Of a stretch of DNA of 64,000 bases, positions 1 through 64,000 are shown piece after piece. Under the pieces are notes generated by a model. The model was not told where the DNA came from and ran no database searches. It saw nothing but the letters and a program-made list of their open reading frames with translations. A program made the translations under genes and the position numbers. This stretch comes from Desertivirga arenae (GTDB lineage: Bacteria > Bacteroidota > Bacteroidia > Sphingobacteriales > Sphingobacteriaceae), in contig NZ_JAFEWE010000003.1 of NCBI RefSeq assembly GCF_017355785.1, positions 434,001-498,000 on the forward strand. Direction: 5' to 3'. The first letter of the stretch is position 1; each line of letters begins with the position of its first letter.

Positions 1-832
1 CCTTCTCGGTCTTTCCTAAACTCTCAGCTGAAAAACCGGCCAGATAAATGAGATTAACATTATCCGGATCCAGTTGCAAGGCATCATCCGCCAGTTTCTG
101 AACGGTCTGATAATCCCCATTATCCGAGTAAATGTTTATAACCTTAAAAAGGATGTCCTTGTTTCCGGGAAATACTTTTCTTCCTTCTAAAAGCACTTCT
201 AATGACTTGCCGCTATTCCTGCTTGTTTCATAAAGATTAGAAAAAGAAAGATAGTAATCAGGCTGAGATTTATCCTTGTCTTTGATCAGTTGCTCATAAT
301 AGTGGACAGCTTGATTAATATGTCCAAGTTTTTCACATACCACAGCCAGATTATACTTCACCTGATAATTATCCTCATCCAGAGAATCAACAGCGATAAA
401 ATTACTATAGGCTTCAGGATAGTTTAAAGAAGTAACCGCCTTGTTTGCCTTTATGATATAAGCCTTTGCTAATTGTTTTTTAGCAAATGAGATCTCAGGC
501 TCATGATCATAATTCAGACGGGGGTTCTTTAAGCAGCCAAGAGAAAGTTTAGCCTCAATGATAGGATCGTTGTTGTATTTGAACTTCCTTTGCGCATCTT
601 CAAAAGCCAGAGAGGAGTATACCAGAGCTCTTATCAGATTATTGCGATATCCTAAAGAATCCTTTTTGGTTTTATAGGCATCGTCTATATTCTTTCGCGC
701 CTTCTCCAGGTTCCCGATATCTTTCGTAGAAGTATAAAGGGCAAAATTATTCATAGCTTCCTTTGTTAGTGTTTGTGCTGATAAGCTTAAAGTACAAAGT
801 GTTGCAGCTATTAATAATCCTGCCCTTAGCAT
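1..832 (-). CDS. TPR-repeat secreted protein, C-terminus cut by window edge
   Basis: An open frame runs from an ATG at 832 off the left edge, giving about 277 visible codons. The first 19 residues (MLRAGLLIAATLCTLSLSA) look like a signal peptide with cleavage before Gln. The rest is helical with repeated TPR-like pairs, such as the stretches around INQAVHYYEQLI and NYPEAYSNFIAVDSLD, so it is probably a periplasmic or outer-membrane-associated scaffold. It lies 63 bp downstream of gyrA on the same strand, with a GC-rich hairpin between them. Binding partner unknown. The frame and signal peptide are clear; the TPR assignment is by pattern only. Confidence 0.75.
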   Translation of the reverse strand, partial: MLRAGLLIAATLCTLSLSAQTLTKEAMNNFALYTSTKDIGNLEKARKNIDDAYKTKKDSLGYRNNLIRALVYSSLAFEDAQRKFKYNNDPIIEAKLSLGCLKNPRLNYDHEPEISFAKKQLAKAYIIKANKAVTSLNYPEAYSNFIAVDSLDEDNYQVKYNLAVVCEKLGHINQAVHYYEQLIKDKDKSQPDYYLSFSNLYETSRNSGKSLEVLLEGRKVFPGNKDILFKVINIYSDNGDYQTVQKLADDALQLDPDNVNLIYLAGFSAESLGKTEK

Positions 833-858
833 CAATGATAGTTAAATGTGTATACTAG

Positions 859-878
859 CAGGGGTAAAAATACCCCTG
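859..878. other. Hairpin between gyrA and the TPR gene
   Basis: An 8-bp perfect inverted repeat (CAGGGGTA / TACCCCTG) with a 4-nt loop lies in the 63-bp gap. The T-rich flank is on the plus-strand side, which is not the direction of gyrA transcription. It may act as a weak terminator or a processing site rather than a canonical intrinsic terminator. Confidence 0.4.
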
Positions 879-895
879 ATTTTATTTTTCTGATA

Positions 896-3514
896 TTATT
901 CTTCTTCTAACGAATCCTCTTCGTCATTGTTGTCTTCCGGTTCAGAATCCTCTTCCGGCTCTTCCAACTCTGCTGAAGCTTCGGCTGCTGCTAATTCCTC
1001 ATCGGTTACCTCAGCTACTGCATCCGTATCTATTGCTTCCTCATCATCGTGTTCAACCTTTGCAACTGAAGCAATCTCATCGTCTCCTTTAAAAGTGATC
1101 AGGCGAACACCCTGTGTTGCTCTACCCATAACTCTCAGCTGACTTACTGCAATCCTGATCACAATTCCCGAACGGTTAATGATCATCAGGTCATCTTTAT
1201 CAGTTACATCTTTCAAAGCAACCAACTCACCTGTTTTATCCGTTACGTTAATTGTCTTCACTCCTTTACCGCCACGGTTAGTGATACGGTAATCTTCAAG
1301 CAGTGTACGTTTTCCATACCCTTTCTCAGATACTACGAGAATAGACGACTCCGGATTATTAACGGCGATCATACCTATCGCTTCGTCTTTGTCATGAGCA
1401 AGAGAAACACCACGAACTCCGGTAGCAGTACGACCCATTGGTCTTACCTTACCTTCGTTAAAGCGAATTGCTCTTCCAGAACGAAGTGCAATAATAATTT
1501 CGCTATTTCCATCAGTCAGGTTTGCTTCCAGAAGCTGATCACCATCATTGATGTTGATCGCATTTATACCATTTGCTCTTGGACGGGAGTAGGCCTGGAG
1601 TGAGGTTTTCTTAATAGTACCTTTACGGGTACACATTACAATAAAGTTATTTTCAAGGTATTCCTGATCGCGAAGATCCTTAACCTTGATATACGCTTTG
1701 ATCTTCTCCTCTTTAGAGATGTTAACAATATTCTGTATTGCCCGTCCCTTACTTGTACGTGTACCTTCAGGAATCTCAAATACTCTCAACCAGTAACAAT
1801 GCCCATTCTCTGTGAATAGCAACAGGAAGTTGTGGTTCGAGGCTACGATAATATTTTCAATAAAGTCTTTATCGCGTGAATTCGATCCTATCGCTCCTTT
1901 ACCTCCGCGGGCCTGAGTACGGTACTCGGTAAGCGGAGTACGTTTTACATAGCCTTCGTGAGAAATGGTGATTACCACATCTTCATCCACGATGAAGTCT
2001 TCCATACGCATATCTTCAGCAGAATGTGTAATGGAGGTCTTCCGGCCATCACCGTATTTATCTTTTATTTCAAGAAGTTCGTCTTTGATGATCTTCATTC
2101 GAAGACCTTCATCTGCAAGTACAGACTTTAAGTAATCGATCGTCTTCATCAACTCGGCATACTCTTCTTTAATCTTATCACGCTCCAGACCCGTTAAACG
2201 ACGAAGCGTCATATCAAGAATAGCACGAGCCTGAATGTCTGATAAACCAAAGGTTTCGATCAAACCAGTTCTCGCATCTTCAGGAGTAGCAGAATTTCTG
2301 ATCAAACGAATAACCTCGTCAAGATGATCCAAAGCAATCAGCAATCCCTCGAGGATATGGGCACGTTTTTCTGCTTCGGCTAGTTCGAAACGGGTACGGC
2401 GAATAACCACTTCATGACGGTGATCAACAAAGTGTTTGATCAGGTCTTTCAAATTCAACAACATCGGCCGACCGTGAACCAGTGCAATGTTATTTATACT
2501 GAATGAAGTTTGAAGTGCTGTATATTTATATAGATTATTCAGTACGATGGAAGCATTGGCGTCGCGTTTGATCTCGTAAACAATACGCATCCCATCCCTG
2601 TCAGATTCATCCCTGATCTCAGAGATGCCTTCCAGCTTCTTCTCATTTACCAACTCTGCCGTACGCTCGATCATCATCGCCTTGTTCACCTGGTAAGGGA
2701 TCTCATTAACAATGATACGCTCACGGTCATTTCCAAAGCTCTCAATTTCAGCCTTTGCACGCATTACTACACGGCCCCGCCCAGTCTCATAAGCCTCCTT
2801 TACACCGTTATAGCCGTAAATGATACCTCCTGTAGGAAAGTCAGGTGCCTTAACGTGCTGCATCAGGCCTGCAACTTCAATATCTCTGTCGTCTATAAAA
2901 GCTACTGTTGCATCAATAACCTCATTAAGGTTATGTGGCGCCATGTTAGTGGCCATACCAACAGCAATACCAGAAGCTCCGTTAACAAGAAGGTTAGGTA
3001 TCTTAGAAGGAAGAACCGTAGGCTCTTCAATAGAATCGTCAAAGTTTAACTGATAATCAATGGTATCTTTATTGATATCAGCAAGCATCTCCTCAGCAAT
3101 CTTTTTCAGTCTTGCCTCCGTATAACGCATTGCCGCCGGACTATCTCCGTCGATGGATCCAAAGTTTCCCTGGCCATCAACTAACGGATAACGTAAACTC
3201 CAATCCTGGGCCATACGCACCATTGTATCGTAAACGGATGAGTCACCATGCGGGTGATATTTTCCAAGTACGTCTCCTACAATACGTGCTGATTTCTTAT
3301 ATGGTTTACCACTTGTTACCCCTAAATCGAGCATACCATAGAGTACCCGGCGGTGAACTGGTTTCAAACCATCGCGTACATCAGGTAAAGCACGGGAAAC
3401 AATTACCGACATCGAATAATCGATGTAAGCGGCTTTCATCTCCTCTTCAATATTTATTGGTATAATGCGGTCGTTGGTTGGTTCTAAATTACCGTTTTCT
3501 GTTTCTTCGGCCAT
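896..3514 (-). CDS. gyrA: DNA gyrase subunit A
   Basis: Cytoplasmic type II topoisomerase subunit that cuts and rejoins DNA; with GyrB it introduces negative supercoils. At 872 aa it is full length. The catalytic tyrosine is Tyr131 in [10 protein letters not shown]. The quinolone-resistance region has [10 protein letters not shown] with Ser at the E. coli Ser83 equivalent (Ser92) and Asp at the Asp87 equivalent (Asp96), the susceptible-type residues. The C-terminal beta-pinwheel carries a GyrA box (QARGGKG), which separates it from ParC. The last 50 or so residues form a strongly acidic tail. The ATG at 3514 is preceded by an AAGGAG Shine-Dalgarno, unusual for this phylum. It is divergent from the phosphatase gene at 3694. 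Confidence 0.98.
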
Positions 3515-3524
3515 TGTTTGATCG

Positions 3525-3530
3525 CTCCTT
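3525..3530 (-). promoter_or_regulatory. Shine-Dalgarno of gyrA
   Basis: AAGGAG on the minus strand, 10 nt before the gyrA ATG. Clear Shine-Dalgarno sequences are uncommon in Bacteroidota, so this supports the chosen start. Confidence 0.6.
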
Positions 3531-3563
3531 TTTGAATTATTCTGTGCGCTTTAATGCGACCTG

Positions 3564-3571
3564 CGAAGATA
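3564..3571 (-). promoter_or_regulatory. Candidate -7 box of gyrA
   Basis: TATCTTCG on the minus strand differs by one base from the Bacteroidota TAnnTTTG -7 element. It lies 49 nt before the gyrA ATG. No clear -33 TTG partner was found. Confidence 0.4.
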
Positions 3572-3693
3572 AGAAAATATGCGAATACAGATTGGATGTG
3601 GAAAAGTTTTGAAAGAACAATGAGCTGATATAGCCATATGCTTAATCAAAACATTTACCAGATAACGTAACTTTACCTTTAAATTTTGTTCGT

Positions 3694-4500
3694 ATGAAAT
3701 TATCAAGGATCGGATTACTTGGATTAGGATTAATAATTGGATCCTGCTCGCTGAACAAACAAGCACAGACAGCCAACTCCTCCTCCACTCTGGTGGTGGA
3801 CGGGAAACTTTGGGCCGCTTTATGGCAACAACGATCGGCAGAATATCGGGCACTTTGCTTCCAGGCTTATAATATGGCAAAACTGCGACTTGATGCAAGC
3901 CTTCAGAAAAATTATGCTAAACCGCTTGCCATTGTAACTGATATTGATGAAACAGTTCTGGACAATAGTCCTAATACCGTAAGTCAGGGTTTAAAAGGGA
4001 AAGATTACGAACCCGAGTCATGGTATAAATGGACAGCAAAAGCAACCGCTGATACTGTACCCGGAGCTGCAGCTTTTTTAAAATATGCAGGCTCTAAACC
4101 TGTAACCATCTTCTATATTACCAACCGTGAAGAAAGAGAAAGGGCAGTAACAATCAATAACCTGAAAAAATATGATCTGCCAAATGCAGACAATGCTCAT
4201 CTCCTCCTAAAGCAAGGAACATCAGGAAAAGAAGCCAGAAGAATGGAGGTGCTGAAGAATTACGAAATCATTCTCTTATTGGGAGATAACTTATCTGACT
4301 TCACAAATCTCTTCGACAAGCAGCCTGAATCAAATCGTCGCAGCGCAGTTGACCTGCTTTCCGGAAGTTTTGGAAACAGATTTATTGTACTGCCAAACTC
4401 GATGTATGGCGACTGGGAAAGCTCATTATACCAATTTAATTATCAGCTTGACCCGAAGCAGAGAGAGGACTTAATAAAGAAAACCTTAAAATCAGAATAA
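3694..4500 (+). CDS. Class C acid phosphatase lipoprotein, e(P4) family
   Basis: Predicted outer-membrane lipoprotein of the HAD superfamily that dephosphorylates nucleotides and other phosphomonoesters, in the family of Haemophilus e(P4)/5'-nucleotidase. The signal peptide ends in a lipobox with Cys18 (LIIGSC). The nucleophile motif is Asp83-x-Asp85 in VTDIDETVLDN, diagnostic for class C acid phosphatases. A later GDNLSDF segment supplies the C-terminal metal-binding acid residues, and YITNRE matches the HAD motif II region. At 268 aa it has the usual family length. It is divergent from gyrA and convergent with the MFS gene, whose stop lies 7 nt away. Substrate is inferred from the family only. 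Confidence 0.9.
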   Translation: MKLSRIGLLGLGLIIGSCSLNKQAQTANSSSTLVVDGKLWAALWQQRSAEYRALCFQAYNMAKLRLDASLQKNYAKPLAIVTDIDETVLDNSPNTVSQGLKGKDYEPESWYKWTAKATADTVPGAAAFLKYAGSKPVTIFYITNREERERAVTINNLKKYDLPNADNAHLLLKQGTSGKEARRMEVLKNYEIILLLGDNLSDFTNLFDKQPESNRRSAVDLLSGSFGNRFIVLPNSMYGDWESSLYQFNYQLDPKQREDLIKKTLKSE

Positions 4501-4507
4501 ATAAGAA

Positions 4508-5743
4508 TTAATGTATTACTACAGTCCCTGATTTTTGCAAATCCAGTGCAGCTCCACTCTGTGCTATCTTTTTCCTGCCGATCGTTAATACCAATAAAGC
4601 CAATAGTGCTGAAGTCGCCATCACCCCTACCATTGGTACCGCCGTATGATCATTAAAGATGCTTATAGCAATTGATGACAACGATCCAATAGCCATTTGT
4701 AAAGCACCCATTAAAGCTGATGCACTACCTGCATTTTTTGAAAAAGGTGCCAGGGAAAGCGCTGAAGCATTGGGAAAAGAAAAGCCCAGACAACATAAAA
4801 ACAGAAATAACATGATAATGGTAGCGGTTAAACCAAACCAACCAGCCACCGTTCCTAAAAGGAAGACTATTCCGATCACACTCTGTACCACCAATGCTAC
4901 CAGCACAACTTCATCACTTCTCATCCGTTTTAGTACCAGATTATTCACCTGACTAGCACCAATAAATCCCACAGATAATAAGGCAAATATCCATCCGTAA
5001 ACCTTCTCGTTAACCTGGAATATTTCCATAAAAACAATCGGAGATCCGGATACGTAAGCGAACAAACCGGCAAAGCCTATAGCTCCGGTTAAGGCATAGG
5101 TAACAAATTGGGGCTCCTTTAATACCGCCATGAAGTTCTTTAGTATAGGTTTAGGCTTTAAAGAAAAATCCGGATCAGGCTTCACACTTTCGGGAAGCTT
5201 AAAGTATACTGCAGCAAGGATAAAAGCAGATATAATGGTCAGAATAAAGAACACCGTTTGCCAGCCGAACGCGGCTGTAACATATCCCCCAACTGTAGGA
5301 GCAACCATTGGAGAAACTCCAACCACCAACATTAGCAAGGAAAACACCCGCGCACTATCCTCCACTGGAAAAAGATCTCTCACCATAGCTATAGACGCAA
5401 CCCCTGCGGCGCAACTCCCTATCGCCTGTACAAATCGAAGATAAATTAGCGCTTCAATAGAATTAGAAAAAGCACATGCTAATGAAGCAATTACATATAA
5501 TGAAAGTCCAAAATACAAAGGCTTTTTTCTACCATACCTGTCAAGCAAAGGACCATAAAGAAGTTGCCCGAAAGATATTCCAATAAAGAAACTTGAAAGC
5601 GACAACGAAACCTGGGCCACCGTTGTATTCAGATCCTTCGCAATAGCCGGAAAGCCAGGAAGGTACATATCTATTGAAAAAGGCCCTAAAGCCGTTAATG
5701 TACCGAGAATAAAAATGATCAGTCCCGACCCCTTCTGTTTCAT
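4508..5743 (-). CDS. Bcr/CflA-type multidrug efflux MFS transporter
   Basis: Inner-membrane proton-driven drug/H+ antiporter of the DHA1 group with 12 predicted helices in 411 aa. The first helix has LTALGPFSIDMYLPGFP, the signature of the Bcr/CflA subfamily, where an acidic residue sits in TM1. The MFS motif A follows TM2 (LLYGPLLDRYGRKKPL). The C-terminus is short and cytoplasmic. It is read from its own promoter region, with 98 bp separating it from queE, and is convergent with the phosphatase. The exact drug range cannot be read from the sequence. Confidence 0.9.
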   Translation of the reverse strand: MKQKGSGLIIFILGTLTALGPFSIDMYLPGFPAIAKDLNTTVAQVSLSLSSFFIGISFGQLLYGPLLDRYGRKKPLYFGLSLYVIASLACAFSNSIEALIYLRFVQAIGSCAAGVASIAMVRDLFPVEDSARVFSLLMLVVGVSPMVAPTVGGYVTAAFGWQTVFFILTIISAFILAAVYFKLPESVKPDPDFSLKPKPILKNFMAVLKEPQFVTYALTGAIGFAGLFAYVSGSPIVFMEIFQVNEKVYGWIFALLSVGFIGASQVNNLVLKRMRSDEVVLVALVVQSVIGIVFLLGTVAGWFGLTATIIMLFLFLCCLGFSFPNASALSLAPFSKNAGSASALMGALQMAIGSLSSIAISIFNDHTAVPMVGVMATSALLALLVLTIGRKKIAQSGAALDLQKSGTVVIH

Positions 5744-5859
5744 AAATAGCTTAGATATTAAAATAAATCACCGGCGGCAAAAGTACTCCAAAGCATTCCC
5801 AAAAATGTCAGACGAAAAGCATTTAAGGTTATTGCTTTAAAATGGGACTTGTAAATAGG

Positions 5860-5867
5860 TATATTTG
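5860..5867 (+). promoter_or_regulatory. -7 promoter box of queE
   Basis: TATATTTG matches the Bacteroidota -7 consensus TAnnTTTG. It lies inside the longest possible queE frame (ATG at 5842) and 16 nt before the next in-frame ATG at 5884. This argues that 5884 is the true start. Confidence 0.6.
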
Positions 5868-5883
5868 CCGGCTAATTTTCAAG

Positions 5884-6507
5884 ATGTCACATCAGGTACC
5901 AGAAGACGGAACGCTACTTCCTTTAATGGAAGAATTTTATACGATACAGGGAGAGGGATTCAACACGGGAAAGGCTGCATATTTCATACGTCTAGGAGGA
6001 TGTGATGTAGGTTGTCATTGGTGCGATGTAAAGGAAAGCTGGGATGCTGAACTTCATCCCTTAACTCCTGCCGACATAATTGTAGGGAATGCTGAGAAAT
6101 ATCCAGGCAAAGCTGTGGTGGTTACCGGCGGCGAACCCTTAATCTATAATCTGGACTACCTTACTGCCCAGCTGCAGAAAAAGGGAATAAAAACCTTTAT
6201 TGAAACCTCAGGTGCTTATCCCCTTTCAGGCTCCTGGGACTGGATATGTCTTTCACCGAAAAAATTCAAGGGTCCCGTTCCTAGAATCGCCAGTGCGGCT
6301 AATGAATTAAAGGTGATCGTTTTTAACAAAAGCGATTTCGCCTGGGCAGAACAACATGCGGCTCTGGTTGGACCTGATTGTAAATTGTATCTGCAGCCAG
6401 AATGGTCTAAGTCCAAGGAGATGACCCCCTTAATTATTAATTATGTAATGGAGAATCCGAAATGGGAAATTTCTCTGCAAACCCATAAATATCTGAATAT
6501 CCCGTAA
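5884..6507 (+). CDS. queE: 7-carboxy-7-deazaguanine synthase
   Basis: Radical-SAM enzyme that converts 6-carboxytetrahydropterin to 7-carboxy-7-deazaguanine in the queuosine/preQ0 pathway. With the start at 5884 it has 207 aa. The cluster-binding motif is the QueE-type CxxxCxxC (Cys40, Cys44, Cys47 in GGCDVGCHWCD), preceded by the family hallmark EFYTIQGEG, and VTGGEPL binds SAM. An upstream ATG at 5842 would add 14 residues, but a consensus -7 box lies between the two, so the shorter form is preferred. No other queuosine gene is nearby. It runs in the same direction as the OmpA gene, 23 bp downstream of its stop. Confidence 0.93.
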   Translation: MSHQVPEDGTLLPLMEEFYTIQGEGFNTGKAAYFIRLGGCDVGCHWCDVKESWDAELHPLTPADIIVGNAEKYPGKAVVVTGGEPLIYNLDYLTAQLQKKGIKTFIETSGAYPLSGSWDWICLSPKKFKGPVPRIASAANELKVIVFNKSDFAWAEQHAALVGPDCKLYLQPEWSKSKEMTPLIINYVMENPKWEISLQTHKYLNIP

Positions 6508-6530
6508 CTTGCTACCAAAAAATCCGTTTC

Positions 6531-8435
6531 ATGATTACCATGAAAACTTTTTTGGCCATTGCCCTGACTTTTTGTTTTTACGGCAGTTTTGCACAGTCCC
6601 TGTCTTCTCAAAATAAGAAGGCCTTAAAATCCTACGAATTGGCAAATCAGCTATTGTCTACTAACCAGTATACTAAAGCTTTAGAGGAGTTGAAGTCGGC
6701 CATTGCTGAAGATAGTCGTTTCGCTGAGGCCTATTTCCTCTCGGGTGATATTTTAAGGCGACTTCAACGGTTTGAAGAAGCTAAGAATAATTATAAGAAA
6801 GTTGCTGAACTGAATCCTAAAATTGATCCTTCTCTGTATTTCAATCTGGGGGAAAGCGAATTGCGTACTGGCGATTATAGTACCGCCCTGCTTCACTTGA
6901 AAGAGTATAGCACTACTCCTAACCTGAGTGACAGTAGAAAAAAGCTCCTTTCTAAACATCTTGCAGATGCTGAATTTTCCATTGAAGCCACTAAAAGACC
7001 GGTCAGTTTCAACCCAAAAAATAGCGGACCTGAAGTGAACTCCGCTGCCGACGAATATCTTCCTGTAGTCACTGCAGATGAAAATACTCTCATCTTCACC
7101 AGAAAGAACAACAATAATGAAGATTTTTATCACAGCACTCGTTCTGGCAGTAATAACTGGCAAAAAGCCAGTTATTTAAGTCCTAATATTAACACAAGCC
7201 TTTTCAATGAGGGCTCACAGTGTATCTCACCTGATGGGAAATACCTCTTCTTTACTGGCTGTAACAGACCGGATGGCCTGGGCAGATGTGACATCTATGT
7301 TTGTCACCGCGAAGGAGATGAGTGGAGTAAACCTTTCAATTTGGGGTCACCTGTTAATGGCAACACCTGGGAGTCGCAACCTTCCATAAGCGCTGACGGT
7401 CGTACCCTTTATTTTGTGAGCAGCAGGCCGGGAGGATTGGGCGGCTTCGATATCTGGAAGACTATTTTACTGCAGGATGGGAATTGGGCTGCTCCAGAAA
7501 ATCTTGGTCCCGAAATTAATACCCCTTATGATGAGGAATCTGCTTTCATTCACCCTGATGGAAAGACACTTTACTTCTCTTCCAAAGGCTGGCCGGGACT
7601 GGGCGGAAGAGACCTTTTCTTTAGCAAATTGGATAATAACGGGAAATGGCAAAAACCGGTAAACCTGGGCTATCCCATAAACACTTTTAAAGATGAAGGT
7701 GGTCTGACTGTAAGTACGAATGGAAGAACAGCTTATTTTTCGTCTGACAAAGAAGGTGGACTCGGGGGCATGGATCTGTATTCCTTTGAACTTGCAAAAT
7801 CCCTTAGACCTGAAACAGTTACTTATGTGAAAGGCAACATCACCGATGCAGAAACAGGAGAAACCCTGGCAGCCGCTGTTAAAGTAATTGAACTGAACTC
7901 TAACACAGCAGTATACGAAGACAATGCAGAAGAAGGATCATTTATGGCAACTATGCCGGCCGGAAAACAATACGCCTTAGAAGTTGAGAAAGAAGGATAC
8001 CTATTCTATTCGCACAATTTCTCCCTGGTACAATCCGCGGAAACAGATCAGCACTTTGCGATAAAAGCAAGTCTAAACAAGATTAAAGAAGGCAGCCTAG
8101 TTGTATTAAATAATATTTTCTTCGACACGAATAAATATACCTTACTTCCAGAGTCAAAAGCCGAATTAGGCCAGTTGATCAATTTCCTTTCAGCAAATCC
8201 AAAGGTAAACATTGAAATCGGTGGCCATACTGATAATGTAGGTGATGAGAAGACCAATCTTATTTTATCAGAAAACAGGGCAAAGGCAGTGTATCAGTAT
8301 TTGATCTCTAACAAGGTCTCCCCTGCCCGTCTAAGCTTCAAAGGCTATGGCAAAACAAAATCTGTCGCAGATAATTCAACGGAAGCAGGAAGAAAGCAAA
8401 ACAGGAGAACTGAGTTCAGAATCACGAAAATCTAA
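6531..8435 (+). CDS. OmpA-family protein with TPR, PD40 propeller and peptidoglycan-binding domain (PorE-like architecture)
   Basis: Exported cell-envelope protein of 634 aa. A signal peptide ends near FYGSFAQ. TPR repeats follow (about residues 25-155), then a five-bladed PD40/WD40-like propeller (about 165-420, repeated blades such as SADGRTLYFVSSRPGGLGG). A carboxypeptidase-regulatory-like beta sandwich follows (about 430-515), then an OmpA C-terminal peptidoglycan-binding domain with IGGHTDNVGD and NRRTEFRI. This domain order is that of PorE, a type IX secretion component of Porphyromonas, but paralogues with the same plan and other roles are common and no clear lipobox Cys is seen. The ATG at 6540 (MKTFLAIA) is an equally likely start. 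No other por gene is in the window. Confidence 0.88.
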   Translation: MITMKTFLAIALTFCFYGSFAQSLSSQNKKALKSYELANQLLSTNQYTKALEELKSAIAEDSRFAEAYFLSGDILRRLQRFEEAKNNYKKVAELNPKIDPSLYFNLGESELRTGDYSTALLHLKEYSTTPNLSDSRKKLLSKHLADAEFSIEATKRPVSFNPKNSGPEVNSAADEYLPVVTADENTLIFTRKNNNNEDFYHSTRSGSNNWQKASYLSPNINTSLFNEGSQCISPDGKYLFFTGCNRPDGLGRCDIYVCHREGDEWSKPFNLGSPVNGNTWESQPSISADGRTLYFVSSRPGGLGGFDIWKTILLQDGNWAAPENLGPEINTPYDEESAFIHPDGKTLYFSSKGWPGLGGRDLFFSKLDNNGKWQKPVNLGYPINTFKDEGGLTVSTNGRTAYFSSDKEGGLGGMDLYSFELAKSLRPETVTYVKGNITDAETGETLAAAVKVIELNSNTAVYEDNAEEGSFMATMPAGKQYALEVEKEGYLFYSHNFSLVQSAETDQHFAIKASLNKIKEGSLVVLNNIFFDTNKYTLLPESKAELGQLINFLSANPKVNIEIGGHTDNVGDEKTNLILSENRAKAVYQYLISNKVSPARLSFKGYGKTKSVADNSTEAGRKQNRRTEFRITKI

Positions 8436-8590
8436 GGAGCATGAAAGAAATGAAGATCTTTCTCCCGTCATTTTAACAGTATAAACTACTAATGAGCAGA
8501 CTTTTAGTCGTGCTTCGGTGAAATCAGAAGACAAATTTTCAGGAAATAAAAAGTTAAAGTTGCTGGCAAATCTTTTGCTTAAGGTCTAGC

Positions 8591-11209
8591 ATGAATTTCA
8601 ACAACTTTACAATCAAGGCACAGGAAGCGGTACAAAAGGCTTCCGAGATAGCAGTTGGCAATCAACAACAGGCTATTGAAAACGCTCATTTGCTGAAGGG
8701 ATTGCTTTTGGTTGACGAAAATGTAATCAACTATCTACTAAAAAAATTAAACGTCAACGTCAACCGCCTAAATACGGTTCTTGACGCCGAAATACAAAGC
8801 TACCCAAAAGTATCTGGTAGTAATATCTACCTATCCTCTTCTGCAAACGCTGCTTTAGTTAAAGCACAGAGCTATCTGAAAGAATTCAAAGACGAGTTTG
8901 TTTCTGTAGAACACATACTCCTAGGAATTCTTAACGCTGGCGACAAGTCCAGCAATATGTTAAAGGACTCGGGGGTGACTGAAAAGGACTTGAAGAAAGC
9001 TATTACAGAGCTTCGAGGGGATAATAAGGTGACCGACCAGAATGCCGAGGCGACTTATAACGCACTTAATAAGTATGCCCGGAACTTGAATGAGTATGCC
9101 GAGTCCGGAAAACTTGATCCCGTGATCGGTCGCGATGACGAGATCAGAAGAGTGATCCAGATCCTCTCCCGTCGTACCAAAAACAATCCAATCCTGATCG
9201 GAGAACCCGGTGTTGGTAAAACTGCAATTGCAGAGGGTATTGCTTTCCGTATCATCAAGGGCGATGCTCCTGAAAACCTTAAAAGCAAGGTAGTTTACTC
9301 CCTGGATATGGGAGCCTTGGTTGCCGGAGCTAAATACAAAGGAGAGTTTGAAGAGCGACTCAAAGCTGTGGTAAAAGAGGTTACTCAAAGCGATGGGGAG
9401 ATCATCCTGTTCATCGATGAGATCCATACCCTGGTTGGAGCCGGAGGTGGCGAAGGAGCTATGGATGCCGCCAATATCTTGAAACCAGCACTTGCCCGTG
9501 GAGAGCTTCGTGCAATCGGAGCAACAACATTAAACGAGTACCAGAAATATCTGGAAAAAGATAAAGCTCTTGAACGCCGTTTCCAAAAGGTGATGGTTGA
9601 TGAGCCAGACACCCAGGACGCTATTTCTATCCTTCGCGGATTGAAGGAGCGCTATGAAACTCACCATAAAGTAAGGATCAAAGACGAGGCAATTATTGCA
9701 GCGGTAGAACTTTCGCAACGCTATATCTCCGACCGCTTCTTACCCGACAAGGCTATTGACCTCATGGACGAAGCTGCTTCTAAATTACGTTTAGAAATGG
9801 ACTCAGTTCCTGAAGCAGTTGATGAATTGGAAAGAAAGATCATGCAGCTGGAGATCGAGCGTGAAGCCATTAAGCGTGAGAACGACGAGAGAAAAGTTGC
9901 TGAGCTGAGTGAAGAGATTGCAAACCTTTCTGCAGACCGAGACTCTTTAAGAGCTGCCTGGCAGTCTGAGAAAGATTTAGTTGATGCTACCAACCACGAA
10001 GTTGAGCAGATTGAGAATTACAAGCTGGAAGCAGAACAGGCAGAACGGGCTGGTGATTATGGGCGTGTAGCAGAACTGCGCTACGGTAAGATCAAAGAAT
10101 CACAGGATAAGGTGGAGCGACTGAAGAAAGAACTTCAGGAAAAACAATCCGACGGCAACCGTATGCTGAAGGAAGAGGTAACCTCTGAAGATATCGCAGG
10201 CGTGGTTTCTCGTTGGACCAGTATTCCTGTTACTAAAATGATACAAAGCGAACGCGAAAAGTTACTTCATCTTGAAGAAGAACTTCACAAACGTGTAGCG
10301 GGACAGGAAGAGGCTATTGAAGCAATTTCTGATGCTATCCGTCGCTCACGGGCAGGCCTTCACGATAAACGTAAGCCTATCGGCTCATTCATCTTCTTAG
10401 GAACAACTGGAGTTGGTAAGACGGAGTTAGCAAAAGCACTAGCAGAATTCCTGTTCAACGATGAGCATAGCATGGTACGGATCGATATGAGTGAATATCA
10501 GGAACGCCATGCAGTATCGAGACTTATCGGTGCGCCTCCGGGATATGTTGGCTATGATGAGGGTGGTCAGTTAACAGAAGCCGTTCGTCGCAGGCCTTAT
10601 AGCGTGATCCTTCTTGATGAGATTGAGAAAGCTCACCCGGATGTATTCAACATTCTGCTTCAGGTGCTGGACGATGGCCGCCTGACTGATAATAAAGGTC
10701 GCGTGGTAAACTTTAAGAACACCATCATCATCATGACTTCGAACATCGGTTCTCACCTCATCCAGGAAAACTTCAGTTCGTTGGATGAAGACAACCGTGA
10801 AGAAGTAGTTGCACGTACAAAGAATCAGTTATTCGAATTGTTGAAACAAACCATTCGTCCTGAGTTCTTAAACCGGATCGATGAGCTGATCATGTTCACC
10901 CCTCTTAATAGAAATGAGCTTAGAGACATTGTTGCTCTACAATTCCAGCACGTTAAGCAAACCCTTGCTGAAATGGGAATAGAGATCGACGCTTCCGAAG
11001 AAGCGCTCGACTGGCTTGCACAATTGGGTTACGATCCTCAGTTCGGAGCAAGACCATTGAAACGGGTGATCCAAAAACGAATCCTTAATGAATTATCGAA
11101 GGAGATTCTGGGAGGAAAGGTTGACAAAGAAAGCAGGATCCTTTTAGATGTATTTGATAAAAAGTTTGTTTTCCTGAACAAGGACAAACTAGAAGAGGCG
11201 AATGCATAG
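8591..11209 (+). CDS. clpB: ATP-dependent disaggregase ClpB
   Basis: Cytoplasmic Hsp100 chaperone that works with DnaK to pull apart protein aggregates after heat stress. The 872 aa contain an N-terminal Clp repeat domain (about 1-150) and AAA-1 with Walker A GEPGVGKT and Walker [16 protein letters not shown]. The long coiled-coil middle domain that separates ClpB from ClpA/ClpC spans about 410-530. AAA-2 has Walker A GTTGVGKT and a sensor-2 GARPLKR near the end. No IGF/IGL ClpP-binding loop was noticed, consistent with ClpB. It is monocistronic, with a terminator after it. No CIRCE element was found upstream. Confidence 0.98.
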
Positions 11210-11234
11210 GTCATTAAGTTTTTAAATAATTCAT

Positions 11235-11268
11235 GAGGGAGATTTAACAGGTCTCCCTCTTTTCGTTT
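11235..11268 (+). terminator. Intrinsic terminator of clpB
   Basis: GAGGGAGA / TCTCCCTC 8-bp stem with a 9-nt loop, followed by TTTTCGTTT, 26 nt after the clpB stop. Confidence 0.85.
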
Positions 11269-11339
11269 GTACCAGGCCAATTCCTCAAGCCCAGCCTAAT
11301 TAACCACAAGTTAAACCACAATTATTCCAAAACACCATT

Positions 11340-11383
11340 CAGATCCGATTCAAATCCGATTCAAGTCCGATTCAGAACCGTTG
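11340..11383. repeat. Four 11-bp tandem repeats upstream of the DUF6266 gene
   Basis: Three near-identical units of consensus CARRTCCGATT start at 11340, 11351 and 11362. A degenerate fourth unit (CAGAACCGTTG) ends at 11383. The 11-bp period is close to one helical turn, so the copies would face the same side of the DNA. The array lies 100-143 bp before the ATG of the downstream gene. Confidence 0.8.
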
Positions 11384-11482
11384 TTTAAACGCAATCGAAA
11401 CCTATCTGAATAGAATCTAAATAGTAAAAGAATTTTCTTCATAAATAAGATTGTATTAACTTGGGAATAAACACTATATAAT

Positions 11483-12205
11483 ATGGCAAGATATACTAAC
11501 AGCCATTTTGGCGAAGTCAAAGGAAAAGTAGGAAATCTGGTAGGTAGTAGTTGGAGAGGAATCCCTTACGTAAAAAGTAAAGGAAAAAAAACGTGGAAAA
11601 AACCTAGTGAGGAACTAAAATCAACACGCTCATCTTTCAAGTTTATTAACGAATGGCTAATTCCAGTTCACTCCATGGTAATGATTGGATTCAAGAATTA
11701 TCATCCTCAAAAATCGGGTAGAAATTCTGCGCATTCCTATAATTCCACACGAGCATTGATAGAAACTGAGAAGGGCTTCGATATCGATTACTCCAAGTTC
11801 TTATTCAGTTATGGCAATCTTCCTGGTTGTAAAGGTGCAAGTGCTCGCATTACGGAGGATTCTAAAGTGGAGATCAGCTGGAGTACGGAAACACCCAAAA
11901 ACGCACGTAAATCAGACATCATGATGTACATTGTATTCTTTCCAGATGGAAATCTAGTGTTGTGTGATGAAGATGCCGCGAGCAGGAAAGAAGGAAAAAT
12001 AGAAATGCCTTTAATCCCGAGCCACAGGTCTGAAAGGATGGAGATCCATATCGCTTTTAAGTCCGCATTGTCAGATGAAGTGTCCATGAGCAAATATGTT
12101 GGAAGTCTCAATGTAAAAGAAGTAGTGCCGGAAGTAGTTGAGACCTCTAACCTCTGTAAGCCTGCTGCCTTACCGGACTTATTCTTCAGCAAGAGGCCGA
12201 AATAG
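11483..12205 (+). CDS. DUF6266 family protein
   Basis: A 240-aa protein that starts MARYTNSHFGEVKGKVGNLVG, which I recognise as the opening of the DUF6266 family found widely in Sphingobacteriaceae and relatives. No signal peptide, membrane helix or catalytic motif is visible. The basic N-terminal 50 residues (rich in Lys, with GKVGNLVGSSWRG and KSKGKKTWKK) resemble DNA- or structure-binding segments of phage-like proteins, but this is speculation. The C-terminal half is predicted to be beta-rich. It stands alone between clpB and marC and is preceded by the 11-bp tandem repeat. Function unknown. Confidence 0.8.
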   Translation: MARYTNSHFGEVKGKVGNLVGSSWRGIPYVKSKGKKTWKKPSEELKSTRSSFKFINEWLIPVHSMVMIGFKNYHPQKSGRNSAHSYNSTRALIETEKGFDIDYSKFLFSYGNLPGCKGASARITEDSKVEISWSTETPKNARKSDIMMYIVFFPDGNLVLCDEDAASRKEGKIEMPLIPSHRSERMEIHIAFKSALSDEVSMSKYVGSLNVKEVVPEVVETSNLCKPAALPDLFFSKRPK

Positions 12206-12303
12206 AACGAAAAATGATTCAAGTTTGCTAAATTTATCCACGAGCCAAACACTTTAATTCCTATTTGATTTTATTGTTGCTCCCGTATAAATGTTCTAAA
12301 AGT

Positions 12304-12882
12304 ATGTTCAACTTTTTCTCTTTAAATGGTAAGCAGATCGTCACTGTTACGATGATTCTCTTTGCCATTATTGACATTATAGGCTCCATTCCGGTGGTAA
12401 TTGCTTTAAGGCAGAAAGCCGGGCGTATTCAATCAGGAAAGGCAACCTTAGTTTCGGGAGCCTTGATGGTGGTATTTTTATATCTCGGTGATGAGCTATT
12501 GAAACTGATCGGACTTGACGTGGCATCATTTGCCATTGCAGGTTCATTAGTGATCTTTGTTATAGCCATGGAAATGATCTTGGGTGTAACGTTTTTTAAG
12601 GAAGAACAAACAGACACTGTTTCGATTGTTCCTCTGGCCTTTCCGCTCATTGCCGGAGCAGGAACAATGACAACCTTGCTATCGCTTAAATCGGAGTACG
12701 ATACTCAGAATATCCTTGTAGGGATCATCATAAATATGTGTTTCGTGTTTCTGGTACTAAAAAATACAATCCGGATTGAACACTTTCTGGGTCAGTCCGG
12801 ATTGCATGTGTTGCGAAAAGCTTTCGGCATAATCCTCCTAGCTATTGCTATAAAGCTCTTTAGGTCAAATACGGGAATATAA
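12304..12882 (+). CDS. MarC family integral membrane protein
   Basis: Inner-membrane protein of the MarC/UPF0056 family with six predicted helices in 192 aa. Family features are the FAIIDIIGSIPVV segment in TM1 and the PLAFPLIAGAGTMTT loop in the middle. The family was once linked to multiple antibiotic resistance, but that role has been withdrawn and its function is unknown. The ATG at 12304 (MFNFFSLNGKQ) is chosen because the 13 residues upstream in the frame do not resemble the family N-terminus. Its stop lies 1 nt from the stop of the next, convergent gene. Confidence 0.88.
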   Translation: MFNFFSLNGKQIVTVTMILFAIIDIIGSIPVVIALRQKAGRIQSGKATLVSGALMVVFLYLGDELLKLIGLDVASFAIAGSLVIFVIAMEMILGVTFFKEEQTDTVSIVPLAFPLIAGAGTMTTLLSLKSEYDTQNILVGIIINMCFVFLVLKNTIRIEHFLGQSGLHVLRKAFGIILLAIAIKLFRSNTGI

Positions 12883-12883
12883 A

Positions 12884-13606
12884 TTATTTAGTAATACCAG
12901 TTGGTATAAGCGGAGTTGAAAGAAGTATTTGGAGAGCTTGCTCTTTTGTAAATCCTTCTTCTAACAAAGCATCAAAAAAGGCCTTGTTCAACTTGGCGAG
13001 TTCCTTCAACTTTCCAGGTTGCTTGAGATAATTTAAATAAGAATCAACGGCGGACTTATAGATGTCTTTATAAACCTCCCCTAAATTACCCATAAAATCA
13101 AATGGATTTGCAGAGGTAGCGACGGCTGCAGCTGTGTCAACGACTACTTCCTCAGGATAACGGGAAACCTGAGTATCAGATGTTCTCTTTTTTGCCAAGT
13201 CTACTCCATAGAAGTTGAAATCAAATCTGCTCCCAGACTCGACCTCTATCACGTCAAACTTTTTAACAGATTTCGGAATAGCATTAAAGTAGACTTTAAA
13301 GGTATGCTCTTTCTCATTTTCTGAAAAATTATATTGCTCAGGTGCAATAGGAATTCCTTCAGCTTTAAGAAAGCGGTACTTTTTACCATCAGGCGTGTTA
13401 ATATGAATATCCGGATTTAAAGCGATCCATCCATTATTATTAAGATGACTAAAGGTAATCACCGTTTGTTCTTTGCTTAAGTCTACTTTAGAGATAAAGC
13501 AGTTTTGGTCTCCAACAGTCCCAACAAAAGGCTTTTCGTAAGTTTGAGCAAAAGTCGAACTGAACAAAAGAGAAAAGGCAAAGGTTAAAATACTTAAAAT
13601 TCTCAT
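12884..13606 (-). CDS. Secreted protein of unknown function
   Basis: A 240-aa protein with a clear signal peptide (hydrophobic core to about residue 20, cleavage after TFA before Gln). The mature N-terminal half is beta-rich. The C-terminal 80 residues are helical and Lys-rich (FDALLEEGFTKEQALQILLSTPL). No lipobox or known motif was recognised. It is convergent with the MarC gene (1 nt between stops) and its ATG is 44 nt from the end of the methyltransferase gene that lies behind it on the same strand. Its location would be periplasm or outer membrane. Confidence 0.7.
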   Translation of the reverse strand: MRILSILTFAFSLLFSSTFAQTYEKPFVGTVGDQNCFISKVDLSKEQTVITFSHLNNNGWIALNPDIHINTPDGKKYRFLKAEGIPIAPEQYNFSENEKEHTFKVYFNAIPKSVKKFDVIEVESGSRFDFNFYGVDLAKKRTSDTQVSRYPEEVVVDTAAAVATSANPFDFMGNLGEVYKDIYKSAVDSYLNYLKQPGKLKELAKLNKAFFDALLEEGFTKEQALQILLSTPLIPTGITK

Positions 13607-13650
13607 GCTTGTTTTTTTGCCACAAGATACCTAATAAACCTTTAGATAAT

Positions 13651-14826
13651 TTATTCTTTTTTTATAAGTCTAGCTACAAACATAGTATCCGCCTTGTGCT
13701 CATATCCTTTCAACAGCTTCTGCTCGGTCAGGGTCAATCCAAATTCCTTTTGAAGGAGCTCGACGTTCTCTTCATTTTCTTCTTTGAATGCAGAACAGGT
13801 AATATAAACAAGAGGCTTCCCTGGTTTAAGGTATTTCACTACGTTCTTAATGATAGATCGTTGCAAGTTCTGAAACGAATTGATCCTTCCCTCCCTAAAT
13901 TGGCTGATCATCTCGGGACTTCTTCCCCAGGTTCCAGAACCGCTACAGGGTGCATCGAGAATGATTCCATCAAAGCTGAAATCATGAAGTACAGGATCGG
14001 GATTTTGAAGAAGATCAATCACCTTCTTCTGATACTTGAGAATGCCCGCAGTTCGGAAACGTTCATCCAAATTATCCAGGATGCTCTCCCGTACATCAGA
14101 AACAAGAAGCTTTATGGTTGGTTCCTGATCACGGATCAGCAAGGACTTCCCCCCTGAAGCAGCGCAGGCATCCCACCAGTAGTCCCATTTCTGGGGATGG
14201 AATAATTCTCCTGCTTGCTGAGATGAAAGGTCTTGAATTTCAAAGGCAGCAGTTTGTCCCGCAAAGATTTGATCCAGCTTTGTTCCGTTAGGTAAACGAA
14301 CGCTGGTGTCAGATTCTTCATCGAAGACAATACCAGCATCAGCCAGTTTTGATTTAACCAACACTTCTTTACCGCGATGAATACGTATGAAAAGATCCGG
14401 CTGGATGAAAAGCGACTTTAGGAACTCTCTCCTATCTATCCCTTCAGATAAATGCTGATAAAATGGGTATACGTCTTCTAGTTTAAAACCCAAATCTGAA
14501 GACTCCAGAAATTCTATTTTCTCCTCTAACGGAAGTTCAATCCTCGAATTCAGCTCTGGCTTAAAATACTCCAGGAAAGCTGAAGCTGAGGAATTGCATA
14601 GAAACTCTGCCAGAAACAACCTTTCAGTTGGAACAAGGTTTGGAGAGGCTTTTCCCAGGCGAAAGTAATTATATAATAAACTACTAGCCACACGCCTGTC
14701 TGTACTTCCCATTTGCTTGTTCTCCCGGAAAAAGCCGGGTAGGAACTTTGTTAAAGGAAGATCTTCCGGATACTCGTCCAGGATGCGAAGAAATGTTTTT
14801 AGTTGATTTTCGTATTTAAAAGCCAT
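13651..14826 (-). CDS. RsmB/RsmF-type rRNA cytosine-C5 methyltransferase
   Basis: SAM-dependent RNA m5C methyltransferase of the NOL1/NOP2/sun family, 391 aa. It carries the SAM-binding motif I (DACAASGGKS, about residues 219-228), the motif IV cysteine Cys294 in DAPCSGSG and the motif VI catalytic cysteine Cys344 in YITCS. This two-cysteine arrangement is specific to the family. The N-terminal 130 residues are a helical domain reminiscent of the NusB-like region of RsmB but not clearly one. The target is probably 16S rRNA, though which cytosine cannot be told. It stands alone, with guaA upstream on the same strand behind a strong terminator. Confidence 0.9.
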   Translation of the reverse strand: MAFKYENQLKTFLRILDEYPEDLPLTKFLPGFFRENKQMGSTDRRVASSLLYNYFRLGKASPNLVPTERLFLAEFLCNSSASAFLEYFKPELNSRIELPLEEKIEFLESSDLGFKLEDVYPFYQHLSEGIDRREFLKSLFIQPDLFIRIHRGKEVLVKSKLADAGIVFDEESDTSVRLPNGTKLDQIFAGQTAAFEIQDLSSQQAGELFHPQKWDYWWDACAASGGKSLLIRDQEPTIKLLVSDVRESILDNLDERFRTAGILKYQKKVIDLLQNPDPVLHDFSFDGIILDAPCSGSGTWGRSPEMISQFREGRINSFQNLQRSIIKNVVKYLKPGKPLVYITCSAFKEENEENVELLQKEFGLTLTEQKLLKGYEHKADTMFVARLIKKE

Positions 14827-14873
14827 AGATGCAGCGAGCTACCTACCCACCTTACAAAGTTGGATAATAATAG

Positions 14874-14917
14874 TTAAAAACAAATATGGTCTGTGTGTTT
14901 CACAGACCATATTTGTT
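14874..14917 (-). terminator. Intrinsic terminator of guaA
   Basis: A perfect 17-bp inverted repeat (14879-14895 and 14901-14917) with a 5-nt loop lies 49 nt after the guaA stop. On the minus strand it runs into a T tract (TTTTT) at its distal end. Confidence 0.92.
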
Positions 14918-14966
14918 AAAATAGTAAAAGCATAGTACTATCCCCCATTTGAGGAATAAAGGGAAC

Positions 14967-16496
14967 TTACTCCCACTCAATAGTAGCCGGTGGTTTAGAA
15001 CTGATGTCGTAAACCACACGATTTATACCTTTTACATTATTAATAATTTCATTAGAGATCTTCGCTAGAAGCTCGTAAGGAAGGTGACTCCAATCTGCAG
15101 TCATGCCGTCTACTGAACCTACTGCACGTAAGCAGATCACGTGCTCATAAGTACGCTCATCTCCCATTACCCCTACAGATTGAACCGGTAGGAATATGGC
15201 ACCTGCCTGCCAAACTTTGTCATACCAGCCAGAAGCTTTTAAGTTATTGATGTATATAGCATCGGCTTCCTGAAGGATAGCAACTTTCTCCGGAGTTATC
15301 TCTCCCAGAATACGGATAGCTAAACCTGGTCCCGGGAACGGGTGACGCTGAAGAATGATATCGTCGATTCCTAAGGTTTTTCCTACTTTACGCACCTCAT
15401 CTTTAAATAAGGTATTTAAAGGTTCAACAACTTTAAGTTTCATGAAATCAGGAAGGCCACCTACGTTATGGTGCGACTTGATCGTTGCAGAAGGACCTTT
15501 AACAGAGATCGACTCGATCACATCCGGATAGATGGTTCCTTGTCCAAGCCATTTTACATCCTGTACTTCGTGTGCTGCATCATCGAATACTTCAATAAAT
15601 ACGCGACCAATGATCTTACGTTTTTGTTCAGGGTCTTTTACACCGTTCAGCTGACTTAAGAACCGATCTTTGGAGTCGATACCACGAACGTTTAAGCCCA
15701 TGTGTTTATAAGATTCAAGCACCTGCTCGAATTCATCTTTACGAAGTAAACCGTTATCAACAAAGATACAGTGAAGATTTGCACCGATAGCTTTATGTAA
15801 CAGGATAGCAGCAACTGAAGAGTCAACTCCTCCTGACAAACCTAAAACTACTTTATCATTTCCTATCTTTTCACGAAGAGAAGCGATAGTTGTTTCAACG
15901 AACGAATCTGGGGTCCAGTCTTGTTTACATCCGCAGATGTCTACAAGGAAATTCTCAAGAAGCTGTTTACCATCAGTGCTATGAGTTACTTCAGGGTGGA
16001 ACTGGATTCCATATGTTTTTGTGCCCTTAATATGGTAAGCGGCAACATGAACTGAGTCTGTACTTGCAATCACCTCAAATTCAGCAGGTATTTCTTTAAT
16101 GGTATCACCATGTGACATCCACACCTGAGAATCTTTAGGAATATTTCTCATCAATGGATGAGCCGAATCTATGAAATGAAGATTTGCCCTGCCATATTCA
16201 CGTATAGTTGATGGGATCACTTCCCCACCTGAAGTATGAGCAAGATACTGAGCTCCGTAACAAACACCTAAAAGCGGGTATTTATTATGAAATTCTTCAA
16301 CAACGATCTGAGGAGCATCCTCTTGTCTAACAGAAAACGGGCTTCCGGAGAATATAACTCCTTTAACAGTTTCATCAAATTCAGGAAGCTTGTTGTACGG
16401 GTGGATTTCGCAGTATACGCTTAGTTCTCTTACTCTTCTGGCTATTAGCTGGGTATATTGTGAGCCGAAGTCAAGAATGATGATTTTTTCTTGCAT
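14967..16496 (-). CDS. guaA: GMP synthase (glutamine-hydrolysing)
   Basis: Converts XMP to GMP with glutamine and ATP in purine synthesis; cytoplasmic. It has 509 aa from the ATG at 16496. The N-terminal class I amidotransferase domain has the nucleophile Cys79 (GVCYGAQ) and the His167/Glu169 pair (QFHPEVTHS). The ATP pyrophosphatase domain has the PP-loop SGGVDSS at 221-227. The C-terminal dimerisation domain ends in PPATIEWE, the canonical GMP synthase terminus. An in-frame TTG six bases upstream is rejected because the standard start [11 protein letters not shown] fits. A consensus -7 box ends 3 nt before the ATG, suggesting a leaderless mRNA. Confidence 0.98.
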
Positions 16497-16499
16497 GGG

Positions 16500-16507
16500 C
16501 AAAGATA
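16500..16507 (-). promoter_or_regulatory. -7 promoter box of guaA
   Basis: TATCTTTG on the minus strand is a perfect Bacteroidota -7 element. Only three bases (CCC) separate it from the guaA ATG, which would put transcription start at or very near the start codon. Confidence 0.6.
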
Positions 16508-16525
16508 GAAATTAAAATGAAACAC

Positions 16526-17977
16526 CTAAAAGAAAAACATCATTGCTCTTCGTAAGGACGCAACAGGGTTTCTGGCCTTGGCTTCTCTTACCACACTTCT
16601 TCTGATCTTGGTCCTCATATAAGTGACCACCTTATCTTTTTGCACTTCACCCTGCTCTCTTATTCCTCCTAAAATTCTCAATGAATATAATGCCATTACT
16701 CCACCAATGATGAAGAAGAAGCTCCATCCCTTAAGATCAACTAATGGCAACACAGCGCTTGTTCCGTCCCCCTTCCATTCAAAGCTCCAAACTAGCTGGT
16801 GACTTGCAAAGAAATCGGCTAGCAGCCCCCCTACCAAAGGTGCGATAGTAGAGAAAAAGGCTACGGTCATGTTTTTTACTGAAAGGTATACGATGGCTTC
16901 TTCCTTAGGAGCAAGTTTCATCCCGATATTACCTATTCCCAGGTTAATTCCAGCGGTAGAAATACCACTGAAGATATTAATTACCACCAGCATGATCACT
17001 GTACCAAGATGCGATCCCGGCATGGTAGTAAATGCCCATGCAAGGATACAAAGTATGTAGATCGGAGCACAAATGTTGATTATCGTTTTATTGCTAAAGC
17101 GGTCTGAATATCTTCCCCATATTTTAATTGAGAATATACTGCTTAATTGTCCGATGATCCCAAAAGCAATAATATAAGACAGCTCAATTCCAAGGGTCTT
17201 CATCATGTAAACTGAGAAGAAAGGAGTGGCAAGGTTTAAAGAAAATGCCCATGAAGAATTAAAGGCAAGTAACTTACGGAAGTTCCTATCCTTCAGTGGC
17301 TTTTTAAGCAAAAGGAACAAGTTATCGTTCACCATCATAGACTTAGGCTCCGGAGTTTTTGCCAACATTAAGATGCCGAGCATTCCAAAACCTCCCCCTA
17401 TTAAGAACATCACAGAATAGGCCTGAAATTCGTAAGCAGGATAATGAGCTTTAATGTAGTCAAGTGTAAAGGCAATAGATAGGCTTAGTACCACATTCAG
17501 ACTCTGTGTTAATCTGCTTCTGTGAGAGAAATAGGTTCCTAATTGCTCTGTGGGAACAAGATCTCTCATCCATGAATTCCAACTTGCTCCCGCAACCGAT
17601 CCAAAGTAATAATGGAAGAAGAGGAAGAAAATTAAAACAGATACACTCGTGGATGTAGAAAATATGAACGGCAGTAGGGCTATAATTATTAAGGGAAAAC
17701 GCGCAAAGATATTTGCAATAACAGCTATTGCTTTCCTGTTTCTGTATTTCCGTACTAACCAAACAGATACTAATTGAAAAATGCTACTGAATGTGGGTAG
17801 GGCTGCCAAAACTCCCAACTGAAAATTCGATGCTCCCATGTGAATGGCCATTGCGACGAGGAAGGCTCCTCCTGTAAATGAAACCATAGACTCAGCAAAC
17901 AAACCGTCTGCTATCACCAACTTTAATCCCGATTGCACATCCTCTTTACTGAGGTTCTCAGACGGCTTAAATCTCAT
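16526..17977 (-). CDS. MFS transporter of unknown substrate
   Basis: Inner-membrane transporter of 483 aa with about 12 predicted helices. The MFS fold shows in the repeated halves and in short basic loops such as RKYRNRKA after TM2. The cytoplasmic N-terminus (MRFKPSENLSKEDVQSGLK) and a basic C-terminal tail (TKIRRSVVREAKARN) extend beyond the core. It resembles uncharacterised MFS proteins common in Bacteroidota and has none of the drug-pump signatures of the Bcr gene at 4.5 kb. It lies upstream of guaA on the same strand; the 29-bp gap is taken up by the guaA promoter box. Substrate unknown. Confidence 0.85.
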   Translation of the reverse strand: MRFKPSENLSKEDVQSGLKLVIADGLFAESMVSFTGGAFLVAMAIHMGASNFQLGVLAALPTFSSIFQLVSVWLVRKYRNRKAIAVIANIFARFPLIIIALLPFIFSTSTSVSVLIFFLFFHYYFGSVAGASWNSWMRDLVPTEQLGTYFSHRSRLTQSLNVVLSLSIAFTLDYIKAHYPAYEFQAYSVMFLIGGGFGMLGILMLAKTPEPKSMMVNDNLFLLLKKPLKDRNFRKLLAFNSSWAFSLNLATPFFSVYMMKTLGIELSYIIAFGIIGQLSSIFSIKIWGRYSDRFSNKTIINICAPIYILCILAWAFTTMPGSHLGTVIMLVVINIFSGISTAGINLGIGNIGMKLAPKEEAIVYLSVKNMTVAFFSTIAPLVGGLLADFFASHQLVWSFEWKGDGTSAVLPLVDLKGWSFFFIIGGVMALYSLRILGGIREQGEVQKDKVVTYMRTKIRRSVVREAKARNPVASLRRAMMFFF

Positions 17978-18131
17978 AAAACTCTTTCCCTTTTCTTTAA
18001 ACTCAACTCTTGTACGATACTCGTACTTAATATGTTATTGATTTTTCAAATTGGACGCCGAAGAGGGTTTAGGCTAAAAATACCCGTTTAAAGTACCTGA
18101 GAGAGGGTTAGAAGCAGGGGAATAATAAAAA

Positions 18132-18180
18132 TATCCAACAGAAACGTGGAGTATATGGGGCAATACTCCTCGTTTCTGTG
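18132..18180 (-). terminator. Terminator of the small lipoprotein gene
   Basis: A long imperfect hairpin pairs ACAGAAACG with CGTTTCTGT, and TGGAGTAT with ATACTCCT, around an 8-nt loop. On the minus strand it is followed by a T-rich run (GGATATTTTTATT). It lies about 20 nt after the gene stop. Confidence 0.75.
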
Positions 18181-18197
18181 GAAATATTTTTTCATAA

Positions 18198-18623
18198 CTA
18201 GTTGAAAACTAACTGTGCCGGTCCCGAAACTTTGCTTATATGACAGGAACATTTTCCACCCATCATATAGAAGGAGCCACGTACTGTCTTGTTTGAAACA
18301 GGATGTTTACCTGTAACAATCACCGAATCTCCAGATTCTGAAATATCGGCCAGGTTAGCATCAGATGCCACTAATGCTATTCCTTCAGCCGTAACAGTAT
18401 CGGGAACAATACCTTTCAGCAAAGAATTATTAGTGCGTTTATTGATGGAGGTGTAGTTTTTTACTTTTACTGCATGTCCATTTCCATCTACAAATTTTAC
18501 GCTGACAGAACGAAATTCTTCTGTGCAAATTTTTGAAGGGCAATCAGTAGCCTGTGATTTCTCTATTGTTTCGCAGGAAGCAATGCACGCAGCAAGTCCC
18601 GCCATGAAAATCAGTCTTTTCAT
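18198..18623 (-). CDS. Small lipoprotein of unknown function
   Basis: A 141-aa protein with a lipoprotein signal peptide and acylation Cys17 (AACIASC). The mature part has several further cysteines (CPSKICTEEF near the N-terminus, GGKCSC near the C-terminus), which may form disulphides. The remainder is predicted to be beta-strand (SVKFVDGNGHAVKVK), like a small Ig-like or carboxypeptidase-regulatory fold. It is divergent from the TauE/SafE gene and ends at a strong hairpin. No family was recognised. Confidence 0.72.
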   Translation of the reverse strand: MKRLIFMAGLAACIASCETIEKSQATDCPSKICTEEFRSVSVKFVDGNGHAVKVKNYTSINKRTNNSLLKGIVPDTVTAEGIALVASDANLADISESGDSVIVTGKHPVSNKTVRGSFYMMGGKCSCHISKVSGPAQLVFN

Positions 18624-18715
18624 TCGTTGAAGGTTTAATGAATTGATACGACCAATACGAAAAAATAAGAACTAACGCTACAAGGGCAATATTTGTTCAG
18701 GGACATTCTTCGCAG

Positions 18716-18723
18716 TATCTTCG
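18716..18723 (+). promoter_or_regulatory. Candidate -7 box of the TauE/SafE gene
   Basis: TATCTTCG, one mismatch from TAnnTTTG, 23 nt before the ATG at 18747 and downstream of the alternative TTG start at 18693. Confidence 0.4.
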
Positions 18724-18746
18724 CCCGCTGTTCACAGACCGAACTT

Positions 18747-19508
18747 ATGCTGCTATATACGCTATTCTCCTATCAACTTGAGACCTCCGATATTCTGCTT
18801 ATCCTTTTGGTGGCCTTGTTGAGTGGAATGTCAAAAACGGGAGTTCACGGTGCAGGAATGCTTTCGGTACCCCTATTGGCAGTAGTATTTGGAGGACAAA
18901 ATTCAAGTGGAGTTATGCTCCCCATCCTTTTGATCGCGGATGTTATTGGAGTATGGTATTACCACAGGCACGCTTCAGTGAAGCACCTTAAAATGCTCAT
19001 TCCCTTTGCCATAGCGGGAATTGCTCTTGGGACGGTAATTGGTAAAATGATCAATGATCAAACGTTCAGAGCGATAATGGCAGTTACTATTCTGGGAAGT
19101 ATAGTGATCATGATCTGGCTGAAACAAGAAAAAAACAAAAAAGATATCCCCCATAACCGGGTCTTTGCAGGAACAATGGGAATTTTGGGTGGCTTTACTT
19201 CCATGGTAGGAAATCTGGCGGGCAGTGTGATGGCCGTTTACCTTCTTGCAGTCGAGTTACCGAAGAATATTTATATCGGAACCACGGCATGGTTCTTTTT
19301 GATCATTAATTGGGCGAAGGTACCCTCGCATGTTTTTATTTGGCATACCATCCATCTAAATACTGTTCTCCTGGCCTTATCTACCACTCCCGCTATTATT
19401 CTTGGAGCAGCGTTTGGCATTGCCATTGTTAAAAGGATCTCAGAAGAAAAGTATCGCTGGTTCATCATATCCATGACTGTTTTCGCAGCGGTCCTTATGT
19501 TATTTTAG
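18747..19508 (+). CDS. TauE/SafE family sulfite/sulfoacetate-type permease
   Basis: Inner-membrane permease of 253 aa with about eight predicted helices. The family pattern is the paired half with GMSKTGVHGAGMLSVPLL near the N-terminus and GGFTSMVGNLAGSVMAVYLL in the middle. Family members export small organic or inorganic anions such as sulfite, sulfoacetate or taurine-related compounds; the substrate here is unknown. The ATG at 18747 is chosen over an in-frame TTG at 18693 because the added residues are not membrane-like, and a near-consensus -7 box (TATCTTCG, 18716-18723) lies between them. No sulfur-metabolism gene is adjacent. Confidence 0.85.
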   Translation: MLLYTLFSYQLETSDILLILLVALLSGMSKTGVHGAGMLSVPLLAVVFGGQNSSGVMLPILLIADVIGVWYYHRHASVKHLKMLIPFAIAGIALGTVIGKMINDQTFRAIMAVTILGSIVIMIWLKQEKNKKDIPHNRVFAGTMGILGGFTSMVGNLAGSVMAVYLLAVELPKNIYIGTTAWFFLIINWAKVPSHVFIWHTIHLNTVLLALSTTPAIILGAAFGIAIVKRISEEKYRWFIISMTVFAAVLMLF

Positions 19509-19829
19509 TATACACTTTTATAAGCAGTTGTAGATGAAAAGCTACATCGGTTAAAAAACTTACGTCTTTGTATCTGCAAAATAAGGCTATTAAAACATCA
19601 GGAGATATAAAAACCAGCCTATTTTACTCATTTTTAGTTTTTTACAGAAAAATCAATATTTGGCAGAGTTTTTACTAGATGTTAAATACCTATGAAAAAC
19701 ATTTACAAGATAAAAGCCCGCATGTACAAAGTTGCCGATGGCGTTCAGCAATTGATGATGATCTATTTCAGGTTCTGATTTCTCTTTGTAATCCATCACG
19801 ATTCCTTAACATCCTGCGAATTTCTAAGC
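19509..19829. other. 321-bp intergenic gap with two overlapping candidate micro-ORFs
   Basis: This stretch separates the convergent TauE/SafE and helicase genes. On the plus strand an ATG at 19692 opens a 28-codon frame to 19778 (starts MKNIYKIKARMYKV). On the minus strand an ATG at 19796 opens a 47-codon frame to 19653 (starts MDYKEKSEPEIDHH, with a hydrophobic middle) that begins 33 nt after the helicase stop. They overlap, so at most one is likely real and possibly neither. No strong terminator was seen. Confidence 0.3.
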
Positions 19830-21719
19830 TTAGCTCATAAACTCCCAGGCACTCTTGTAGGCGTCTGTTGTTTCTGTATGACTAATAAAGTTTGCGTAGA
19901 ACTGGTGACGGGATAAAGTAACACTGTCTCCTATCACCACTAGTTTCTTGCGTGCCCGGGTCATGGCGACATTCATTCTTCTAATATCTGATAGGAATCC
20001 GATGGCGGATTCATCGTTGCTTCTTGTCATACTGATATACACTACATCACGCTCCTGTCCCTGGAAACTATCAATCGTATTCACGGAAATATTCCGATGG
20101 AAGGGTTCAAGTTCAGGTGATTCCGCAATCAAGTTCTTCAGCAATAGGACCTGCTCTCTGTAGGGAGAGATAATAGCAACGCTGGTGTCTTCAGTAAACT
20201 TAGCAGAAATTTCGGTCAGGTGATTTACAAGAAAAACAGCTTCCTCCGGATTATTTAAACTTACTCCTTCTTTAACCTCAGTAAAACTGCATCCTGCAGT
20301 ATTGATATATGACAGTGCAGGTTCATCTTCTTTGATCACCCGGTTTGCAACTGATTCGTGTGCGACTAATTTATTTTCATAAAATACCTGAGATGAATAA
20401 GCCATAATCCGAGAGTTCATCCGGTACTGCTCTTCAAGTAAGGTAACGGCCTCAGGATGATAATGCACTAATTTTTCCAGTAGTGTATTGTTTAAGCCTT
20501 TTCTGGCAGCTTCCTCCGATTTAATTGTTGGAGGTAATTGACAATGGTCTCCTGCCAGGACAAGCTTTTTAGCCTTTAATACAGGTATCCATGTAGCTGG
20601 TTCCAAAGCCTGCCCGGCTTCGTCAATTACTACCGTTTCGTATTTCAATCCACGGACACTATAATGGTTCGCCCCAACAAGTGTGGCAGTAATAATTTGT
20701 GCCTTGCAGATAAGATCCTCGGCAATAAACTGCTCTATCTGATTAACCTCTTTCTGGATCTTGTATGCTTCGTCGAATAAAGCCTTCCTCTGTTCCCGCT
20801 CGGCTTTCCCAAAATTCCTTTTGTACTTATGAGCCATATTAACGTACTCCGCGGCCTGCTTTTTAAGCTTCTTTGCATCCCTCATGGAAGGATGCTCGCT
20901 GATCTTAGCATCAAGGGTTAGAGATACAAGCTTATCTGAAACGCGAGCCGGGTTCCCTATCCTTAATACATTGAGACCTTCCGCCGCTAGCTTTTCACTC
21001 AATAAATCTACAGCAGTATTACTGGGAGCAACTACCAGGATCTGCTTCTGATCGCGTTCTGATAGTTCTTTAATGGCCTGTATTAAAGTGGTTGTTTTTC
21101 CTGTTCCAGGAGGACCATGAATAACGGCGAGCTCATTGGCAGCAATAATTTTGCGTACAGCTTCCTGTTGTTTTTGATTAAGACTGGAGGATTTATAGTC
21201 AATATTTTCTTTAAAAGAAGCCTTCTCCTCTCCCATCAAAGTTTCGAGAAGACGGGATTTTGGCGATAGCTCCGCTAATTTAGCAGCCTGTTTCAAAGCT
21301 TGTTCCATTTCTTCATAACTATTATTGTCAAATAATAGCTCCAAACCCAATTTCCCATCCGCAGCCCAATCCGGAAGATCATCAGAACGAAGGGTGATCT
21401 TTAAACGGTTATTATTCAGATAACCAATAGTCCCTTCCACACGATAACTTTGAGAATCATGATTGGAAAATAAAACAGCTGAAGCTCCTGACCGGAATTG
21501 ATGAGGGGAATCCTGATTACCACCTCGTTCTACTTCTACTGTTATATAATCTCCCCTGCCTATTTCAGTACCTCTGATGGCTATGGGATACCACACCAAC
21601 CCTAAAGCGCGACGATCAGAAATACTTGTTGATTGTGTTTGCTCAAGATACTGGCGCAAATCTTCATTATACTCAATTTTTAGGAGTGCAAGTTGGTCCT
21701 GGAAATATGTGTTTGACAA
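19830..21719 (-). CDS. SF1B helicase, Upf1/IGHMBP2-like AAA domain protein
   Basis: Cytoplasmic superfamily 1B ATP-dependent DNA/RNA helicase, 629 aa. The N-terminal OB-like/stalk region (1-180) is followed by RecA-1 with Walker A GPPGTGKT (202-209), the Q-motif region LNQKQQEAV, Walker B VIDEAGQALEP and motif III AGDHCQLPPT. RecA-2 has motif V FQGQERDVVYISMTRS and motif VI MNVAMTRARKKL. These match the Upf1/IGHMBP2 group. No ATG lies near the family N-terminus; the frame opens with a TTG at 21719 giving MSNTYFQDQLALLKIE, which fits the usual start, so a TTG start is accepted. It is divergent from the dioxygenase. In vivo role unknown. Confidence 0.88.
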   Translation of the reverse strand: MSNTYFQDQLALLKIEYNEDLRQYLEQTQSTSISDRRALGLVWYPIAIRGTEIGRGDYITVEVERGGNQDSPHQFRSGASAVLFSNHDSQSYRVEGTIGYLNNNRLKITLRSDDLPDWAADGKLGLELLFDNNSYEEMEQALKQAAKLAELSPKSRLLETLMGEEKASFKENIDYKSSSLNQKQQEAVRKIIAANELAVIHGPPGTGKTTTLIQAIKELSERDQKQILVVAPSNTAVDLLSEKLAAEGLNVLRIGNPARVSDKLVSLTLDAKISEHPSMRDAKKLKKQAAEYVNMAHKYKRNFGKAEREQRKALFDEAYKIQKEVNQIEQFIAEDLICKAQIITATLVGANHYSVRGLKYETVVIDEAGQALEPATWIPVLKAKKLVLAGDHCQLPPTIKSEEAARKGLNNTLLEKLVHYHPEAVTLLEEQYRMNSRIMAYSSQVFYENKLVAHESVANRVIKEDEPALSYINTAGCSFTEVKEGVSLNNPEEAVFLVNHLTEISAKFTEDTSVAIISPYREQVLLLKNLIAESPELEPFHRNISVNTIDSFQGQERDVVYISMTRSNDESAIGFLSDIRRMNVAMTRARKKLVVIGDSVTLSRHQFYANFISHTETTDAYKSAWEFMS

Positions 21720-21928
21720 AACTTCGTATTTGGATTTAAGAAACGGCTTCCAAGCTACATATATTATATATGTTTTGAAAATGGCGTTTAACCAAATCGT
21801 TCTATGGAGAAAAATCCTTACGCTTAATTCTTATCCTACATCAATGTAAGGGTTCCTGAAGCAGCGTAATTTTGAATCAACAAATCAGGAAAGACAAAAG
21901 CCTGAGCTTAACATTAAAAATAAACGCT

Positions 21929-22864
21929 ATGGAAGATAAAATTTTAGGACTTCACCACATCACAGCTATTGCAGGTGAAGCAAGGCGAAACTTTGATTTT
22001 TACACAAGGGTTTTAGGGTTACGTCTGGTTAAGAAAACGGTAAACTTTGACGACCCTTATACTTACCATTTTTACTATGGGGATAAGGTAGGAACTCCAG
22101 GAACTATACTCACCTTCTTCCCCTGGGAAGGTATTCAAAAAGGACGCCGGGGAACACAACAGGTAACTGAAATAGGTTATTCGGTTCCCGAAAACAGCTT
22201 GGATTTTTGGTTGAAACGCTTTGAAGCAAACAAGGTAAGTTACCAAAAGGTAGCAGAGAGGTTTGGTGAACAATATCTAAGTTTCAAAGATCCTGATGGC
22301 TTGCCCTTCGGATTAATTGTACCGAAATCTGCAGATGCAAGACAGCCATGGGAAACAGCTGAGGTTGGTGCAGAATACTCAACCAGAGGTTTCCATAATA
22401 TAACGGTTACCACGAATAAACTTCATCCTACTGCAGATGTACTAACTAACCTATTCGGTTACCGCCTGCTTGAGCAACATGTTAACCGCTACCGCTTCAT
22501 CACCGATACTGTAGAGAATGCTGCAATTGTTGATGTGGTAGAAGCGCCGGGAGAAGTAATTGGCCAGGTAGCTGGAGGCTCTGTACACCATGTAGCTTTC
22601 CGGGTAGATAATGATGAAGTACTGTTGCGCTTCCGGGAGAAGATTCTTAACTACGGTCTGCAAATCACTGAAAAGATCGATAGAAATTACTTCTATTCCT
22701 TGTACTTCCGTGAACCTGGAGGAGTATTGTTCGAAATAGCTACAGACAATCCAGGCTTTGCAGTTGACGAAAGTGTAGAAGAATTAGGCAGTGGATTAAA
22801 ACTACCTGAACAATATGAGGCTTACCGGGAAGACATTTCAAGTAAACTAGCAAAACTCGACTAA
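21929..22864 (+). CDS. Ring-cleaving dioxygenase, MhqO-like (VOC fold)
   Basis: Vicinal-oxygen-chelate protein of 311 aa with two tandem glyoxalase-like modules. Metal-site candidates are His9/His10 in GLHHITAIAG, the repeated FHNITV and VHHVAFRV histidines, and the glutamate in VLFEIATD. It resembles MhqO/LinE-type extradiol dioxygenases, which open hydroquinone rings. The ATG at 21929 (MEDKILGLHH) is preferred over an in-frame TTG at 21872. It is the first gene of a tight operon; the next ATG begins 1 nt after its stop and encodes an MhqD-like esterase. The same pairing confers quinone resistance in Bacillus, so a quinone/catechol detoxification role is inferred. Confidence 0.87.
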   Translation: MEDKILGLHHITAIAGEARRNFDFYTRVLGLRLVKKTVNFDDPYTYHFYYGDKVGTPGTILTFFPWEGIQKGRRGTQQVTEIGYSVPENSLDFWLKRFEANKVSYQKVAERFGEQYLSFKDPDGLPFGLIVPKSADARQPWETAEVGAEYSTRGFHNITVTTNKLHPTADVLTNLFGYRLLEQHVNRYRFITDTVENAAIVDVVEAPGEVIGQVAGGSVHHVAFRVDNDEVLLRFREKILNYGLQITEKIDRNYFYSLYFREPGGVLFEIATDNPGFAVDESVEELGSGLKLPEQYEAYREDISSKLAKLD

Positions 22865-22865
22865 C

Positions 22866-23504
22866 ATGTATACACACGAAAAAAATATTATAAAAGCAGG
22901 TCTTCCTGCATCTGAAGCAAAAAGAGCAATTATAATGATACACGGCAGAGGGGCATCTGCTGAGAGTATCGTTTCTCTTGCGGGCCATTTAAATCTGGAT
23001 GATGCCGCAATTTACGCTCCACAGGCAAGTAACCACAGCTGGTATCCTTATAGCTTCATGGCGCCTGTTAAGGAAAATCAACCCGCCCTTGATTCTGCTT
23101 TACAGTTGATTGGAAACACTGTACTGGAAATTGTGAGAGAGGGAATTTCCCTTAACAGGATCTATTTCCTGGGATTTTCGCAGGGTGCCTGTTTAAGTTT
23201 GGAGTACGTTACAAGAAATGCAGCAAAATATGGGGGTGTGATTGCTTTTACAGGTGGATTGGTGGGGCAAGAGCTTAATTTAGATAACTATAAGGGCAAT
23301 TTCGAACGCACTCCTCTTCTGATCACCACCGGCGACCCTGATCCTCATGTGCCTGTTTCAAGAGTCGAAGAAAGCATCAAAGTTATTGAGGGTTTGAATG
23401 GGGCGGTAACATCAAGAGTGTACAAAGGCCGCCCTCATACTATTCAAATGGAAGAAATCAATCTTGCTAACGACTTAATCCTTAAAACTGATGGAGAATT
23501 TTAA
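22866..23504 (+). CDS. Alpha/beta-hydrolase, MhqD-like carboxylesterase
   Basis: Cytoplasmic serine hydrolase of 212 aa in the phospholipase/carboxylesterase family. The nucleophile is Ser105 in GFSQGA, the acid is probably Asp157 or Asp159 in TTGDPDPHVP, and the catalytic His is His191 in GRPHTI. HGRGASAES near residue 26 forms the oxyanion loop. It starts 1 nt after the dioxygenase stop and overlaps the following cupin gene by 14 nt, so the three are almost certainly co-transcribed and translationally coupled. The Bacillus homologue MhqD belongs to the hydroquinone-stress regulon; its substrate is not established. Confidence 0.88.
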   Translation: MYTHEKNIIKAGLPASEAKRAIIMIHGRGASAESIVSLAGHLNLDDAAIYAPQASNHSWYPYSFMAPVKENQPALDSALQLIGNTVLEIVREGISLNRIYFLGFSQGACLSLEYVTRNAAKYGGVIAFTGGLVGQELNLDNYKGNFERTPLLITTGDPDPHVPVSRVEESIKVIEGLNGAVTSRVYKGRPHTIQMEEINLANDLILKTDGEF

Positions 23505-23847
23505 ATTAACCAGAGTTTACGCTAATGAGGCTGGTGACAGTTACTTTGAAGATGTAGAAGTGCCTTTATACTCCAAAGGCCCCATTGGATATTTGTCAGA
23601 AAACTTCGAAGTGAAAGATTTGAGTTTCCGCAAGGTATCTCCGGAATATGATTACGATTTCCATACGGCCCCTGCAAGGCAGTATATCATCCTTCTGGAT
23701 GGAGAGATCGAAATAGAGACATCGCTTGGAGAAAAAAGAATTTTTGGTGCCGGAGACGTTTTATTTGTAGAAGATACTAACGGAAAAGGGCATAGAACCA
23801 AGAATCTGCAGGCCCAGGAGCGAAAGTCTATTTTTGTTACGATTTAA
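23491..23847 (+). CDS. Cupin-domain protein
   Basis: A single-domain beta-barrel protein of 118 aa. The cupin core shows as HTAPARQYIILLDGEIEIE (motif 1, with His and acidic positions) and FGAGDVLFVEDTNGKGH (motif 2, ending in a His). It may bind a metal and act as a small dioxygenase, isomerase or sensor of the aromatic compound handled by its two upstream partners. The ATG lies 14 nt inside the esterase gene. A hairpin with a 9-bp outer stem follows 20 nt after its stop. Confidence 0.82.
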   Translation: MENFKLTRVYANEAGDSYFEDVEVPLYSKGPIGYLSENFEVKDLSFRKVSPEYDYDFHTAPARQYIILLDGEIEIETSLGEKRIFGAGDVLFVEDTNGKGHRTKNLQAQERKSIFVTI

Positions 23848-23895
23848 AAATATTGTTTTTGAAAAAACCCGCGTGCTGATTTAAGGATAAAAACT

Positions 23896-23903
23896 TATCT
23901 TTG
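23896..23903 (+). promoter_or_regulatory. -7 box upstream of the OmpA gene
   Basis: TATCTTTG, an exact match to the Bacteroidota -7 element, 341 nt before the OmpA ATG and 48 nt after the cupin stop. No convincing -33 TTG was found at the normal spacing. Confidence 0.45.
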
Positions 23904-24226
23904 CTGCCACGCGGGTAATTTATTAGAAAGGGGTCTATAAATTACATATCTATCTACGATTTAATAAGTTGTATGGCGTGCAGCTTATTGAAATAATTAA
24001 TATACCTTGAAAAAAACAGCAGACTGGTTCTCCACTTTTGCTTTCTCGCAATTTATCTATGAGTTAAATACCTGTATTAACAGTTGTATCAAAAAAACCC
24101 ACTTTTTTACGAATAAGTCCGTTTACATGTGCAAAAAACAATTTTCTTTGAAAAAGTGTTATACAGGCACATACACTAATATTTAAGCAATAATTAAGAT
24201 CACTAATAATTCAAATTCAAAACTGT

Positions 24227-24233
24227 AAGGAGG
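24227..24233 (+). promoter_or_regulatory. Strong Shine-Dalgarno of the OmpA gene
   Basis: AAGGAGG, perfectly complementary to the usual anti-SD, 11 nt before the ATG at 24245. Such a site is rare in this phylum, where highly expressed genes often lack one. Confidence 0.5.
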
Positions 24234-24244
24234 CTGTAATTCCT

Positions 24245-25579
24245 ATGAAACAATTTCTACAAGATGACAAAGCGGACCCGCTAAGTTCCACTTCAAACAC
24301 AAAAAAATCAGGACTCGGAAAAAAATTAATACTTTCTTTTCTTCTCGGTGCATTTGCAACTTGCGCATTTGCCCAAAGTAATGGACCAGACAGTACGGGC
24401 AGATACAGAGCTAAGCACTTGAGAACCTGGTCGGTTGGAGCGTTTGGGGGACTTTTAACTCCACATACCCTTTTTTGGTCTAACAAGAATAATGATTACC
24501 GTACTCCAACAGAAACATTTGGATACGGCGTTTTTGTTAAGAAACAAATTATCCCGGCTTTTGGATTCCAGGTTGACTGGATGAGAGGGGAAGTTAAAGG
24601 AATCAGAGCGCAAACTCCGCTTGGGATAACTGCTGGATCATCCTATAAAACCACTTTTGGCTATGCAGCTAATTTTACGGCACATTATACTTTTGTTAAC
24701 TTCAAAATGCATGATGAGTTCGGTTTAATTGGCCCATACATTAAGTCGGGTATCGGATACTCCAACTTTAAACCAGAAGCGGTAAATTCAGGAAACACCG
24801 AGCCTGGATATCGTGAGGCATTTATAATTCCAGCCGGATTAGGTTTGAAGATCGGCTTATGGAAAGGTATTAACCTCGACATGGGTTACACCATCAACTT
24901 CATGAAAACAGACCGTTTTGATAGCTACGATTATGGTAATACTTACGACAAGTGGTCATTCAGCCATGTAGGTCTGGAGATTGCTCTTGGCAAGAAAAGC
25001 AAACACCAGATGTCGTGGTATAATCCATCCGCAAGAGTTGGCAATCCATATGATGACACTGCCCTTAAAAGAGCAATTGCGAGATTGGATAGTCTGCAAA
25101 AAGAAGATCGTGCTAGATACGATCGTGAGTTGGGTGATGCTGATAATGATGGCGTGGCTAATAAATTTGACAAATGTCCAAATACGCCAGATTCGGTACG
25201 TGTGGACGGATCAGGTTGTCCGCTGCCTAAGTTTGCCGAAGATATCCTGAGAGATGCATTTAATAACCTGGAATTCGAATTTGGTAAGGCTAACATCAGA
25301 AATAGCTCCTATCCATCTTTAGATAAGTTAGCTAAACTACTTGTTGATCATGGATATACCTTGAAAATTTCAGGTCATACTGATGCCGTTGGTTCTGATA
25401 AATTCAACTTCAAATTGTCAAAAGACAGAGCAGAAGCTGTAAAATCATACCTGGTAAGCAAAGGTGCAAATGCATCAAAAATTGAAGCTACTGGTTATGG
25501 AGAATATCAGCCTATAGCTCCAAACGATACTCCTGAAGGCCGTGCGAAAAACAGGCGCGTAGAACTAACTTTATACTAG
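24245..25579 (+). CDS. OmpA-family outer-membrane protein with TSP type-3 linker
   Basis: Outer-membrane beta-barrel protein of 444 aa that anchors the outer membrane to peptidoglycan. A 23-residue polar N-terminal extension precedes a signal peptide (KKLILSFLLGAFATCAFAQ). An eight-strand-type barrel follows (about 55-255), then a thrombospondin type-3 calcium-binding linker (DADNDGVANKFDKCP) and an OmpA C-terminal domain (about 325-444) with ISGHTDAVGS and KNRRVELTLY. The N-terminal extension is odd, but no other Met lies before the signal peptide and the Shine-Dalgarno supports this start. It has its own terminator and a long structured leader, as expected for an abundant porin-like protein. 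Confidence 0.92.
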   Translation: MKQFLQDDKADPLSSTSNTKKSGLGKKLILSFLLGAFATCAFAQSNGPDSTGRYRAKHLRTWSVGAFGGLLTPHTLFWSNKNNDYRTPTETFGYGVFVKKQIIPAFGFQVDWMRGEVKGIRAQTPLGITAGSSYKTTFGYAANFTAHYTFVNFKMHDEFGLIGPYIKSGIGYSNFKPEAVNSGNTEPGYREAFIIPAGLGLKIGLWKGINLDMGYTINFMKTDRFDSYDYGNTYDKWSFSHVGLEIALGKKSKHQMSWYNPSARVGNPYDDTALKRAIARLDSLQKEDRARYDRELGDADNDGVANKFDKCPNTPDSVRVDGSGCPLPKFAEDILRDAFNNLEFEFGKANIRNSSYPSLDKLAKLLVDHGYTLKISGHTDAVGSDKFNFKLSKDRAEAVKSYLVSKGANASKIEATGYGEYQPIAPNDTPEGRAKNRRVELTLY

Positions 25580-25600
25580 GAAATATTTCATTCCTACCGA

Positions 25601-25632
25601 AGCCGCCTCAACATTCTTGAGGCGGCTTTTTT
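25601..25632 (+). terminator. Intrinsic terminator of the OmpA gene
   Basis: A perfect 11-bp stem (AGCCGCCTCAA / TTGAGGCGGCT) with a 5-nt loop, followed by six T, 22 nt after the stop. Confidence 0.95.
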
Positions 25633-25699
25633 CATTCAATTCCTCGTCTTTTTTCTCTCATAATTAGAGTTTATCAAATAATTTATATAGTATCGCTCC

Positions 25700-26395
25700 A
25701 TGCTGGTTTCTTTAACAATTGTCAGATACAAGCCGCTTTTGGTTCCACTGGCCTTTATTTCCATGGCCTTGCACAGGTTACCCCTTATGCTTAACAGCAA
25801 CTGTACCTTCTGGAAATTAATGGGAAGCGGAAAAAATGGCACATTTGACCTGAAGCCGGATTTCAAACAGTGGGCATTATTAGCAGCCTGGAAAGACGAG
25901 CAGTCATTTGAAAGCTTCAGAAAATCATCTTTCATATCCCTCTGGTGGCGAAAATTCTGTACCGAATCTTACACCATTTTATGCAGCCCAATTAGCAGTC
26001 ACGGGAATTGGGATAATCAGAATCCCTTTGCAAACTTTGAAAACGTTCAATATCAAGGTCCCGTAGCTGTGCTTACCAGGGCCACAATCCGATTAAATCG
26101 ATTAAAGAACTTTTGGCAAAACGTAGATAGGGTAGCAAGCATCATGACCCGTGCAAAAGGCTATATTACCTCTTTCGGGATTGGAGAAGCTCCATTTTTC
26201 CGCCAAGCTACTTTTTCCATATGGGAAAGTTTAGATGATGTTAAAGCCTTTGCTTATCGCTCCGCTGAACACAGGGAGGTTATTCAGAAAACCAGGGACG
26301 AGAACTGGTACAGTGAAGAACTATTTGCAAGATTTAAACCTCTTGCTACCTTTGGAACTTTGAACGGAAAAGATCCCTTAGCTGGAAAAATATAA
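25700..26395 (+). CDS. Spheroidene monooxygenase (CrtA)-like protein
   Basis: A 231-aa protein matching the CrtA family in several blocks: KLMGSGKNGTF, WALLAAWKDEQSF, GPVAVLTRATIR and NWYSEELFARFKPLATFGT. In phototrophs CrtA adds keto groups to acyclic carotenoids with haem iron. Here no photosynthesis or carotenoid gene is near, so the substrate is unknown; many non-phototrophic Bacteroidota carry such a homologue. No signal peptide: the N-terminal hydrophobic segment is part of the fold. A gene of 82 codons starts 2 nt after its stop. Confidence 0.82.
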   Translation: MLVSLTIVRYKPLLVPLAFISMALHRLPLMLNSNCTFWKLMGSGKNGTFDLKPDFKQWALLAAWKDEQSFESFRKSSFISLWWRKFCTESYTILCSPISSHGNWDNQNPFANFENVQYQGPVAVLTRATIRLNRLKNFWQNVDRVASIMTRAKGYITSFGIGEAPFFRQATFSIWESLDDVKAFAYRSAEHREVIQKTRDENWYSEELFARFKPLATFGTLNGKDPLAGKI

Positions 26396-26397
26396 TT

Positions 26398-26646
26398 ATG
26401 AGAGTTGTTGCTGAATTACCGCGTCCTGATTGCAAGATTACTATTTTCTCTATGAACATGAAGTACGTGATCAAATTTGAACAGGGGGTTTTGGAACAAA
26501 CTTATAAGTTATCTGAAATGGATGTAACGGGAGGATTAGATGGAGTATTTCAATTACTTGATGAAGAGTTTATTGCCCAGGTTGTTGAACGTTTCAAAGG
26601 TATGAATCATGATTTCCATGATGCCTATCAGCGGCATGAAGCCTAA
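26398..26646 (+). CDS. Small protein of unknown function downstream of CrtA-like gene
   Basis: An 82-aa soluble protein, slightly acidic, starting MRVVAELPRPDC. Predicted to be alpha/beta, with a helical C-terminal half (FIAQVVERFKGMNHDFHDAY). It begins 2 nt after the CrtA-like stop, so the two are probably one transcript and may work together. A second Met (MNMKYVIKF, 26454) could be the start, giving a 64-aa protein; the first is kept because it abuts the upstream gene. No known family recognised. Confidence 0.65.
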   Translation: MRVVAELPRPDCKITIFSMNMKYVIKFEQGVLEQTYKLSEMDVTGGLDGVFQLLDEEFIAQVVERFKGMNHDFHDAYQRHEA

Positions 26647-26691
26647 CTACTAAAAGTAAATAAAGACGCAGCAATTATTCTGCTGAAATTC

Positions 26692-26699
26692 TATCTTTG
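26692..26699 (+). promoter_or_regulatory. -7 promoter box of lepA
   Basis: TATCTTTG, a perfect Bacteroidota -7 element, ending 8 nt before the lepA ATG. A very short leader is expected. Confidence 0.6.
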
Positions 26700-26707
26700 C
26701 GTTTCAA

Positions 26708-28495
26708 ATGAAGCATATTCGTAACTTTTGCATTATTGCACACATCGATCACGGAAAGAGTACTTTAGCTGATCGGTTGCTGGAATATACCAATACAATC
26801 ACACAACGTGAGGCTCAGGCACAATTGCTTGACGACATGGATCTTGAGCGTGAACGTGGAATTACCATTAAGAGCCACGCCATCCAGATGAATTACAAAC
26901 AAGATGGTGAAGACTATGTGCTTAACCTCATTGATACTCCCGGACACGTTGACTTTTCTTATGAAGTTTCACGCTCAATAGCAGCCTGTGAAGGAGCTTT
27001 GCTTATCGTAGATGCTGCACAAGGAATTCAAGCTCAAACCATTTCCAACCTATATCTCGCATTGGAGCATGATCTGGAGATCATCCCAATTCTGAATAAA
27101 ATGGATCTTCCGGGCGCTATGCCAGAGGAAGTGAAAGACCAGATCATCGATTTGATTGGATGTAAACGTGAGGATATTATTCCTGCTTCCGGTAAGACGG
27201 GAATGGGAGTTTATGATATCCTTAGAGCAATCGTTGAAAGGGTTCCGGCACCTGTAGGCGATCCTAATGGTGAACTTCAGGCTTTGATCTTCGACTCTGT
27301 ATTCAACTCTTTCCGTGGTATTATCGCTTACTTTAAAGTAGTAAACGGAGAGATCAGAAAGGGTGATAAAGTTAAATTTATCGCTACCGGGAAAGAATAT
27401 TTTGCAGATGAGGTTGGAACGCTTAAACTTCAGCAGCAACCGAAAGATGTTATTAAAACCGGAGACGTAGGTTACATTATTTCGGGTATTAAAGAAGCCC
27501 GTGAGGTTAAGGTTGGTGATACCATTACTACAGTTGACCGACCCTCAAAAGAAGCTATACAAGGTTTTGAAGAAGTTAAACCCATGGTATTTGCCGGTAT
27601 TTATCCTGTAGATACTGAGGACTACGAAGAGCTTCGTGAGAGCATGCACAAGTTGCAGCTGAATGATGCCTCTATAGTATTTGAACCAGAATCGTCTGCT
27701 GCTTTAGGTTTCGGTTTCCGTTGTGGTTTCCTTGGAATGCTTCACATGGAGATCATCCAGGAGCGTCTTGAACGAGAGTTCAACATGACGGTTATTACCA
27801 CTGTACCAAACGTATCGTATATAGCATACACTACTAAGGGTGAAGAAGTGCAGGTGAACAATCCCTCAGATCTTCCAGACCCTAGCAGGATTGACAAGAT
27901 CGAGGAACCGTACATCAAGGCGAATATTATTACAAAAGCCGAATTTGTAGGCCCGGTAATGTCTCTTTGTATTCAAAAAAGAGGAATTATCGTAAACCAA
28001 TCCTACCTTACTTCAGACCGTGTTGAACTGGTGTTTGAAATGCCGATGGGAGAAATTGTATTTGATTTCTATGACCGGTTAAAAACTATTTCGAAAGGTT
28101 ATGCGTCTTTCGACTATCATCAAATTGGCTACCGCCAATCTGACCTGGTAAGATTAGATATACGCTTAAATGATGAACCTGTAGATGCCCTATCATCATT
28201 AATCCATAGAAGTAACGCTTACGACTTTGGTAAGAGGATCTGTGAGAAATTAAAAGAGCTTCTTCCACGCCAGCAATTTGAGATCAAAATTCAAGCTTCC
28301 ATTGGTGCTAAAGTTATCGCGAGAGAAACCATCAGTGCACTTCGTAAAGACGTAACAGCTAAATGTTACGGTGGTGATATTTCCCGTAAGAGGAAGCTAT
28401 TGGAGAAACAGAAACAAGGTAAAAAACGCATGCGCCAGGTAGGAAACGTAGAAATTCCTCAGTCGGCATTTATGGCGGTATTGAAATTGGATTAA
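26708..28495 (+). CDS. lepA: Elongation factor 4 (LepA), ribosome-associated GTPase
   Basis: Translational GTPase that binds ribosomes and affects elongation or 30S biogenesis. The 595 aa match the family length. G1 is AHIDHGKST (residues 11-19), G2 [11 protein letters not shown]3 DTPGHVDF, and G4 NKMDLPGA. Domains II, III and V follow, then the LepA-specific C-terminal domain ([17 protein letters not shown]). It lacks EF-G domain IV. folD starts 7 nt after its stop, so the two form an operon ended by the hairpin at 29422-29484. Confidence 0.98.
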
Positions 28496-28502
28496 TCCTG
28501 GT

Positions 28503-29384
28503 ATGAATTTATTAGATGGTAAATACGTTTCAGAAAAACTGAAACAAGAAATAGCGGCTGAGGCTGCAGAAGTATTAGAAACTACCGGTCGTAAACCTCA
28601 CCTGGTTGCAATATTAGTTGGTAATGACGGAGGTAGTGAAACCTACGTTGCCAGCAAAATGAAAAATTGTGAGAAGGTAGGATTCAAATCCACTTTAATC
28701 AGATACGATGAGTCTGTTTCAGAAGCAGAACTGCTTGCTAAAGTTGAAGAGATCAATCAGGATGCTGAGGTAGATGGACTAATCGTTCAGCTTCCTCTTC
28801 CCAAGCATATTGACCCGGAGAAAGTAACAGAGAAAATAGAATATAGAAAAGACGTAGACGGCTTCCATCCTATTAACCTGGGTAGAATGATGCGTAACCT
28901 TCCCTGTTTTATTCCTGCTACTCCTTACGGTATCATGCTTATGCTTGAAGAGTATAAGATTGAGACTTCCGGGAAGCACTGTGTGGTAATTGGAAGAAGT
29001 AACATTGTGGGAAGCCCAATGAGTATTTTGATGGCCAGAAATGCGACTCCTGGGAATTGTACCGTGACCCTGACCCACAGCCGCACACAAAACCTTGAGA
29101 AGCTTGTTCGCTCTGCCGATATCATCGTAGCTGCTATTGGTAAGAAAAACTTTGTAACAGCAGACATGGTAAAAGATGGTGCTGTTGTGATTGATGTAGG
29201 TATCAACCGTGAGGTTTCTGAAACTACTAAATCGGGATACAAACTTTATGGCGATGTAGATTTTGAAAACGTTGCTCCTAAATCCAGCTGGATCACTCCT
29301 GTTCCCGGCGGTGTTGGATTAATGACCATTATTGGTCTTTTGAAAAATACCCTGGCCTCGGCGAAGAAAGAGATATACCAATAA
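28503..29384 (+). CDS. folD: Bifunctional methylenetetrahydrofolate dehydrogenase / cyclohydrolase
   Basis: Cytoplasmic enzyme of one-carbon metabolism that oxidises 5,10-methylene-THF to methenyl-THF with NADP and hydrolyses it to 10-formyl-THF. At 293 aa it has the family length. Conserved blocks are [13 protein letters not shown] with the catalytic Lys, [25 protein letters not shown], the dinucleotide-binding [13 protein letters not shown] and the C-terminal [11 protein letters not shown] signature. It follows lepA by 7 nt on the same transcript and is followed by a hairpin terminator. Confidence 0.98.
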
Positions 29385-29421
29385 ATAGCAATTTGTCTTA
29401 AAGACAAGGCCGATAATTGAA

Positions 29422-29484
29422 AGACGGAATTCAGAGTTAGGTTTTGCAAGCGCAATAACCTTTATCTCCAAATTCCGTCTTTTT
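29422..29484. terminator. Terminator of lepA-folD, facing the GH105 gene
   Basis: A 10-bp stem (AGACGGAATT / AATTCCGTCT) with a 39-nt loop that itself contains a GGTT/AACC stem, followed by TTTT on the plus strand. It sits between the convergent folD and GH105 genes. Confidence 0.75.
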
Positions 29485-29501
29485 GTTTTAATTCCATTAG
29501 C

Positions 29502-30731
29502 CTACTTCTTAGGAAGCTTTTCGAGCCTTAATATTTCTACACCAGCATCAATTAGAGGACCTGTACCGTGCTTTTCATTCAATCCCACCGGACGATTATA
29601 ATAGAAGGGTAAGTTATCCTGAATCCCTGTACCTACACAAATATCCTTCAGCTGATATTGCTCGTTGAGCTTATGTTTCTTTAAACCCTCCCATCCTGTT
29701 CTTGCAATAGAAGCATATCTTTTATCTATCCAACCTTCGTTGACCGCATGAGCTATTCCGTAAACAAACATGGCCGTACAGGAGGATTCCAGGTAAGAGT
29801 CTTCTTTATCCAATACCTGGTGCCATAAGCCCTCAGCATTCTGATAATGAGCTAATCCCAGGATCTGTTCTTCCAACAGCTTCTTAATATCTTTCTTCTG
29901 AGGATCTTTATCGTTCAATTTATCAAGTAAGCGCACTTTAGATAATAACATCCATCCGTTACATCTTCCCCAGTGCGCTACTCCATTCCTTTTCAGATCA
30001 GTATAATAGGTATGCCAATAAATACCTTTTTCTTTATCCCATAGATAGTTATGAAAGTTTTTCACTTGCTTAACCGCATCATCCAAATATTTCTTATCCC
30101 CCGTTAACGCTCCCATATTAGCAAGAAAAGGAACACTCATGTAAAGGTCGTCAGCCCATAGGGTCATCTTATGGGGAAATGCTCTCACAAAAGTTCCATC
30201 CTGCATTCTAGGTCTTTCCTTAATTAAGTGGTTGGCAGCCTTTTCTACATAAGTCTTGTATTCAGGTCTCGGATCTTTTGCATAAACTTCAATAACACTT
30301 GCACTCATAGCTCCAAAATCGTCAAGCTCCTCCATGGTGAAGAACTCACCATACGGATAGGTATAATGCTTTACGTCATTTTTAAAACGTTGTTGGAAAG
30401 TTCGGTAATTGTCAAAACCAAAGGCTACATGACGGGTGGCGTAGTTAAAATATTTCGGATCATTCAGGTAGTTTCCCAAATTGATCATTGCCAGGTTTAA
30501 AACTCCATGGGCATAATGCCAACCAGTATAGGGACTTGCGTATTTTACTTTTACATTTTCGGGGATGTCTGCAGAGGATTGATAAAACTTCTTTGTTTCG
30601 GTATCCTCAAATCCAAGGACAGTTTCTTTGATTACCTGATCGGCAATTTTTCGAACAACTTCTTCATTGGTTTGAGCTGAAACTCCTTCAACAAGTAAAA
30701 AGCAAATTAGTAATGAGGTTAAACGTTTCAT
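29502..30731 (-). CDS. GH105/GH88 unsaturated rhamnogalacturonyl/glucuronyl hydrolase
   Basis: Exported (alpha/alpha)6-barrel hydrolase that removes the 4,5-unsaturated uronic acid left at the non-reducing end by pectate or rhamnogalacturonan lyases, by hydration. It has 409 aa with a signal peptide ending at VSA/Q (residues 19-20). The catalytic aspartate lies in LWADDLYMS (Asp194 or Asp195) and the substrate-binding motif is HWGRCNGW (253-260). Cys257 replaces the usual Gly of WGRGNGW. The product would be 5-keto-4-deoxyuronate. Convergent with folD; the ATG at 30731 is 229 bp from a divergent lipoprotein gene. Confidence 0.88.
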   Translation of the reverse strand: MKRLTSLLICFLLVEGVSAQTNEEVVRKIADQVIKETVLGFEDTETKKFYQSSADIPENVKVKYASPYTGWHYAHGVLNLAMINLGNYLNDPKYFNYATRHVAFGFDNYRTFQQRFKNDVKHYTYPYGEFFTMEELDDFGAMSASVIEVYAKDPRPEYKTYVEKAANHLIKERPRMQDGTFVRAFPHKMTLWADDLYMSVPFLANMGALTGDKKYLDDAVKQVKNFHNYLWDKEKGIYWHTYYTDLKRNGVAHWGRCNGWMLLSKVRLLDKLNDKDPQKKDIKKLLEEQILGLAHYQNAEGLWHQVLDKEDSYLESSCTAMFVYGIAHAVNEGWIDKRYASIARTGWEGLKKHKLNEQYQLKDICVGTGIQDNLPFYYNRPVGLNEKHGTGPLIDAGVEILRLEKLPKK

Positions 30732-30960
30732 GTTGGTTAAATAATAGGGCCTAAGTAAGAAACAAAAATCATATGCGCACGTGATTTTGCTTCCCTTATC
30801 AAAAATTTTACAAGGCTTGGTTTGGGGGAAATGGTAAGAGCAATCTGAAATTCAAAATGAGAAAAAAACGATTATTTCATTTTTTTTCGTCTTTGCTGTA
30901 ATGTTCCTAAATAAAGTCCCGTATGGGTTATCAGAATTAATAATTAATACGTTTTATTTT

Positions 30961-31449
30961 ATGAAAAAATTTACATCTATTCTTGTAACAATCTCTCTTG
31001 TGGCTTTAGGTTTTTCTTCTTGTAAAAAAGATAGCGCTGAAAAAGTTGACGACATAGAAGATTTGAAATCAACCAAAATGAGCTGGAAATTTGACGGAAC
31101 AGCTAAGACGAGTACGCATCTGTGGGCAGTCAAAGATGAAGGGGATTTAACGGTTTACGGAGGTATCAATGATACAGAATCGCTGACCTTATACATAAGT
31201 GAATTTCATGGAACAGGTGATTATACTGTTGATGCTGAAGACATAATGATCCGTTACATCACGCCAGCCGGGATAACAAATCCTTCAGCCATTTTTTCAG
31301 CTCAAGATGGTATAATCAAAATTACATCATCGACAAATGGTGAAGTTAAAGGAACGTTTTCAGGTACCTTGGTAAATGCTTTAGATCAAACTAAGCCTAT
31401 GACGGAGGGTAAATTCGAAGCTAAAATAGTCGAAGGCGACATTGACTAA
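30961..31449 (+). CDS. Lipoprotein of unknown function, beta-rich
   Basis: A 162-aa lipoprotein: signal peptide MKKFTSILVTISLVALGFSS with acylation Cys21. The mature part is acidic near the N-terminus, then about eight predicted beta strands (SLTLYISEFHGTGDYTV, TNGEVKGTFSGTL), a pattern like DUF6252-type lipoproteins of Bacteroidota, though I am not certain. The start at 30961 is chosen because the 20 residues upstream from 30901 are not signal-like. It is divergent from the GH105 gene and followed by a 12-bp hairpin. It may be surface-exposed. Confidence 0.75.
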   Translation: MKKFTSILVTISLVALGFSSCKKDSAEKVDDIEDLKSTKMSWKFDGTAKTSTHLWAVKDEGDLTVYGGINDTESLTLYISEFHGTGDYTVDAEDIMIRYITPAGITNPSAIFSAQDGIIKITSSTNGEVKGTFSGTLVNALDQTKPMTEGKFEAKIVEGDID

Positions 31450-31455
31450 ATAACA

Positions 31456-31492
31456 AAGAGGCTATCCAAAATAAATCTCGGGATAGCCTCTT
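31456..31492 (+). terminator. Hairpin terminator of the beta-rich lipoprotein gene
   Basis: A perfect 12-bp stem (AAGAGGCTATCC / GGATAGCCTCTT) with a 13-nt loop starts 6 nt after the stop. The following tract is TCTATT rather than a pure T run. Confidence 0.75.
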
Positions 31493-31524
31493 CTATTACT
31501 ATAACAATTCTTCAATCAACCCTT

Positions 31525-31812
31525 CTAAGAGCTATAAGAAGGATCTGGATCCGCAGAAAAATTATCATACTTATTCGGATAATTTCCCTGCTGCGATGTT
31601 CCTTGCTGAGAAGTTACTTTAGCAAACTGACCTTTTACCTGATCTACATAAGGCTTTACTTTATCCGTGTAAGGCTTAGCCTTTTCCATCCACTCAGGAG
31701 CTTTAGCTTTCAAATCATCCGCAATAGAAGTTCCATCAGGACGCTTCTTTGTAATATAATGTGCACCTGCCGCCACTGCAGCTCCGGTAACTAATAATCT
31801 TAATAATCCCAT
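31525..31812 (-). CDS. Small single-helix protein, YtxH-like
   Basis: A 95-aa protein. The N-terminus (MGLLRLLVTGAAVAAGAHYITKK) is one short hydrophobic helix followed by a Lys-rich amphipathic region with repeated Lys-Pro-Tyr units (EKAKPYTDKVKPYVDQVK), then a Gln/Ser/Asn-rich tail. This is the layout of YtxH-type and general-stress small membrane proteins. It is convergent with the lipoprotein gene and divergent from the GH105 gene at 31953. Function unknown. Confidence 0.65.
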   Translation of the reverse strand: MGLLRLLVTGAAVAAGAHYITKKRPDGTSIADDLKAKAPEWMEKAKPYTDKVKPYVDQVKGQFAKVTSQQGTSQQGNYPNKYDNFSADPDPSYSS

Positions 31813-31952
31813 AGTTATCTGTTAAAGCTTATGTAATACAAAGGTGGTGCCAATTTTAAAAATCCACATAGGGGATCAGGCGAGTTTGAATGACTACCTT
31901 TTAAACTGATCAACAGCTTTCAAAAGTAGACAAACCAATAAATCCTGATTAC

Positions 31953-33188
31953 ATGATCAAACGACTATTAATTTTCGCAGCACTTTGTACTGCCTCTCAG
32001 CCTGGTTCCTATTGCTTCGGCCAGACCAGATTATCGGAGCAGATGGCTGCAACGGCTATGACCAAATGGAAAGACTCTCTTGTAGTTGGTTCCAGCAAGG
32101 ATGGTAAGGCGAGATGGGTATACCAGGAATCTCTCGTATTAAGAGGAATTGAGGAACTTTATAAATCAACTGGTGATAAAAAGTATTTCGATTTTATAAA
32201 AAATCATGTTGATTTCTACGTGCGCACTGACGGAAGCATACGAACCTATAAAGTAGACGAATATAGCATCGACAATATTCCAATGGGAAGAATTGTTCTG
32301 ATGCTCTATAAAGCTACAGGGGAGGATAAATACAAAAAAGCGGCGGATCTGGTCAATCAACAGCTTGTAGGAATGCCGCGTACTAAAGAAGGTGGCTTAT
32401 GGCATAAGGCTATTTATCCATGGCAAATGTGGTTGGATGGACTCTATATGGGCCAGCCGTTCAATGCTGAGTTTACGAAGGTGTTCAACCAGGATCCAAA
32501 GAGATATGAGGACCTCGTCAATCAGTTTGTATGGATGGAGAACCACTCACGCGACGAGAAGACTGGACTCCTATATCATGGTTGGGATGAGTCTAAAGGC
32601 ATGAAATGGGCCGACGACGTTACGGGAAGGTCTCACCATTTTTGGAGTAGGGCGATAGGATGGTACGCAATGGCATTAGTGGATGTACGTGATTTTTTAC
32701 CGAAAGAGCACCCGGGACATCAGAAGCTGAATGAGATTTTGTTACGGACAGCTGAAGGAATAAAAAATTTTCAGGATCCTAAAACAGGTGTATGGTGGCA
32801 AATTACGGATAGTATTGGTGCTAAGGGCAACTATATGGAGTCATCTGCGACGAGCATGTTTGTATATGCCCTGGCTAAAGGGGTAAGGATGGGGTATCTT
32901 CCGTCTCAATACCACGAGGTTGCAAGGAAAGGCCTGGAAGGTATGAAGAAGGAGTTTATAGAGCAGTCCAATGCGGGGATGATAAACCTGAAGAACACTT
33001 GTAGAGGAGCAGGACTAGGAAATAATCCTTACAGGGATGGTAGTTATGCATACTACCTAAGCGAACCAATTGTGACTAACGATGCTCATGGTGTTGGTGC
33101 TTTTATCCTGGCTGCTAATGAAATGGAGTTGGCAAGCTCAAAGCCGGGAACAAAAAGGAAAATGACCGAAAAGAAAGTAGGCAGATAG
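31953..33188 (+). CDS. GH105 (YteR-type) unsaturated rhamnogalacturonyl hydrolase
   Basis: A second unsaturated-uronide hydrolase of 411 aa, closer to Bacillus YteR than the first. The signal peptide (MIKRLLIFAALCTASQPGSYCFG) leads to an (alpha/alpha)6 barrel. The catalytic aspartate is Asp162 in MWLDGLYMGQPF; the binding-site loop is HHFWSRAIGWY, and the C-terminal MESSATSMFVYALAKG is family-typical. Expected product is 5-keto-4-deoxyuronate plus a shortened rhamnogalacturonan or oligogalacturonide. Two distinct GH105 enzymes suggest two kinds of unsaturated product are handled. Convergent with the SusD gene, sharing a bidirectional terminator. The C-terminal 20 residues are basic and lie outside the fold. 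Confidence 0.9.
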   Translation: MIKRLLIFAALCTASQPGSYCFGQTRLSEQMAATAMTKWKDSLVVGSSKDGKARWVYQESLVLRGIEELYKSTGDKKYFDFIKNHVDFYVRTDGSIRTYKVDEYSIDNIPMGRIVLMLYKATGEDKYKKAADLVNQQLVGMPRTKEGGLWHKAIYPWQMWLDGLYMGQPFNAEFTKVFNQDPKRYEDLVNQFVWMENHSRDEKTGLLYHGWDESKGMKWADDVTGRSHHFWSRAIGWYAMALVDVRDFLPKEHPGHQKLNEILLRTAEGIKNFQDPKTGVWWQITDSIGAKGNYMESSATSMFVYALAKGVRMGYLPSQYHEVARKGLEGMKKEFIEQSNAGMINLKNTCRGAGLGNNPYRDGSYAYYLSEPIVTNDAHGVGAFILAANEMELASSKPGTKRKMTEKKVGR

Positions 33189-33301
33189 TATCTTAACGGT
33201 TTTCCAAAGATGAGTACTCTGTGTAGAGCACAGACGTACATCTACAGCTATTTCAGCACCTGACAGTCCGGGAAAATCTACTACTGCGGGATACCAAAAA
33301 T

Positions 33302-33342
33302 AAAAAAGGGATAAATACTCCATGGAGTATCTATCCCTTTTT
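33302..33342. terminator. Bidirectional terminator between GH105 and susD
   Basis: An almost perfect long palindrome runs from AAAAAAGGGATA through ATACTCC / GGAGTAT to TATCCCTTTTTT, centred on CATG, with one mismatch. A run of six T at the plus side and six A at the other lets it work for both convergent genes. Confidence 0.9.
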
Positions 33343-33437
33343 TATTTCATATTTTAACCTGAAGATAGAACACTCAAACTTATTCCTTCCATATCAGGTC
33401 CACTGAATTCTTCAAACAGAAGAAGTTTTTGAAATTT

Positions 33438-35474
33438 TTATGGCTGTGGCAAGCCGTAACCATTGGTTACTTTTCCTTTTGACTGTCTGATCGTTTCAGA
33501 AGGTATTGGCCAGTAATATCTTGGTGGATCACCTGCCGAAGTTATTCCTGAAAGAAGATTTCTTTTATATACACTCTCATAGGTAACTATATCTATTCCC
33601 CAATTTGTTCTTACGTAACCTTGGGCTTGTAATGCAATAGCCTCAGCACTACCAGGGGCAATATATTTAAATAATCCTTGAATAGCTAAGTTGTGATTAG
33701 TTCCAACAACCTTGCTTGCTACCGCTGGAATCTTCGTATAATCATATTGCCCCCTCCATCCAGGGAAAAGTGCGGGATTGCTAGGGTTAGGATCAAATGT
33801 TAATGGATTAGGCAAATTAACCATCTTTGTCCAGATATAGGCAGGAATTTCATTACCGTTAGCAAAACGATGATACCCTTGATTTCTGAGGTTGTTGATC
33901 ATAGTGGTAAGCTCTTGTTGTGCAGCTATAGCCCTCTCAGCAAAGGTACCAGAGCGAATTAAGTCCCAACGGCGGGTCCCCTCACCAAGCAACTCCAATT
34001 TTCGCTCTTGCAAAATAGCATCTTTTAAAGGCTGACCGCTTAGAGCTGTAAGATTATTAGTGGAATTGCCATAAGCCCTTTGCCGGATCTGGTTAACAAG
34101 ATCAACTGCGTCACTTTCTCCAAGTTCGGCTTTAACTTCTGCGAGCAAAAGTATAACATCTGCCATTCTAAGGATTGGCCAGTTCAAACCAGAGTTTCTT
34201 TGTGAGGTAACAAAAGGTGGATTCATACGATTGTCGTCCCACTTGTTCGTGGCTATTCCTCCGGTATTTTTATTGCCCGGAACAAAAGAAAGCATCATTT
34301 CGTTACCATCGCCTTTGCTACCTGTAACAGCCACGCTAACATCTCTCCGTTTATCATCATTACTGTAGTCGCCGTAGTATACTGTAGGAACAATACGCAG
34401 GGCTCCGAAAACCTTAGTTGGAGCAGCGTTTGCGCTGCCGCCGTCTGATGGTCGGCCAAAAGCATAAGGATACTCGCCATTAGTTAAAGTTTGTCCAACC
34501 TGATAGTTTCCAATTTCAAACACAGATTCCGGGCTCACTTGCAGGTCGTGGGCGTATTGAAAATGACGCTGGAATGGATTATTAGCAACAGTTCTGGTAT
34601 CAGCAGTAATTAAGCCTGAAGTTCCTTTGTTATCAATTGCCTTTTGAAGATAGGTTTTAGCAGTTTGATAATAGGTAATGTAATCGGTCCGCCGTGCATA
34701 CACCGATTTATTAACTTCATTTCCTTTTTTTGTAAAGGCTACGCTTCCATAAAGGTCAGGCATATCAGTACGAATGGTCTGATATCCGCCAGAAGCAAGA
34801 GCAACTTGACCAATCAAGGCATTACAAAATGTCCGGGAAAAACGTTCGGCGGTAATACCTCCCTCGCCTATCTTGTACATCAGAGGCTCTACTCTTTTTA
34901 GATCTTCAATTAAGTTATCATAAATAACAAAACGAGAAGTTAAGGAGTACTCATCAATAAGTGTATTTTCATACCCATAAGGTACATCCCCAAAATGCTT
35001 GACCAGTTCGTAATAGCAAAAGGATCTCATTGTTATTGCCTCGCCGTATAATTGAGTCCAGTCAGAAGTCCTGCCAGCTGCAACGTCTTCTTTATAGGCA
35101 GGTTTTTCTGCTATAAGAGACGCAGCTTTGGCCGCCCTAGCTATGGTAGCATAAAGGCCATTGAAACCGCCAGCTACAGCATCAATGGTTAACAATTCTG
35201 GCTTTAAAATAGCATTTAAATTATTGCTGGAGTTATCTTCCGGGTACGTTTCGGCATCAGATCCTATTGGATCATTCCACCGGTAAGTTCCCATAATACT
35301 ATTCTGACGGTAATTAGCGTATCCCCAAGAAAGTATTTTAAATGTTTCCGCAGGTGTATTAGTTACAAACTCATCGTCCACGCTTGATGGAGACTTTGCA
35401 TCCAGGAAATCCTCCTTACATTGAGTTAAAGTCAAACAGACTGCGATTCCTAGTATATATTTTAATCTTCTCAT
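33438..35474 (-). CDS. SusD/RagB family starch-binding-like outer-membrane lipoprotein
   Basis: Surface lipoprotein of 678 aa that captures oligosaccharide and passes it to its SusC partner. The lipobox Cys is Cys19 in LTLTQC. The helical SusD core carries blocks such as SFCYYELVKHFGDVPYG, LEQ-like LQERKLELLGEGTRRWDLIR and the C-terminal WPIPSETIRQ, diagnostic of the RagB/SusD C-terminal domain. The ATG at 35474 (MRRLKYILG) is used; the 39 residues before it in the open frame overlap the susC 3' end and are not signal-like. It begins 10 nt after the SusC stop, so the two form the usual susCD operon. Ligand inferred to be pectic from neighbours. Confidence 0.93.
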   Translation of the reverse strand: MRRLKYILGIAVCLTLTQCKEDFLDAKSPSSVDDEFVTNTPAETFKILSWGYANYRQNSIMGTYRWNDPIGSDAETYPEDNSSNNLNAILKPELLTIDAVAGGFNGLYATIARAAKAASLIAEKPAYKEDVAAGRTSDWTQLYGEAITMRSFCYYELVKHFGDVPYGYENTLIDEYSLTSRFVIYDNLIEDLKRVEPLMYKIGEGGITAERFSRTFCNALIGQVALASGGYQTIRTDMPDLYGSVAFTKKGNEVNKSVYARRTDYITYYQTAKTYLQKAIDNKGTSGLITADTRTVANNPFQRHFQYAHDLQVSPESVFEIGNYQVGQTLTNGEYPYAFGRPSDGGSANAAPTKVFGALRIVPTVYYGDYSNDDKRRDVSVAVTGSKGDGNEMMLSFVPGNKNTGGIATNKWDDNRMNPPFVTSQRNSGLNWPILRMADVILLLAEVKAELGESDAVDLVNQIRQRAYGNSTNNLTALSGQPLKDAILQERKLELLGEGTRRWDLIRSGTFAERAIAAQQELTTMINNLRNQGYHRFANGNEIPAYIWTKMVNLPNPLTFDPNPSNPALFPGWRGQYDYTKIPAVASKVVGTNHNLAIQGLFKYIAPGSAEAIALQAQGYVRTNWGIDIVTYESVYKRNLLSGITSAGDPPRYYWPIPSETIRQSKGKVTNGYGLPQP

Positions 35475-35484
35475 TACTTTAATT

Positions 35485-38400
35485 TTAGAAATTAACATTA
35501 AGACCGAAAACGAAAGACCGCGCACGAGGATAAGCTCCATAATCCATACCCAAGGTAGGATATTGTTGGTTATTGAAACCTTCGTTAGCACTAACTTCAG
35601 GATCTAAGCCGCTGTATCCGGTAATTGTAAGTAAATTATAAACGCTACCATATACGTACAGGCTACCTATTTTAGCCTTAGACACTAAAGACTTTGGAAG
35701 TCTATAACCCAGGGTAAGCGTGTTTAACCGCAGAAAAGAACCATCTTCTATCCCTAAAGTTGAGGTAGGTCCGGTTTCATTATAAGCTAAAGGCAAAGTA
35801 GCATTTGCATTGGCTGCATTTAATTGTTCAGGTGTAGTAAGTCTTACTAACTGTCCGTTTACTACATCATAAATCTTATATGCATTGTTCATAATTGCAA
35901 GTTTATTTTCGTAAACGCCCGATTCTTTACCACCATAAAGGGTAGCAAGCTTAGTAACATTATAAATGTCATTACCATAACTCCAGTTAAAATTTAGACC
36001 TAAATCAAAATTTTTATAACCTAAATCAAAGTTAAAGCCCCCGGTATGTAATGGACTCATTCTACCTATTACATCAACATCTTTGTCATCAATTTTTCCA
36101 CTATTGTCTAAATCTCTGAATTTTGGCAGTCCAGGGTAAGCGTTTTGACCAGCTGGGCGATTCGATGCACTTAATCCGTGAACTATGTTAATTACCGGAG
36201 TTGTCAGATCTGCAATTCCAGACTTCAAAGTATAAAGCCCATTGTTATAGGTGAAATCTTCGGGAGTATAAAAACCTTCATAAGTTAATCCTCGAACCAA
36301 ACCAACAGGCTGTCCCTCTATTAAGATATAATCAGAAGTTGGATATGTTCCCGAACTGTTCCAATTGGTGCCGTACAGACCTGTTACACCAGGAGCAAGT
36401 TTATCTATATTGCTCTTGTTGAAATTAATATTTCCACCGGCAGCCACTCTCCAATCTTTGCTTTTAAAGATAGTTCCGGTAAGAGAAAGTTCAACCCCTT
36501 TGTTACTGGTTTGACCAACGTTTTTTGTGGTTGAAGTAAATCCTGTAATTCCAGGAATAGATATTCCGGTTAATAGGTCTTTAGTCGAGTTCCAATACAA
36601 ATCAACCGTACCAGATAACCGACTCCTAAAAAGTCCAAAATCAGTTCCTAAGTTCCTCGTAACTGTTGTTTCCCATTTAAGATCAGGATTTGCCTGGTTG
36701 CCACCCACTTGGTAAGCAGCTTGACGAACATGATTTATAGCGTACTGGTTTCTTTGGTCTGTAACCGATCCCCAGTTCTGAATAAATAAGCTCGGGTTAA
36801 TTCTATCATTCCCAGCTTCTCCGTAAGATGCTCTAAACTTCAAATTATCCAGCCATTTAATACTTTTCATAAAAGGTTCATCAGATACTCGCCAAGCGAA
36901 AGCTGCCGCAGGGAAAAAGCCCCATTTATTTTTTGGTCCAAAAGTCGAAGAACCATCAGCACGAAAGGTTAAAGTAACTAGGTAACGGTCAAGTAAAGAA
37001 TAATTTGCTCGTCCGAAATAGGATGACATCCTGTTTGGGAAGTCTACATTGGAGGAAAAAATAGCGGATCCATTTGTCTGATCATACTGATTGATCTGAG
37101 CGAAGGCAGTTTCTTTATCAAAGTTAGCGGGAAAGCGAGTAGCTTGTACCGCAAGATTAGTTCCCCCTGAGTTTGCTACCTCCTGACCTGCGAGTACAGT
37201 CAATCTATTTGACTTATTAATATTATACTCATAACTCAGAGTATTGGTCCACCTTATATTCCAACTGTCGGACTTGCGATAATCTGCTGATCCAGCATAA
37301 AGCTTTTTGCCAGTTGCATCCTCCATGTAGTTATTATAAACGGCTCCCGACCAGTACTGTCTCTGGTTCCAGGCTGAATTTACACTAAAGTCAGAATGAT
37401 AAGTCAGTCCTTTAACAATTCCCCAATTCAAGGAAGTAATCGCTACAGCGTTCTGGTTTTTATTGTAAGGCTCATAGTCCCCTATGCGGGCAGCCGGACT
37501 ATAAGCATCCCACATCCAGTTTTTTCCATACTGCTCTATGTTTCCTGTTCTAACTGCATTCACATCTCCCAGAACATGAGAAGTTGCAATTGGACGGAAA
37601 CGATACGATGTAGACAATAACGATCCTCCCCCGCTTGATGTTCCTTCATCTCCGAGAGTAGGAGTACGGGTATAGCGCGTGTTCAAATCAAAAGTTAAAT
37701 TCTCACGGATTTTTTGAGTAAGCTTGAACGCAGCATTGGCACGTTTGTAATAGGAGTTTATTTTCATCCCCTGATCGTCAGTGTAATTAACTGAAAATAA
37801 GATTCTAGTCTTATCAGTTCCTCCCGTTAAGGTAAGGGCATGATTCCAGGAAGTTGACTCATTATACACTTGTTTCTGAATATCGTCTGAAGCAAGGTTT
37901 CTGTAGCTTTCTATTCCTCCAGTATTAGCTCCGGCATTTGCTCCCAAACCGTAGTATTTCTCAAATGGTGTTTGATAGGCAACTCCATTTGCAGCTGTGT
38001 TTGCCCATACATATCTTAAATAATCATAGGGACTTAAAGACTCCAAATACTTGGTAGGCTGGTTGTTCTTTACATAGCCACTGTAGGTGACGGTTGTTTT
38101 TCCGGCCTTCGCTGATTTTGTAGTAACAAGAACTACCCCATTAGCTCCTCTGGCACCATAAATAGCTGTAGAAGAAGCATCTTTTAACACATCTATGCTT
38201 TCAATTTGGTCGCCTGAAATATCTGCTAGATTACCTGGTATTCCGTCCACAAGAATCAAAGGTTGGTTGCTTTGGGAAATAGAGCCTCCTCCGCGAACAC
38301 GAATAGCAATATCAGCACCAGGACGGCCATCTTGAGCTGTAATTTTTACCCCTGGTAACTTTCCTTGCATAGCCTGAGCAGCGTTGGGTACCGGAGTTGA

Positions 38401-38790
38401 TGCAATATCCTGTCCGCTTACAGAAGCAACAGAACCCGTTAAATCACGCCTTTTTACCGTTCCGTATCCAATAATTACTACCTCGTTCAAGGTTTTTCCC
38501 TCCTCTTCGAGAGAGACGTTAATAGAGGTCTGGTTTCCGACAGGAACCTCTTTTGACTTAAAGCCGATGTATTTGAAGACCAGGACCGTGCTGGATGAGG
38601 GAACGGACAACTTGTAATTTCCTTTAACATCGGTAGAAGTTCCTGCTGTTTTACCCTTAATAATGACGCTTACCCCAATAAGAGCTTCGCCAGTTTGATC
38701 TGTAACCTTGCCTGTTACCGTTAGTGCTTGAGCGTGTGCTTGTTGTAAGATTGCAACGAACATACTCAACAGAAATAGAGCTTTTCTCAT
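35485..38790 (-). CDS. SusC/RagA TonB-linked outer-membrane transporter
   Basis: TonB-dependent transporter of 1,101 aa that imports glycan oligomers across the outer membrane, capped by SusD. It has a signal peptide (to AHAQ), a carboxypeptidase-regulatory-like beta domain (about 25-105, GKVTDQTGEALIGVSV), a plug domain (about 115-230, with GSVASVSGQDIASTPVPNA and the SusC motif GARGANGVVLVTTKS) and a large 22-strand barrel ending in VFGLNVNF. No N-terminal secretin (STN) domain is seen, so an anti-sigma partner is not expected. A hairpin lies in its leader and a TGGTTA array further upstream. The substrate is probably a pectin fragment, by context only. Confidence 0.94.
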   Translation of the reverse strand: MRKALFLLSMFVAILQQAHAQALTVTGKVTDQTGEALIGVSVIIKGKTAGTSTDVKGNYKLSVPSSSTVLVFKYIGFKSKEVPVGNQTSINVSLEEEGKTLNEVVIIGYGTVKRRDLTGSVASVSGQDIASTPVPNAAQAMQGKLPGVKITAQDGRPGADIAIRVRGGGSISQSNQPLILVDGIPGNLADISGDQIESIDVLKDASSTAIYGARGANGVVLVTTKSAKAGKTTVTYSGYVKNNQPTKYLESLSPYDYLRYVWANTAANGVAYQTPFEKYYGLGANAGANTGGIESYRNLASDDIQKQVYNESTSWNHALTLTGGTDKTRILFSVNYTDDQGMKINSYYKRANAAFKLTQKIRENLTFDLNTRYTRTPTLGDEGTSSGGGSLLSTSYRFRPIATSHVLGDVNAVRTGNIEQYGKNWMWDAYSPAARIGDYEPYNKNQNAVAITSLNWGIVKGLTYHSDFSVNSAWNQRQYWSGAVYNNYMEDATGKKLYAGSADYRKSDSWNIRWTNTLSYEYNINKSNRLTVLAGQEVANSGGTNLAVQATRFPANFDKETAFAQINQYDQTNGSAIFSSNVDFPNRMSSYFGRANYSLLDRYLVTLTFRADGSSTFGPKNKWGFFPAAAFAWRVSDEPFMKSIKWLDNLKFRASYGEAGNDRINPSLFIQNWGSVTDQRNQYAINHVRQAAYQVGGNQANPDLKWETTVTRNLGTDFGLFRSRLSGTVDLYWNSTKDLLTGISIPGITGFTSTTKNVGQTSNKGVELSLTGTIFKSKDWRVAAGGNINFNKSNIDKLAPGVTGLYGTNWNSSGTYPTSDYILIEGQPVGLVRGLTYEGFYTPEDFTYNNGLYTLKSGIADLTTPVINIVHGLSASNRPAGQNAYPGLPKFRDLDNSGKIDDKDVDVIGRMSPLHTGGFNFDLGYKNFDLGLNFNWSYGNDIYNVTKLATLYGGKESGVYENKLAIMNNAYKIYDVVNGQLVRLTTPEQLNAANANATLPLAYNETGPTSTLGIEDGSFLRLNTLTLGYRLPKSLVSKAKIGSLYVYGSVYNLLTITGYSGLDPEVSANEGFNNQQYPTLGMDYGAYPRARSFVFGLNVNF

Positions 38791-39535
38791 TTTAAATTAA
38801 TTCATATTGGTTATTGAAAATTTCAAGGCTTATGGGATAACCTTGATGGTTTAATTACATGGCTTCACACTAAAACTTGTACTATTTTCTCATATGATTT
38901 CTTAAGCTTAAATTAATGGTTACAAACTGCCAACGTTGGCTTGATTTAAAAAATGGTTTCTTTCCTTCTATTTTGGCGACTCGACCAAATTAGAAAACTG
39001 GAGATGCTAAATCCTCATAATGCAAATGCTGAACTTGGTTAAATTCTTGATTACACAGTAAAGTTGTTAAACTTATTCAAATGAAAAATTGGTTAAAGAA
39101 ATCGTACTGGTTATAATGCTAATATAGAAAGAAAAACTAATGTTCAAAGCTTTTAAGAAGAATTTAGTTTCAACAATGTTACAAATTCATTCCGTTCTGC
39201 TACTTATATTTCGTCTGTCAATTGAATTCATTTTTTCCTGTTCTATTGTGCTTTAACCAGTTTAAACGTATTTTGTTGATGTTAATACTTTCCGGGTCTC
39301 CCTTCCCATGCAGCTGCGTAATGTCAGCATCGTTGGCTGTGGAGACAAATGGAATTAATCAAAGTGATACTATCTGGTGCAAACATTTTTGAACGCCAAT
39401 GTATGCCACCTGCTCCGTCTGCAATTATGAAAGGAATTGAGCAGTTTTTTGATCTTAAAAAGGTGCCAAATACGCTACAGGAACATGACAAAAAAGACTT
39501 GTCCGAAAAAATCAATAATAACCGTTCTATATTTT
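38791..39535. promoter_or_regulatory. 745-bp AT-rich control region between susC and pectate lyase
   Basis: A divergent intergenic region longer than any other in the window. It contains six copies of TGGTTA (five plus-strand, one minus-strand), a hairpin near the susC start, and AT-rich DNA otherwise. No clear TAnnTTTG box was found for susC, so its promoter may need an activator. A weak TATTTTG lies at 39269-39275 before the lyase. Short ORFs here look like noise. Confidence 0.5.
38823..38846 (-). promoter_or_regulatory. Hairpin in the susC 5' leader
   Basis: TCAAGG / CCTTGA with an inner TTAT / ATAA pair around GGG lies 33 nt before the susC ATG. As RNA it would form a stable stem-loop; as DNA it is a possible dyad operator. 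Confidence 0.45.
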
Positions 39536-40696
39536 ATGTTAATAAAAAATTATACATATGCTCTGCTCGCCCTAGCGCTGGCTTTTGCCCCTAAGACAAA
39601 TGCCCAGGATTTAACTAGGATTGACCCTGCTCCTTTTGCAGATAATTCTAATCACTGGTACGGTATAGCTGACAAAGGCAATGTTATCAATCCACGACCA
39701 GGCCGGCCAAAATATCAACCAACAGAGGTGAAAAGCATTGCAGATAATATAATTCTGTTTCAAAAAACAAATGGAGGCTGGCCTAAGAATTATGATATCT
39801 TTGCAATACTAAGCTCTGATCAGAAAGATAGCGTTCTTGCGGCTAAAAACACCTTGAATACAACCTTCGATAATGGCAGTACTTATACTCAGATTGCTGC
39901 ACTTGCTATTGCATACGTTAATTCTAAAGAAGAAAAATATAAGGTTGCGGCGGAAAATGGTTTGAATTTTATTATCGGATCACAATACCCTAATGGTGGC
40001 TGGCCCCAATATTTTCCACTCGAAGAAAATTATAGCAGGCATATTACGTATAACGATGGTGCCTTCTGCGGGATAATGACCCTGTTGAAGGATATCAAAG
40101 ACGATAAAAAGCAATATTATTTCATCAATAACAAGCTTCGTGAAAAAATCTTCAGATCCTATGAAAAAGGCTTGGGATGCATAGTGAAGACCCAAATTAA
40201 GGACAATGGCAAATTAACGGCCTGGTGCCAGCAACACGATGAGCGGACACTGGCTCCAGCCTGGGCAAGAAAGTTCGAACCACCAAGCATTTGCAACAAG
40301 GAAAGCGCTGACCTGGTTCTGTTTCTCATGAGTATCGATAATCCGGATAAGCAAGTAGAGAATGCAATAGTAAACGCGGTTGATTGGTTTAGGCAATCAC
40401 AAATCTCGAATACAGTAGTCAAAACGGTAAAAGCTGAAGAAATGGTAACTAATTTCCGGGTTTCTCATACCGACCGGGTTGTTGCTACAGATAGTAATGC
40501 TGCTCCTATCTGGACCCGGTATTACGAACTTAGAACGCATAGGCCTTTATTCTGTAACCGTGATAGTAAAGTAGTTTATTCACTTGCAGAGGTTGATCGG
40601 GAAAGACGGGACGGCTATGCCTGGTACACCTACTCACCCCAGGAAGTGCTTAACAAATATCCGGAGTGGCAAAGAAAGCATAAACACTACCAGTAA
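39536..40696 (+). CDS. Pectate lyase, PL10 family
   Basis: Secreted polysaccharide lyase of 386 aa that cleaves homogalacturonan by beta-elimination, leaving 4,5-unsaturated oligogalacturonides for the GH105 enzymes. A signal peptide (MLIKNYTYALLALALAFAPKTNA, before Gln) precedes the (alpha/alpha)-toroid typical of PL10. Recognised blocks are FQKTNGGWPKN, QYPNGGWPQYFP, YNDGAFCGIMTLL and CQQHDERTLAPAWARKFEPPSI, in which the conserved Arg and Asp residues lie. The ATG at 39536 is preferred; an in-frame start at 39437 would add 33 residues ahead of the signal peptide. Divergent from susC. Confidence 0.9.
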   Translation: MLIKNYTYALLALALAFAPKTNAQDLTRIDPAPFADNSNHWYGIADKGNVINPRPGRPKYQPTEVKSIADNIILFQKTNGGWPKNYDIFAILSSDQKDSVLAAKNTLNTTFDNGSTYTQIAALAIAYVNSKEEKYKVAAENGLNFIIGSQYPNGGWPQYFPLEENYSRHITYNDGAFCGIMTLLKDIKDDKKQYYFINNKLREKIFRSYEKGLGCIVKTQIKDNGKLTAWCQQHDERTLAPAWARKFEPPSICNKESADLVLFLMSIDNPDKQVENAIVNAVDWFRQSQISNTVVKTVKAEEMVTNFRVSHTDRVVATDSNAAPIWTRYYELRTHRPLFCNRDSKVVYSLAEVDRERRDGYAWYTYSPQEVLNKYPEWQRKHKHYQ

Positions 40697-40709
40697 GTTG
40701 GTAAATAAA

Positions 40710-40740
40710 AAACGAGGCCTGTTTTTGCAGAGCCTCGTTT
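40710..40740. terminator. Bidirectional terminator between PL10 and GH20 genes
   Basis: A 9-bp perfect stem (AAACGAGGC / GCCTCGTTT) with a 13-nt loop, 13 nt after the lyase stop and 22 nt from the GH20 stop. Confidence 0.7.
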
Positions 40741-40762
40741 AGGTAAAACCACAAAAAATTCT

Positions 40763-42682
40763 CTATCTCTTTCTAATTCTTGCCTTGAGATCAGCAACAG
40801 AAGCAGTGATCATACGGCCAACTTGCTTTTTATCCCGATACGTTACTATCTTTAAATTGGCAGCGTCTTTAGGAATTGAAATAGGCGCTTTATACCTGGG
40901 ATAAAATGTATCGGGGAAAGAGTTGTCGAATGAATAGTAAATGTCAAGCCCTGGGATTTCCGTAGTTAATTCTACTGTTATGCTATTATTAGCACCGCCA
41001 GAAACACTAATAATAGGATCGTACATACTGGGTGCATATTTAATTTCAGCTACCTCGAAACGTTTAAATTGCTCCTCAACCTTAGTGTAAAAATTTGTCC
41101 AGTTCTTTTTGTTCAAAGGAGTCCAGACAGATTCTGCAATAGCCAAAGCTCTTGGCCAAAGCATGTACTCTGCGTGACGGGTATTGTAGATCTGTTCAGT
41201 CCACAAGTTTGCCTGCCCCCCTTTTATAAAACGGGGATCAGAAATATCGGCGGCCGGATCAAACTGATAAGCTTTATTCAATCTTAATGAGGCATACACC
41301 CTGGGTTCAATGGAAACATCGCCCTGCATATAATCAAGATAAGCGTAAGTACTAGGACTCATTACCACTTCATGACCTGCATTTGCAGCTTTGATACCTC
41401 CCTCTACTCCACGCCAGCTCATTACCGCTGTTGATTTTGAAGGTCCGCCGTCAAGTATTTCGTCCCAGCCTATAAATTTCTTTCCTTTTGATTGAACAAT
41501 TGCCTCTACCCGTTTAGTGAAATACCCTTGCACTTCCTGCATCGTTTTGAGCCCCTGCTGTTGCATCAGCTGTTTAATTTCAGGAGTTTTCTCCCAGAAA
41601 TTATGCGGAGCCTCATCTCCTCCCATGTGAATATATTCAAAGGGAAAGAGGGCTGCCACTTCGCTTATAACCTTATCCAGGAACTCATAAACCTTTTCAT
41701 TCGCCGGACATAAAGTATTGTCAACAAGAGCTATTGGTGGAGCACCACGCGACCAGTCCATAATAGCCTCACCTGATCGTACTGAATATTTCTCAACTCC
41801 GGGAGTACAGGAAAGCTCTGGATAGGAAACGACAGTAGCAAGGCTATGGCCAGGTACATCGATCTCCGGCATAATGTTAACATACCGCTCGGCAGCGTAC
41901 TGTATTAATTCTCTGATATCTTCCTGCGTATAAAAACCGCCGTAATCTTTGGGCTCATTGGCAGTGGGTGCAGAAAAAGTACCAAAGTAACCTACTTTAT
42001 TTACACGCCAGGCTCCTACTTCAGTTAGTTTTGGGAAGCTCTTTATCTGGATCCTCCAGCCCTCATCATCCGTAAGGTGCAGGTGAAGTAGGTTATACTT
42101 GAACTTCACCATATTGTCGATATACCGCTTCACCTCCTCTTTAGTAAAGAAATGCCTTGACACATCGAACATCAATCCTCTCCAGCCAAATCTTGGATAG
42201 TCAGTTACAGAAACACAAGGGATCTGCCATCTGATATTCCTGACTAACTTGTCCCCCTCTATCTCCTTTGGAAATAGTTGTAGCAGGGATTGGACCCCGT
42301 AGAATAGGCCAGCCGGACGATTAGCTCTGATAGAAATATTTCTGGGTGTTACTACTAACTGATAGCCTTCATTCTTTAAAAGTGTATCCTGAATGGTATT
42401 AAGTATTAGTCGCAGTGTGGCTTGTTCTTCCCGGTTGGTCGTAGTGATCCGGCTACCGGCTACCTCGCCTATCTTCTTCCTTAGCAAGATAATAGTTTGA
42501 TTTACTTCTGTAGAAGCTGGAGCCTTAAGGACTACTTCTTCAGGTAATACAAAAGATCCTTCATTCCGGACTAATTGTACTGGTTCTGGTATAATCGAAA
42601 TCCTTGATAAGTCTTGCGCGCAAACACTATACGTTGCAAAAATAAAGAGATTTAAAAAGGTGGTTAGTGATCTATAATTCAT
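40763..42682 (-). CDS. GH20 beta-N-acetylhexosaminidase
   Basis: Exported exo-hydrolase that removes terminal beta-GlcNAc or GalNAc from glycans; 639 aa with a signal peptide (to VCAQ, residues 20-23). An N-terminal GH20b domain (about 27-155) precedes the catalytic TIM barrel. The acid and the polarising residue form the Asp356-Glu357 pair in HMGGDEAPHNFW, the hallmark of substrate-assisted catalysis, and HLHLTDDEGWR marks the first barrel strands. The C-terminal 80 residues form a chitobiase-type beta domain (SFPDTFYPRYKAPI). Pectin has no hexosamines, so it may instead serve glycoprotein or chitin turnover. Convergent with PL10. Confidence 0.93.
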   Translation of the reverse strand: MNYRSLTTFLNLFIFATYSVCAQDLSRISIIPEPVQLVRNEGSFVLPEEVVLKAPASTEVNQTIILLRKKIGEVAGSRITTTNREEQATLRLILNTIQDTLLKNEGYQLVVTPRNISIRANRPAGLFYGVQSLLQLFPKEIEGDKLVRNIRWQIPCVSVTDYPRFGWRGLMFDVSRHFFTKEEVKRYIDNMVKFKYNLLHLHLTDDEGWRIQIKSFPKLTEVGAWRVNKVGYFGTFSAPTANEPKDYGGFYTQEDIRELIQYAAERYVNIMPEIDVPGHSLATVVSYPELSCTPGVEKYSVRSGEAIMDWSRGAPPIALVDNTLCPANEKVYEFLDKVISEVAALFPFEYIHMGGDEAPHNFWEKTPEIKQLMQQQGLKTMQEVQGYFTKRVEAIVQSKGKKFIGWDEILDGGPSKSTAVMSWRGVEGGIKAANAGHEVVMSPSTYAYLDYMQGDVSIEPRVYASLRLNKAYQFDPAADISDPRFIKGGQANLWTEQIYNTRHAEYMLWPRALAIAESVWTPLNKKNWTNFYTKVEEQFKRFEVAEIKYAPSMYDPIISVSGGANNSITVELTTEIPGLDIYYSFDNSFPDTFYPRYKAPISIPKDAANLKIVTYRDKKQVGRMITASVADLKARIRKR

Positions 42683-42706
42683 TCAGAGTACAATTTATAA
42701 AACAAT

Positions 42707-42730
42707 AACTCCTGCCCTTCGGTAGGAGTT
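42707..42730 (-). terminator. Hairpin after the outer-membrane barrel gene
   Basis: A 10-bp stem (AACTCCTGCC / GGTAGGAGTT, one G-T pair) with loop CTTC, about 78 nt after the stop of the gene at 42808. The following T tract on the minus strand is weak. Confidence 0.55.
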
Positions 42731-42807
42731 GGAATAATATCAGAACCTGAAATTAAACAAATCCCGAAAAACTCTTGCATTTGATGCTTTAAAAGACGCA
42801 GGCTTAA

Positions 42808-43476
42808 TTACTGAAAGTAACGATGTTCAGAACCAAATCTATATTTAAGACTAACACTAATTGTACTATACATATCTTTTGCGGACCCCTTGATGGCATA
42901 TCCATCCATATTATCACCGAGGCCGAAGGCATACTGATAACGTAGCCCTGCAACAATCCGGGAATTGAAACTGGAGTTATCCAGCCCTACGCTTACTGGA
43001 ATTATTAGATCACGGTCAGTGTCCCAACCGCGATACATATCATTATCTTTTTGTCTGTAGATGTCACGCTGAGTACTTTTAATCATTCCCATTCCTGCAC
43101 CTGCATAAAGGCCTTCAAATAGTTGGGAAAGCTTAGTTTTATAGGCGTATGGACCGCGGAATTTATCAGTTAACCGCCCCATATATAGTTTCAGGTTCCC
43201 AGTAACAGACCGGAAGTCTGAGCGGAAATAGCGGTTCGTTTCCAAGCCATATCCTGCCATGTTACCCACCTGAAGCTCTCCATTACCTACAATATAAGGT
43301 GTGAAAAAATATTCCAGGTTTCCCATATAAACTTCTTTTCCCTCCCGGCCTCTTAAATCACCATGATTATAGGCTAGCCCTGTTCCTACGCCTACGGTAA
43401 ATTTTCGATATAGCTTTTGTGCATTCGTTAATAGCGGTATAACCAATACTAAGAGTAAGGTAAATATTTTATTCAT
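42808..43476 (-). CDS. Outer-membrane beta-barrel protein of unknown function
   Basis: A 222-aa protein with a signal peptide (to TNAQ, residue 20). The mature part is a run of alternating amphipathic strands rich in Gly, Tyr and Phe (KFTVGVGTGLAYNHGDL, SRIVAGLRYQYAFGLGD) with a C-terminal strand ending SLKYRFG. This is typical of small eight- to ten-stranded Bacteroidota barrels. No plug or ligand motif. It lies between the GH20 gene and an MFS pump, all on the minus strand, each with its own terminator hairpin. Its function cannot be read from sequence. Confidence 0.78.
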   Translation of the reverse strand: MNKIFTLLLVLVIPLLTNAQKLYRKFTVGVGTGLAYNHGDLRGREGKEVYMGNLEYFFTPYIVGNGELQVGNMAGYGLETNRYFRSDFRSVTGNLKLYMGRLTDKFRGPYAYKTKLSQLFEGLYAGAGMGMIKSTQRDIYRQKDNDMYRGWDTDRDLIIPVSVGLDNSSFNSRIVAGLRYQYAFGLGDNMDGYAIKGSAKDMYSTISVSLKYRFGSEHRYFQ

Positions 43477-43651
43477 AGGTTTTGTATGTTTTGTTATACG
43501 TGTGTGGTGTACTCGATAAGGGGAAAAAAATGTGCCAAACTGTATAAAATACCTGGCATTAAACTTAAGACCCTAGTTTGCAGTGAGAAAAAAGAAAAAG
43601 CAAAAAAAGGTCTTGCAAAACGCATTATTGCATAAATAAATACTGTTCTAA

Positions 43652-43678
43652 AAGCGGTACGTTTTGGTTGTACCGCTT
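43652..43678 (-). terminator. Terminator of the AraJ-like MFS gene
   Basis: A perfect 9-bp stem (AAGCGGTAC / GTACCGCTT) with a 9-nt loop abuts the stop codon and runs into TTTTAGAAC on the minus strand. The stem therefore overlaps the end of the gene. Confidence 0.65.
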
Positions 43679-44877
43679 CAATGAATGTATACAGCACCGC
43701 TTAATTCTTTCTTTTCCTGGGGATCAACCGCAGTTTTTCTTCGTTTAAGAATTAGTATCCACGCAAACCCTGCTCCTCCCAGGGCCATCAGGACACCGAC
43801 CATTGAGGGAGATGTATACCCTAATCCTGCAGCTACCGGAAGGCCACCTAAATAGGCTCCTAAGGCATTTCCAAGATTAAAAGCAGCTTGGGTTATTGAA
43901 GCTCCTAGCATTTCTGCTCCCTTTGAACTATCTATCATTAACAACTGAATAGGGGCGGCTAAAGCAAGGGAGCAACTTCCGGCAATAAAGGTTAATATTA
44001 TTGAGGCCACCTGATTTTCTGAGAAGAAGTAGATGAGCCCCAGGGTGACTGCCATTGCGAAAAGAAGTACAATTGTTGCAGAAGCCGGTTTAAGGGAATC
44101 AGCCAGCTTTCCACCAATTAAATTACCCACTACCATACCAAACCCTGCCACTATAAGAATGTAGGGTACAGTAGAGGAATCAAACTTTGCAACATCTGTC
44201 ATTAATGGAGCAATGTAGCTTATCCAGCAAAATAACCCACCGGTTCCTATTGCTGTGATCAAAAAGATCAACCAGGGATCCAATTGTTTAAAAACTTTCA
44301 GTTCAGATCCAATACTACTTCCCTTACGGGCGGGCAAAGATGGAAGCATAAAATAAATAGCGGAAAGTGTTATAAGACCTATAATCCCAATGCAGCCAAA
44401 AGTATAGCGCCAGGAGAATTCATGACCTATATAGGTACCCAGGGGGACAGTGATCAAGTTTGCTATTGTTAGTCCGCTGAACATTATTGCAATAGCCCGT
44501 GCCTGCTTCCCCTTGTCGGCCAGCTGACTTGCCACTACTGACCCTACTCCAAAAAAGGCACCATGCGGCAAGCCAGACAATAGTCGTGCAAAGAAGAGAA
44601 CAGTATTGTTAGGCGCGAATGCCGATAAGGTGTTAAAAACAGTAAATAAGACCATCAATCCGAATAAGATTCGTTTTGGTGTAATCTTACTGCTGAGGGC
44701 CACTAGAGTTGGAGCTCCTATAACGACCCCTAAAGCATAAGCAGAAATCATATGGCCCGCTTCAGGAATACTAATATTAAATTCTTTTGCTACGTCGGGT
44801 AAAATTCCCATCATTACAAACTCGGTCGAACCTATTCCTAGTCCACCAAGAGCGAGGGGCAATAACTTCTTTCTCAC
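43678..44877 (-). CDS. MFS efflux transporter, AraJ/YdhP-type (DHA1)
   Basis: Inner-membrane pump of 399 aa with 12 predicted helices. The family N-terminus LPLALGGLGIGSTEFVMMGILPDVAKEFN and the motif after TM2 identify the sugar-efflux/AraJ-like DHA1 group, which exports drugs, purine ribosides or sugars. The frame begins with a GTG at 44877; no ATG lies near, and the resulting N-terminus agrees with the family, so GTG is accepted. It lies inside the pectin region and could export excess sugar, but the substrate is unproven. A hairpin overlaps its stop. Confidence 0.86.
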   Translation of the reverse strand: MRKKLLPLALGGLGIGSTEFVMMGILPDVAKEFNISIPEAGHMISAYALGVVIGAPTLVALSSKITPKRILFGLMVLFTVFNTLSAFAPNNTVLFFARLLSGLPHGAFFGVGSVVASQLADKGKQARAIAIMFSGLTIANLITVPLGTYIGHEFSWRYTFGCIGIIGLITLSAIYFMLPSLPARKGSSIGSELKVFKQLDPWLIFLITAIGTGGLFCWISYIAPLMTDVAKFDSSTVPYILIVAGFGMVVGNLIGGKLADSLKPASATIVLLFAMAVTLGLIYFFSENQVASIILTFIAGSCSLALAAPIQLLMIDSSKGAEMLGASITQAAFNLGNALGAYLGGLPVAAGLGYTSPSMVGVLMALGGAGFAWILILKRRKTAVDPQEKKELSGAVYIH

Positions 44878-45079
44878 TTATTGTACTTATTACACTAACC
44901 AGCGACAAAAATAGATCTTTAAACCCACGAAAGGTAATAGTGAATTTAATTATGACACTGACCGTATAAACAAAAAGGAATTTCGAAAGAACATCAAACC
45001 ATAGCAGCGTATGACTTTAGAGCGAGGATAGCTGGAATAAAAGGGAGCGAATTCAGGATGCAGGTATCTGTAAAAATTG

Positions 45080-45490
45080 TTAGTCCTGATCAAAGAAGAC
45101 CCCGTGAGCAGGAACAAAGTGAATCACTTTAGCAAGCAAATACTCCTCTACTGTTTGTAGTAGTACATTGATATTAAGAGGTTTCACGAGAAAATCGTCC
45201 GCACCAATATGGTGAATACTGGAGTAAGTAGTGGAAGTTTCAAGTAAAAGTATAGTAGGGATATTTGTTGCAAAATCATCCAGCTTCAGCTCTTTGGAAA
45301 TGCTTGTACCTGTACGTCTTCCAACTTTATTACCTACCAATATAAGTTGAGGCTGATACTTTCTTATTTCTGCTATAAGATCATTCCCAGAAGTGTTAGT
45401 GATAATATCATATCCTTCTGCAACTAATACCATTTCGAGGAAATCTAAAGTATCTCTGTCCTGATCAATAGCGTAAATACATTTTGCCAT
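45080..45490 (-). CDS. Degenerate (pseudo-)receiver-domain protein
   Basis: A stand-alone CheY-like protein of 136 aa with the (beta/alpha)5 pattern of receivers. The N-terminal acidic pocket is present (Asp9 and Asp11 in AIDQD), Thr85 sits at the switch threonine position (LLLETS) and the conserved Lys103 is kept in DFLVKPLN. The strand that normally ends in the phospho-acceptor aspartate reads PQLILVGNK, giving Gly53 instead of Asp. It cannot be phosphorylated in the usual way and may sense by binding alone. There is no output domain and no histidine kinase nearby. It is divergent from the GH28 gene. Confidence 0.82.
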   Translation of the reverse strand: MAKCIYAIDQDRDTLDFLEMVLVAEGYDIITNTSGNDLIAEIRKYQPQLILVGNKVGRRTGTSISKELKLDDFATNIPTILLLETSTTYSSIHHIGADDFLVKPLNINVLLQTVEEYLLAKVIHFVPAHGVFFDQD

Positions 45491-45690
45491 GTCCCTATTC
45501 TAAATTGTATCATAGATTACGGATAAAATAAACAAAGGGTTACCTGGTTTAGAAATAAAATCACAAAAACTCTAAGTTGATACAGCACCGTCTGGATAAA
45601 AATTGCTACTAAAATGTTACTGCAATTTTCCGGATAACATTATGCAGCTGGACAAATGGCTGGCATATTTGTAATATAAAACATAAAAAA

Positions 45691-45704
45691 TCTAAGAACT
45701 TAGA
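45691..45704. promoter_or_regulatory. Palindrome adjoining the GH28 start codon
   Basis: TCTAAG-AA-CTTAGA is a perfect 14-bp inverted repeat ending 1 nt before the ATG. It may be a repressor site or a weak stem that hides the start of translation. Confidence 0.45.
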
Positions 45705-45705
45705 A

Positions 45706-47037
45706 ATGAACATTAATAAATCAGTTGGCCTTCTTGGCTTTTCATTTATTTTGATGGCCAACTCAAATGCTGGGAACATCTCTAAAATATCCGTCACCAC
45801 TCAGTCTATCGTTAATAAAGCTGACAAAACCTATAACATTGCCGAGCATGGGGCAATCGGAGATAGTAAAACCTTAAACACAAAAAGTATTCAGAATCTG
45901 ATTGATAAGTGCTCGGAAAACGGAGGAGGTACAATTGTTATACCCCAAGGTGTATTCTTGAGTGGGTCTCTTTTCCTTAAACCGGGCGTCAATATTGAAT
46001 TGAAGGCAGGGGCAGTGTTAAAGGGCTCTACGGATATTAACGACTATGTAAAACTTAACACCAGAATAGAAGGCCACTTCGAGCCCTGGAGGGCAGCTCT
46101 TCTTAATGGAGACAAGGTAGATCATCTTCGTATTAGTGGCCCAGGTACGCTCGACGGTAGCGGTGAGCCTTTTTACAAGGAATTTTACGGAAGGAGAGAA
46201 AAAGATAAAAAGACAACTAACCTCAGTGTAGAAAGACCAAGGTTAACCTTTATTCAAAACTCCAAAGATGTTAAGATCACTGGGGTTAAGTTTTTGAACT
46301 CTGGATTCTGGAACTTACACATCTATCGATGCCAGAATGCTTCTGTCGAGAACTGCAGCTTCATCGCTCCTTCCGGCCCAACTCCCAACCGCGGTCCCAG
46401 TTCTGATGGCATAGATGTAGACAGCAGCCAGGATATTACGATAAAGGGATGTTATTTTTCTGTGGGGGATGACTGCATTGCTCTGAAAGGATCAAAAGGG
46501 CCATTTGCAATGCAGGATATGGATAGTCCTGCTGTTGAACGCGTTCATATCTCCGATTGCGTTTACGCTGCAGGTGGAGGAATTGTAACCTTTGGAAGTG
46601 AAGCTACTATAGTTCGGGATGTAGAAGTGAAAAATTGTACTACAATGGGTCCAACAGTCTTACGACTTAAACTCCGTCCTGATACCCCTCAGCAATACGA
46701 AAATATTAGCATAAGCAATATTACCATGGAAAACGGTGGTGTGATTTTCAAAGTATCACCCTGGACCCAGTACTTCGACCTCAAAGGGCAGGAACCCCCT
46801 AAGGCATTAGTCAGGAATATAAGTATTACTAAAGTGCGTGGATCAGGAAATTCTTTTGGACAAGTTATAGGGCATGAAAGAGCAACTATCGAGAATATTG
46901 TGGTGAAAGATGTAGAGGTAAAACTCAAAAGCAATGAATTCGAGGTTGGAAATGTAACGGGACTTGAGTTTAAAAAAGTTAAAGTAAATGGTGCTAAAAC
47001 GGCAAGTCCACAGGCTAATTCGAAGCAGTTAAAATAG
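45706..47037 (+). CDS. GH28 polygalacturonase-like enzyme
   Basis: Exported right-handed beta-helix hydrolase that cleaves alpha-1,4-galacturonan or rhamnogalacturonan; 443 aa with a signal peptide (1-22). Acid motifs are present: DGIDVDS (Asp237 at the NTD position) and the aspartate pair Asp255-Asp256 in GDDCIALKG. The usual GHG motif is replaced by AGGGIVTFGSEA (about 289-300), so the canonical catalytic-site His is missing; the RIK motif is replaced by RLKLR (320-324). This may be a diverged subfamily rather than a dead enzyme. A palindrome abuts the ATG. It sits divergent from the pseudo-receiver and convergent with DUF4450. Confidence 0.85.
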   Translation: MNINKSVGLLGFSFILMANSNAGNISKISVTTQSIVNKADKTYNIAEHGAIGDSKTLNTKSIQNLIDKCSENGGGTIVIPQGVFLSGSLFLKPGVNIELKAGAVLKGSTDINDYVKLNTRIEGHFEPWRAALLNGDKVDHLRISGPGTLDGSGEPFYKEFYGRREKDKKTTNLSVERPRLTFIQNSKDVKITGVKFLNSGFWNLHIYRCQNASVENCSFIAPSGPTPNRGPSSDGIDVDSSQDITIKGCYFSVGDDCIALKGSKGPFAMQDMDSPAVERVHISDCVYAAGGGIVTFGSEATIVRDVEVKNCTTMGPTVLRLKLRPDTPQQYENISISNITMENGGVIFKVSPWTQYFDLKGQEPPKALVRNISITKVRGSGNSFGQVIGHERATIENIVVKDVEVKLKSNEFEVGNVTGLEFKKVKVNGAKTASPQANSKQLK

Positions 47038-47046
47038 CGATACGAA

Positions 47047-47080
47047 GTCAAGGGCCCCATTGGAACTTTGGGCCCTTGAC
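47047..47080. terminator. Bidirectional terminator between GH28 and DUF4450 genes
   Basis: A perfect 11-bp GC-rich stem (GTCAAGGGCCC / GGGCCCTTGAC) with a 12-nt loop, lying 9 nt after the GH28 stop and 8 nt from the DUF4450 stop. Confidence 0.8.
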
Positions 47081-47087
47081 CTTGTAG

Positions 47088-50000
47088 TTATTTAACTAGC
47101 GTTACTGCCATTAAACCTATTACAACATCATTAGTAAGCGTTTTTAGTCGCAACTCCTTAAGCTCTTTATCTGGATTTAAAGGCAGATCCAGCACTGTTC
47201 CTGCTCCTCCATCAATAGCATAATTTGAATACCCTTTTATAGTGCTAAAATTTCTAAATTCTCTTGTGATTTCCCCGGTTTTAAGATAAACACGATATGG
47301 TTTGGGAGCTCCTGTTTTAAAAGCGAAACTATCGGTAAAATAGTCCTGTTCAATTGGCCACCATGTTTCGGGATTTCTTAGTGCCAGTCTCTCGAAACTT
47401 CCATCCTTATAGATCAGCACCAACTCACCATTATCCATTTGTGTTTGCATAGGATTGGTAGAGCCGGCCATTAAAAAGTAAGCATGAGAAGATTTTCCTT
47501 TTAAAGGAATACTTATTGAATCAGGATAGTTGTCCCATTTTGAAGTGAAAACAATATTTTTGGCCCCTGTTTGAGAAGGCGTCGCAAAAGAAACACCATT
47601 TGGTAATACTACTTGACTTTTTTCTCCTGCAGCTGCTCTTAAACCAGTATCGTCGACATTAGCATCAATTAATGGATAACACCAGTTGCCAATTCCTTGC
47701 CATGGAAGTTGCAGTGTTGGCCCTTGTGGGCGGGGACTTAGGTACTTATTCTTGAAAATGTTCGTTACCTTATCATTAAAGACCTTATTTAGCTCAACGT
47801 TCCGGACCTCCTTTAGTAAAGGTTTTACTGCCCAATTACTAATCTTGGTTTGTGTTGCTTTGCCTTCATAGTCGAAGCGAACGGCATTTGTTCCAGAAGT
47901 AAGAAAATTATCACCTAATGATAACGAAATTGAGTCGCCACTACCCAAAATTAATTCTTTTTGAAAGGCCTTTTTACCATAGTTAAGGGTCAACCTCCCG
48001 TGTATAGCCTTTCCATTATTTCTCAGCTTAAGGGATATAGCTGGAGAACTTTGTTCTTGGTCTGCAATTATCTCTACCCGCTCTTTAACCCTCGCGTTGA
48101 TCGGTCGATACCAGGAGAACACTCCCTGAGTGTTTTTTATAAATACCGTTTTATTACCAGACGAACTGAAAGTATATTCACCCTCATTTCCATATTTTAG
48201 AGCCTTCTGTGGGTCCTCAATTAACATACCCTTAATCCCTGCCACTTTGTTAAAAGCCTCCCCTATCACAGCGTCCACAAATAATGGCTTAACAATCTCT
48301 TTTCCCTCCCACTCTACGGTGATCTCAAACTTTGGAGCTTTTGTCGACGCAATTTCAACTTCCGGATATCCGACAGTTCCATCTATCGCCTTCCAGTCAG
48401 TTTTCACTCCGTTAATGGTAACAGACTTTATTTTATCCTTCCATGCCCTTAGTTGCAATTTCAGATTTAACATTTTAGGATAAGCCTGGCTTATTGCATA
48501 GATATCTTTATCACCTTGTCTTTTGAAATCCAAACTTGTTGTAGATACTGAGAAGGAAGCATGATCCCATTCAAAGGGGAAGCCGGGCTTTATTGTTAAG
48601 GTATCGGAAAGCACATTCGGCCTGATCCCGAATAGGCCTTCTGTCAAAGAGCGGGCAGCCATACCCACAGGATCTCCAAAATCCCGGTATAGTTCTCCGC
48701 GAATAGCATCATAAAAAGACAGCTGTTCAAAACCTCCGGGACTTGAACTGAGATACATACTTTCCAAAATATTGCTTCGCCATAGATGATAAGCTTCTTC
48801 TGGCCGTCCCCCTTGCCAGTAAGCCAACGCAGTATGAAGTACCTCTGCCAATGCAACGTTATTTAACGACCAGTCATAGGGCTGCCAGTTAGTTGTGGAC
48901 AATGTGTAAAGAGTTTTTTCTTCCAGGCCATTAGCCTGGATGGGTATATGTGGTATTTCTGTGTCAATGTACCGCAGGGCCTGATAAGCTTGAAGTCGAT
49001 TAGGAACGTCAGAGTCCAGTGCATGATAAATACTCCAAAGACCAGGAGAAGGATGCGTCAATTTCAACCCTAACAGATCTTTATATTCTGCATAGGTACC
49101 TTTAGCTGGCAACCAGAGATTCCTGTTAATGGCAATTAATATTTTTCCGGCTTCCTCTTTATACGGCCGGGGATCTTCTCCTACTATTGAAGCAAGCTTC
49201 GCAGCTAACTTGTTTGCCCGGTAGTTATAGGCAGATGAGTGCGTTACCCCTCCACCGCTATATTGTAATGCATCACTGGCCCAAATTGCAGCATAAGCAT
49301 CATACAGCCCATCCCCATCATTATCAAAGTTTCTTTTTTCCCAGGCAAGATGGCGCTTAAGCGCAGGCCACATCTCTTTTATAAACTGAATATCGCCTGT
49401 ATAGTTAAAATGAGTTAAGAGCTGATCAAAAAAGACCAGGTTCATATCATAATGATGGGGTTTAGTATTATCATTAGGATTACGCGAAATATAACCACTA
49501 CTAAAAACTGAAGTTCCCATTTTCTCCTGATGTCTAGCAAGATGCAGGGCGGTATCCATAACCACAGGTCCGGTTTCAGGACTTATTACCTGAGAGTTTG
49601 CATAGCTGCTGAAGTGGGCTCTGGCACGGTCAGATAAACCGAGAACATCTGCCACATACGGACCTCTCCACGCATTTAACCGCATCCTCCAGGCTATCGC
49701 GCCATGCAAATAGGTGGGGTACTCCCAAATACCATCCTCAGCCATAGAAAGAGCAGCCCCTAAAGTATTTAGGTAAGGATCGGGAGTATTAATTTTCACA
49801 CGCTCTGCTGTCTCTTTCCTCTTTCTTTCAGCTGTTTCGAAAGTCTCAGCCAGAGCTTTATACTGGTATATTTTGTTGTTAGAAGGGTTTTGAACAGAGA
49901 AGTAATAATCTTTGTCTGCGCTAACCGGAATACGTCCAACCAGCAACGGGCTCTTTTTAGCAGAGGAATTTAACAGGTCTAAAGGAGTTGAAAGATTGGT

Positions 50001-50756
50001 AGCATCTCCAGTTTTAAGGGTAGTCACATCTGGAAATAAACCTGTAAGTTGCTTTTTTTCGGATGTTGTTCCTTTTTCTTTCGACTTGTCGGGAAAATGA
50101 TCAATTTCATATCGTTCGGTTTCCGATAACACTTTCCCCTTTCCATAGAAAAGGGTGAATGTATTCTTAGAAAGATTGAAAATGTTGTCTTCACAGTACT
50201 CCGGTTTCAGATAGAAGGATGACTCCGGATCTGCTCCGATATCACCATCCCGGGAGAATTTCTTACCTGTAGCACCTCCAAAAGCCGCTACAAGATGCAG
50301 TCCCCTGCCTATACCTTTTGCGGTTGCTTTTACTATAACACCTTCGGCATCAGCCCTTGCAATTACAGATAGTTTTAGTTCTCCTTCACCTATTAAAGGA
50401 TCTTTGATAGTATACAGCATACTACCTGGCCTGTATCGTGTTTCAATCTTAGCTGCATTAATAAGCCACTTGCTTTGATTTCCATTAATGATCCCAAATT
50501 TCAGGTTGCCTCCCATGCCTGGCATATAAAGAGCAAATTCTGGTAAATCACCCGCTTCCACCCTAAAAGCTGTGTTAGTTCCGTACAAAGCTCTGTTAAA
50601 GCGTTTCTTACCATTTACTAGAACGAAATCTCCACCATCCGGACGGTAATGAACTTCCCTTTGCACGCCATGCCAAAGTCTAGGAGCGGTTTGAGCAAAA
50701 GCAACATTGCCTGTTAAAGCAATTGCGACAATTATTGAAAGACGTTTAAAAACCAT
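47088..50756 (-). CDS. DUF4450-domain protein, probable large exported glycan-active enzyme
   Basis: A 1,222-aa exported protein with a signal peptide (MVFKRLSIIVAIALTGNVAFAQ). The N-terminal beta-rich DUF4450 region (about 25-340) opens with RLWHGVQREVHYRPDGGDFVL, which I recognise as family-typical. It is followed by a helical (alpha/alpha)6-like region (about 360-700) with KRHLAWEKRNFDNDGDGLYDAYAA and several Trp-rich segments like those of glycoside hydrolases. The C-terminal 500 residues are beta-sandwich and carbohydrate-binding-like. Its place beside GH28 and PL10 suggests it acts on pectic side chains, but no catalytic residues are established. No signs of frameshift. Substrate unknown. 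Confidence 0.82.
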   Translation of the reverse strand: MVFKRLSIIVAIALTGNVAFAQTAPRLWHGVQREVHYRPDGGDFVLVNGKKRFNRALYGTNTAFRVEAGDLPEFALYMPGMGGNLKFGIINGNQSKWLINAAKIETRYRPGSMLYTIKDPLIGEGELKLSVIARADAEGVIVKATAKGIGRGLHLVAAFGGATGKKFSRDGDIGADPESSFYLKPEYCEDNIFNLSKNTFTLFYGKGKVLSETERYEIDHFPDKSKEKGTTSEKKQLTGLFPDVTTLKTGDATNLSTPLDLLNSSAKKSPLLVGRIPVSADKDYYFSVQNPSNNKIYQYKALAETFETAERKRKETAERVKINTPDPYLNTLGAALSMAEDGIWEYPTYLHGAIAWRMRLNAWRGPYVADVLGLSDRARAHFSSYANSQVISPETGPVVMDTALHLARHQEKMGTSVFSSGYISRNPNDNTKPHHYDMNLVFFDQLLTHFNYTGDIQFIKEMWPALKRHLAWEKRNFDNDGDGLYDAYAAIWASDALQYSGGGVTHSSAYNYRANKLAAKLASIVGEDPRPYKEEAGKILIAINRNLWLPAKGTYAEYKDLLGLKLTHPSPGLWSIYHALDSDVPNRLQAYQALRYIDTEIPHIPIQANGLEEKTLYTLSTTNWQPYDWSLNNVALAEVLHTALAYWQGGRPEEAYHLWRSNILESMYLSSSPGGFEQLSFYDAIRGELYRDFGDPVGMAARSLTEGLFGIRPNVLSDTLTIKPGFPFEWDHASFSVSTTSLDFKRQGDKDIYAISQAYPKMLNLKLQLRAWKDKIKSVTINGVKTDWKAIDGTVGYPEVEIASTKAPKFEITVEWEGKEIVKPLFVDAVIGEAFNKVAGIKGMLIEDPQKALKYGNEGEYTFSSSGNKTVFIKNTQGVFSWYRPINARVKERVEIIADQEQSSPAISLKLRNNGKAIHGRLTLNYGKKAFQKELILGSGDSISLSLGDNFLTSGTNAVRFDYEGKATQTKISNWAVKPLLKEVRNVELNKVFNDKVTNIFKNKYLSPRPQGPTLQLPWQGIGNWCYPLIDANVDDTGLRAAAGEKSQVVLPNGVSFATPSQTGAKNIVFTSKWDNYPDSISIPLKGKSSHAYFLMAGSTNPMQTQMDNGELVLIYKDGSFERLALRNPETWWPIEQDYFTDSFAFKTGAPKPYRVYLKTGEITREFRNFSTIKGYSNYAIDGGAGTVLDLPLNPDKELKELRLKTLTNDVVIGLMAVTLVK

Positions 50757-51071
50757 GGTTACTGATACTTGCTTTCCAACTGCAGCCAGTCAGAACAGCA
50801 ATGAAAATTAGTTTAATTTTTGGATAGTAGTGCACAGGTAAAACCCAAGCTTTACAGCAAAAATCGAAGAATCCGACGGTTTTCCTAACAGATATGAAGA
50901 GTGTAAAGCTTATTTTACTTAAGCTCTTTTAGATGCAAATTAAACTTCCCTTCTATTCCAGCCTATCGCAAGTAAACAGACGTTGAAAGAGCATTGGCTT
51001 TTATTTCCATATATGATGAACTCGAAATTCAAGAAATACAGAAATATTAGCCATAAAGTCTATGGTTGACC
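50757..51071. other. 315-bp gap upstream of the DUF4450 gene
   Basis: The gap separates dinB and DUF4450, both on the minus strand. No ORF over 18 codons, no hairpin of note and no CAAAnnTA (minus-strand -7) match was found. A promoter for DUF4450 is expected here but not identified. Confidence 0.4.
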
Positions 51072-52175
51072 TTAGAAAAGACGTAACTGTCCGGTAAGCG
51101 GATCTTTTTCCTTGATATCAGGATTAGGAAAACCAGATATTGAAATTCCCAGAAGGCGCACTTTTTGATCCTCACTGTAGGTGGAGGCTAAAAGCTCCTT
51201 CGCAGTTGATGCAATAGTTAACAAATCGTCCATAGGAAGTACGAGCGATCTGTTCCGTGTGATCTGTTTAAAGTCGCTATATTTAATTTTGACTGTAATA
51301 GTTCTTCCCTTTAAACCCTTTTTCTTCAACCGTTCGCACACCAACCGAGCAATACGATCAATTTCAGCCTCCATTTCCTCCAGGGAGCTGAGATCATAGG
51401 GAAATGTATCTTCTGCGGCAAGAGACTTTGTTTCACGATGAGGCTGAACTTGCCGGTTATCAATTCCTCTTACAATGTCGTAATAGAATTTTCCCTGCTT
51501 GCCGAAATGTCTTTGTAGCTCAGCTTCCGACAAGGCTTTAAGATCGCTACCGTAGAACAAACCTAGCTTCATCATTTTAGCTGCAGTTACCTTCCCTACG
51601 CCATAGAACTTCTCGACAGGAAGCTTCTCCATAAATATCTCTATGGAAGACGGACCTATAAAAGTTAATCCATCCGGTTTGTTAATATCAGAAGCAATCT
51701 TTGCAACAAACTTATTGATAGAAACACCAGCAGAAGCAGTCAGCTGAAGTTCGCTTTTTATTGCTTCCTTTATCTGTTTAGCAATGTCAAGTGCTGATCC
51801 GATCCCCAGCTTATCCTTTGTGACGTCCAAATAAGCTTCATCAAGAGATAAGGGTTCAATCAGATCAGTGTAACGGTAAAAGATTTCCCGTATCTTTTGA
51901 GATACAGACTTATAGACTTCAAAACGGGGACGGACAAAAATCACGTGTGGACAAAGTCGCAAGGCCTGTTTAGAAGCCATCGCCGACCTGATTCCAAACT
52001 TTCTGGCTTCATAACTCGCCGTTGCTACCACACCTCCTCTACCTTCCGGAGATCCTCCAACCGCAATTGGCTTGCCTCGATATTCTGGATTATCCCTCTG
52101 TTCAACCGAAGCATAAAAGGCATCCATATCAATATGAATAATCTTACGATGTGGAACTTTGGGAGAGGAGGTCAT
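51072..52175 (-). CDS. dinB: DNA polymerase IV
   Basis: Y-family translesion polymerase; error-prone, cytoplasmic, recruited by the sliding clamp. The 367 aa include the palm metal ligands Asp16 (HIDMDAFYASVEQ) and Asp112-Glu113 (LSLDEAYLDVT), the helix-hairpin-helix thumb (KFYGVGKVTAAKMMKLG) and the little-finger domain. The last residues, QLRLF (363-367), form a clamp-binding motif. A -7 box (TATATTTG) ends 5 nt before the ATG. No LexA-type operator was seen. Single gene. Confidence 0.97.
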   Translation of the reverse strand: MTSSPKVPHRKIIHIDMDAFYASVEQRDNPEYRGKPIAVGGSPEGRGGVVATASYEARKFGIRSAMASKQALRLCPHVIFVRPRFEVYKSVSQKIREIFYRYTDLIEPLSLDEAYLDVTKDKLGIGSALDIAKQIKEAIKSELQLTASAGVSINKFVAKIASDINKPDGLTFIGPSSIEIFMEKLPVEKFYGVGKVTAAKMMKLGLFYGSDLKALSEAELQRHFGKQGKFYYDIVRGIDNRQVQPHRETKSLAAEDTFPYDLSSLEEMEAEIDRIARLVCERLKKKGLKGRTITVKIKYSDFKQITRNRSLVLPMDDLLTIASTAKELLASTYSEDQKVRLLGISISGFPNPDIKEKDPLTGQLRLF

Positions 52176-52180
52176 CCTTA

Positions 52181-52188
52181 CAAATATA
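52181..52188 (-). promoter_or_regulatory. -7 promoter box of dinB
   Basis: TATATTTG on the minus strand matches TAnnTTTG and ends 5 nt before the dinB ATG, implying almost no leader. Confidence 0.55.
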
Positions 52189-52358
52189 GAGTGATTTGTA
52201 ATAAATACTCTCGCAAATACTCTTCGGCTGACCGGGCCAAATTCGTCAGAGGTATTTTGATAAGAAAAAAAAGAAGATTTATCCCTATTTACTATAAAGA
52301 TATATTGAAGTTTAGTAGATCGTACTCTTATGAGGTAAGGGCTACGTCTGGAAGAACT

Positions 52359-52622
52359 TTACTCAACTATTAATACTTGCAGACTTAATGCTTCAATCCT
52401 TTTTTTCTCGCGAACTACAAATTTCAGCTTGCGGCAAATTTCAAACTCTTCCAATTCTTCAAAACGTTTTAGATCAGCAACAATATCCTCGACCGACATA
52501 TCAAACATCATGTGCAAGAAATCTTCTTTGCTAAAAAAACGAAATGCAGAAATAGCCCCGTGCGAGTATGCAAGAATTGAATGAGAGATCTTCTTAGGAT
52601 GAGCATCTAGTTTAATGGCCAT
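52359..52622 (-). CDS. Small hypothetical protein
   Basis: An 87-aa soluble protein starting MAIKLDAHPKKISHS. It is helical and charged (DIVADLKRFEELEEFEICRKLKF), with no signal peptide or membrane segment and no motif I recognise. It has an ATG start and lies 183 bp upstream of dinB on the same strand. Coding status is supported only by an uninterrupted frame and sensible composition. Confidence 0.55.
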   Translation of the reverse strand: MAIKLDAHPKKISHSILAYSHGAISAFRFFSKEDFLHMMFDMSVEDIVADLKRFEELEEFEICRKLKFVVREKKRIEALSLQVLIVE

Positions 52623-52828
52623 GTTTCAAATAGTAGATTGTTGTTTACTACGAGAATAGGAGTACAGGGTTTCAGAAAAACAAAAGAAGACTTTCTTTTA
52701 ATTCATTGGTTAAAAAGTTTTCAACACCGATAACGAAAAACACAATAAATCACTGAAATACAACGGATAGCTGAGTTAACAAAGGATAGTAATCGCAACG
52801 TGGTTAATCGGACCTTGAAACTATGCAA

Positions 52829-54043
52829 TTATGCTTTATTACTTAAATTGATCTCCTTTAGCATTTTGCCTGATAAAAATAAAAGCGCAAGACCTGCTAC
52901 ACCGAGAGCCCCCCACAGCATAGGTGAAAAGTCTTTACTTTTTTTAGCAGCAACTGCTTTAAAGTAAGAATTTCGTTGCAGGGGTAAGTGTTGAACATCT
53001 ATTACTTTATTCAGGCTTTCCTTAGTAAAGTATTTCAAATCGTAATCGGGAATTGAAGCCGTAGGATTCCCCGTGAGAATAAGATAGTCACCCCCTTTCT
53101 CGAGATATGCAAGGATAGTTCTATTTAAACTGGAGGCTTGAACATCAGCAATTTCTAATGCAGGATTATCGCCATTATTTATAACAAGTTTTAACTCCTT
53201 AGATTTTGCGGACAGACTTATTGCATTTTCCATATCTGAACTCAATTGTCCTTCTGAAATTTCTATAAACCCTGTGCCCCTTTTCTCTAAGATCTTAAAC
53301 TCTCTTTTATAAAACTTTGGACTAGTTACTTTAACTATCAATCTGTCAACTTTATATCTCTCGTTAAATGCCAGGTTAACATAAGTATTCCTATCACTAC
53401 TATCCTTGCTTATCCACTTTAGTGGTAACCCAGTAAAAGAAGGAGCCTTATTATAATCCCTGAAAACACCAACACGCATCAGATTTAAAGGGCTTTTATG
53501 ACTATTATAAATTTGCAACTTATAATACTTGTAACCTGAGACAGGAAAACTTAAGGTTTCGTAATGATTGTCCTTATCCAACACCTCGGTAGGCTGCAAC
53601 AGTATATCCTCGTCTAAGGCAAACCACTTTTTTCCATCATCACTACCTGACAGATCTGCTTTCCGAGCCACCCTTGTGTTTTTGATATTTAACCAAAGCC
53701 TGTTAATTACCCCTGCTTCCCCGTTCTCTATAATAAGAGAAGTTGTACTATCAGTTTCTAAATTGCTTACAATACGAAAGGGTCGAAACTCTGCTCCCGT
53801 CTGGGACAAACTTGTTTCAGAAACAAAGGCGATAAATTTACTCTTCTTGTTTAGAATCCTGATATCAGAAAGATCAATTCTCGATTTTGCAATTAAAGCT
53901 GGGCTAATTGTTATTCTGTAAAAACCGTCAGAGGGTACTTGTTTTACTTTGGCACTAAACATAAAGTCTTGTTGTGCATTGGCTGCTTTAGAATTAAGGA
54001 GTACCAGCACCAAAAAAAGATTAATCCTCAACCTGTTTCTCAT
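52829..54043 (-). CDS. DUF3999 family membrane-anchored protein
   Basis: A 404-aa exported protein: signal peptide (to ANAQ, residues 21-24), a large beta-rich extracytoplasmic region, and one C-terminal helix (about 373-395, MLWGALGVAGLALLFLSGKML) followed by a short basic tail. This topology and the discoidin-like strands (GSDDGKKWFALDEDIL) match DUF3999, a family usually found next to DUF2339. Its ATG lies 23 nt inside the DUF2339 gene, so the two are translationally coupled. Function unknown; a periplasmic sensor or ligand-binding role for the DUF2339 partner is a guess. Confidence 0.78.
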   Translation of the reverse strand: MRNRLRINLFLVLVLLNSKAANAQQDFMFSAKVKQVPSDGFYRITISPALIAKSRIDLSDIRILNKKSKFIAFVSETSLSQTGAEFRPFRIVSNLETDSTTSLIIENGEAGVINRLWLNIKNTRVARKADLSGSDDGKKWFALDEDILLQPTEVLDKDNHYETLSFPVSGYKYYKLQIYNSHKSPLNLMRVGVFRDYNKAPSFTGLPLKWISKDSSDRNTYVNLAFNERYKVDRLIVKVTSPKFYKREFKILEKRGTGFIEISEGQLSSDMENAISLSAKSKELKLVINNGDNPALEIADVQASSLNRTILAYLEKGGDYLILTGNPTASIPDYDLKYFTKESLNKVIDVQHLPLQRNSYFKAVAAKKSKDFSPMLWGALGVAGLALLFLSGKMLKEINLSNKA

Positions 54044-56381
54044 CAGTTACAATGATTTGTTTAAGTTTTTGATACATGAAAGAGACAATTAAAAGTAAAA
54101 CACCCAGACAAAAGAAGGCTACTATTTTACCGGCGGCTGGAATATTTCTGATATCAAATAAGAATAATTTGAGCAGGGTGAGCGAAAACAAACTTAGTGA
54201 AATCACCCGTAAAGTTCTATTCTTATGATTCATTCCCAGCCACATAATAACAAAAGATGAAAGCCCCCAAAGCACTGGTAATCCTGTTTTTATATAAATA
54301 TTCTGGATAGCTGCAATTGTGTGTTTACTGGAGTGGAATACAATGTTACTAATAAGGTTTACCTCCAGACTTAAAAACAGAACAGCTGCAATGCAAAACA
54401 CCCAGAGGGTAGTCTTAAAGATCTCCGAACTGAGAACTGCGAAACATAATTTGATTAGCTGAACAAACAAACTGGCCATGATAATGACTGCTATCCAATG
54501 AGCAAGGAAGTGGTAAACAGAAACAGTTCGTTCCTCCAGTATCTGCCATTGGAGATAGTTAAAATTAGGTTCACAGATAAGGTAAATCACTATAGTTACG
54601 GCAATAATTATAGCTCTTACGTGATCAGTAAAAGTGTCTAACTTTAACCTAGAGCCTATTAAATTTAAAAGGAAAACGAAGGCTGGAACATATAACATCA
54701 AATAAAGAACATTAATATCGCCATCAGGAAAACGGGTATTGAATTGATGGTTAACCTCTAATATGCCCGACAGAAACAATAAAACGATAGCGGTGGCCTG
54801 GAATACGTTCCAGGGAATTTCAAATTCTTCCTCATCCTCGTGCATCCTTGCGAGAAAAGATAAGAGGAAGGTTCCAAGAGCAGAGAAAATGGTCGTTATA
54901 AATCCCTTATTAATGATCACCAAATAGATCTGCTCCGACCGATAGATCATCTTCCAATCCATTATCAGACTTATCATCATGGCCAGCCAGATGAGTTGCG
55001 AACTCCATTTGATAAGTCTTATTCCCGACTTCTGTGATAACCAATAAAGCAAAACGGATTCAGAAGCCCAGAACAAAGTAATATGATTTCCTTTGAGCTG
55101 AATTGGTGCTGTAAGTGAAACAAAGGTTAACGTAATACCAATCAGTAAGTATAGAATATTCGCATCAACTTTTTTATTTCTAAATAGAATATAGGACAAG
55201 CAAAGATTTATGAATGCCAGACCAGCAGTGAACAGGCCCCGGTATATCGTTGCGTCCATTGCAGCTAACAACCATAAACCGGCAGAAAAGTAAAGCGCAG
55301 TATTTATTAAAAGAATACTAAAATCAGATGCTATAAACGCTTTGTTTTCACGTACATTATAAGCAATATTTATTGCGAAGAACAGGAGGTAGAAAATAGT
55401 AGCATAGATAAATCCGATATAATAATTCGGTGCTGTTAAAGTGTATAATACTCCTGAAAAAACAATAACGGTTAACGCAAAGGATACAATATTGAGGATC
55501 CGCCAGGATTTAAATATCGCAATTACCAGCAACCCAGAATTCAATACAAGGAGATAAAGGAATAGTCCGTTGTAATTCGCATGACCTGTACTAAGCATGA
55601 AAGGGCTTGCCAACCCTCCAACTAAAGCAATGACTGCCAGCTCCTGCTTATCATAAAGCAAAGAAAGAGCTACAGCAAAGGCCGTAATCACAATCATTAT
55701 AATAAGTCCTACAATCTGACTGAAGAGGTGGAACTGATGGAAACCCAAGGCTATGGTAAAGTAAAAAACAGCTAAACCTCCACCAACGAGTACAGAGCTA
55801 AAGGCCTTAAATGTTTGACGAAGGCGGTGAGCGACGCCTATCAGTATTGCGCCTGCCACCATACCAATAGCAACACGTCCAACCGGTCCTATCCAGTTAG
55901 CATCAATTGCATATTTTACAAAGTAACCTATAGATAGCACCAGAATAGCAATACCGATTTTATTCACCAGGTTCTCGCCGATAAATTTTTCCAGGTCAGG
56001 ATATCTCTCAAAAAAAGATAGTTCTGGCTCAGGTTCTGGCAAGGGCCTTCTCCGTAAAACTTCCTGAGGTCTTTGTTCTGCCACTTGAGGAGTGGGCTTT
56101 GGAACTGGACCAGAGGGCCGAGGTTGATCTATTTGCTTTTCTAAAGCTTGAGGAATTGGAGCAGTTGGACCAGGCTTTGCAACTGGTTCCGGTGAAATAA
56201 CAGGTTTCTCCGCTCCTCTTTCTGGTTGCCTTTGGTCCAGCTTAGAAGATAGCCGGTTTAGCTGGGAACCTATTTTTTCCAGCTGATTCTCCAGATCATC
56301 TATTTTCTCTGATAGAGTCGATTTCTGCCGTACCACTAACACAAGTAGAAGCAGCAAAAGCACTATGATAAAAAATTCCAT
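54021..56381 (-). CDS. DUF2339 polytopic membrane protein
   Basis: A 786-aa inner-membrane protein. One N-terminal helix (1-16) is followed by a coiled coil (about 20-52, KIDDLENQLEKIGSQLNRLSSKLDQ region), a Pro-rich linker (about 55-120) and then a long series of more than 20 hydrophobic helices. FIGENLVNKIGIAILVLSIGYFVKYAID, shared with DUF2339 proteins, begins the membrane part. The short C-terminal tail is charged. It overlaps its DUF3999 partner by 23 nt. The family has no established function; the helix count suggests a channel, transporter or envelope-polymer role. Confidence 0.82.
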   Translation of the reverse strand: MEFFIIVLLLLLLVLVVRQKSTLSEKIDDLENQLEKIGSQLNRLSSKLDQRQPERGAEKPVISPEPVAKPGPTAPIPQALEKQIDQPRPSGPVPKPTPQVAEQRPQEVLRRRPLPEPEPELSFFERYPDLEKFIGENLVNKIGIAILVLSIGYFVKYAIDANWIGPVGRVAIGMVAGAILIGVAHRLRQTFKAFSSVLVGGGLAVFYFTIALGFHQFHLFSQIVGLIIMIVITAFAVALSLLYDKQELAVIALVGGLASPFMLSTGHANYNGLFLYLLVLNSGLLVIAIFKSWRILNIVSFALTVIVFSGVLYTLTAPNYYIGFIYATIFYLLFFAINIAYNVRENKAFIASDFSILLINTALYFSAGLWLLAAMDATIYRGLFTAGLAFINLCLSYILFRNKKVDANILYLLIGITLTFVSLTAPIQLKGNHITLFWASESVLLYWLSQKSGIRLIKWSSQLIWLAMMISLIMDWKMIYRSEQIYLVIINKGFITTIFSALGTFLLSFLARMHEDEEEFEIPWNVFQATAIVLLFLSGILEVNHQFNTRFPDGDINVLYLMLYVPAFVFLLNLIGSRLKLDTFTDHVRAIIIAVTIVIYLICEPNFNYLQWQILEERTVSVYHFLAHWIAVIIMASLFVQLIKLCFAVLSSEIFKTTLWVFCIAAVLFLSLEVNLISNIVFHSSKHTIAAIQNIYIKTGLPVLWGLSSFVIMWLGMNHKNRTLRVISLSLFSLTLLKLFLFDIRNIPAAGKIVAFFCLGVLLLIVSFMYQKLKQIIVTDEKQVED

Positions 56382-56497
56382 ATGAAGAGATAAGGTTTGA
56401 TAAATTTATAGAAAGATTTGAGAAAAAAGAGCAATTTATTTTCAAGTAGCGAAAATGAGGAATTAAATAGCATTAGAATCTTACGTATCCTTAAACT

Positions 56498-56505
56498 TAT
56501 CTTTA
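56498..56505 (+). promoter_or_regulatory. Candidate -7 box of the GNAT gene
   Basis: TATCTTTA, one mismatch from TAnnTTTG, ending 5 nt before the ATG at 56511. Confidence 0.4.
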
Positions 56506-56510
56506 CAACA

Positions 56511-56933
56511 ATGAAGAAGATAACTGCAGTTCCAGCAGAAATAGTTTGGCCTATCCGTCACCAGGTTATGTATCCTGATTTAAATTTGGATGATATTAAA
56601 CTAGAATCAGACCGGCTAGGGCAACACCTTGCACTGATTGAGGATGGAAAAGTAATAAGCGTGGTATCCTTGGTTAAAAGTGGCCAGGAACTACAGTTTC
56701 GCAAATTTGCTACTCTTAATGCATACCAGGGCAAAGGATATGGCTCTGCTTTACTAAAATATGTACTCGACCAGGCAGAAAAAGAACAATTCAAGAGAGT
56801 ATGGTGCAATGCAAGAGAAAGTGCGTCTTCATTTTATCAGCGATTTGGCTTCAGGAAGACTGAAAAAACATTTTTTAAGGACGGGTATGACTTCGTTATA
56901 ATGGAATTACTGATCCCAAAACCAAAATCTTAA
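56511..56933 (+). CDS. GNAT-family N-acetyltransferase
   Basis: A 140-aa acetyl-CoA-dependent acetyltransferase. The acetyl-CoA-binding motif A is seen as LQFRKFATLNAYQGKGYGSALLKYVLD, with the Q/R-x-x-G-x-G/A signature QGKGYG. Motif B includes SASSFYQRFGF with the usual Tyr. The N-terminus starts MKKITAVPAEIVWPIRHQV, common in small GNAT proteins of this phylum. The ATG at 56511 is chosen over a TTG at 56418 because the extra residues do not fit the family and a -7-like box lies between. Convergent with the next gene, stops 2 nt apart. Acetyl acceptor unknown. Confidence 0.87.
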   Translation: MKKITAVPAEIVWPIRHQVMYPDLNLDDIKLESDRLGQHLALIEDGKVISVVSLVKSGQELQFRKFATLNAYQGKGYGSALLKYVLDQAEKEQFKRVWCNARESASSFYQRFGFRKTEKTFFKDGYDFVIMELLIPKPKS

Positions 56934-56935
56934 TA

Positions 56936-58141
56936 TTAATTTCCCTGTATCAACTCATAGAACTTGTTCGCTGCTTCTGGGAGTTGAATTAACCTTTGCT
57001 TCAAAATTTGCTGATGCTCTGGTCCAACAATTGAATAAACTTCTTTTGGGTAAGCTTTAAAGGCTTCGGCAATGAGATCTTCTGTTAATCGGGACTGAAT
57101 AAAATGGGCTTCCCGTTCAAAGTCCTCTTTGGTTAACCTTTTAAGTATGGCTGCATCCAGAGACGCAGATTGCTCCATCAAACCTTCTACGCTCTTAAAT
57201 TCAGGAGTAAAGGATTGGAACATGTTAACAAAAAGACGTGATAATTTATTAATGCTACCGTTACCGAACCGGTAAAAGGCCATATCGCGGTCTATTGCCA
57301 GGGGAATAATTATAGCGCCTCCCGCCTCAGTCTTTTTCAGCCACTTCCAGTTGCCCTCATGCCGGTCCCAATCCGAGATTAACATATCGAATAGCCTGGT
57401 ACGAAGGTACAATATGCTGTCGACTCGAATATTTTCAGATTTCGAAGCTGAAAGCATTTCTTGCGTGTCTAATATTCGTACAGCACTGCCAGAGTCCTTT
57501 TTGGTATCGTCCCAGCGCCTGATCAAAGTAACTAATCTACCAGCCATCCGGTCATTGTATTTTCCCAATTTCTTGTCATAGGGAAAAAAATAGAACCGGG
57601 GTGTATCGCAATGAATATTTAAAGCGGGGGCCAATTCGGCTACAACAAGGCTTCCAAACGGATTCATTGAGCAGGCTTGATCGCGAAACATAGGACGAAG
57701 GATACTCGTTCTAAGGAAAGACGGCAGGGCAGCCGACTGGTCCTTATTCACAGATCGAACAGACCAAATCTGACCAGAACTATCTCTTACTTTGATTCCT
57801 ATTGTTTGATGCCTTCCTGTGAAATCAATGGGTATTAATCCCCCCTTTACTTCCCCAAGCTTCAGAACTGGTACTGTGATTTCAAGGTGCCACAACTCCC
57901 TGTAAGCAGAACCAAGTAACCACCTGACTAGGTTACCGCGACGGTAAAAGTCTCCCGGCACAACTTCTATTGAGTCGGCGATAGTATGAATATTAAACTT
58001 TAGAGCAGCCACCTTTAATCGCTCTTCATTTGAAAAAGCTTTTCTCTCCCTTGAATTTAAAATGTTGGGAAGGATAAAGAATCCAACCAGGAACAAAAAT
58101 AGGAATAAGGATAGGCGCGTATACCACCGGATTCTTTTCAT
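56936..58141 (-). CDS. Membrane-anchored protein with HipA/Fam20-like atypical kinase motifs
   Basis: A 401-aa protein with one N-terminal helix (about 8-27, LSLFLFLFLVGFFILPNI), placing the rest outside the inner membrane. Residues 251-265 read FDMLISDWDRHEGNW and are followed by IPLAIDRDMAF at 280-288. Asp259-x4-Asn264 then Asp284 repeats the catalytic-Asp/metal-Asn/metal-Asp spacing of HipA-like kinases (5 and about 18-20 residues), and SVRSVNKDQ with Lys133 could supply the nucleotide-binding lysine. The comparison is from memory of the fold. No known family name was recognised. It would be an unusual secreted-side kinase or a pseudo-kinase. Convergent with GNAT. Confidence 0.7.
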   Translation of the reverse strand: MKRIRWYTRLSLFLFLFLVGFFILPNILNSRERKAFSNEERLKVAALKFNIHTIADSIEVVPGDFYRRGNLVRWLLGSAYRELWHLEITVPVLKLGEVKGGLIPIDFTGRHQTIGIKVRDSSGQIWSVRSVNKDQSAALPSFLRTSILRPMFRDQACSMNPFGSLVVAELAPALNIHCDTPRFYFFPYDKKLGKYNDRMAGRLVTLIRRWDDTKKDSGSAVRILDTQEMLSASKSENIRVDSILYLRTRLFDMLISDWDRHEGNWKWLKKTEAGGAIIIPLAIDRDMAFYRFGNGSINKLSRLFVNMFQSFTPEFKSVEGLMEQSASLDAAILKRLTKEDFEREAHFIQSRLTEDLIAEAFKAYPKEVYSIVGPEHQQILKQRLIQLPEAANKFYELIQGN

Positions 58142-58291
58142 CAGGAAGAGCTTAATGGGAAAGGATTAACATTTCTCCTCACCTTGCTATTAGAAACCAT
58201 ATATAATAGCTTTAGGTTTTAATCCCTAAACAAGAAATCCAAGCAGACCATGAGGGGGCTACGCGGATTAGAATGTCGATACCTCGTAAGA

Positions 58292-59053
58292 TTAAAAATT
58301 CACTACTGCCCCTCCGTCAACAGGCAACACCACTCCCGTTACATAACGGGCGGCTTTAGAGCTTAGAAATACGGCTGCGTTCCCAATGTCCTCAGTGGTC
58401 CCAAAACCAGGCATCGCTATCCTGTTAATGATCTTTTCCTTCCTTGCAGGGTCAGAATTAATAGCATTTAAGAACATAGGGGATTCAATCCATCCTGGAG
58501 CAATGGTATTTACACGAACATTATAAGGAGAGTATTCTGTAACTAAATTATTCATCAGGCCTGTCAACGCTGCTTTCGATGTTCCGTAAGCTGCTACTCT
58601 GTCAATCCCGAATATCCCCGCCATAGATCCGATAAAAATGATAGAGCCTTCTTTCTGTTCCATCATCTTTCGTGCGCATTCTCTAGTTAATGAAAATACG
58701 GATAGCAGGTTAGTTTGTAAAATTCCAGCGAACTCCTCGTCTGTAGTGTCCTTTGAGAACTTCTTTAGGTGGATCCCAGCATTATTAACCAGGATATCAA
58801 TTGAACCGTACTTTTCATTTATCTCCGCCAATACTTGTGGGATAGCTGAGGTATTGGTAATATCAAAAACCAAATAGGAAGAATGTTCTCCTAATTCTTC
58901 GACGGCTTCCTGTAATATAGCTTCCCTCCTTCCCGTAATCACAACCTTTGCTCCTGCTTGTATTAATGCTCTACTTATTCCTAGTCCAATACCTGTGCCT
59001 CCCCCTGTTACCAGAGCAAGCTTTCCTGATAATGAAAATGCATGTTGTGCCAT
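58292..59053 (-). CDS. SDR-family oxidoreductase, gluconate/KduD-like
   Basis: Classical short-chain dehydrogenase, 253 aa, cytoplasmic. The cofactor motif is TGGGTGIG (16-23), the structural NNAG is at 90-93, and the catalytic triad is Ser143, Tyr156 and Lys160 (YGTSK). The sequence ends VVLPVDGGAVVNF, as in gluconate 5-dehydrogenase and 2-deoxy-D-gluconate 3-dehydrogenase (KduD) relatives. Co-transcribed with an enolase-superfamily dehydratase whose stop lies 2 nt upstream. With that partner it probably oxidises or reduces a sugar acid. Exact substrate is not assigned. Confidence 0.87.
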   Translation of the reverse strand: MAQHAFSLSGKLALVTGGGTGIGLGISRALIQAGAKVVITGRREAILQEAVEELGEHSSYLVFDITNTSAIPQVLAEINEKYGSIDILVNNAGIHLKKFSKDTTDEEFAGILQTNLLSVFSLTRECARKMMEQKEGSIIFIGSMAGIFGIDRVAAYGTSKAALTGLMNNLVTEYSPYNVRVNTIAPGWIESPMFLNAINSDPARKEKIINRIAMPGFGTTEDIGNAAVFLSSKAARYVTGVVLPVDGGAVVNF

Positions 59054-59055
59054 CG

Positions 59056-60144
59056 TTATAGCTTGATTTCGTTTAAAAACTTATCCACGAAATTAAATCC
59101 CCATCCTGGCCCTTCGTGTGGATAAGCAAAGCCGTCTTTTACCAGCATTGGTTTATCAATCAAAGGATCAATCCAGTCAAATGACTCAACACCAACGCCA
59201 TTAGGGATGGAACAAACCAGAGGTACATCATAGTCCTTATAATAATGAGGCAATACTGGAATATGATAAGAATTGGCCAAGGCAGCGCTTTCACGCCACT
59301 CCTCAACACTGCCGATCCTTAAAAGGTCTGGTTGCCAGATATCCAATGCATTCCGCTGCAGTAACTGAAGTAAAGGAACGGTATCGTACTCGCGTTCGCC
59401 CATTGCAAGAGAAATCCCTGTCTGTTGTTTTAACATACGGTACCCTTCAAAATCCTGGTGATGTATAGGCTCCTCAAACCAGAAGATCTCCAGTTCCTGG
59501 GCTGCCCTTGCTAGCTGAACCGCTGCCGGAACTGTCATTCCCTGATTAGCATCCATCATTATGTTTACCTGGGTGCCCACAGCACCTCGCACTGCCTTGA
59601 GACGTTCAAGATCTGTCTTCCAGTCAGGTGATCCAACCTTAATCTTTACGGCTTTGAAACCTCGGGATGCATAGTCTGTCACCTCTTTGATCAATTCTTC
59701 TGTAGAGTATGAGACCCAGCCCCCGCTACCGTAGATATTACATTTTTCCTTGTATGTTCCAAGTAGTTTTCCAACAGGTTGATTCAAGTATTTGCCCCAT
59801 GCATCCCACATTGCAATATTAATAGCAGCTCTGGCCCATTTACTTACACCCGAATTGCCAAAGTATTCCGAGAGGTCGTCAAGCTTTTTCAAAACTTTAC
59901 CAGTTTCGTTCACTGCATAGCCTTTAACATGAGGTAGCAGGTCTTTGAATGCTCCTGAGATAGCGGATGGCGAATATTGAAAAGACAAAAGATAAGCCTC
60001 TCCTATTATCCCATTTTCTAATTGCAGCCGCAGTACAAGGAAGGATATTTCACTTAGTGTATGTGTTGCATCAGCAATAGGCTTCTTTAATTCAGCCGTT
60101 GCTTTATAAAGTTTAAAATCTTTGATATTTATTGAAGAACTCAT
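59056..60144 (-). CDS. Enolase-superfamily sugar-acid dehydratase (mandelate racemase / muconate lactonising type)
   Basis: A 362-aa TIM-barrel enzyme with an N-terminal capping domain. The residues of the family are readable: Lys167-x-Lys169 (KIKVG), metal ligands Asp198 (DANQG), Glu224 (FEEP) and Glu250 (MGERE), then Asp273 (QPDLLRIG) and His300 (LPHYYKD), the Asp-His dyad of the mandelate-racemase subgroup. Such proteins dehydrate aldonic or uronic acids. It precedes the SDR gene by 2 nt and is divergent from an AraC/XylR regulator, so it is likely the first step of a sugar-acid pathway. The specific sugar is unknown. Confidence 0.87.
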   Translation of the reverse strand: MSSSINIKDFKLYKATAELKKPIADATHTLSEISFLVLRLQLENGIIGEAYLLSFQYSPSAISGAFKDLLPHVKGYAVNETGKVLKKLDDLSEYFGNSGVSKWARAAINIAMWDAWGKYLNQPVGKLLGTYKEKCNIYGSGGWVSYSTEELIKEVTDYASRGFKAVKIKVGSPDWKTDLERLKAVRGAVGTQVNIMMDANQGMTVPAAVQLARAAQELEIFWFEEPIHHQDFEGYRMLKQQTGISLAMGEREYDTVPLLQLLQRNALDIWQPDLLRIGSVEEWRESAALANSYHIPVLPHYYKDYDVPLVCSIPNGVGVESFDWIDPLIDKPMLVKDGFAYPHEGPGWGFNFVDKFLNEIKL

Positions 60145-60177
60145 ACTTCAAAAATAATTGCTCCTGAAACTTCATCT

Positions 60178-60195
60178 TTAGCCTTTTTTGGCTAA
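60178..60195. promoter_or_regulatory. Palindrome in the divergent promoter region, candidate operator
   Basis: TTAGCC-N6-GGCTAA, a perfect dyad with a T6 spacer, sits 25 nt before the regulator ATG and 33 nt before the dehydratase ATG in a 76-bp divergent gap. It is well placed for binding by the adjacent XylR-like regulator. Confidence 0.6.
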
Positions 60196-60220
60196 TTTAT
60201 CGCCATTTATTACCTAAGCA

Positions 60221-61372
60221 ATGAGGCAAAGAAAAAAGGTTTTTGTACATCTTGATTCAGGCAGAGGTTACAGTCGCGATATTCTGAGAGGAATTTATGA
60301 TTACAACAACCAGCTTAGTCACTGGGACATTGTCTTTGAACCGGCGTACTTTCTAAGAGGCGATAGAAAGAGGAACGACCTCAGCATTATTAACACTATA
60401 AAACCTGATGCATGTATTCTTGAATTTTCTGACAACATTCCTGAGTTGATAAATATGGGGATACCTGTAATTCAGGTTACCTCTGTTGATCACGTGCCTG
60501 GGGTTCCATTCGTTTCGGGCAATTATGAATCAGACGGAAAACTAGCGGCAGAATATTTTAAAAGAAAAGGATTCAGACATTTGGCTTTCTTTGGTTTAAG
60601 AAACTTAAGCTGGTCTGAGACCCGTTTGGAAAGCTTCAGAAAATATGCACAATTTCCCGACCATGCCCTGCATACCTACCTTCTTGAAGGCAGCGAAGCC
60701 GATGTTTTATCGAACAATTTTGAAAAGCTCTCCCTTTGGTTAACAGAACTTCCGAAGCCAATAGGGATTTTATGTTGCAATGATAACTTTGGACAGATCC
60801 TAATCAACTCCTGTTCCGCTAGCGGCCTTAGAGTTCCTCACGAAGTTGCAGTGCTCGGGATTGATAACGATGAGCTGCTTTGCAACATCACCTATCCTAA
60901 CCTTTCGAGCATTATCCGCAATCATCATAAGATAGCCTTTGATATTTGTGATCTGCTAAAGGAGATGATGGCAGGAACAGACGGTTCTTCCAAGGTGATT
61001 TCTGCTGAAGCGCTCGACGTTTTTGAACGAAGTTCGAGCGACACTATTGCATCTTCAGATCCTGACGTATCTCAGGCTATTAACTATATCTCAGAAAACC
61101 TTCGTTCCCCAATTACAGTGAATGAAGTAGCAAGTCATTGCAAGGTATCTGCACGGAAATTAAACACCAAATTCAGGAAACTTACGGGGAATTCAGTTCA
61201 TCAGGAGATTCAGCTAAGAAAGCTTAACCAGTTCAAACGCATGCTAGAATCTAAAAAGACAATCAAGGAAATTGCGTTTGAACTGGGTTTTGAAGATGCA
61301 AGCCATGTAAGCCGTTGGTTTACTAACCTGGAAGGCACAGCCCCACTTGTATGGAAGAAAAAATTTCTTTAA
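60221..61372 (+). CDS. XylR-like AraC-family transcriptional regulator
   Basis: A 383-aa regulator. The N-terminal 270 residues form a periplasmic-binding-like LacI/GalR sensor domain (VFVHLDSGRGYSRDILRGIYDY, FVSGNYESDGKLAAEYFKRKGFRHLAFFG). The C-terminal 100 are an AraC-type pair of helix-turn-helices (DVSQAINYISENLR, VNEVASHCKVSARKLNTKF, IKEIAFELGFEDASHVSRWF). This is the layout of E. coli XylR, which binds a sugar and activates transcription. It is divergent from the dehydratase-SDR operon with a palindrome between, so it probably controls that operon in response to a sugar or sugar acid. Starts at the ATG 60221. Confidence 0.9.
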   Translation: MRQRKKVFVHLDSGRGYSRDILRGIYDYNNQLSHWDIVFEPAYFLRGDRKRNDLSIINTIKPDACILEFSDNIPELINMGIPVIQVTSVDHVPGVPFVSGNYESDGKLAAEYFKRKGFRHLAFFGLRNLSWSETRLESFRKYAQFPDHALHTYLLEGSEADVLSNNFEKLSLWLTELPKPIGILCCNDNFGQILINSCSASGLRVPHEVAVLGIDNDELLCNITYPNLSSIIRNHHKIAFDICDLLKEMMAGTDGSSKVISAEALDVFERSSSDTIASSDPDVSQAINYISENLRSPITVNEVASHCKVSARKLNTKFRKLTGNSVHQEIQLRKLNQFKRMLESKKTIKEIAFELGFEDASHVSRWFTNLEGTAPLVWKKKFL

Positions 61373-61378
61373 AATGCC

Positions 61379-62596
61379 TTAGGCCATTAAAGCTTCTTCT
61401 TCCAATTCTTTTGGAGCCTGTCCTGTGTATAGCTTCCTATATAGTAAGTGAACAAAGGCTGCAGCAATACCAAATCCTATTCCCACTAGCAAAACGCCGT
61501 TCCATTGCCATTGCTGCCAGGCCAATCCTGCTAAATAAGTTCCTGTGGATCCGCCGACAAAGTATGTAGTCATATAAACCGTATTTAAACGATTATTAGC
61601 ATGAGGATGCAGTGAGAATATAGAGGATTGATTCATGATATGAAGGGCCTGCATGGCAACATCAAGTACTACAACGCCAATGATTAAACCAAGATAGGTA
61701 TTACCACCAGCCCAGAGAACGCCCCATGAGCCTAGGAATACAGCTAATAGAATCCAGGTAAGTTTATTATAAGAGATAGTTTTTGCCAGCTTACCTGTAA
61801 AAGCAGCCATTAAGGCACCGAGTATTCCAAGAAAACCAAAGGATCCGGCAACAGCGCTTCCGGCATTAAAAGGGGCCTGCTCAAGATGGAAGACTAATGA
61901 AGTCCAGAAGGCACTGAAAGAGGCAAACAAGAACGCCCCCCTAAATGATGCTGCCTGTAAGGCAGGTTCTGTTTTAGCGTAATGAAAAACAGATTTCATT
62001 AACTCCTTATATGAACCTTTGTATTGAGGATGCACTTCGGGTAATTTCCACCAAATGAAAATCCAAAGCAAGACCATTATCCCTGCTGCTATAAAGAACA
62101 TACTTCTCCAACCCCAGATATTTCCAACGTATCCACTAAGGATTCGCGATCCAAGAATTCCGACTAAAAGTCCGCTCATTACCAGACCTATAGAATGGGT
62201 ACGTTTTTCCGGATGGGAAAGACTAGCCGCCATTGGAATAAATAATTGAGGGACAACGGAGGTTAAGCCGGTTAGAAAACTAAAAACATATAAGAGAGAT
62301 AGAGATGGACTCAATGCCATGCCCAGTACAGCGGCCAATATCAAGGCAAAGTCGATTACAATAAGCTTCTTGCGTTTTAACAGATCACCAAGAGGTACGA
62401 TGATCAGTAAGCCAAGGGCATATCCCATCTGGGTGAGCATCGGTATTTTGCTTACACTTTCGTCCGAGACTTGAAATTCCTTGGCAATAAGGGTTAATAA
62501 GGGTTGGTTATAGTAATTGTTAGCAACTACCAAACCTGAGGAAATAGCCATCAGCCATAATACTGCTGGTGTTAATGTTTTTTTATGTTGATCCAT
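61379..62596 (-). CDS. MFS transporter (YnfM/DHA1-like)
   Basis: Inner-membrane efflux-type transporter of 405 aa with 12 predicted helices. Motif A follows TM2 (VPLGDLLKRKKLIVID), and LWLMAISSGLVVANNYYNQPLL in TM1 is characteristic of a broad Bacteroidota/Proteobacteria MFS group related to YnfM. The ATG at 62596 (MDQHKKTLTPAV) is chosen over an in-frame TTG nine bases upstream. It lies 6 nt from the convergent XylR-like gene and 147 bp downstream of a same-strand Crp/Fnr regulator, which may control it. Substrate unknown. Confidence 0.86.
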   Translation of the reverse strand: MDQHKKTLTPAVLWLMAISSGLVVANNYYNQPLLTLIAKEFQVSDESVSKIPMLTQMGYALGLLIIVPLGDLLKRKKLIVIDFALILAAVLGMALSPSLSLLYVFSFLTGLTSVVPQLFIPMAASLSHPEKRTHSIGLVMSGLLVGILGSRILSGYVGNIWGWRSMFFIAAGIMVLLWIFIWWKLPEVHPQYKGSYKELMKSVFHYAKTEPALQAASFRGAFLFASFSAFWTSLVFHLEQAPFNAGSAVAGSFGFLGILGALMAAFTGKLAKTISYNKLTWILLAVFLGSWGVLWAGGNTYLGLIIGVVVLDVAMQALHIMNQSSIFSLHPHANNRLNTVYMTTYFVGGSTGTYLAGLAWQQWQWNGVLLVGIGFGIAAAFVHLLYRKLYTGQAPKELEEEALMA

Positions 62597-62742
62597 GATT
62601 GACAATTTTATGCAGACCTCTAATGAAGCTTGCTCTTTGTGTAATGTTTTAAATTATCGTAGCTACAACACAAAAATGCACAGGAGGGATTTAATTACTC
62701 ATGATCTGGATTAAGAAATAAAGTTGATCTGGTTCAACTTTT

Positions 62743-63342
62743 TTAAATGTTATTCTTTGTTTTTGTTACCCGTTTATTACGCAATCGCGAAAGGTATTCG
62801 GTGGACATTCCTAAAAAAGAAGCTAGGGCATATTGAGGAACCCGTTGGACAAAAAGCGGATAGCGATTCAGAAAGTCCTGATACCTCTCCTCGGCTGTCA
62901 TCGTGAGATTGCTAATCACTCTACGCTGTTGGTAAGCCAGGCCTCTTTCAGCAATCCTACAAAAAAAGGTTTCAAACTTTGGATTCTGAATTTTCAGCTC
63001 CTGCTCTTTTGTAAAATCCAGGGCTAATACCATACTATCTTCCAGCGCTACAACGAACATTGTCGCTTTCTGTTGGTATAGATAAGCATTATAATCAGTT
63101 ATCCACCAGTCATCGATAGCAAAAGAAACGGTGTGATCGTGTCCCTCTTCCGTTACTACATAGGCTCTAAAAGCACCCTGTAATACGTAGTAGCGATTGG
63201 GAACTGGAAAGTCGGGCTGAACAATGAACTGGCGTTTCTTGATAAATATTTTTTTAAATGCAGTATTGAAGACAGAAGCTTCTTCCTCATTTATATCAAC
63301 AAACCTTCTAATGTAGTCAATTATTGCACTTCCTTCTGCCAT
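62743..63342 (-). CDS. Crp/Fnr-family transcriptional regulator
   Basis: A 199-aa regulator with a cyclic-nucleotide-binding beta-roll (about 20-115, KRQFIVQPDFPVPNRYYVLQGAFRAY) and a C-terminal helix-turn-helix (about 165-195, VPQYALASFLGMSTEYLSRLRN). No Fnr-type N-terminal cysteine cluster is seen, and the roll lacks an obvious Arg-Ser cAMP pocket, so the ligand is unknown; this subgroup is common in Bacteroidota next to transporters. It is upstream of the MFS gene on the same strand with 146 bp between, and may regulate it. Confidence 0.85.
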   Translation of the reverse strand: MAEGSAIIDYIRRFVDINEEEASVFNTAFKKIFIKKRQFIVQPDFPVPNRYYVLQGAFRAYVVTEEGHDHTVSFAIDDWWITDYNAYLYQQKATMFVVALEDSMVLALDFTKEQELKIQNPKFETFFCRIAERGLAYQQRRVISNLTMTAEERYQDFLNRYPLFVQRVPQYALASFLGMSTEYLSRLRNKRVTKTKNNI

Positions 63343-63411
63343 AGATTTTCAGAATGCAATAATATTAATGTTTCATTAAATGATTAAAGAAATGTTTGTA
63401 TAACTGAATAT

Positions 63412-63438
63412 AAAAAAGGCCGGGCAAATTGCCCAGCC
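63412..63438 (-). terminator. Terminator of the TolC-type efflux gene
   Basis: A stem of GGC, GGGCAA / TTGCCC and GCC (one mismatch) with the loop in AATT lies 19 nt after the stop of the gene at 63457, with a run of six T on the minus strand. Confidence 0.9.
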
Positions 63439-63456
63439 TCTCTCATTCAGATGATA

Positions 63457-64000
63457 TTACTTCCAACCACCACCCAAATCTCTATACACGTTTACCACAG
63501 CATTTAGTTGGTCACGTTTAGTTTCAATCAACTCTAGTTTTGATTCTAATGCGTCCCTTTGTGTCATCAGCACTTCCAGGTAATCTGCACGGGCAGAAGC
63601 GAAGAGATCATTAGAGATCTGAATAGAGCGATTAAGCGCATCTACCGACTTCGACTTCAGGTCATAGCTTTTCTCCAGGTTACTGATATTTGAAAGTTGC
63701 GTAGAAACTTCAAGATAAGCATTCAACAAAGTACGTTGGTAGTTATATAAAGCTTGTAACTGCCTGGCATTCGCCATGTAAAACTCGGCTTTTATAGCAT
63801 TCCTGTTAATCAGTGGCGCGGTTAGATCTCCCGCCAGAGAATAAAGCATTGATTCAGGGATCTTTGTTAGATACGAAGGTTTGAAAGCTTGCAATCCTAA
63901 ACCTGCTGAAATTCCCAATGACGGATAAAACTCTGCACGGGCGACTTTTACATCCAGTTTTGCCGCAGCCAAGTCAAGTTCTGCTTGTTTTATATCCGGG
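63457..64000 (-). CDS. RND-type efflux outer-membrane factor (TolC/OprM-like), N-terminus cut by window edge
   Basis: The C-terminal 181 codons of a TolC-family channel; the frame runs off the right edge, so a start is not visible. The first readable part, PDIKQAELDLAAAKLDVKVARAEFYPSLG, matches the RPDI-repeat of NodT/OprM channels. The rest shows long amphipathic helices (NLEKSYDLKSKSVDALNRSIQISNDLF) of the periplasmic barrel, ending VYRDLGGGWK, the classic C-terminus of this group. It would be the outer-membrane part of a tripartite efflux pump whose inner parts lie beyond the window. Complete start and lipobox cannot be seen. Confidence 0.9.
   Translation of the reverse strand, partial: PDIKQAELDLAAAKLDVKVARAEFYPSLGISAGLGLQAFKPSYLTKIPESMLYSLAGDLTAPLINRNAIKAEFYMANARQLQALYNYQRTLLNAYLEVSTQLSNISNLEKSYDLKSKSVDALNRSIQISNDLFASARADYLEVLMTQRDALESKLELIETKRDQLNAVVNVYRDLGGGWK

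Follow-up and report, generated by a model that had tools for sequence, protein, structure and literature searches.

The minus-strand gene at 56936..58141 of the window, by which is meant the whole stretch of 64,000 nucleotides from Desertivirga arenae (contig NZ_JAFEWE010000003.1) that was analysed, codes for a protein of 401 amino acids (P0001, or L001 in the numbering of loci used below) in which an N-terminal anchor helix precedes a domain with a well-supported predicted two-lobed protein-kinase-like (PKL) fold. With roughly even confidence, P0001 is considered here to be a periplasmic PKL protein anchored in the inner membrane and a putative metal-dependent phosphotransferase, or a related nucleotidyl-transferring enzyme, with a substrate in the cell envelope. 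The gene is delimited by its reading frame, an ATG start and homologues of similar size (L004 with 52% identity, L032 and L033 with 44%), and the residues K133, D259, N264 and D284, on which a preliminary description had based the suggestion of a HipA- or Fam20-like kinase, are located in this frame as claimed.

Predicted fold

The AlphaFold2 model of P0001 (pLDDT 93.5, pTM 0.91) was built on an alignment of 60 of the 81 available sequences, and, together with the homologue alignment and the fold matches, it delimits the kinase-like domain to about residues 54-401 (56939..57982, minus strand, as for all features of P0001 given below). The top Foldseek matches of the model are CtkA (E 1.5e-5) and CotH (7.2e-4), with modest TM-scores of 0.28-0.37 by query among the top seven. 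In VIA-align 2, which re-ranks the top 1000 chains of Foldseek, so that families absent from these may still match, PI4KIIbeta (Z 14.3, rmsd 4.2, 246 aligned) and CotH (Z 14.2, rmsd 4.4, 253 aligned) rank equal, CtkA scoring lower by about 1 (Z 13.2, rmsd 4.3, 235 aligned), followed by HipA (Z 11.0, rmsd 4.2, 210 aligned), LepB (Z 10.8, rmsd 3.5, 200 aligned) and Fam20C (Z 10.6, rmsd 4.8, 229 aligned). The list of structural matches is headed by kinases or kinase-like proteins, and HipA, Fam20C and CotH, with which the preliminary description had proposed a structural comparison, are all among the matches.

Sequence and profile searches

At the level of sequence no family name had been recognised for P0001, and this was borne out by the profile searches, as neither Pfam nor NCBIfam yields a family at cut-off, the best Pfam match being LepB_N (Legionella lipid kinase) with an E of 0.025. 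In a Pfam search of 60 family members, in which the HMMER filters conceal most weak matches, the profiles of HipA_C (PF07804), CotH (PF08757), PI3/PI4 kinase (PF00454) and Fam20C (PF06702) each matched 0/60 members at E <= 1. The HipA_C profile does detect HipA in 25 of 60 relatives' genomes, as does the CotH profile CotH in 35 of 100; PF00454 was found in 0/198 genomes, and the genome search with PF06702 gave no match anywhere, controls included, and is hence uninformative. Of the HipA/Fam20-like resemblance suggested earlier the kinase-like fold has stood, but membership in the HipA family has not. The same search of 60 members returned weak matches to 23 scattered families (best E 0.0051), among them Pkinase_C in a single member (E 0.17); no family was matched by more than two members, and none was considered meaningful. 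A search of the PDB with P0001 as single sequence gave nothing over the cut-off, the best match being the Met repressor (E 1.1).

When the family profile was compared with the PDB sequences, CtkA ranked first with an E of 0.2, or of 0.02 with a broader alignment, neither of which is significant. In the CtkA alignment D259 and position 264 stand opposite the Asp and the Asn of DRHNGNW, and in the search giving an E of 0.2 D284 misses the Asp of FDCG by one residue. The other weak matches, which were rejected, are HDAC6 (E 0.13 and weaker), where a D-W-D stretch of 40 residues is aligned, urocanase (E 0.33) and a CAP-binding protein interactor (0.87).

Profile-profile comparisons by hhalign with relatives of HipA and CotH found in nearby genomes gave low probabilities, of 0.9% and 2.7%, respectively, for the whole domain, and of 3.1% and 5.8% for the catalytic segment. 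With HipA the loop is in register, D259 being placed on the Asp and N264 on the Asn, and the Asp of SPAYD is not opposite D284; with CotH both D259 and D284 are placed on an Asp and N264 on a Thr. Among 100 column-permuted controls the observed score was reached by none for the HipA segment, by one for the whole HipA domain and by none in either comparison with CotH, with small margins between the best permuted and the observed scores (20.7 versus 22.0 and 24.0 versus 24.0 for HipA, 18.8 versus 20.8 and 22.4 versus 27.7 for CotH). The support from these alignments is weak but consistent.

Conservation of the active-site positions

Conservation was assessed in 110 rows including the window protein (108 of them distinct, with the same picture), i.e., in 111 loci minus L054, which has a stop within the match. 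Invariant in all 110 rows are G109, which belongs to a Gly-rich segment of the predicted beta1-beta2 region (residues 100-113, 57803..57844; GGL.....GR.QT in P0001, GGL....GGG.QT in the family), the two basic residues of R129-S-V-N-K133 (57743..57757), D252, and both Asp of the metal-binding-loop-like motif I-D284-R-D286 (57284..57295). D257, with which the catalytic-loop-like motif D257-W-D259-R-H-E-G-N264-W (57347..57373; DWDRHEDQW in the family) begins, is kept in 109 rows, D154 in 108, and a Glu at position 207 in 106, the window protein having Ile there.

Of the catalytic and metal-binding Asp pair proposed in the preliminary description, D284 is fully upheld and D259 largely so, being kept in 97/110 rows. 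As judged from motif and profile alignment rather than from measured geometry, these residues may be the equivalents of the catalytic and the metal-binding Asp. The HipA-type D-x4-N loop is present in the window protein, but position 264 is Gln in 107/110 rows and Asn in three (L001, L004 and L050, the last of which is without D259), so that N264 is a local feature and not the conserved metal-binding Asn that it had been taken for. Non-conservation, named beforehand as evidence against the kinase assignment, is therefore found at position 264 and in part at 259, and not at 284. As to the Lys noted upstream, K133 is indeed invariant, but R129 is equally so and lies within the predicted beta-3 strand (125-130 in the model), directly behind which K133 follows; because both are invariant and R129 is in beta-3, either might be the base that contacts the nucleotide phosphates.

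With regard to the architectural types defined below, D259 is present in 53/53 rows of type A, 19/20 of type B, 20/32 of type C and 5/5 of type D, and it is replaced by Gly in L029 and by Ser in twelve type-C proteins (L042, L050, L051, L057, L061, L064, L071, L075, L079, L093, L101 and L111), eleven from Hymenobacter and one from Pontibacter. In all of these except L050, Arg also replaces His261, and they form one group of the tree with a support of 91/69, or of 100/100 without L050. These twelve are putative natural pseudokinases within the family.

Membrane anchor and compartment

The N-terminal start MKRIRWYTR leads into a hydrophobic helix, which by hydrophobicity comprises residues 8-29 (58055..58120), after MKRIRWY, and extends over residues 2-29 in the model. 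The net positive charge is greater before this helix than behind it, and the C-terminal domain is therefore predicted to lie outside the cytoplasm. Further signs of export are the signal- or lipoprotein-like starts and the outer-membrane barrels of relatives, so that the extracytoplasmic location given in the preliminary description is well supported as a prediction from sequence. Where the helix ends, the four standalone proteins L001, L004, L032 and L033 have the stretch PNI-[FL]-N-x-RE...AFS in common, and its conservation in all of them suggests that the helix is not cleaved. It is thus probably an anchor and not a signal peptide.

Distribution and domain architectures

Homologues were found in 22 of 60 relatives' genomes and, when genomes sampled across the phylum were searched at E <= 1e-10, in 141 of 395. 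In a GTDB-based collection at least 585 of at least 595 candidate stretches were confirmed, and the best 80 loci of these, which were taken on, are mostly from Bacteroidota, with a few from Rhodothermota, Balneolota and Gemmatimonadota and one from a Myxococcota MAG. L012, found in a genome of the window's genus, and L072 from Desertivirga xinjiangensis have identical domains. In five plasmid records with a relative, the gene is annotated as a hypothetical protein in four and carries no feature in one.

Sorting of the 110 rows by frame geometry alone resulted in four types, 73 rows having a C-terminal part of the size of a barrel. Type A (n = 53) has a long N-terminal part in addition to the barrel-sized C-terminal part, type B (n = 20) only the latter; type C (n = 32) consists mostly of proteins of about 530 amino acids, many with lipoprotein-like and some with other starts, and type D (n = 5) of the domain only. 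L095, sorted in type C, branches with type B, and L094 (Pontibacter ramchanderi, 5911-7170), sorted in type D, is a type-B-like gene which ends early in the linker, before any barrel, and is broken or truncated. In nine proteins chosen for a check with Pfam, a metallophosphoesterase was found in 4/4 of type A (one below the cut-off) and a barrel family matched with an E of 0.01 or below in 4/4 of type A (two over the cut-off) and 3/3 of type B (over the cut-off), and the 2/2 of type C had no Pfam match. Twelve of the 35 type-A proteins from the best 80 loci do not have all four phosphoesterase motif patterns, which are complete in the other 23, and type A is therefore not uniform.

The genome of the window itself has two paralogues, namely the type-A protein L002 (1251 amino acids), with a lipoprotein-like start, a PF00149 metallophosphoesterase, the kinase-like domain and an Omp85 barrel, and the type-B protein L003 (846 amino acids), with a signal-peptide-like start, the kinase-like domain and an Omp85 barrel. 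An AlphaFold2 model of another type-B protein, L092 (pLDDT 86.5, 17 sequences), shows the kinase-like domain connected to a barrel by a beta-rich linker, and has BamA as its best Foldseek match (9.3e-11). Among the matches listed from the scan of the phylum are also pairs of adjacent type-C-sized genes on opposite strands (frames of 538-586 amino acids) in three genomes (G256:C1:1087861-1090357, G473:C1:4611929-4614430 and G166:C27:64169-66727), which possibly represent an active and an inactive partner side by side.

In the window protein the kinase-like domain, carried on one helix, extends to the C-terminus, and no barrel follows. Pfam has no match to an Omp85 barrel in P0001; in the relatives examined the barrel was found. 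In an unrooted tree of the 110 domains the four standalone proteins form one group (100/100), which clusters with 19 proteins of type C (99/94). Two of the three genomes of the window's genus contain the standalone form. Three further domain-only frames are among the matches listed from the scan of the phylum (L154, 482-1753, plus strand; L155, 459-1736, plus strand; L156, 439-1710, minus strand); they code for proteins of 423-425 amino acids with an N-terminal hydrophobic stretch, each terminating in a CF-[DE]-C motif. Apart from one another, these proteins are nearest to type A (37-41% identity) and not to the group of the window protein, which hints at a second origin of the helix-anchored, domain-only form.

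Comparison with known kinases and Omp85 proteins

CtkA of Helicobacter pylori (PDB 3akj/3akk), which we take to be a HipA-like kinase, gives the best Foldseek match to P0001 and the best PDB sequence match to the family profile, and DRH-x-GNW is found in both proteins; however, the identity is only about 11-14%, and P0001 has an anchor helix and many of its relatives are fused to a barrel. The type II phosphatidylinositol 4-kinases and LepB resemble P0001 in fold (Z 14.3 and 10.8), and the latter also by its LepB_N domain being the best Pfam match below cut-off, and the motifs of the domain presumably resemble DRGNDNW and AIDNGLAF of PI4KII. In contrast to them, the 60 members searched are without PF00454 matches, and P0001 is bacterial and predicted to be extracytoplasmic. 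With HipA the catalytic-loop spacing [N/D]-x-D-x-H-x-x-[N/Q] is shared in addition to the fold, but the family differs by the lack of a HipA_C match in 60 members and of a HipB-like neighbour among the frames listed, by Gln at position 264 and by a metal Asp that is not aligned with D284; Fam20C likewise matches in fold and not by its profile. For the spore-coat kinase CotH, the high Z-score is accompanied by a pairing of D259 with the Asp of the CotH N-x-D motif and of D284 with that of its W-D, although the CotH profile does not match the members and a Thr is found opposite N264. The catalytic residues of the Bacillus subtilis protein are given as D228 and D251 in the accessible text of PMC7821199, and might correspond to the Asp aligned with these two columns.

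Amongst outer-membrane proteins, Heinz and Lithgow (2014) defined 'Metallo' and 'noNterm' subfamilies of Omp85 (PMC4104836), which, as far as the available text describes them, resemble the relatives of P0001, in which an Omp85-type barrel occurs either together with PF00149 or without it, and differ from the barrel-less window protein. Types A and B may correspond to these two groups, in which case the kinase-like domain would occupy an N-terminal part to which no domain had previously been assigned. In the available text of that survey PF00149 is called a metalloprotease and the word 'kinase' is used 0 times, as it is in the accessible parts of PMC12611786, PMC12045153 and PMC13067283. Searches of the accessible literature found no kinase domain on an Omp85 barrel, and the 72 families of KINtaro (PMC10870513), from what is accessible of it, may include that of P0001. 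The kinase-like fold is known as such; the family, its extracytoplasmic place and its joining to Omp85 and phosphoesterase domains appear to be undescribed in the searchable literature.

Proposed function and alternative explanations

The domain of P0001 is assigned here to an as yet unnamed family of PI4KII/CotH/CtkA/HipA/Fam20 type which is common in Bacteroidota; many relatives carry it N-terminally of an Omp85 outer-membrane barrel, and in some of these a metallophosphoesterase precedes it. According to the favoured hypothesis, R129 and K133 would hold the nucleotide phosphates, D284 and D286 together with the Asn or Gln at position 264 would bind the metal, and the role of D259 would be to position the acceptor, which might be an envelope protein, a lipid or a glycan. 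Fold, conservation, architectures and the signs of export in the sequence are results of computation, and nucleotide binding, catalysis, the substrate and a loss of the barrel by the standalone form are what we infer. A farther-reaching version, which is rather doubtful, assumes a widespread Bacteroidota family combining an extracytoplasmic atypical kinase, a phosphatase and an Omp85 barrel, i.e., a kinase and phosphatase in one chain at the outer membrane, which phosphorylates envelope molecules from a periplasmic or imported donor and of which P0001 is the free form anchored in the inner membrane; that the phosphoesterase of type A removes what the kinase of the same chain adds is speculation. 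To our knowledge, bacteria rarely have kinase-like domains outside their inner membrane, and the energy source of such a domain would be a question in its own right. Once the family has a name, single-residue mutants can be used to test for phosphorylation of the envelope in this phylum.

A less probable but serious rival is a pseudokinase or scaffold, in which the fold binds Omp85 clients, phospholipid, peptidoglycan or nucleotide without phosphotransfer, since ATP is not known to us to occur in the bacterial periplasm, where the domain is predicted to be, and since one type-C group has lost D259. Loss of this residue in 13/110 rows, with the twelve Ser cases grouping together and D284 and D286 staying, the Gln in place of Asn at position 264, and the invariant W258, W265 and W267, which suggest structural or binding roles, are all in line with such a protein; the presence of D284 and D286 in every row, however, and the retention of the catalytic-type acids outside that single type-C group argue for an enzyme. 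The same acids are left unexplained if the domain is an accessory module that replaces the POTRA repeats in an Omp85 insertase, with the standalone form as inner-membrane partner of such a barrel, which is unlikely, although an Omp85-type barrel follows the domain in the type-A and type-B proteins examined, the L092 model matches BamA, and the window's genome has one protein of either type besides P0001. Assembly roles have been suggested for Omp85 barrels of unknown function in the available text of Heinz and Lithgow (PMC4104836), where enzyme-bearing Omp85 proteins (PlpD, patatin) are named as well, a point against the accessory role.

Finally, P0001 might be an ordinary membrane protein with a D-x4-N...D spacing that arose by luck. 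D-x4-N followed by D after 14-30 residues is found in 15/41 non-overlapping genes of the window and, when P0001 was shuffled 5000 times, in 41% of the products, and with a Lys 60-200 residues upstream still in 12/41 genes and 34% of the shuffles; the bare spacing is therefore common by chance and by itself weak evidence, and N264 is not conserved. DRHxx[N/Q] occurs in 1/41 genes, that of P0001 alone, and in 0.26% of the shuffles. In view of the confident kinase-like fold and the family-wide conservation of the other positions, such a coincidence is largely refuted and highly improbable.

Genomic neighbourhood

The gene of P0001 lies tail to tail with a plus-strand acetyltransferase gene, the stop of which is at 56933, and a short-chain dehydrogenase gene is located on the same strand as the P0001 gene, 150 bases upstream of it. 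Among the frames of at least 80 amino acids listed and the seven neighbours scanned there is no HipB-type DNA-binding partner beside it. No operon partner of the standalone genes was found, the sole recurring neighbour being an enolase-superfamily gene in the window and at L112, and none of the neighbour genes of these two loci was observed at the two Fulvivirga loci. This enolase-superfamily gene (59056-60144 in the window, MR_MLE by Pfam) resembles its counterpart at 3279-4400 of L112, each lying near a standalone gene; these are the two genomes of the genus in which the standalone gene occurs. At 52829-56381 of the window, overlapping same-strand genes for DUF3999 and DUF2339 membrane proteins appear to form a unit of two genes.
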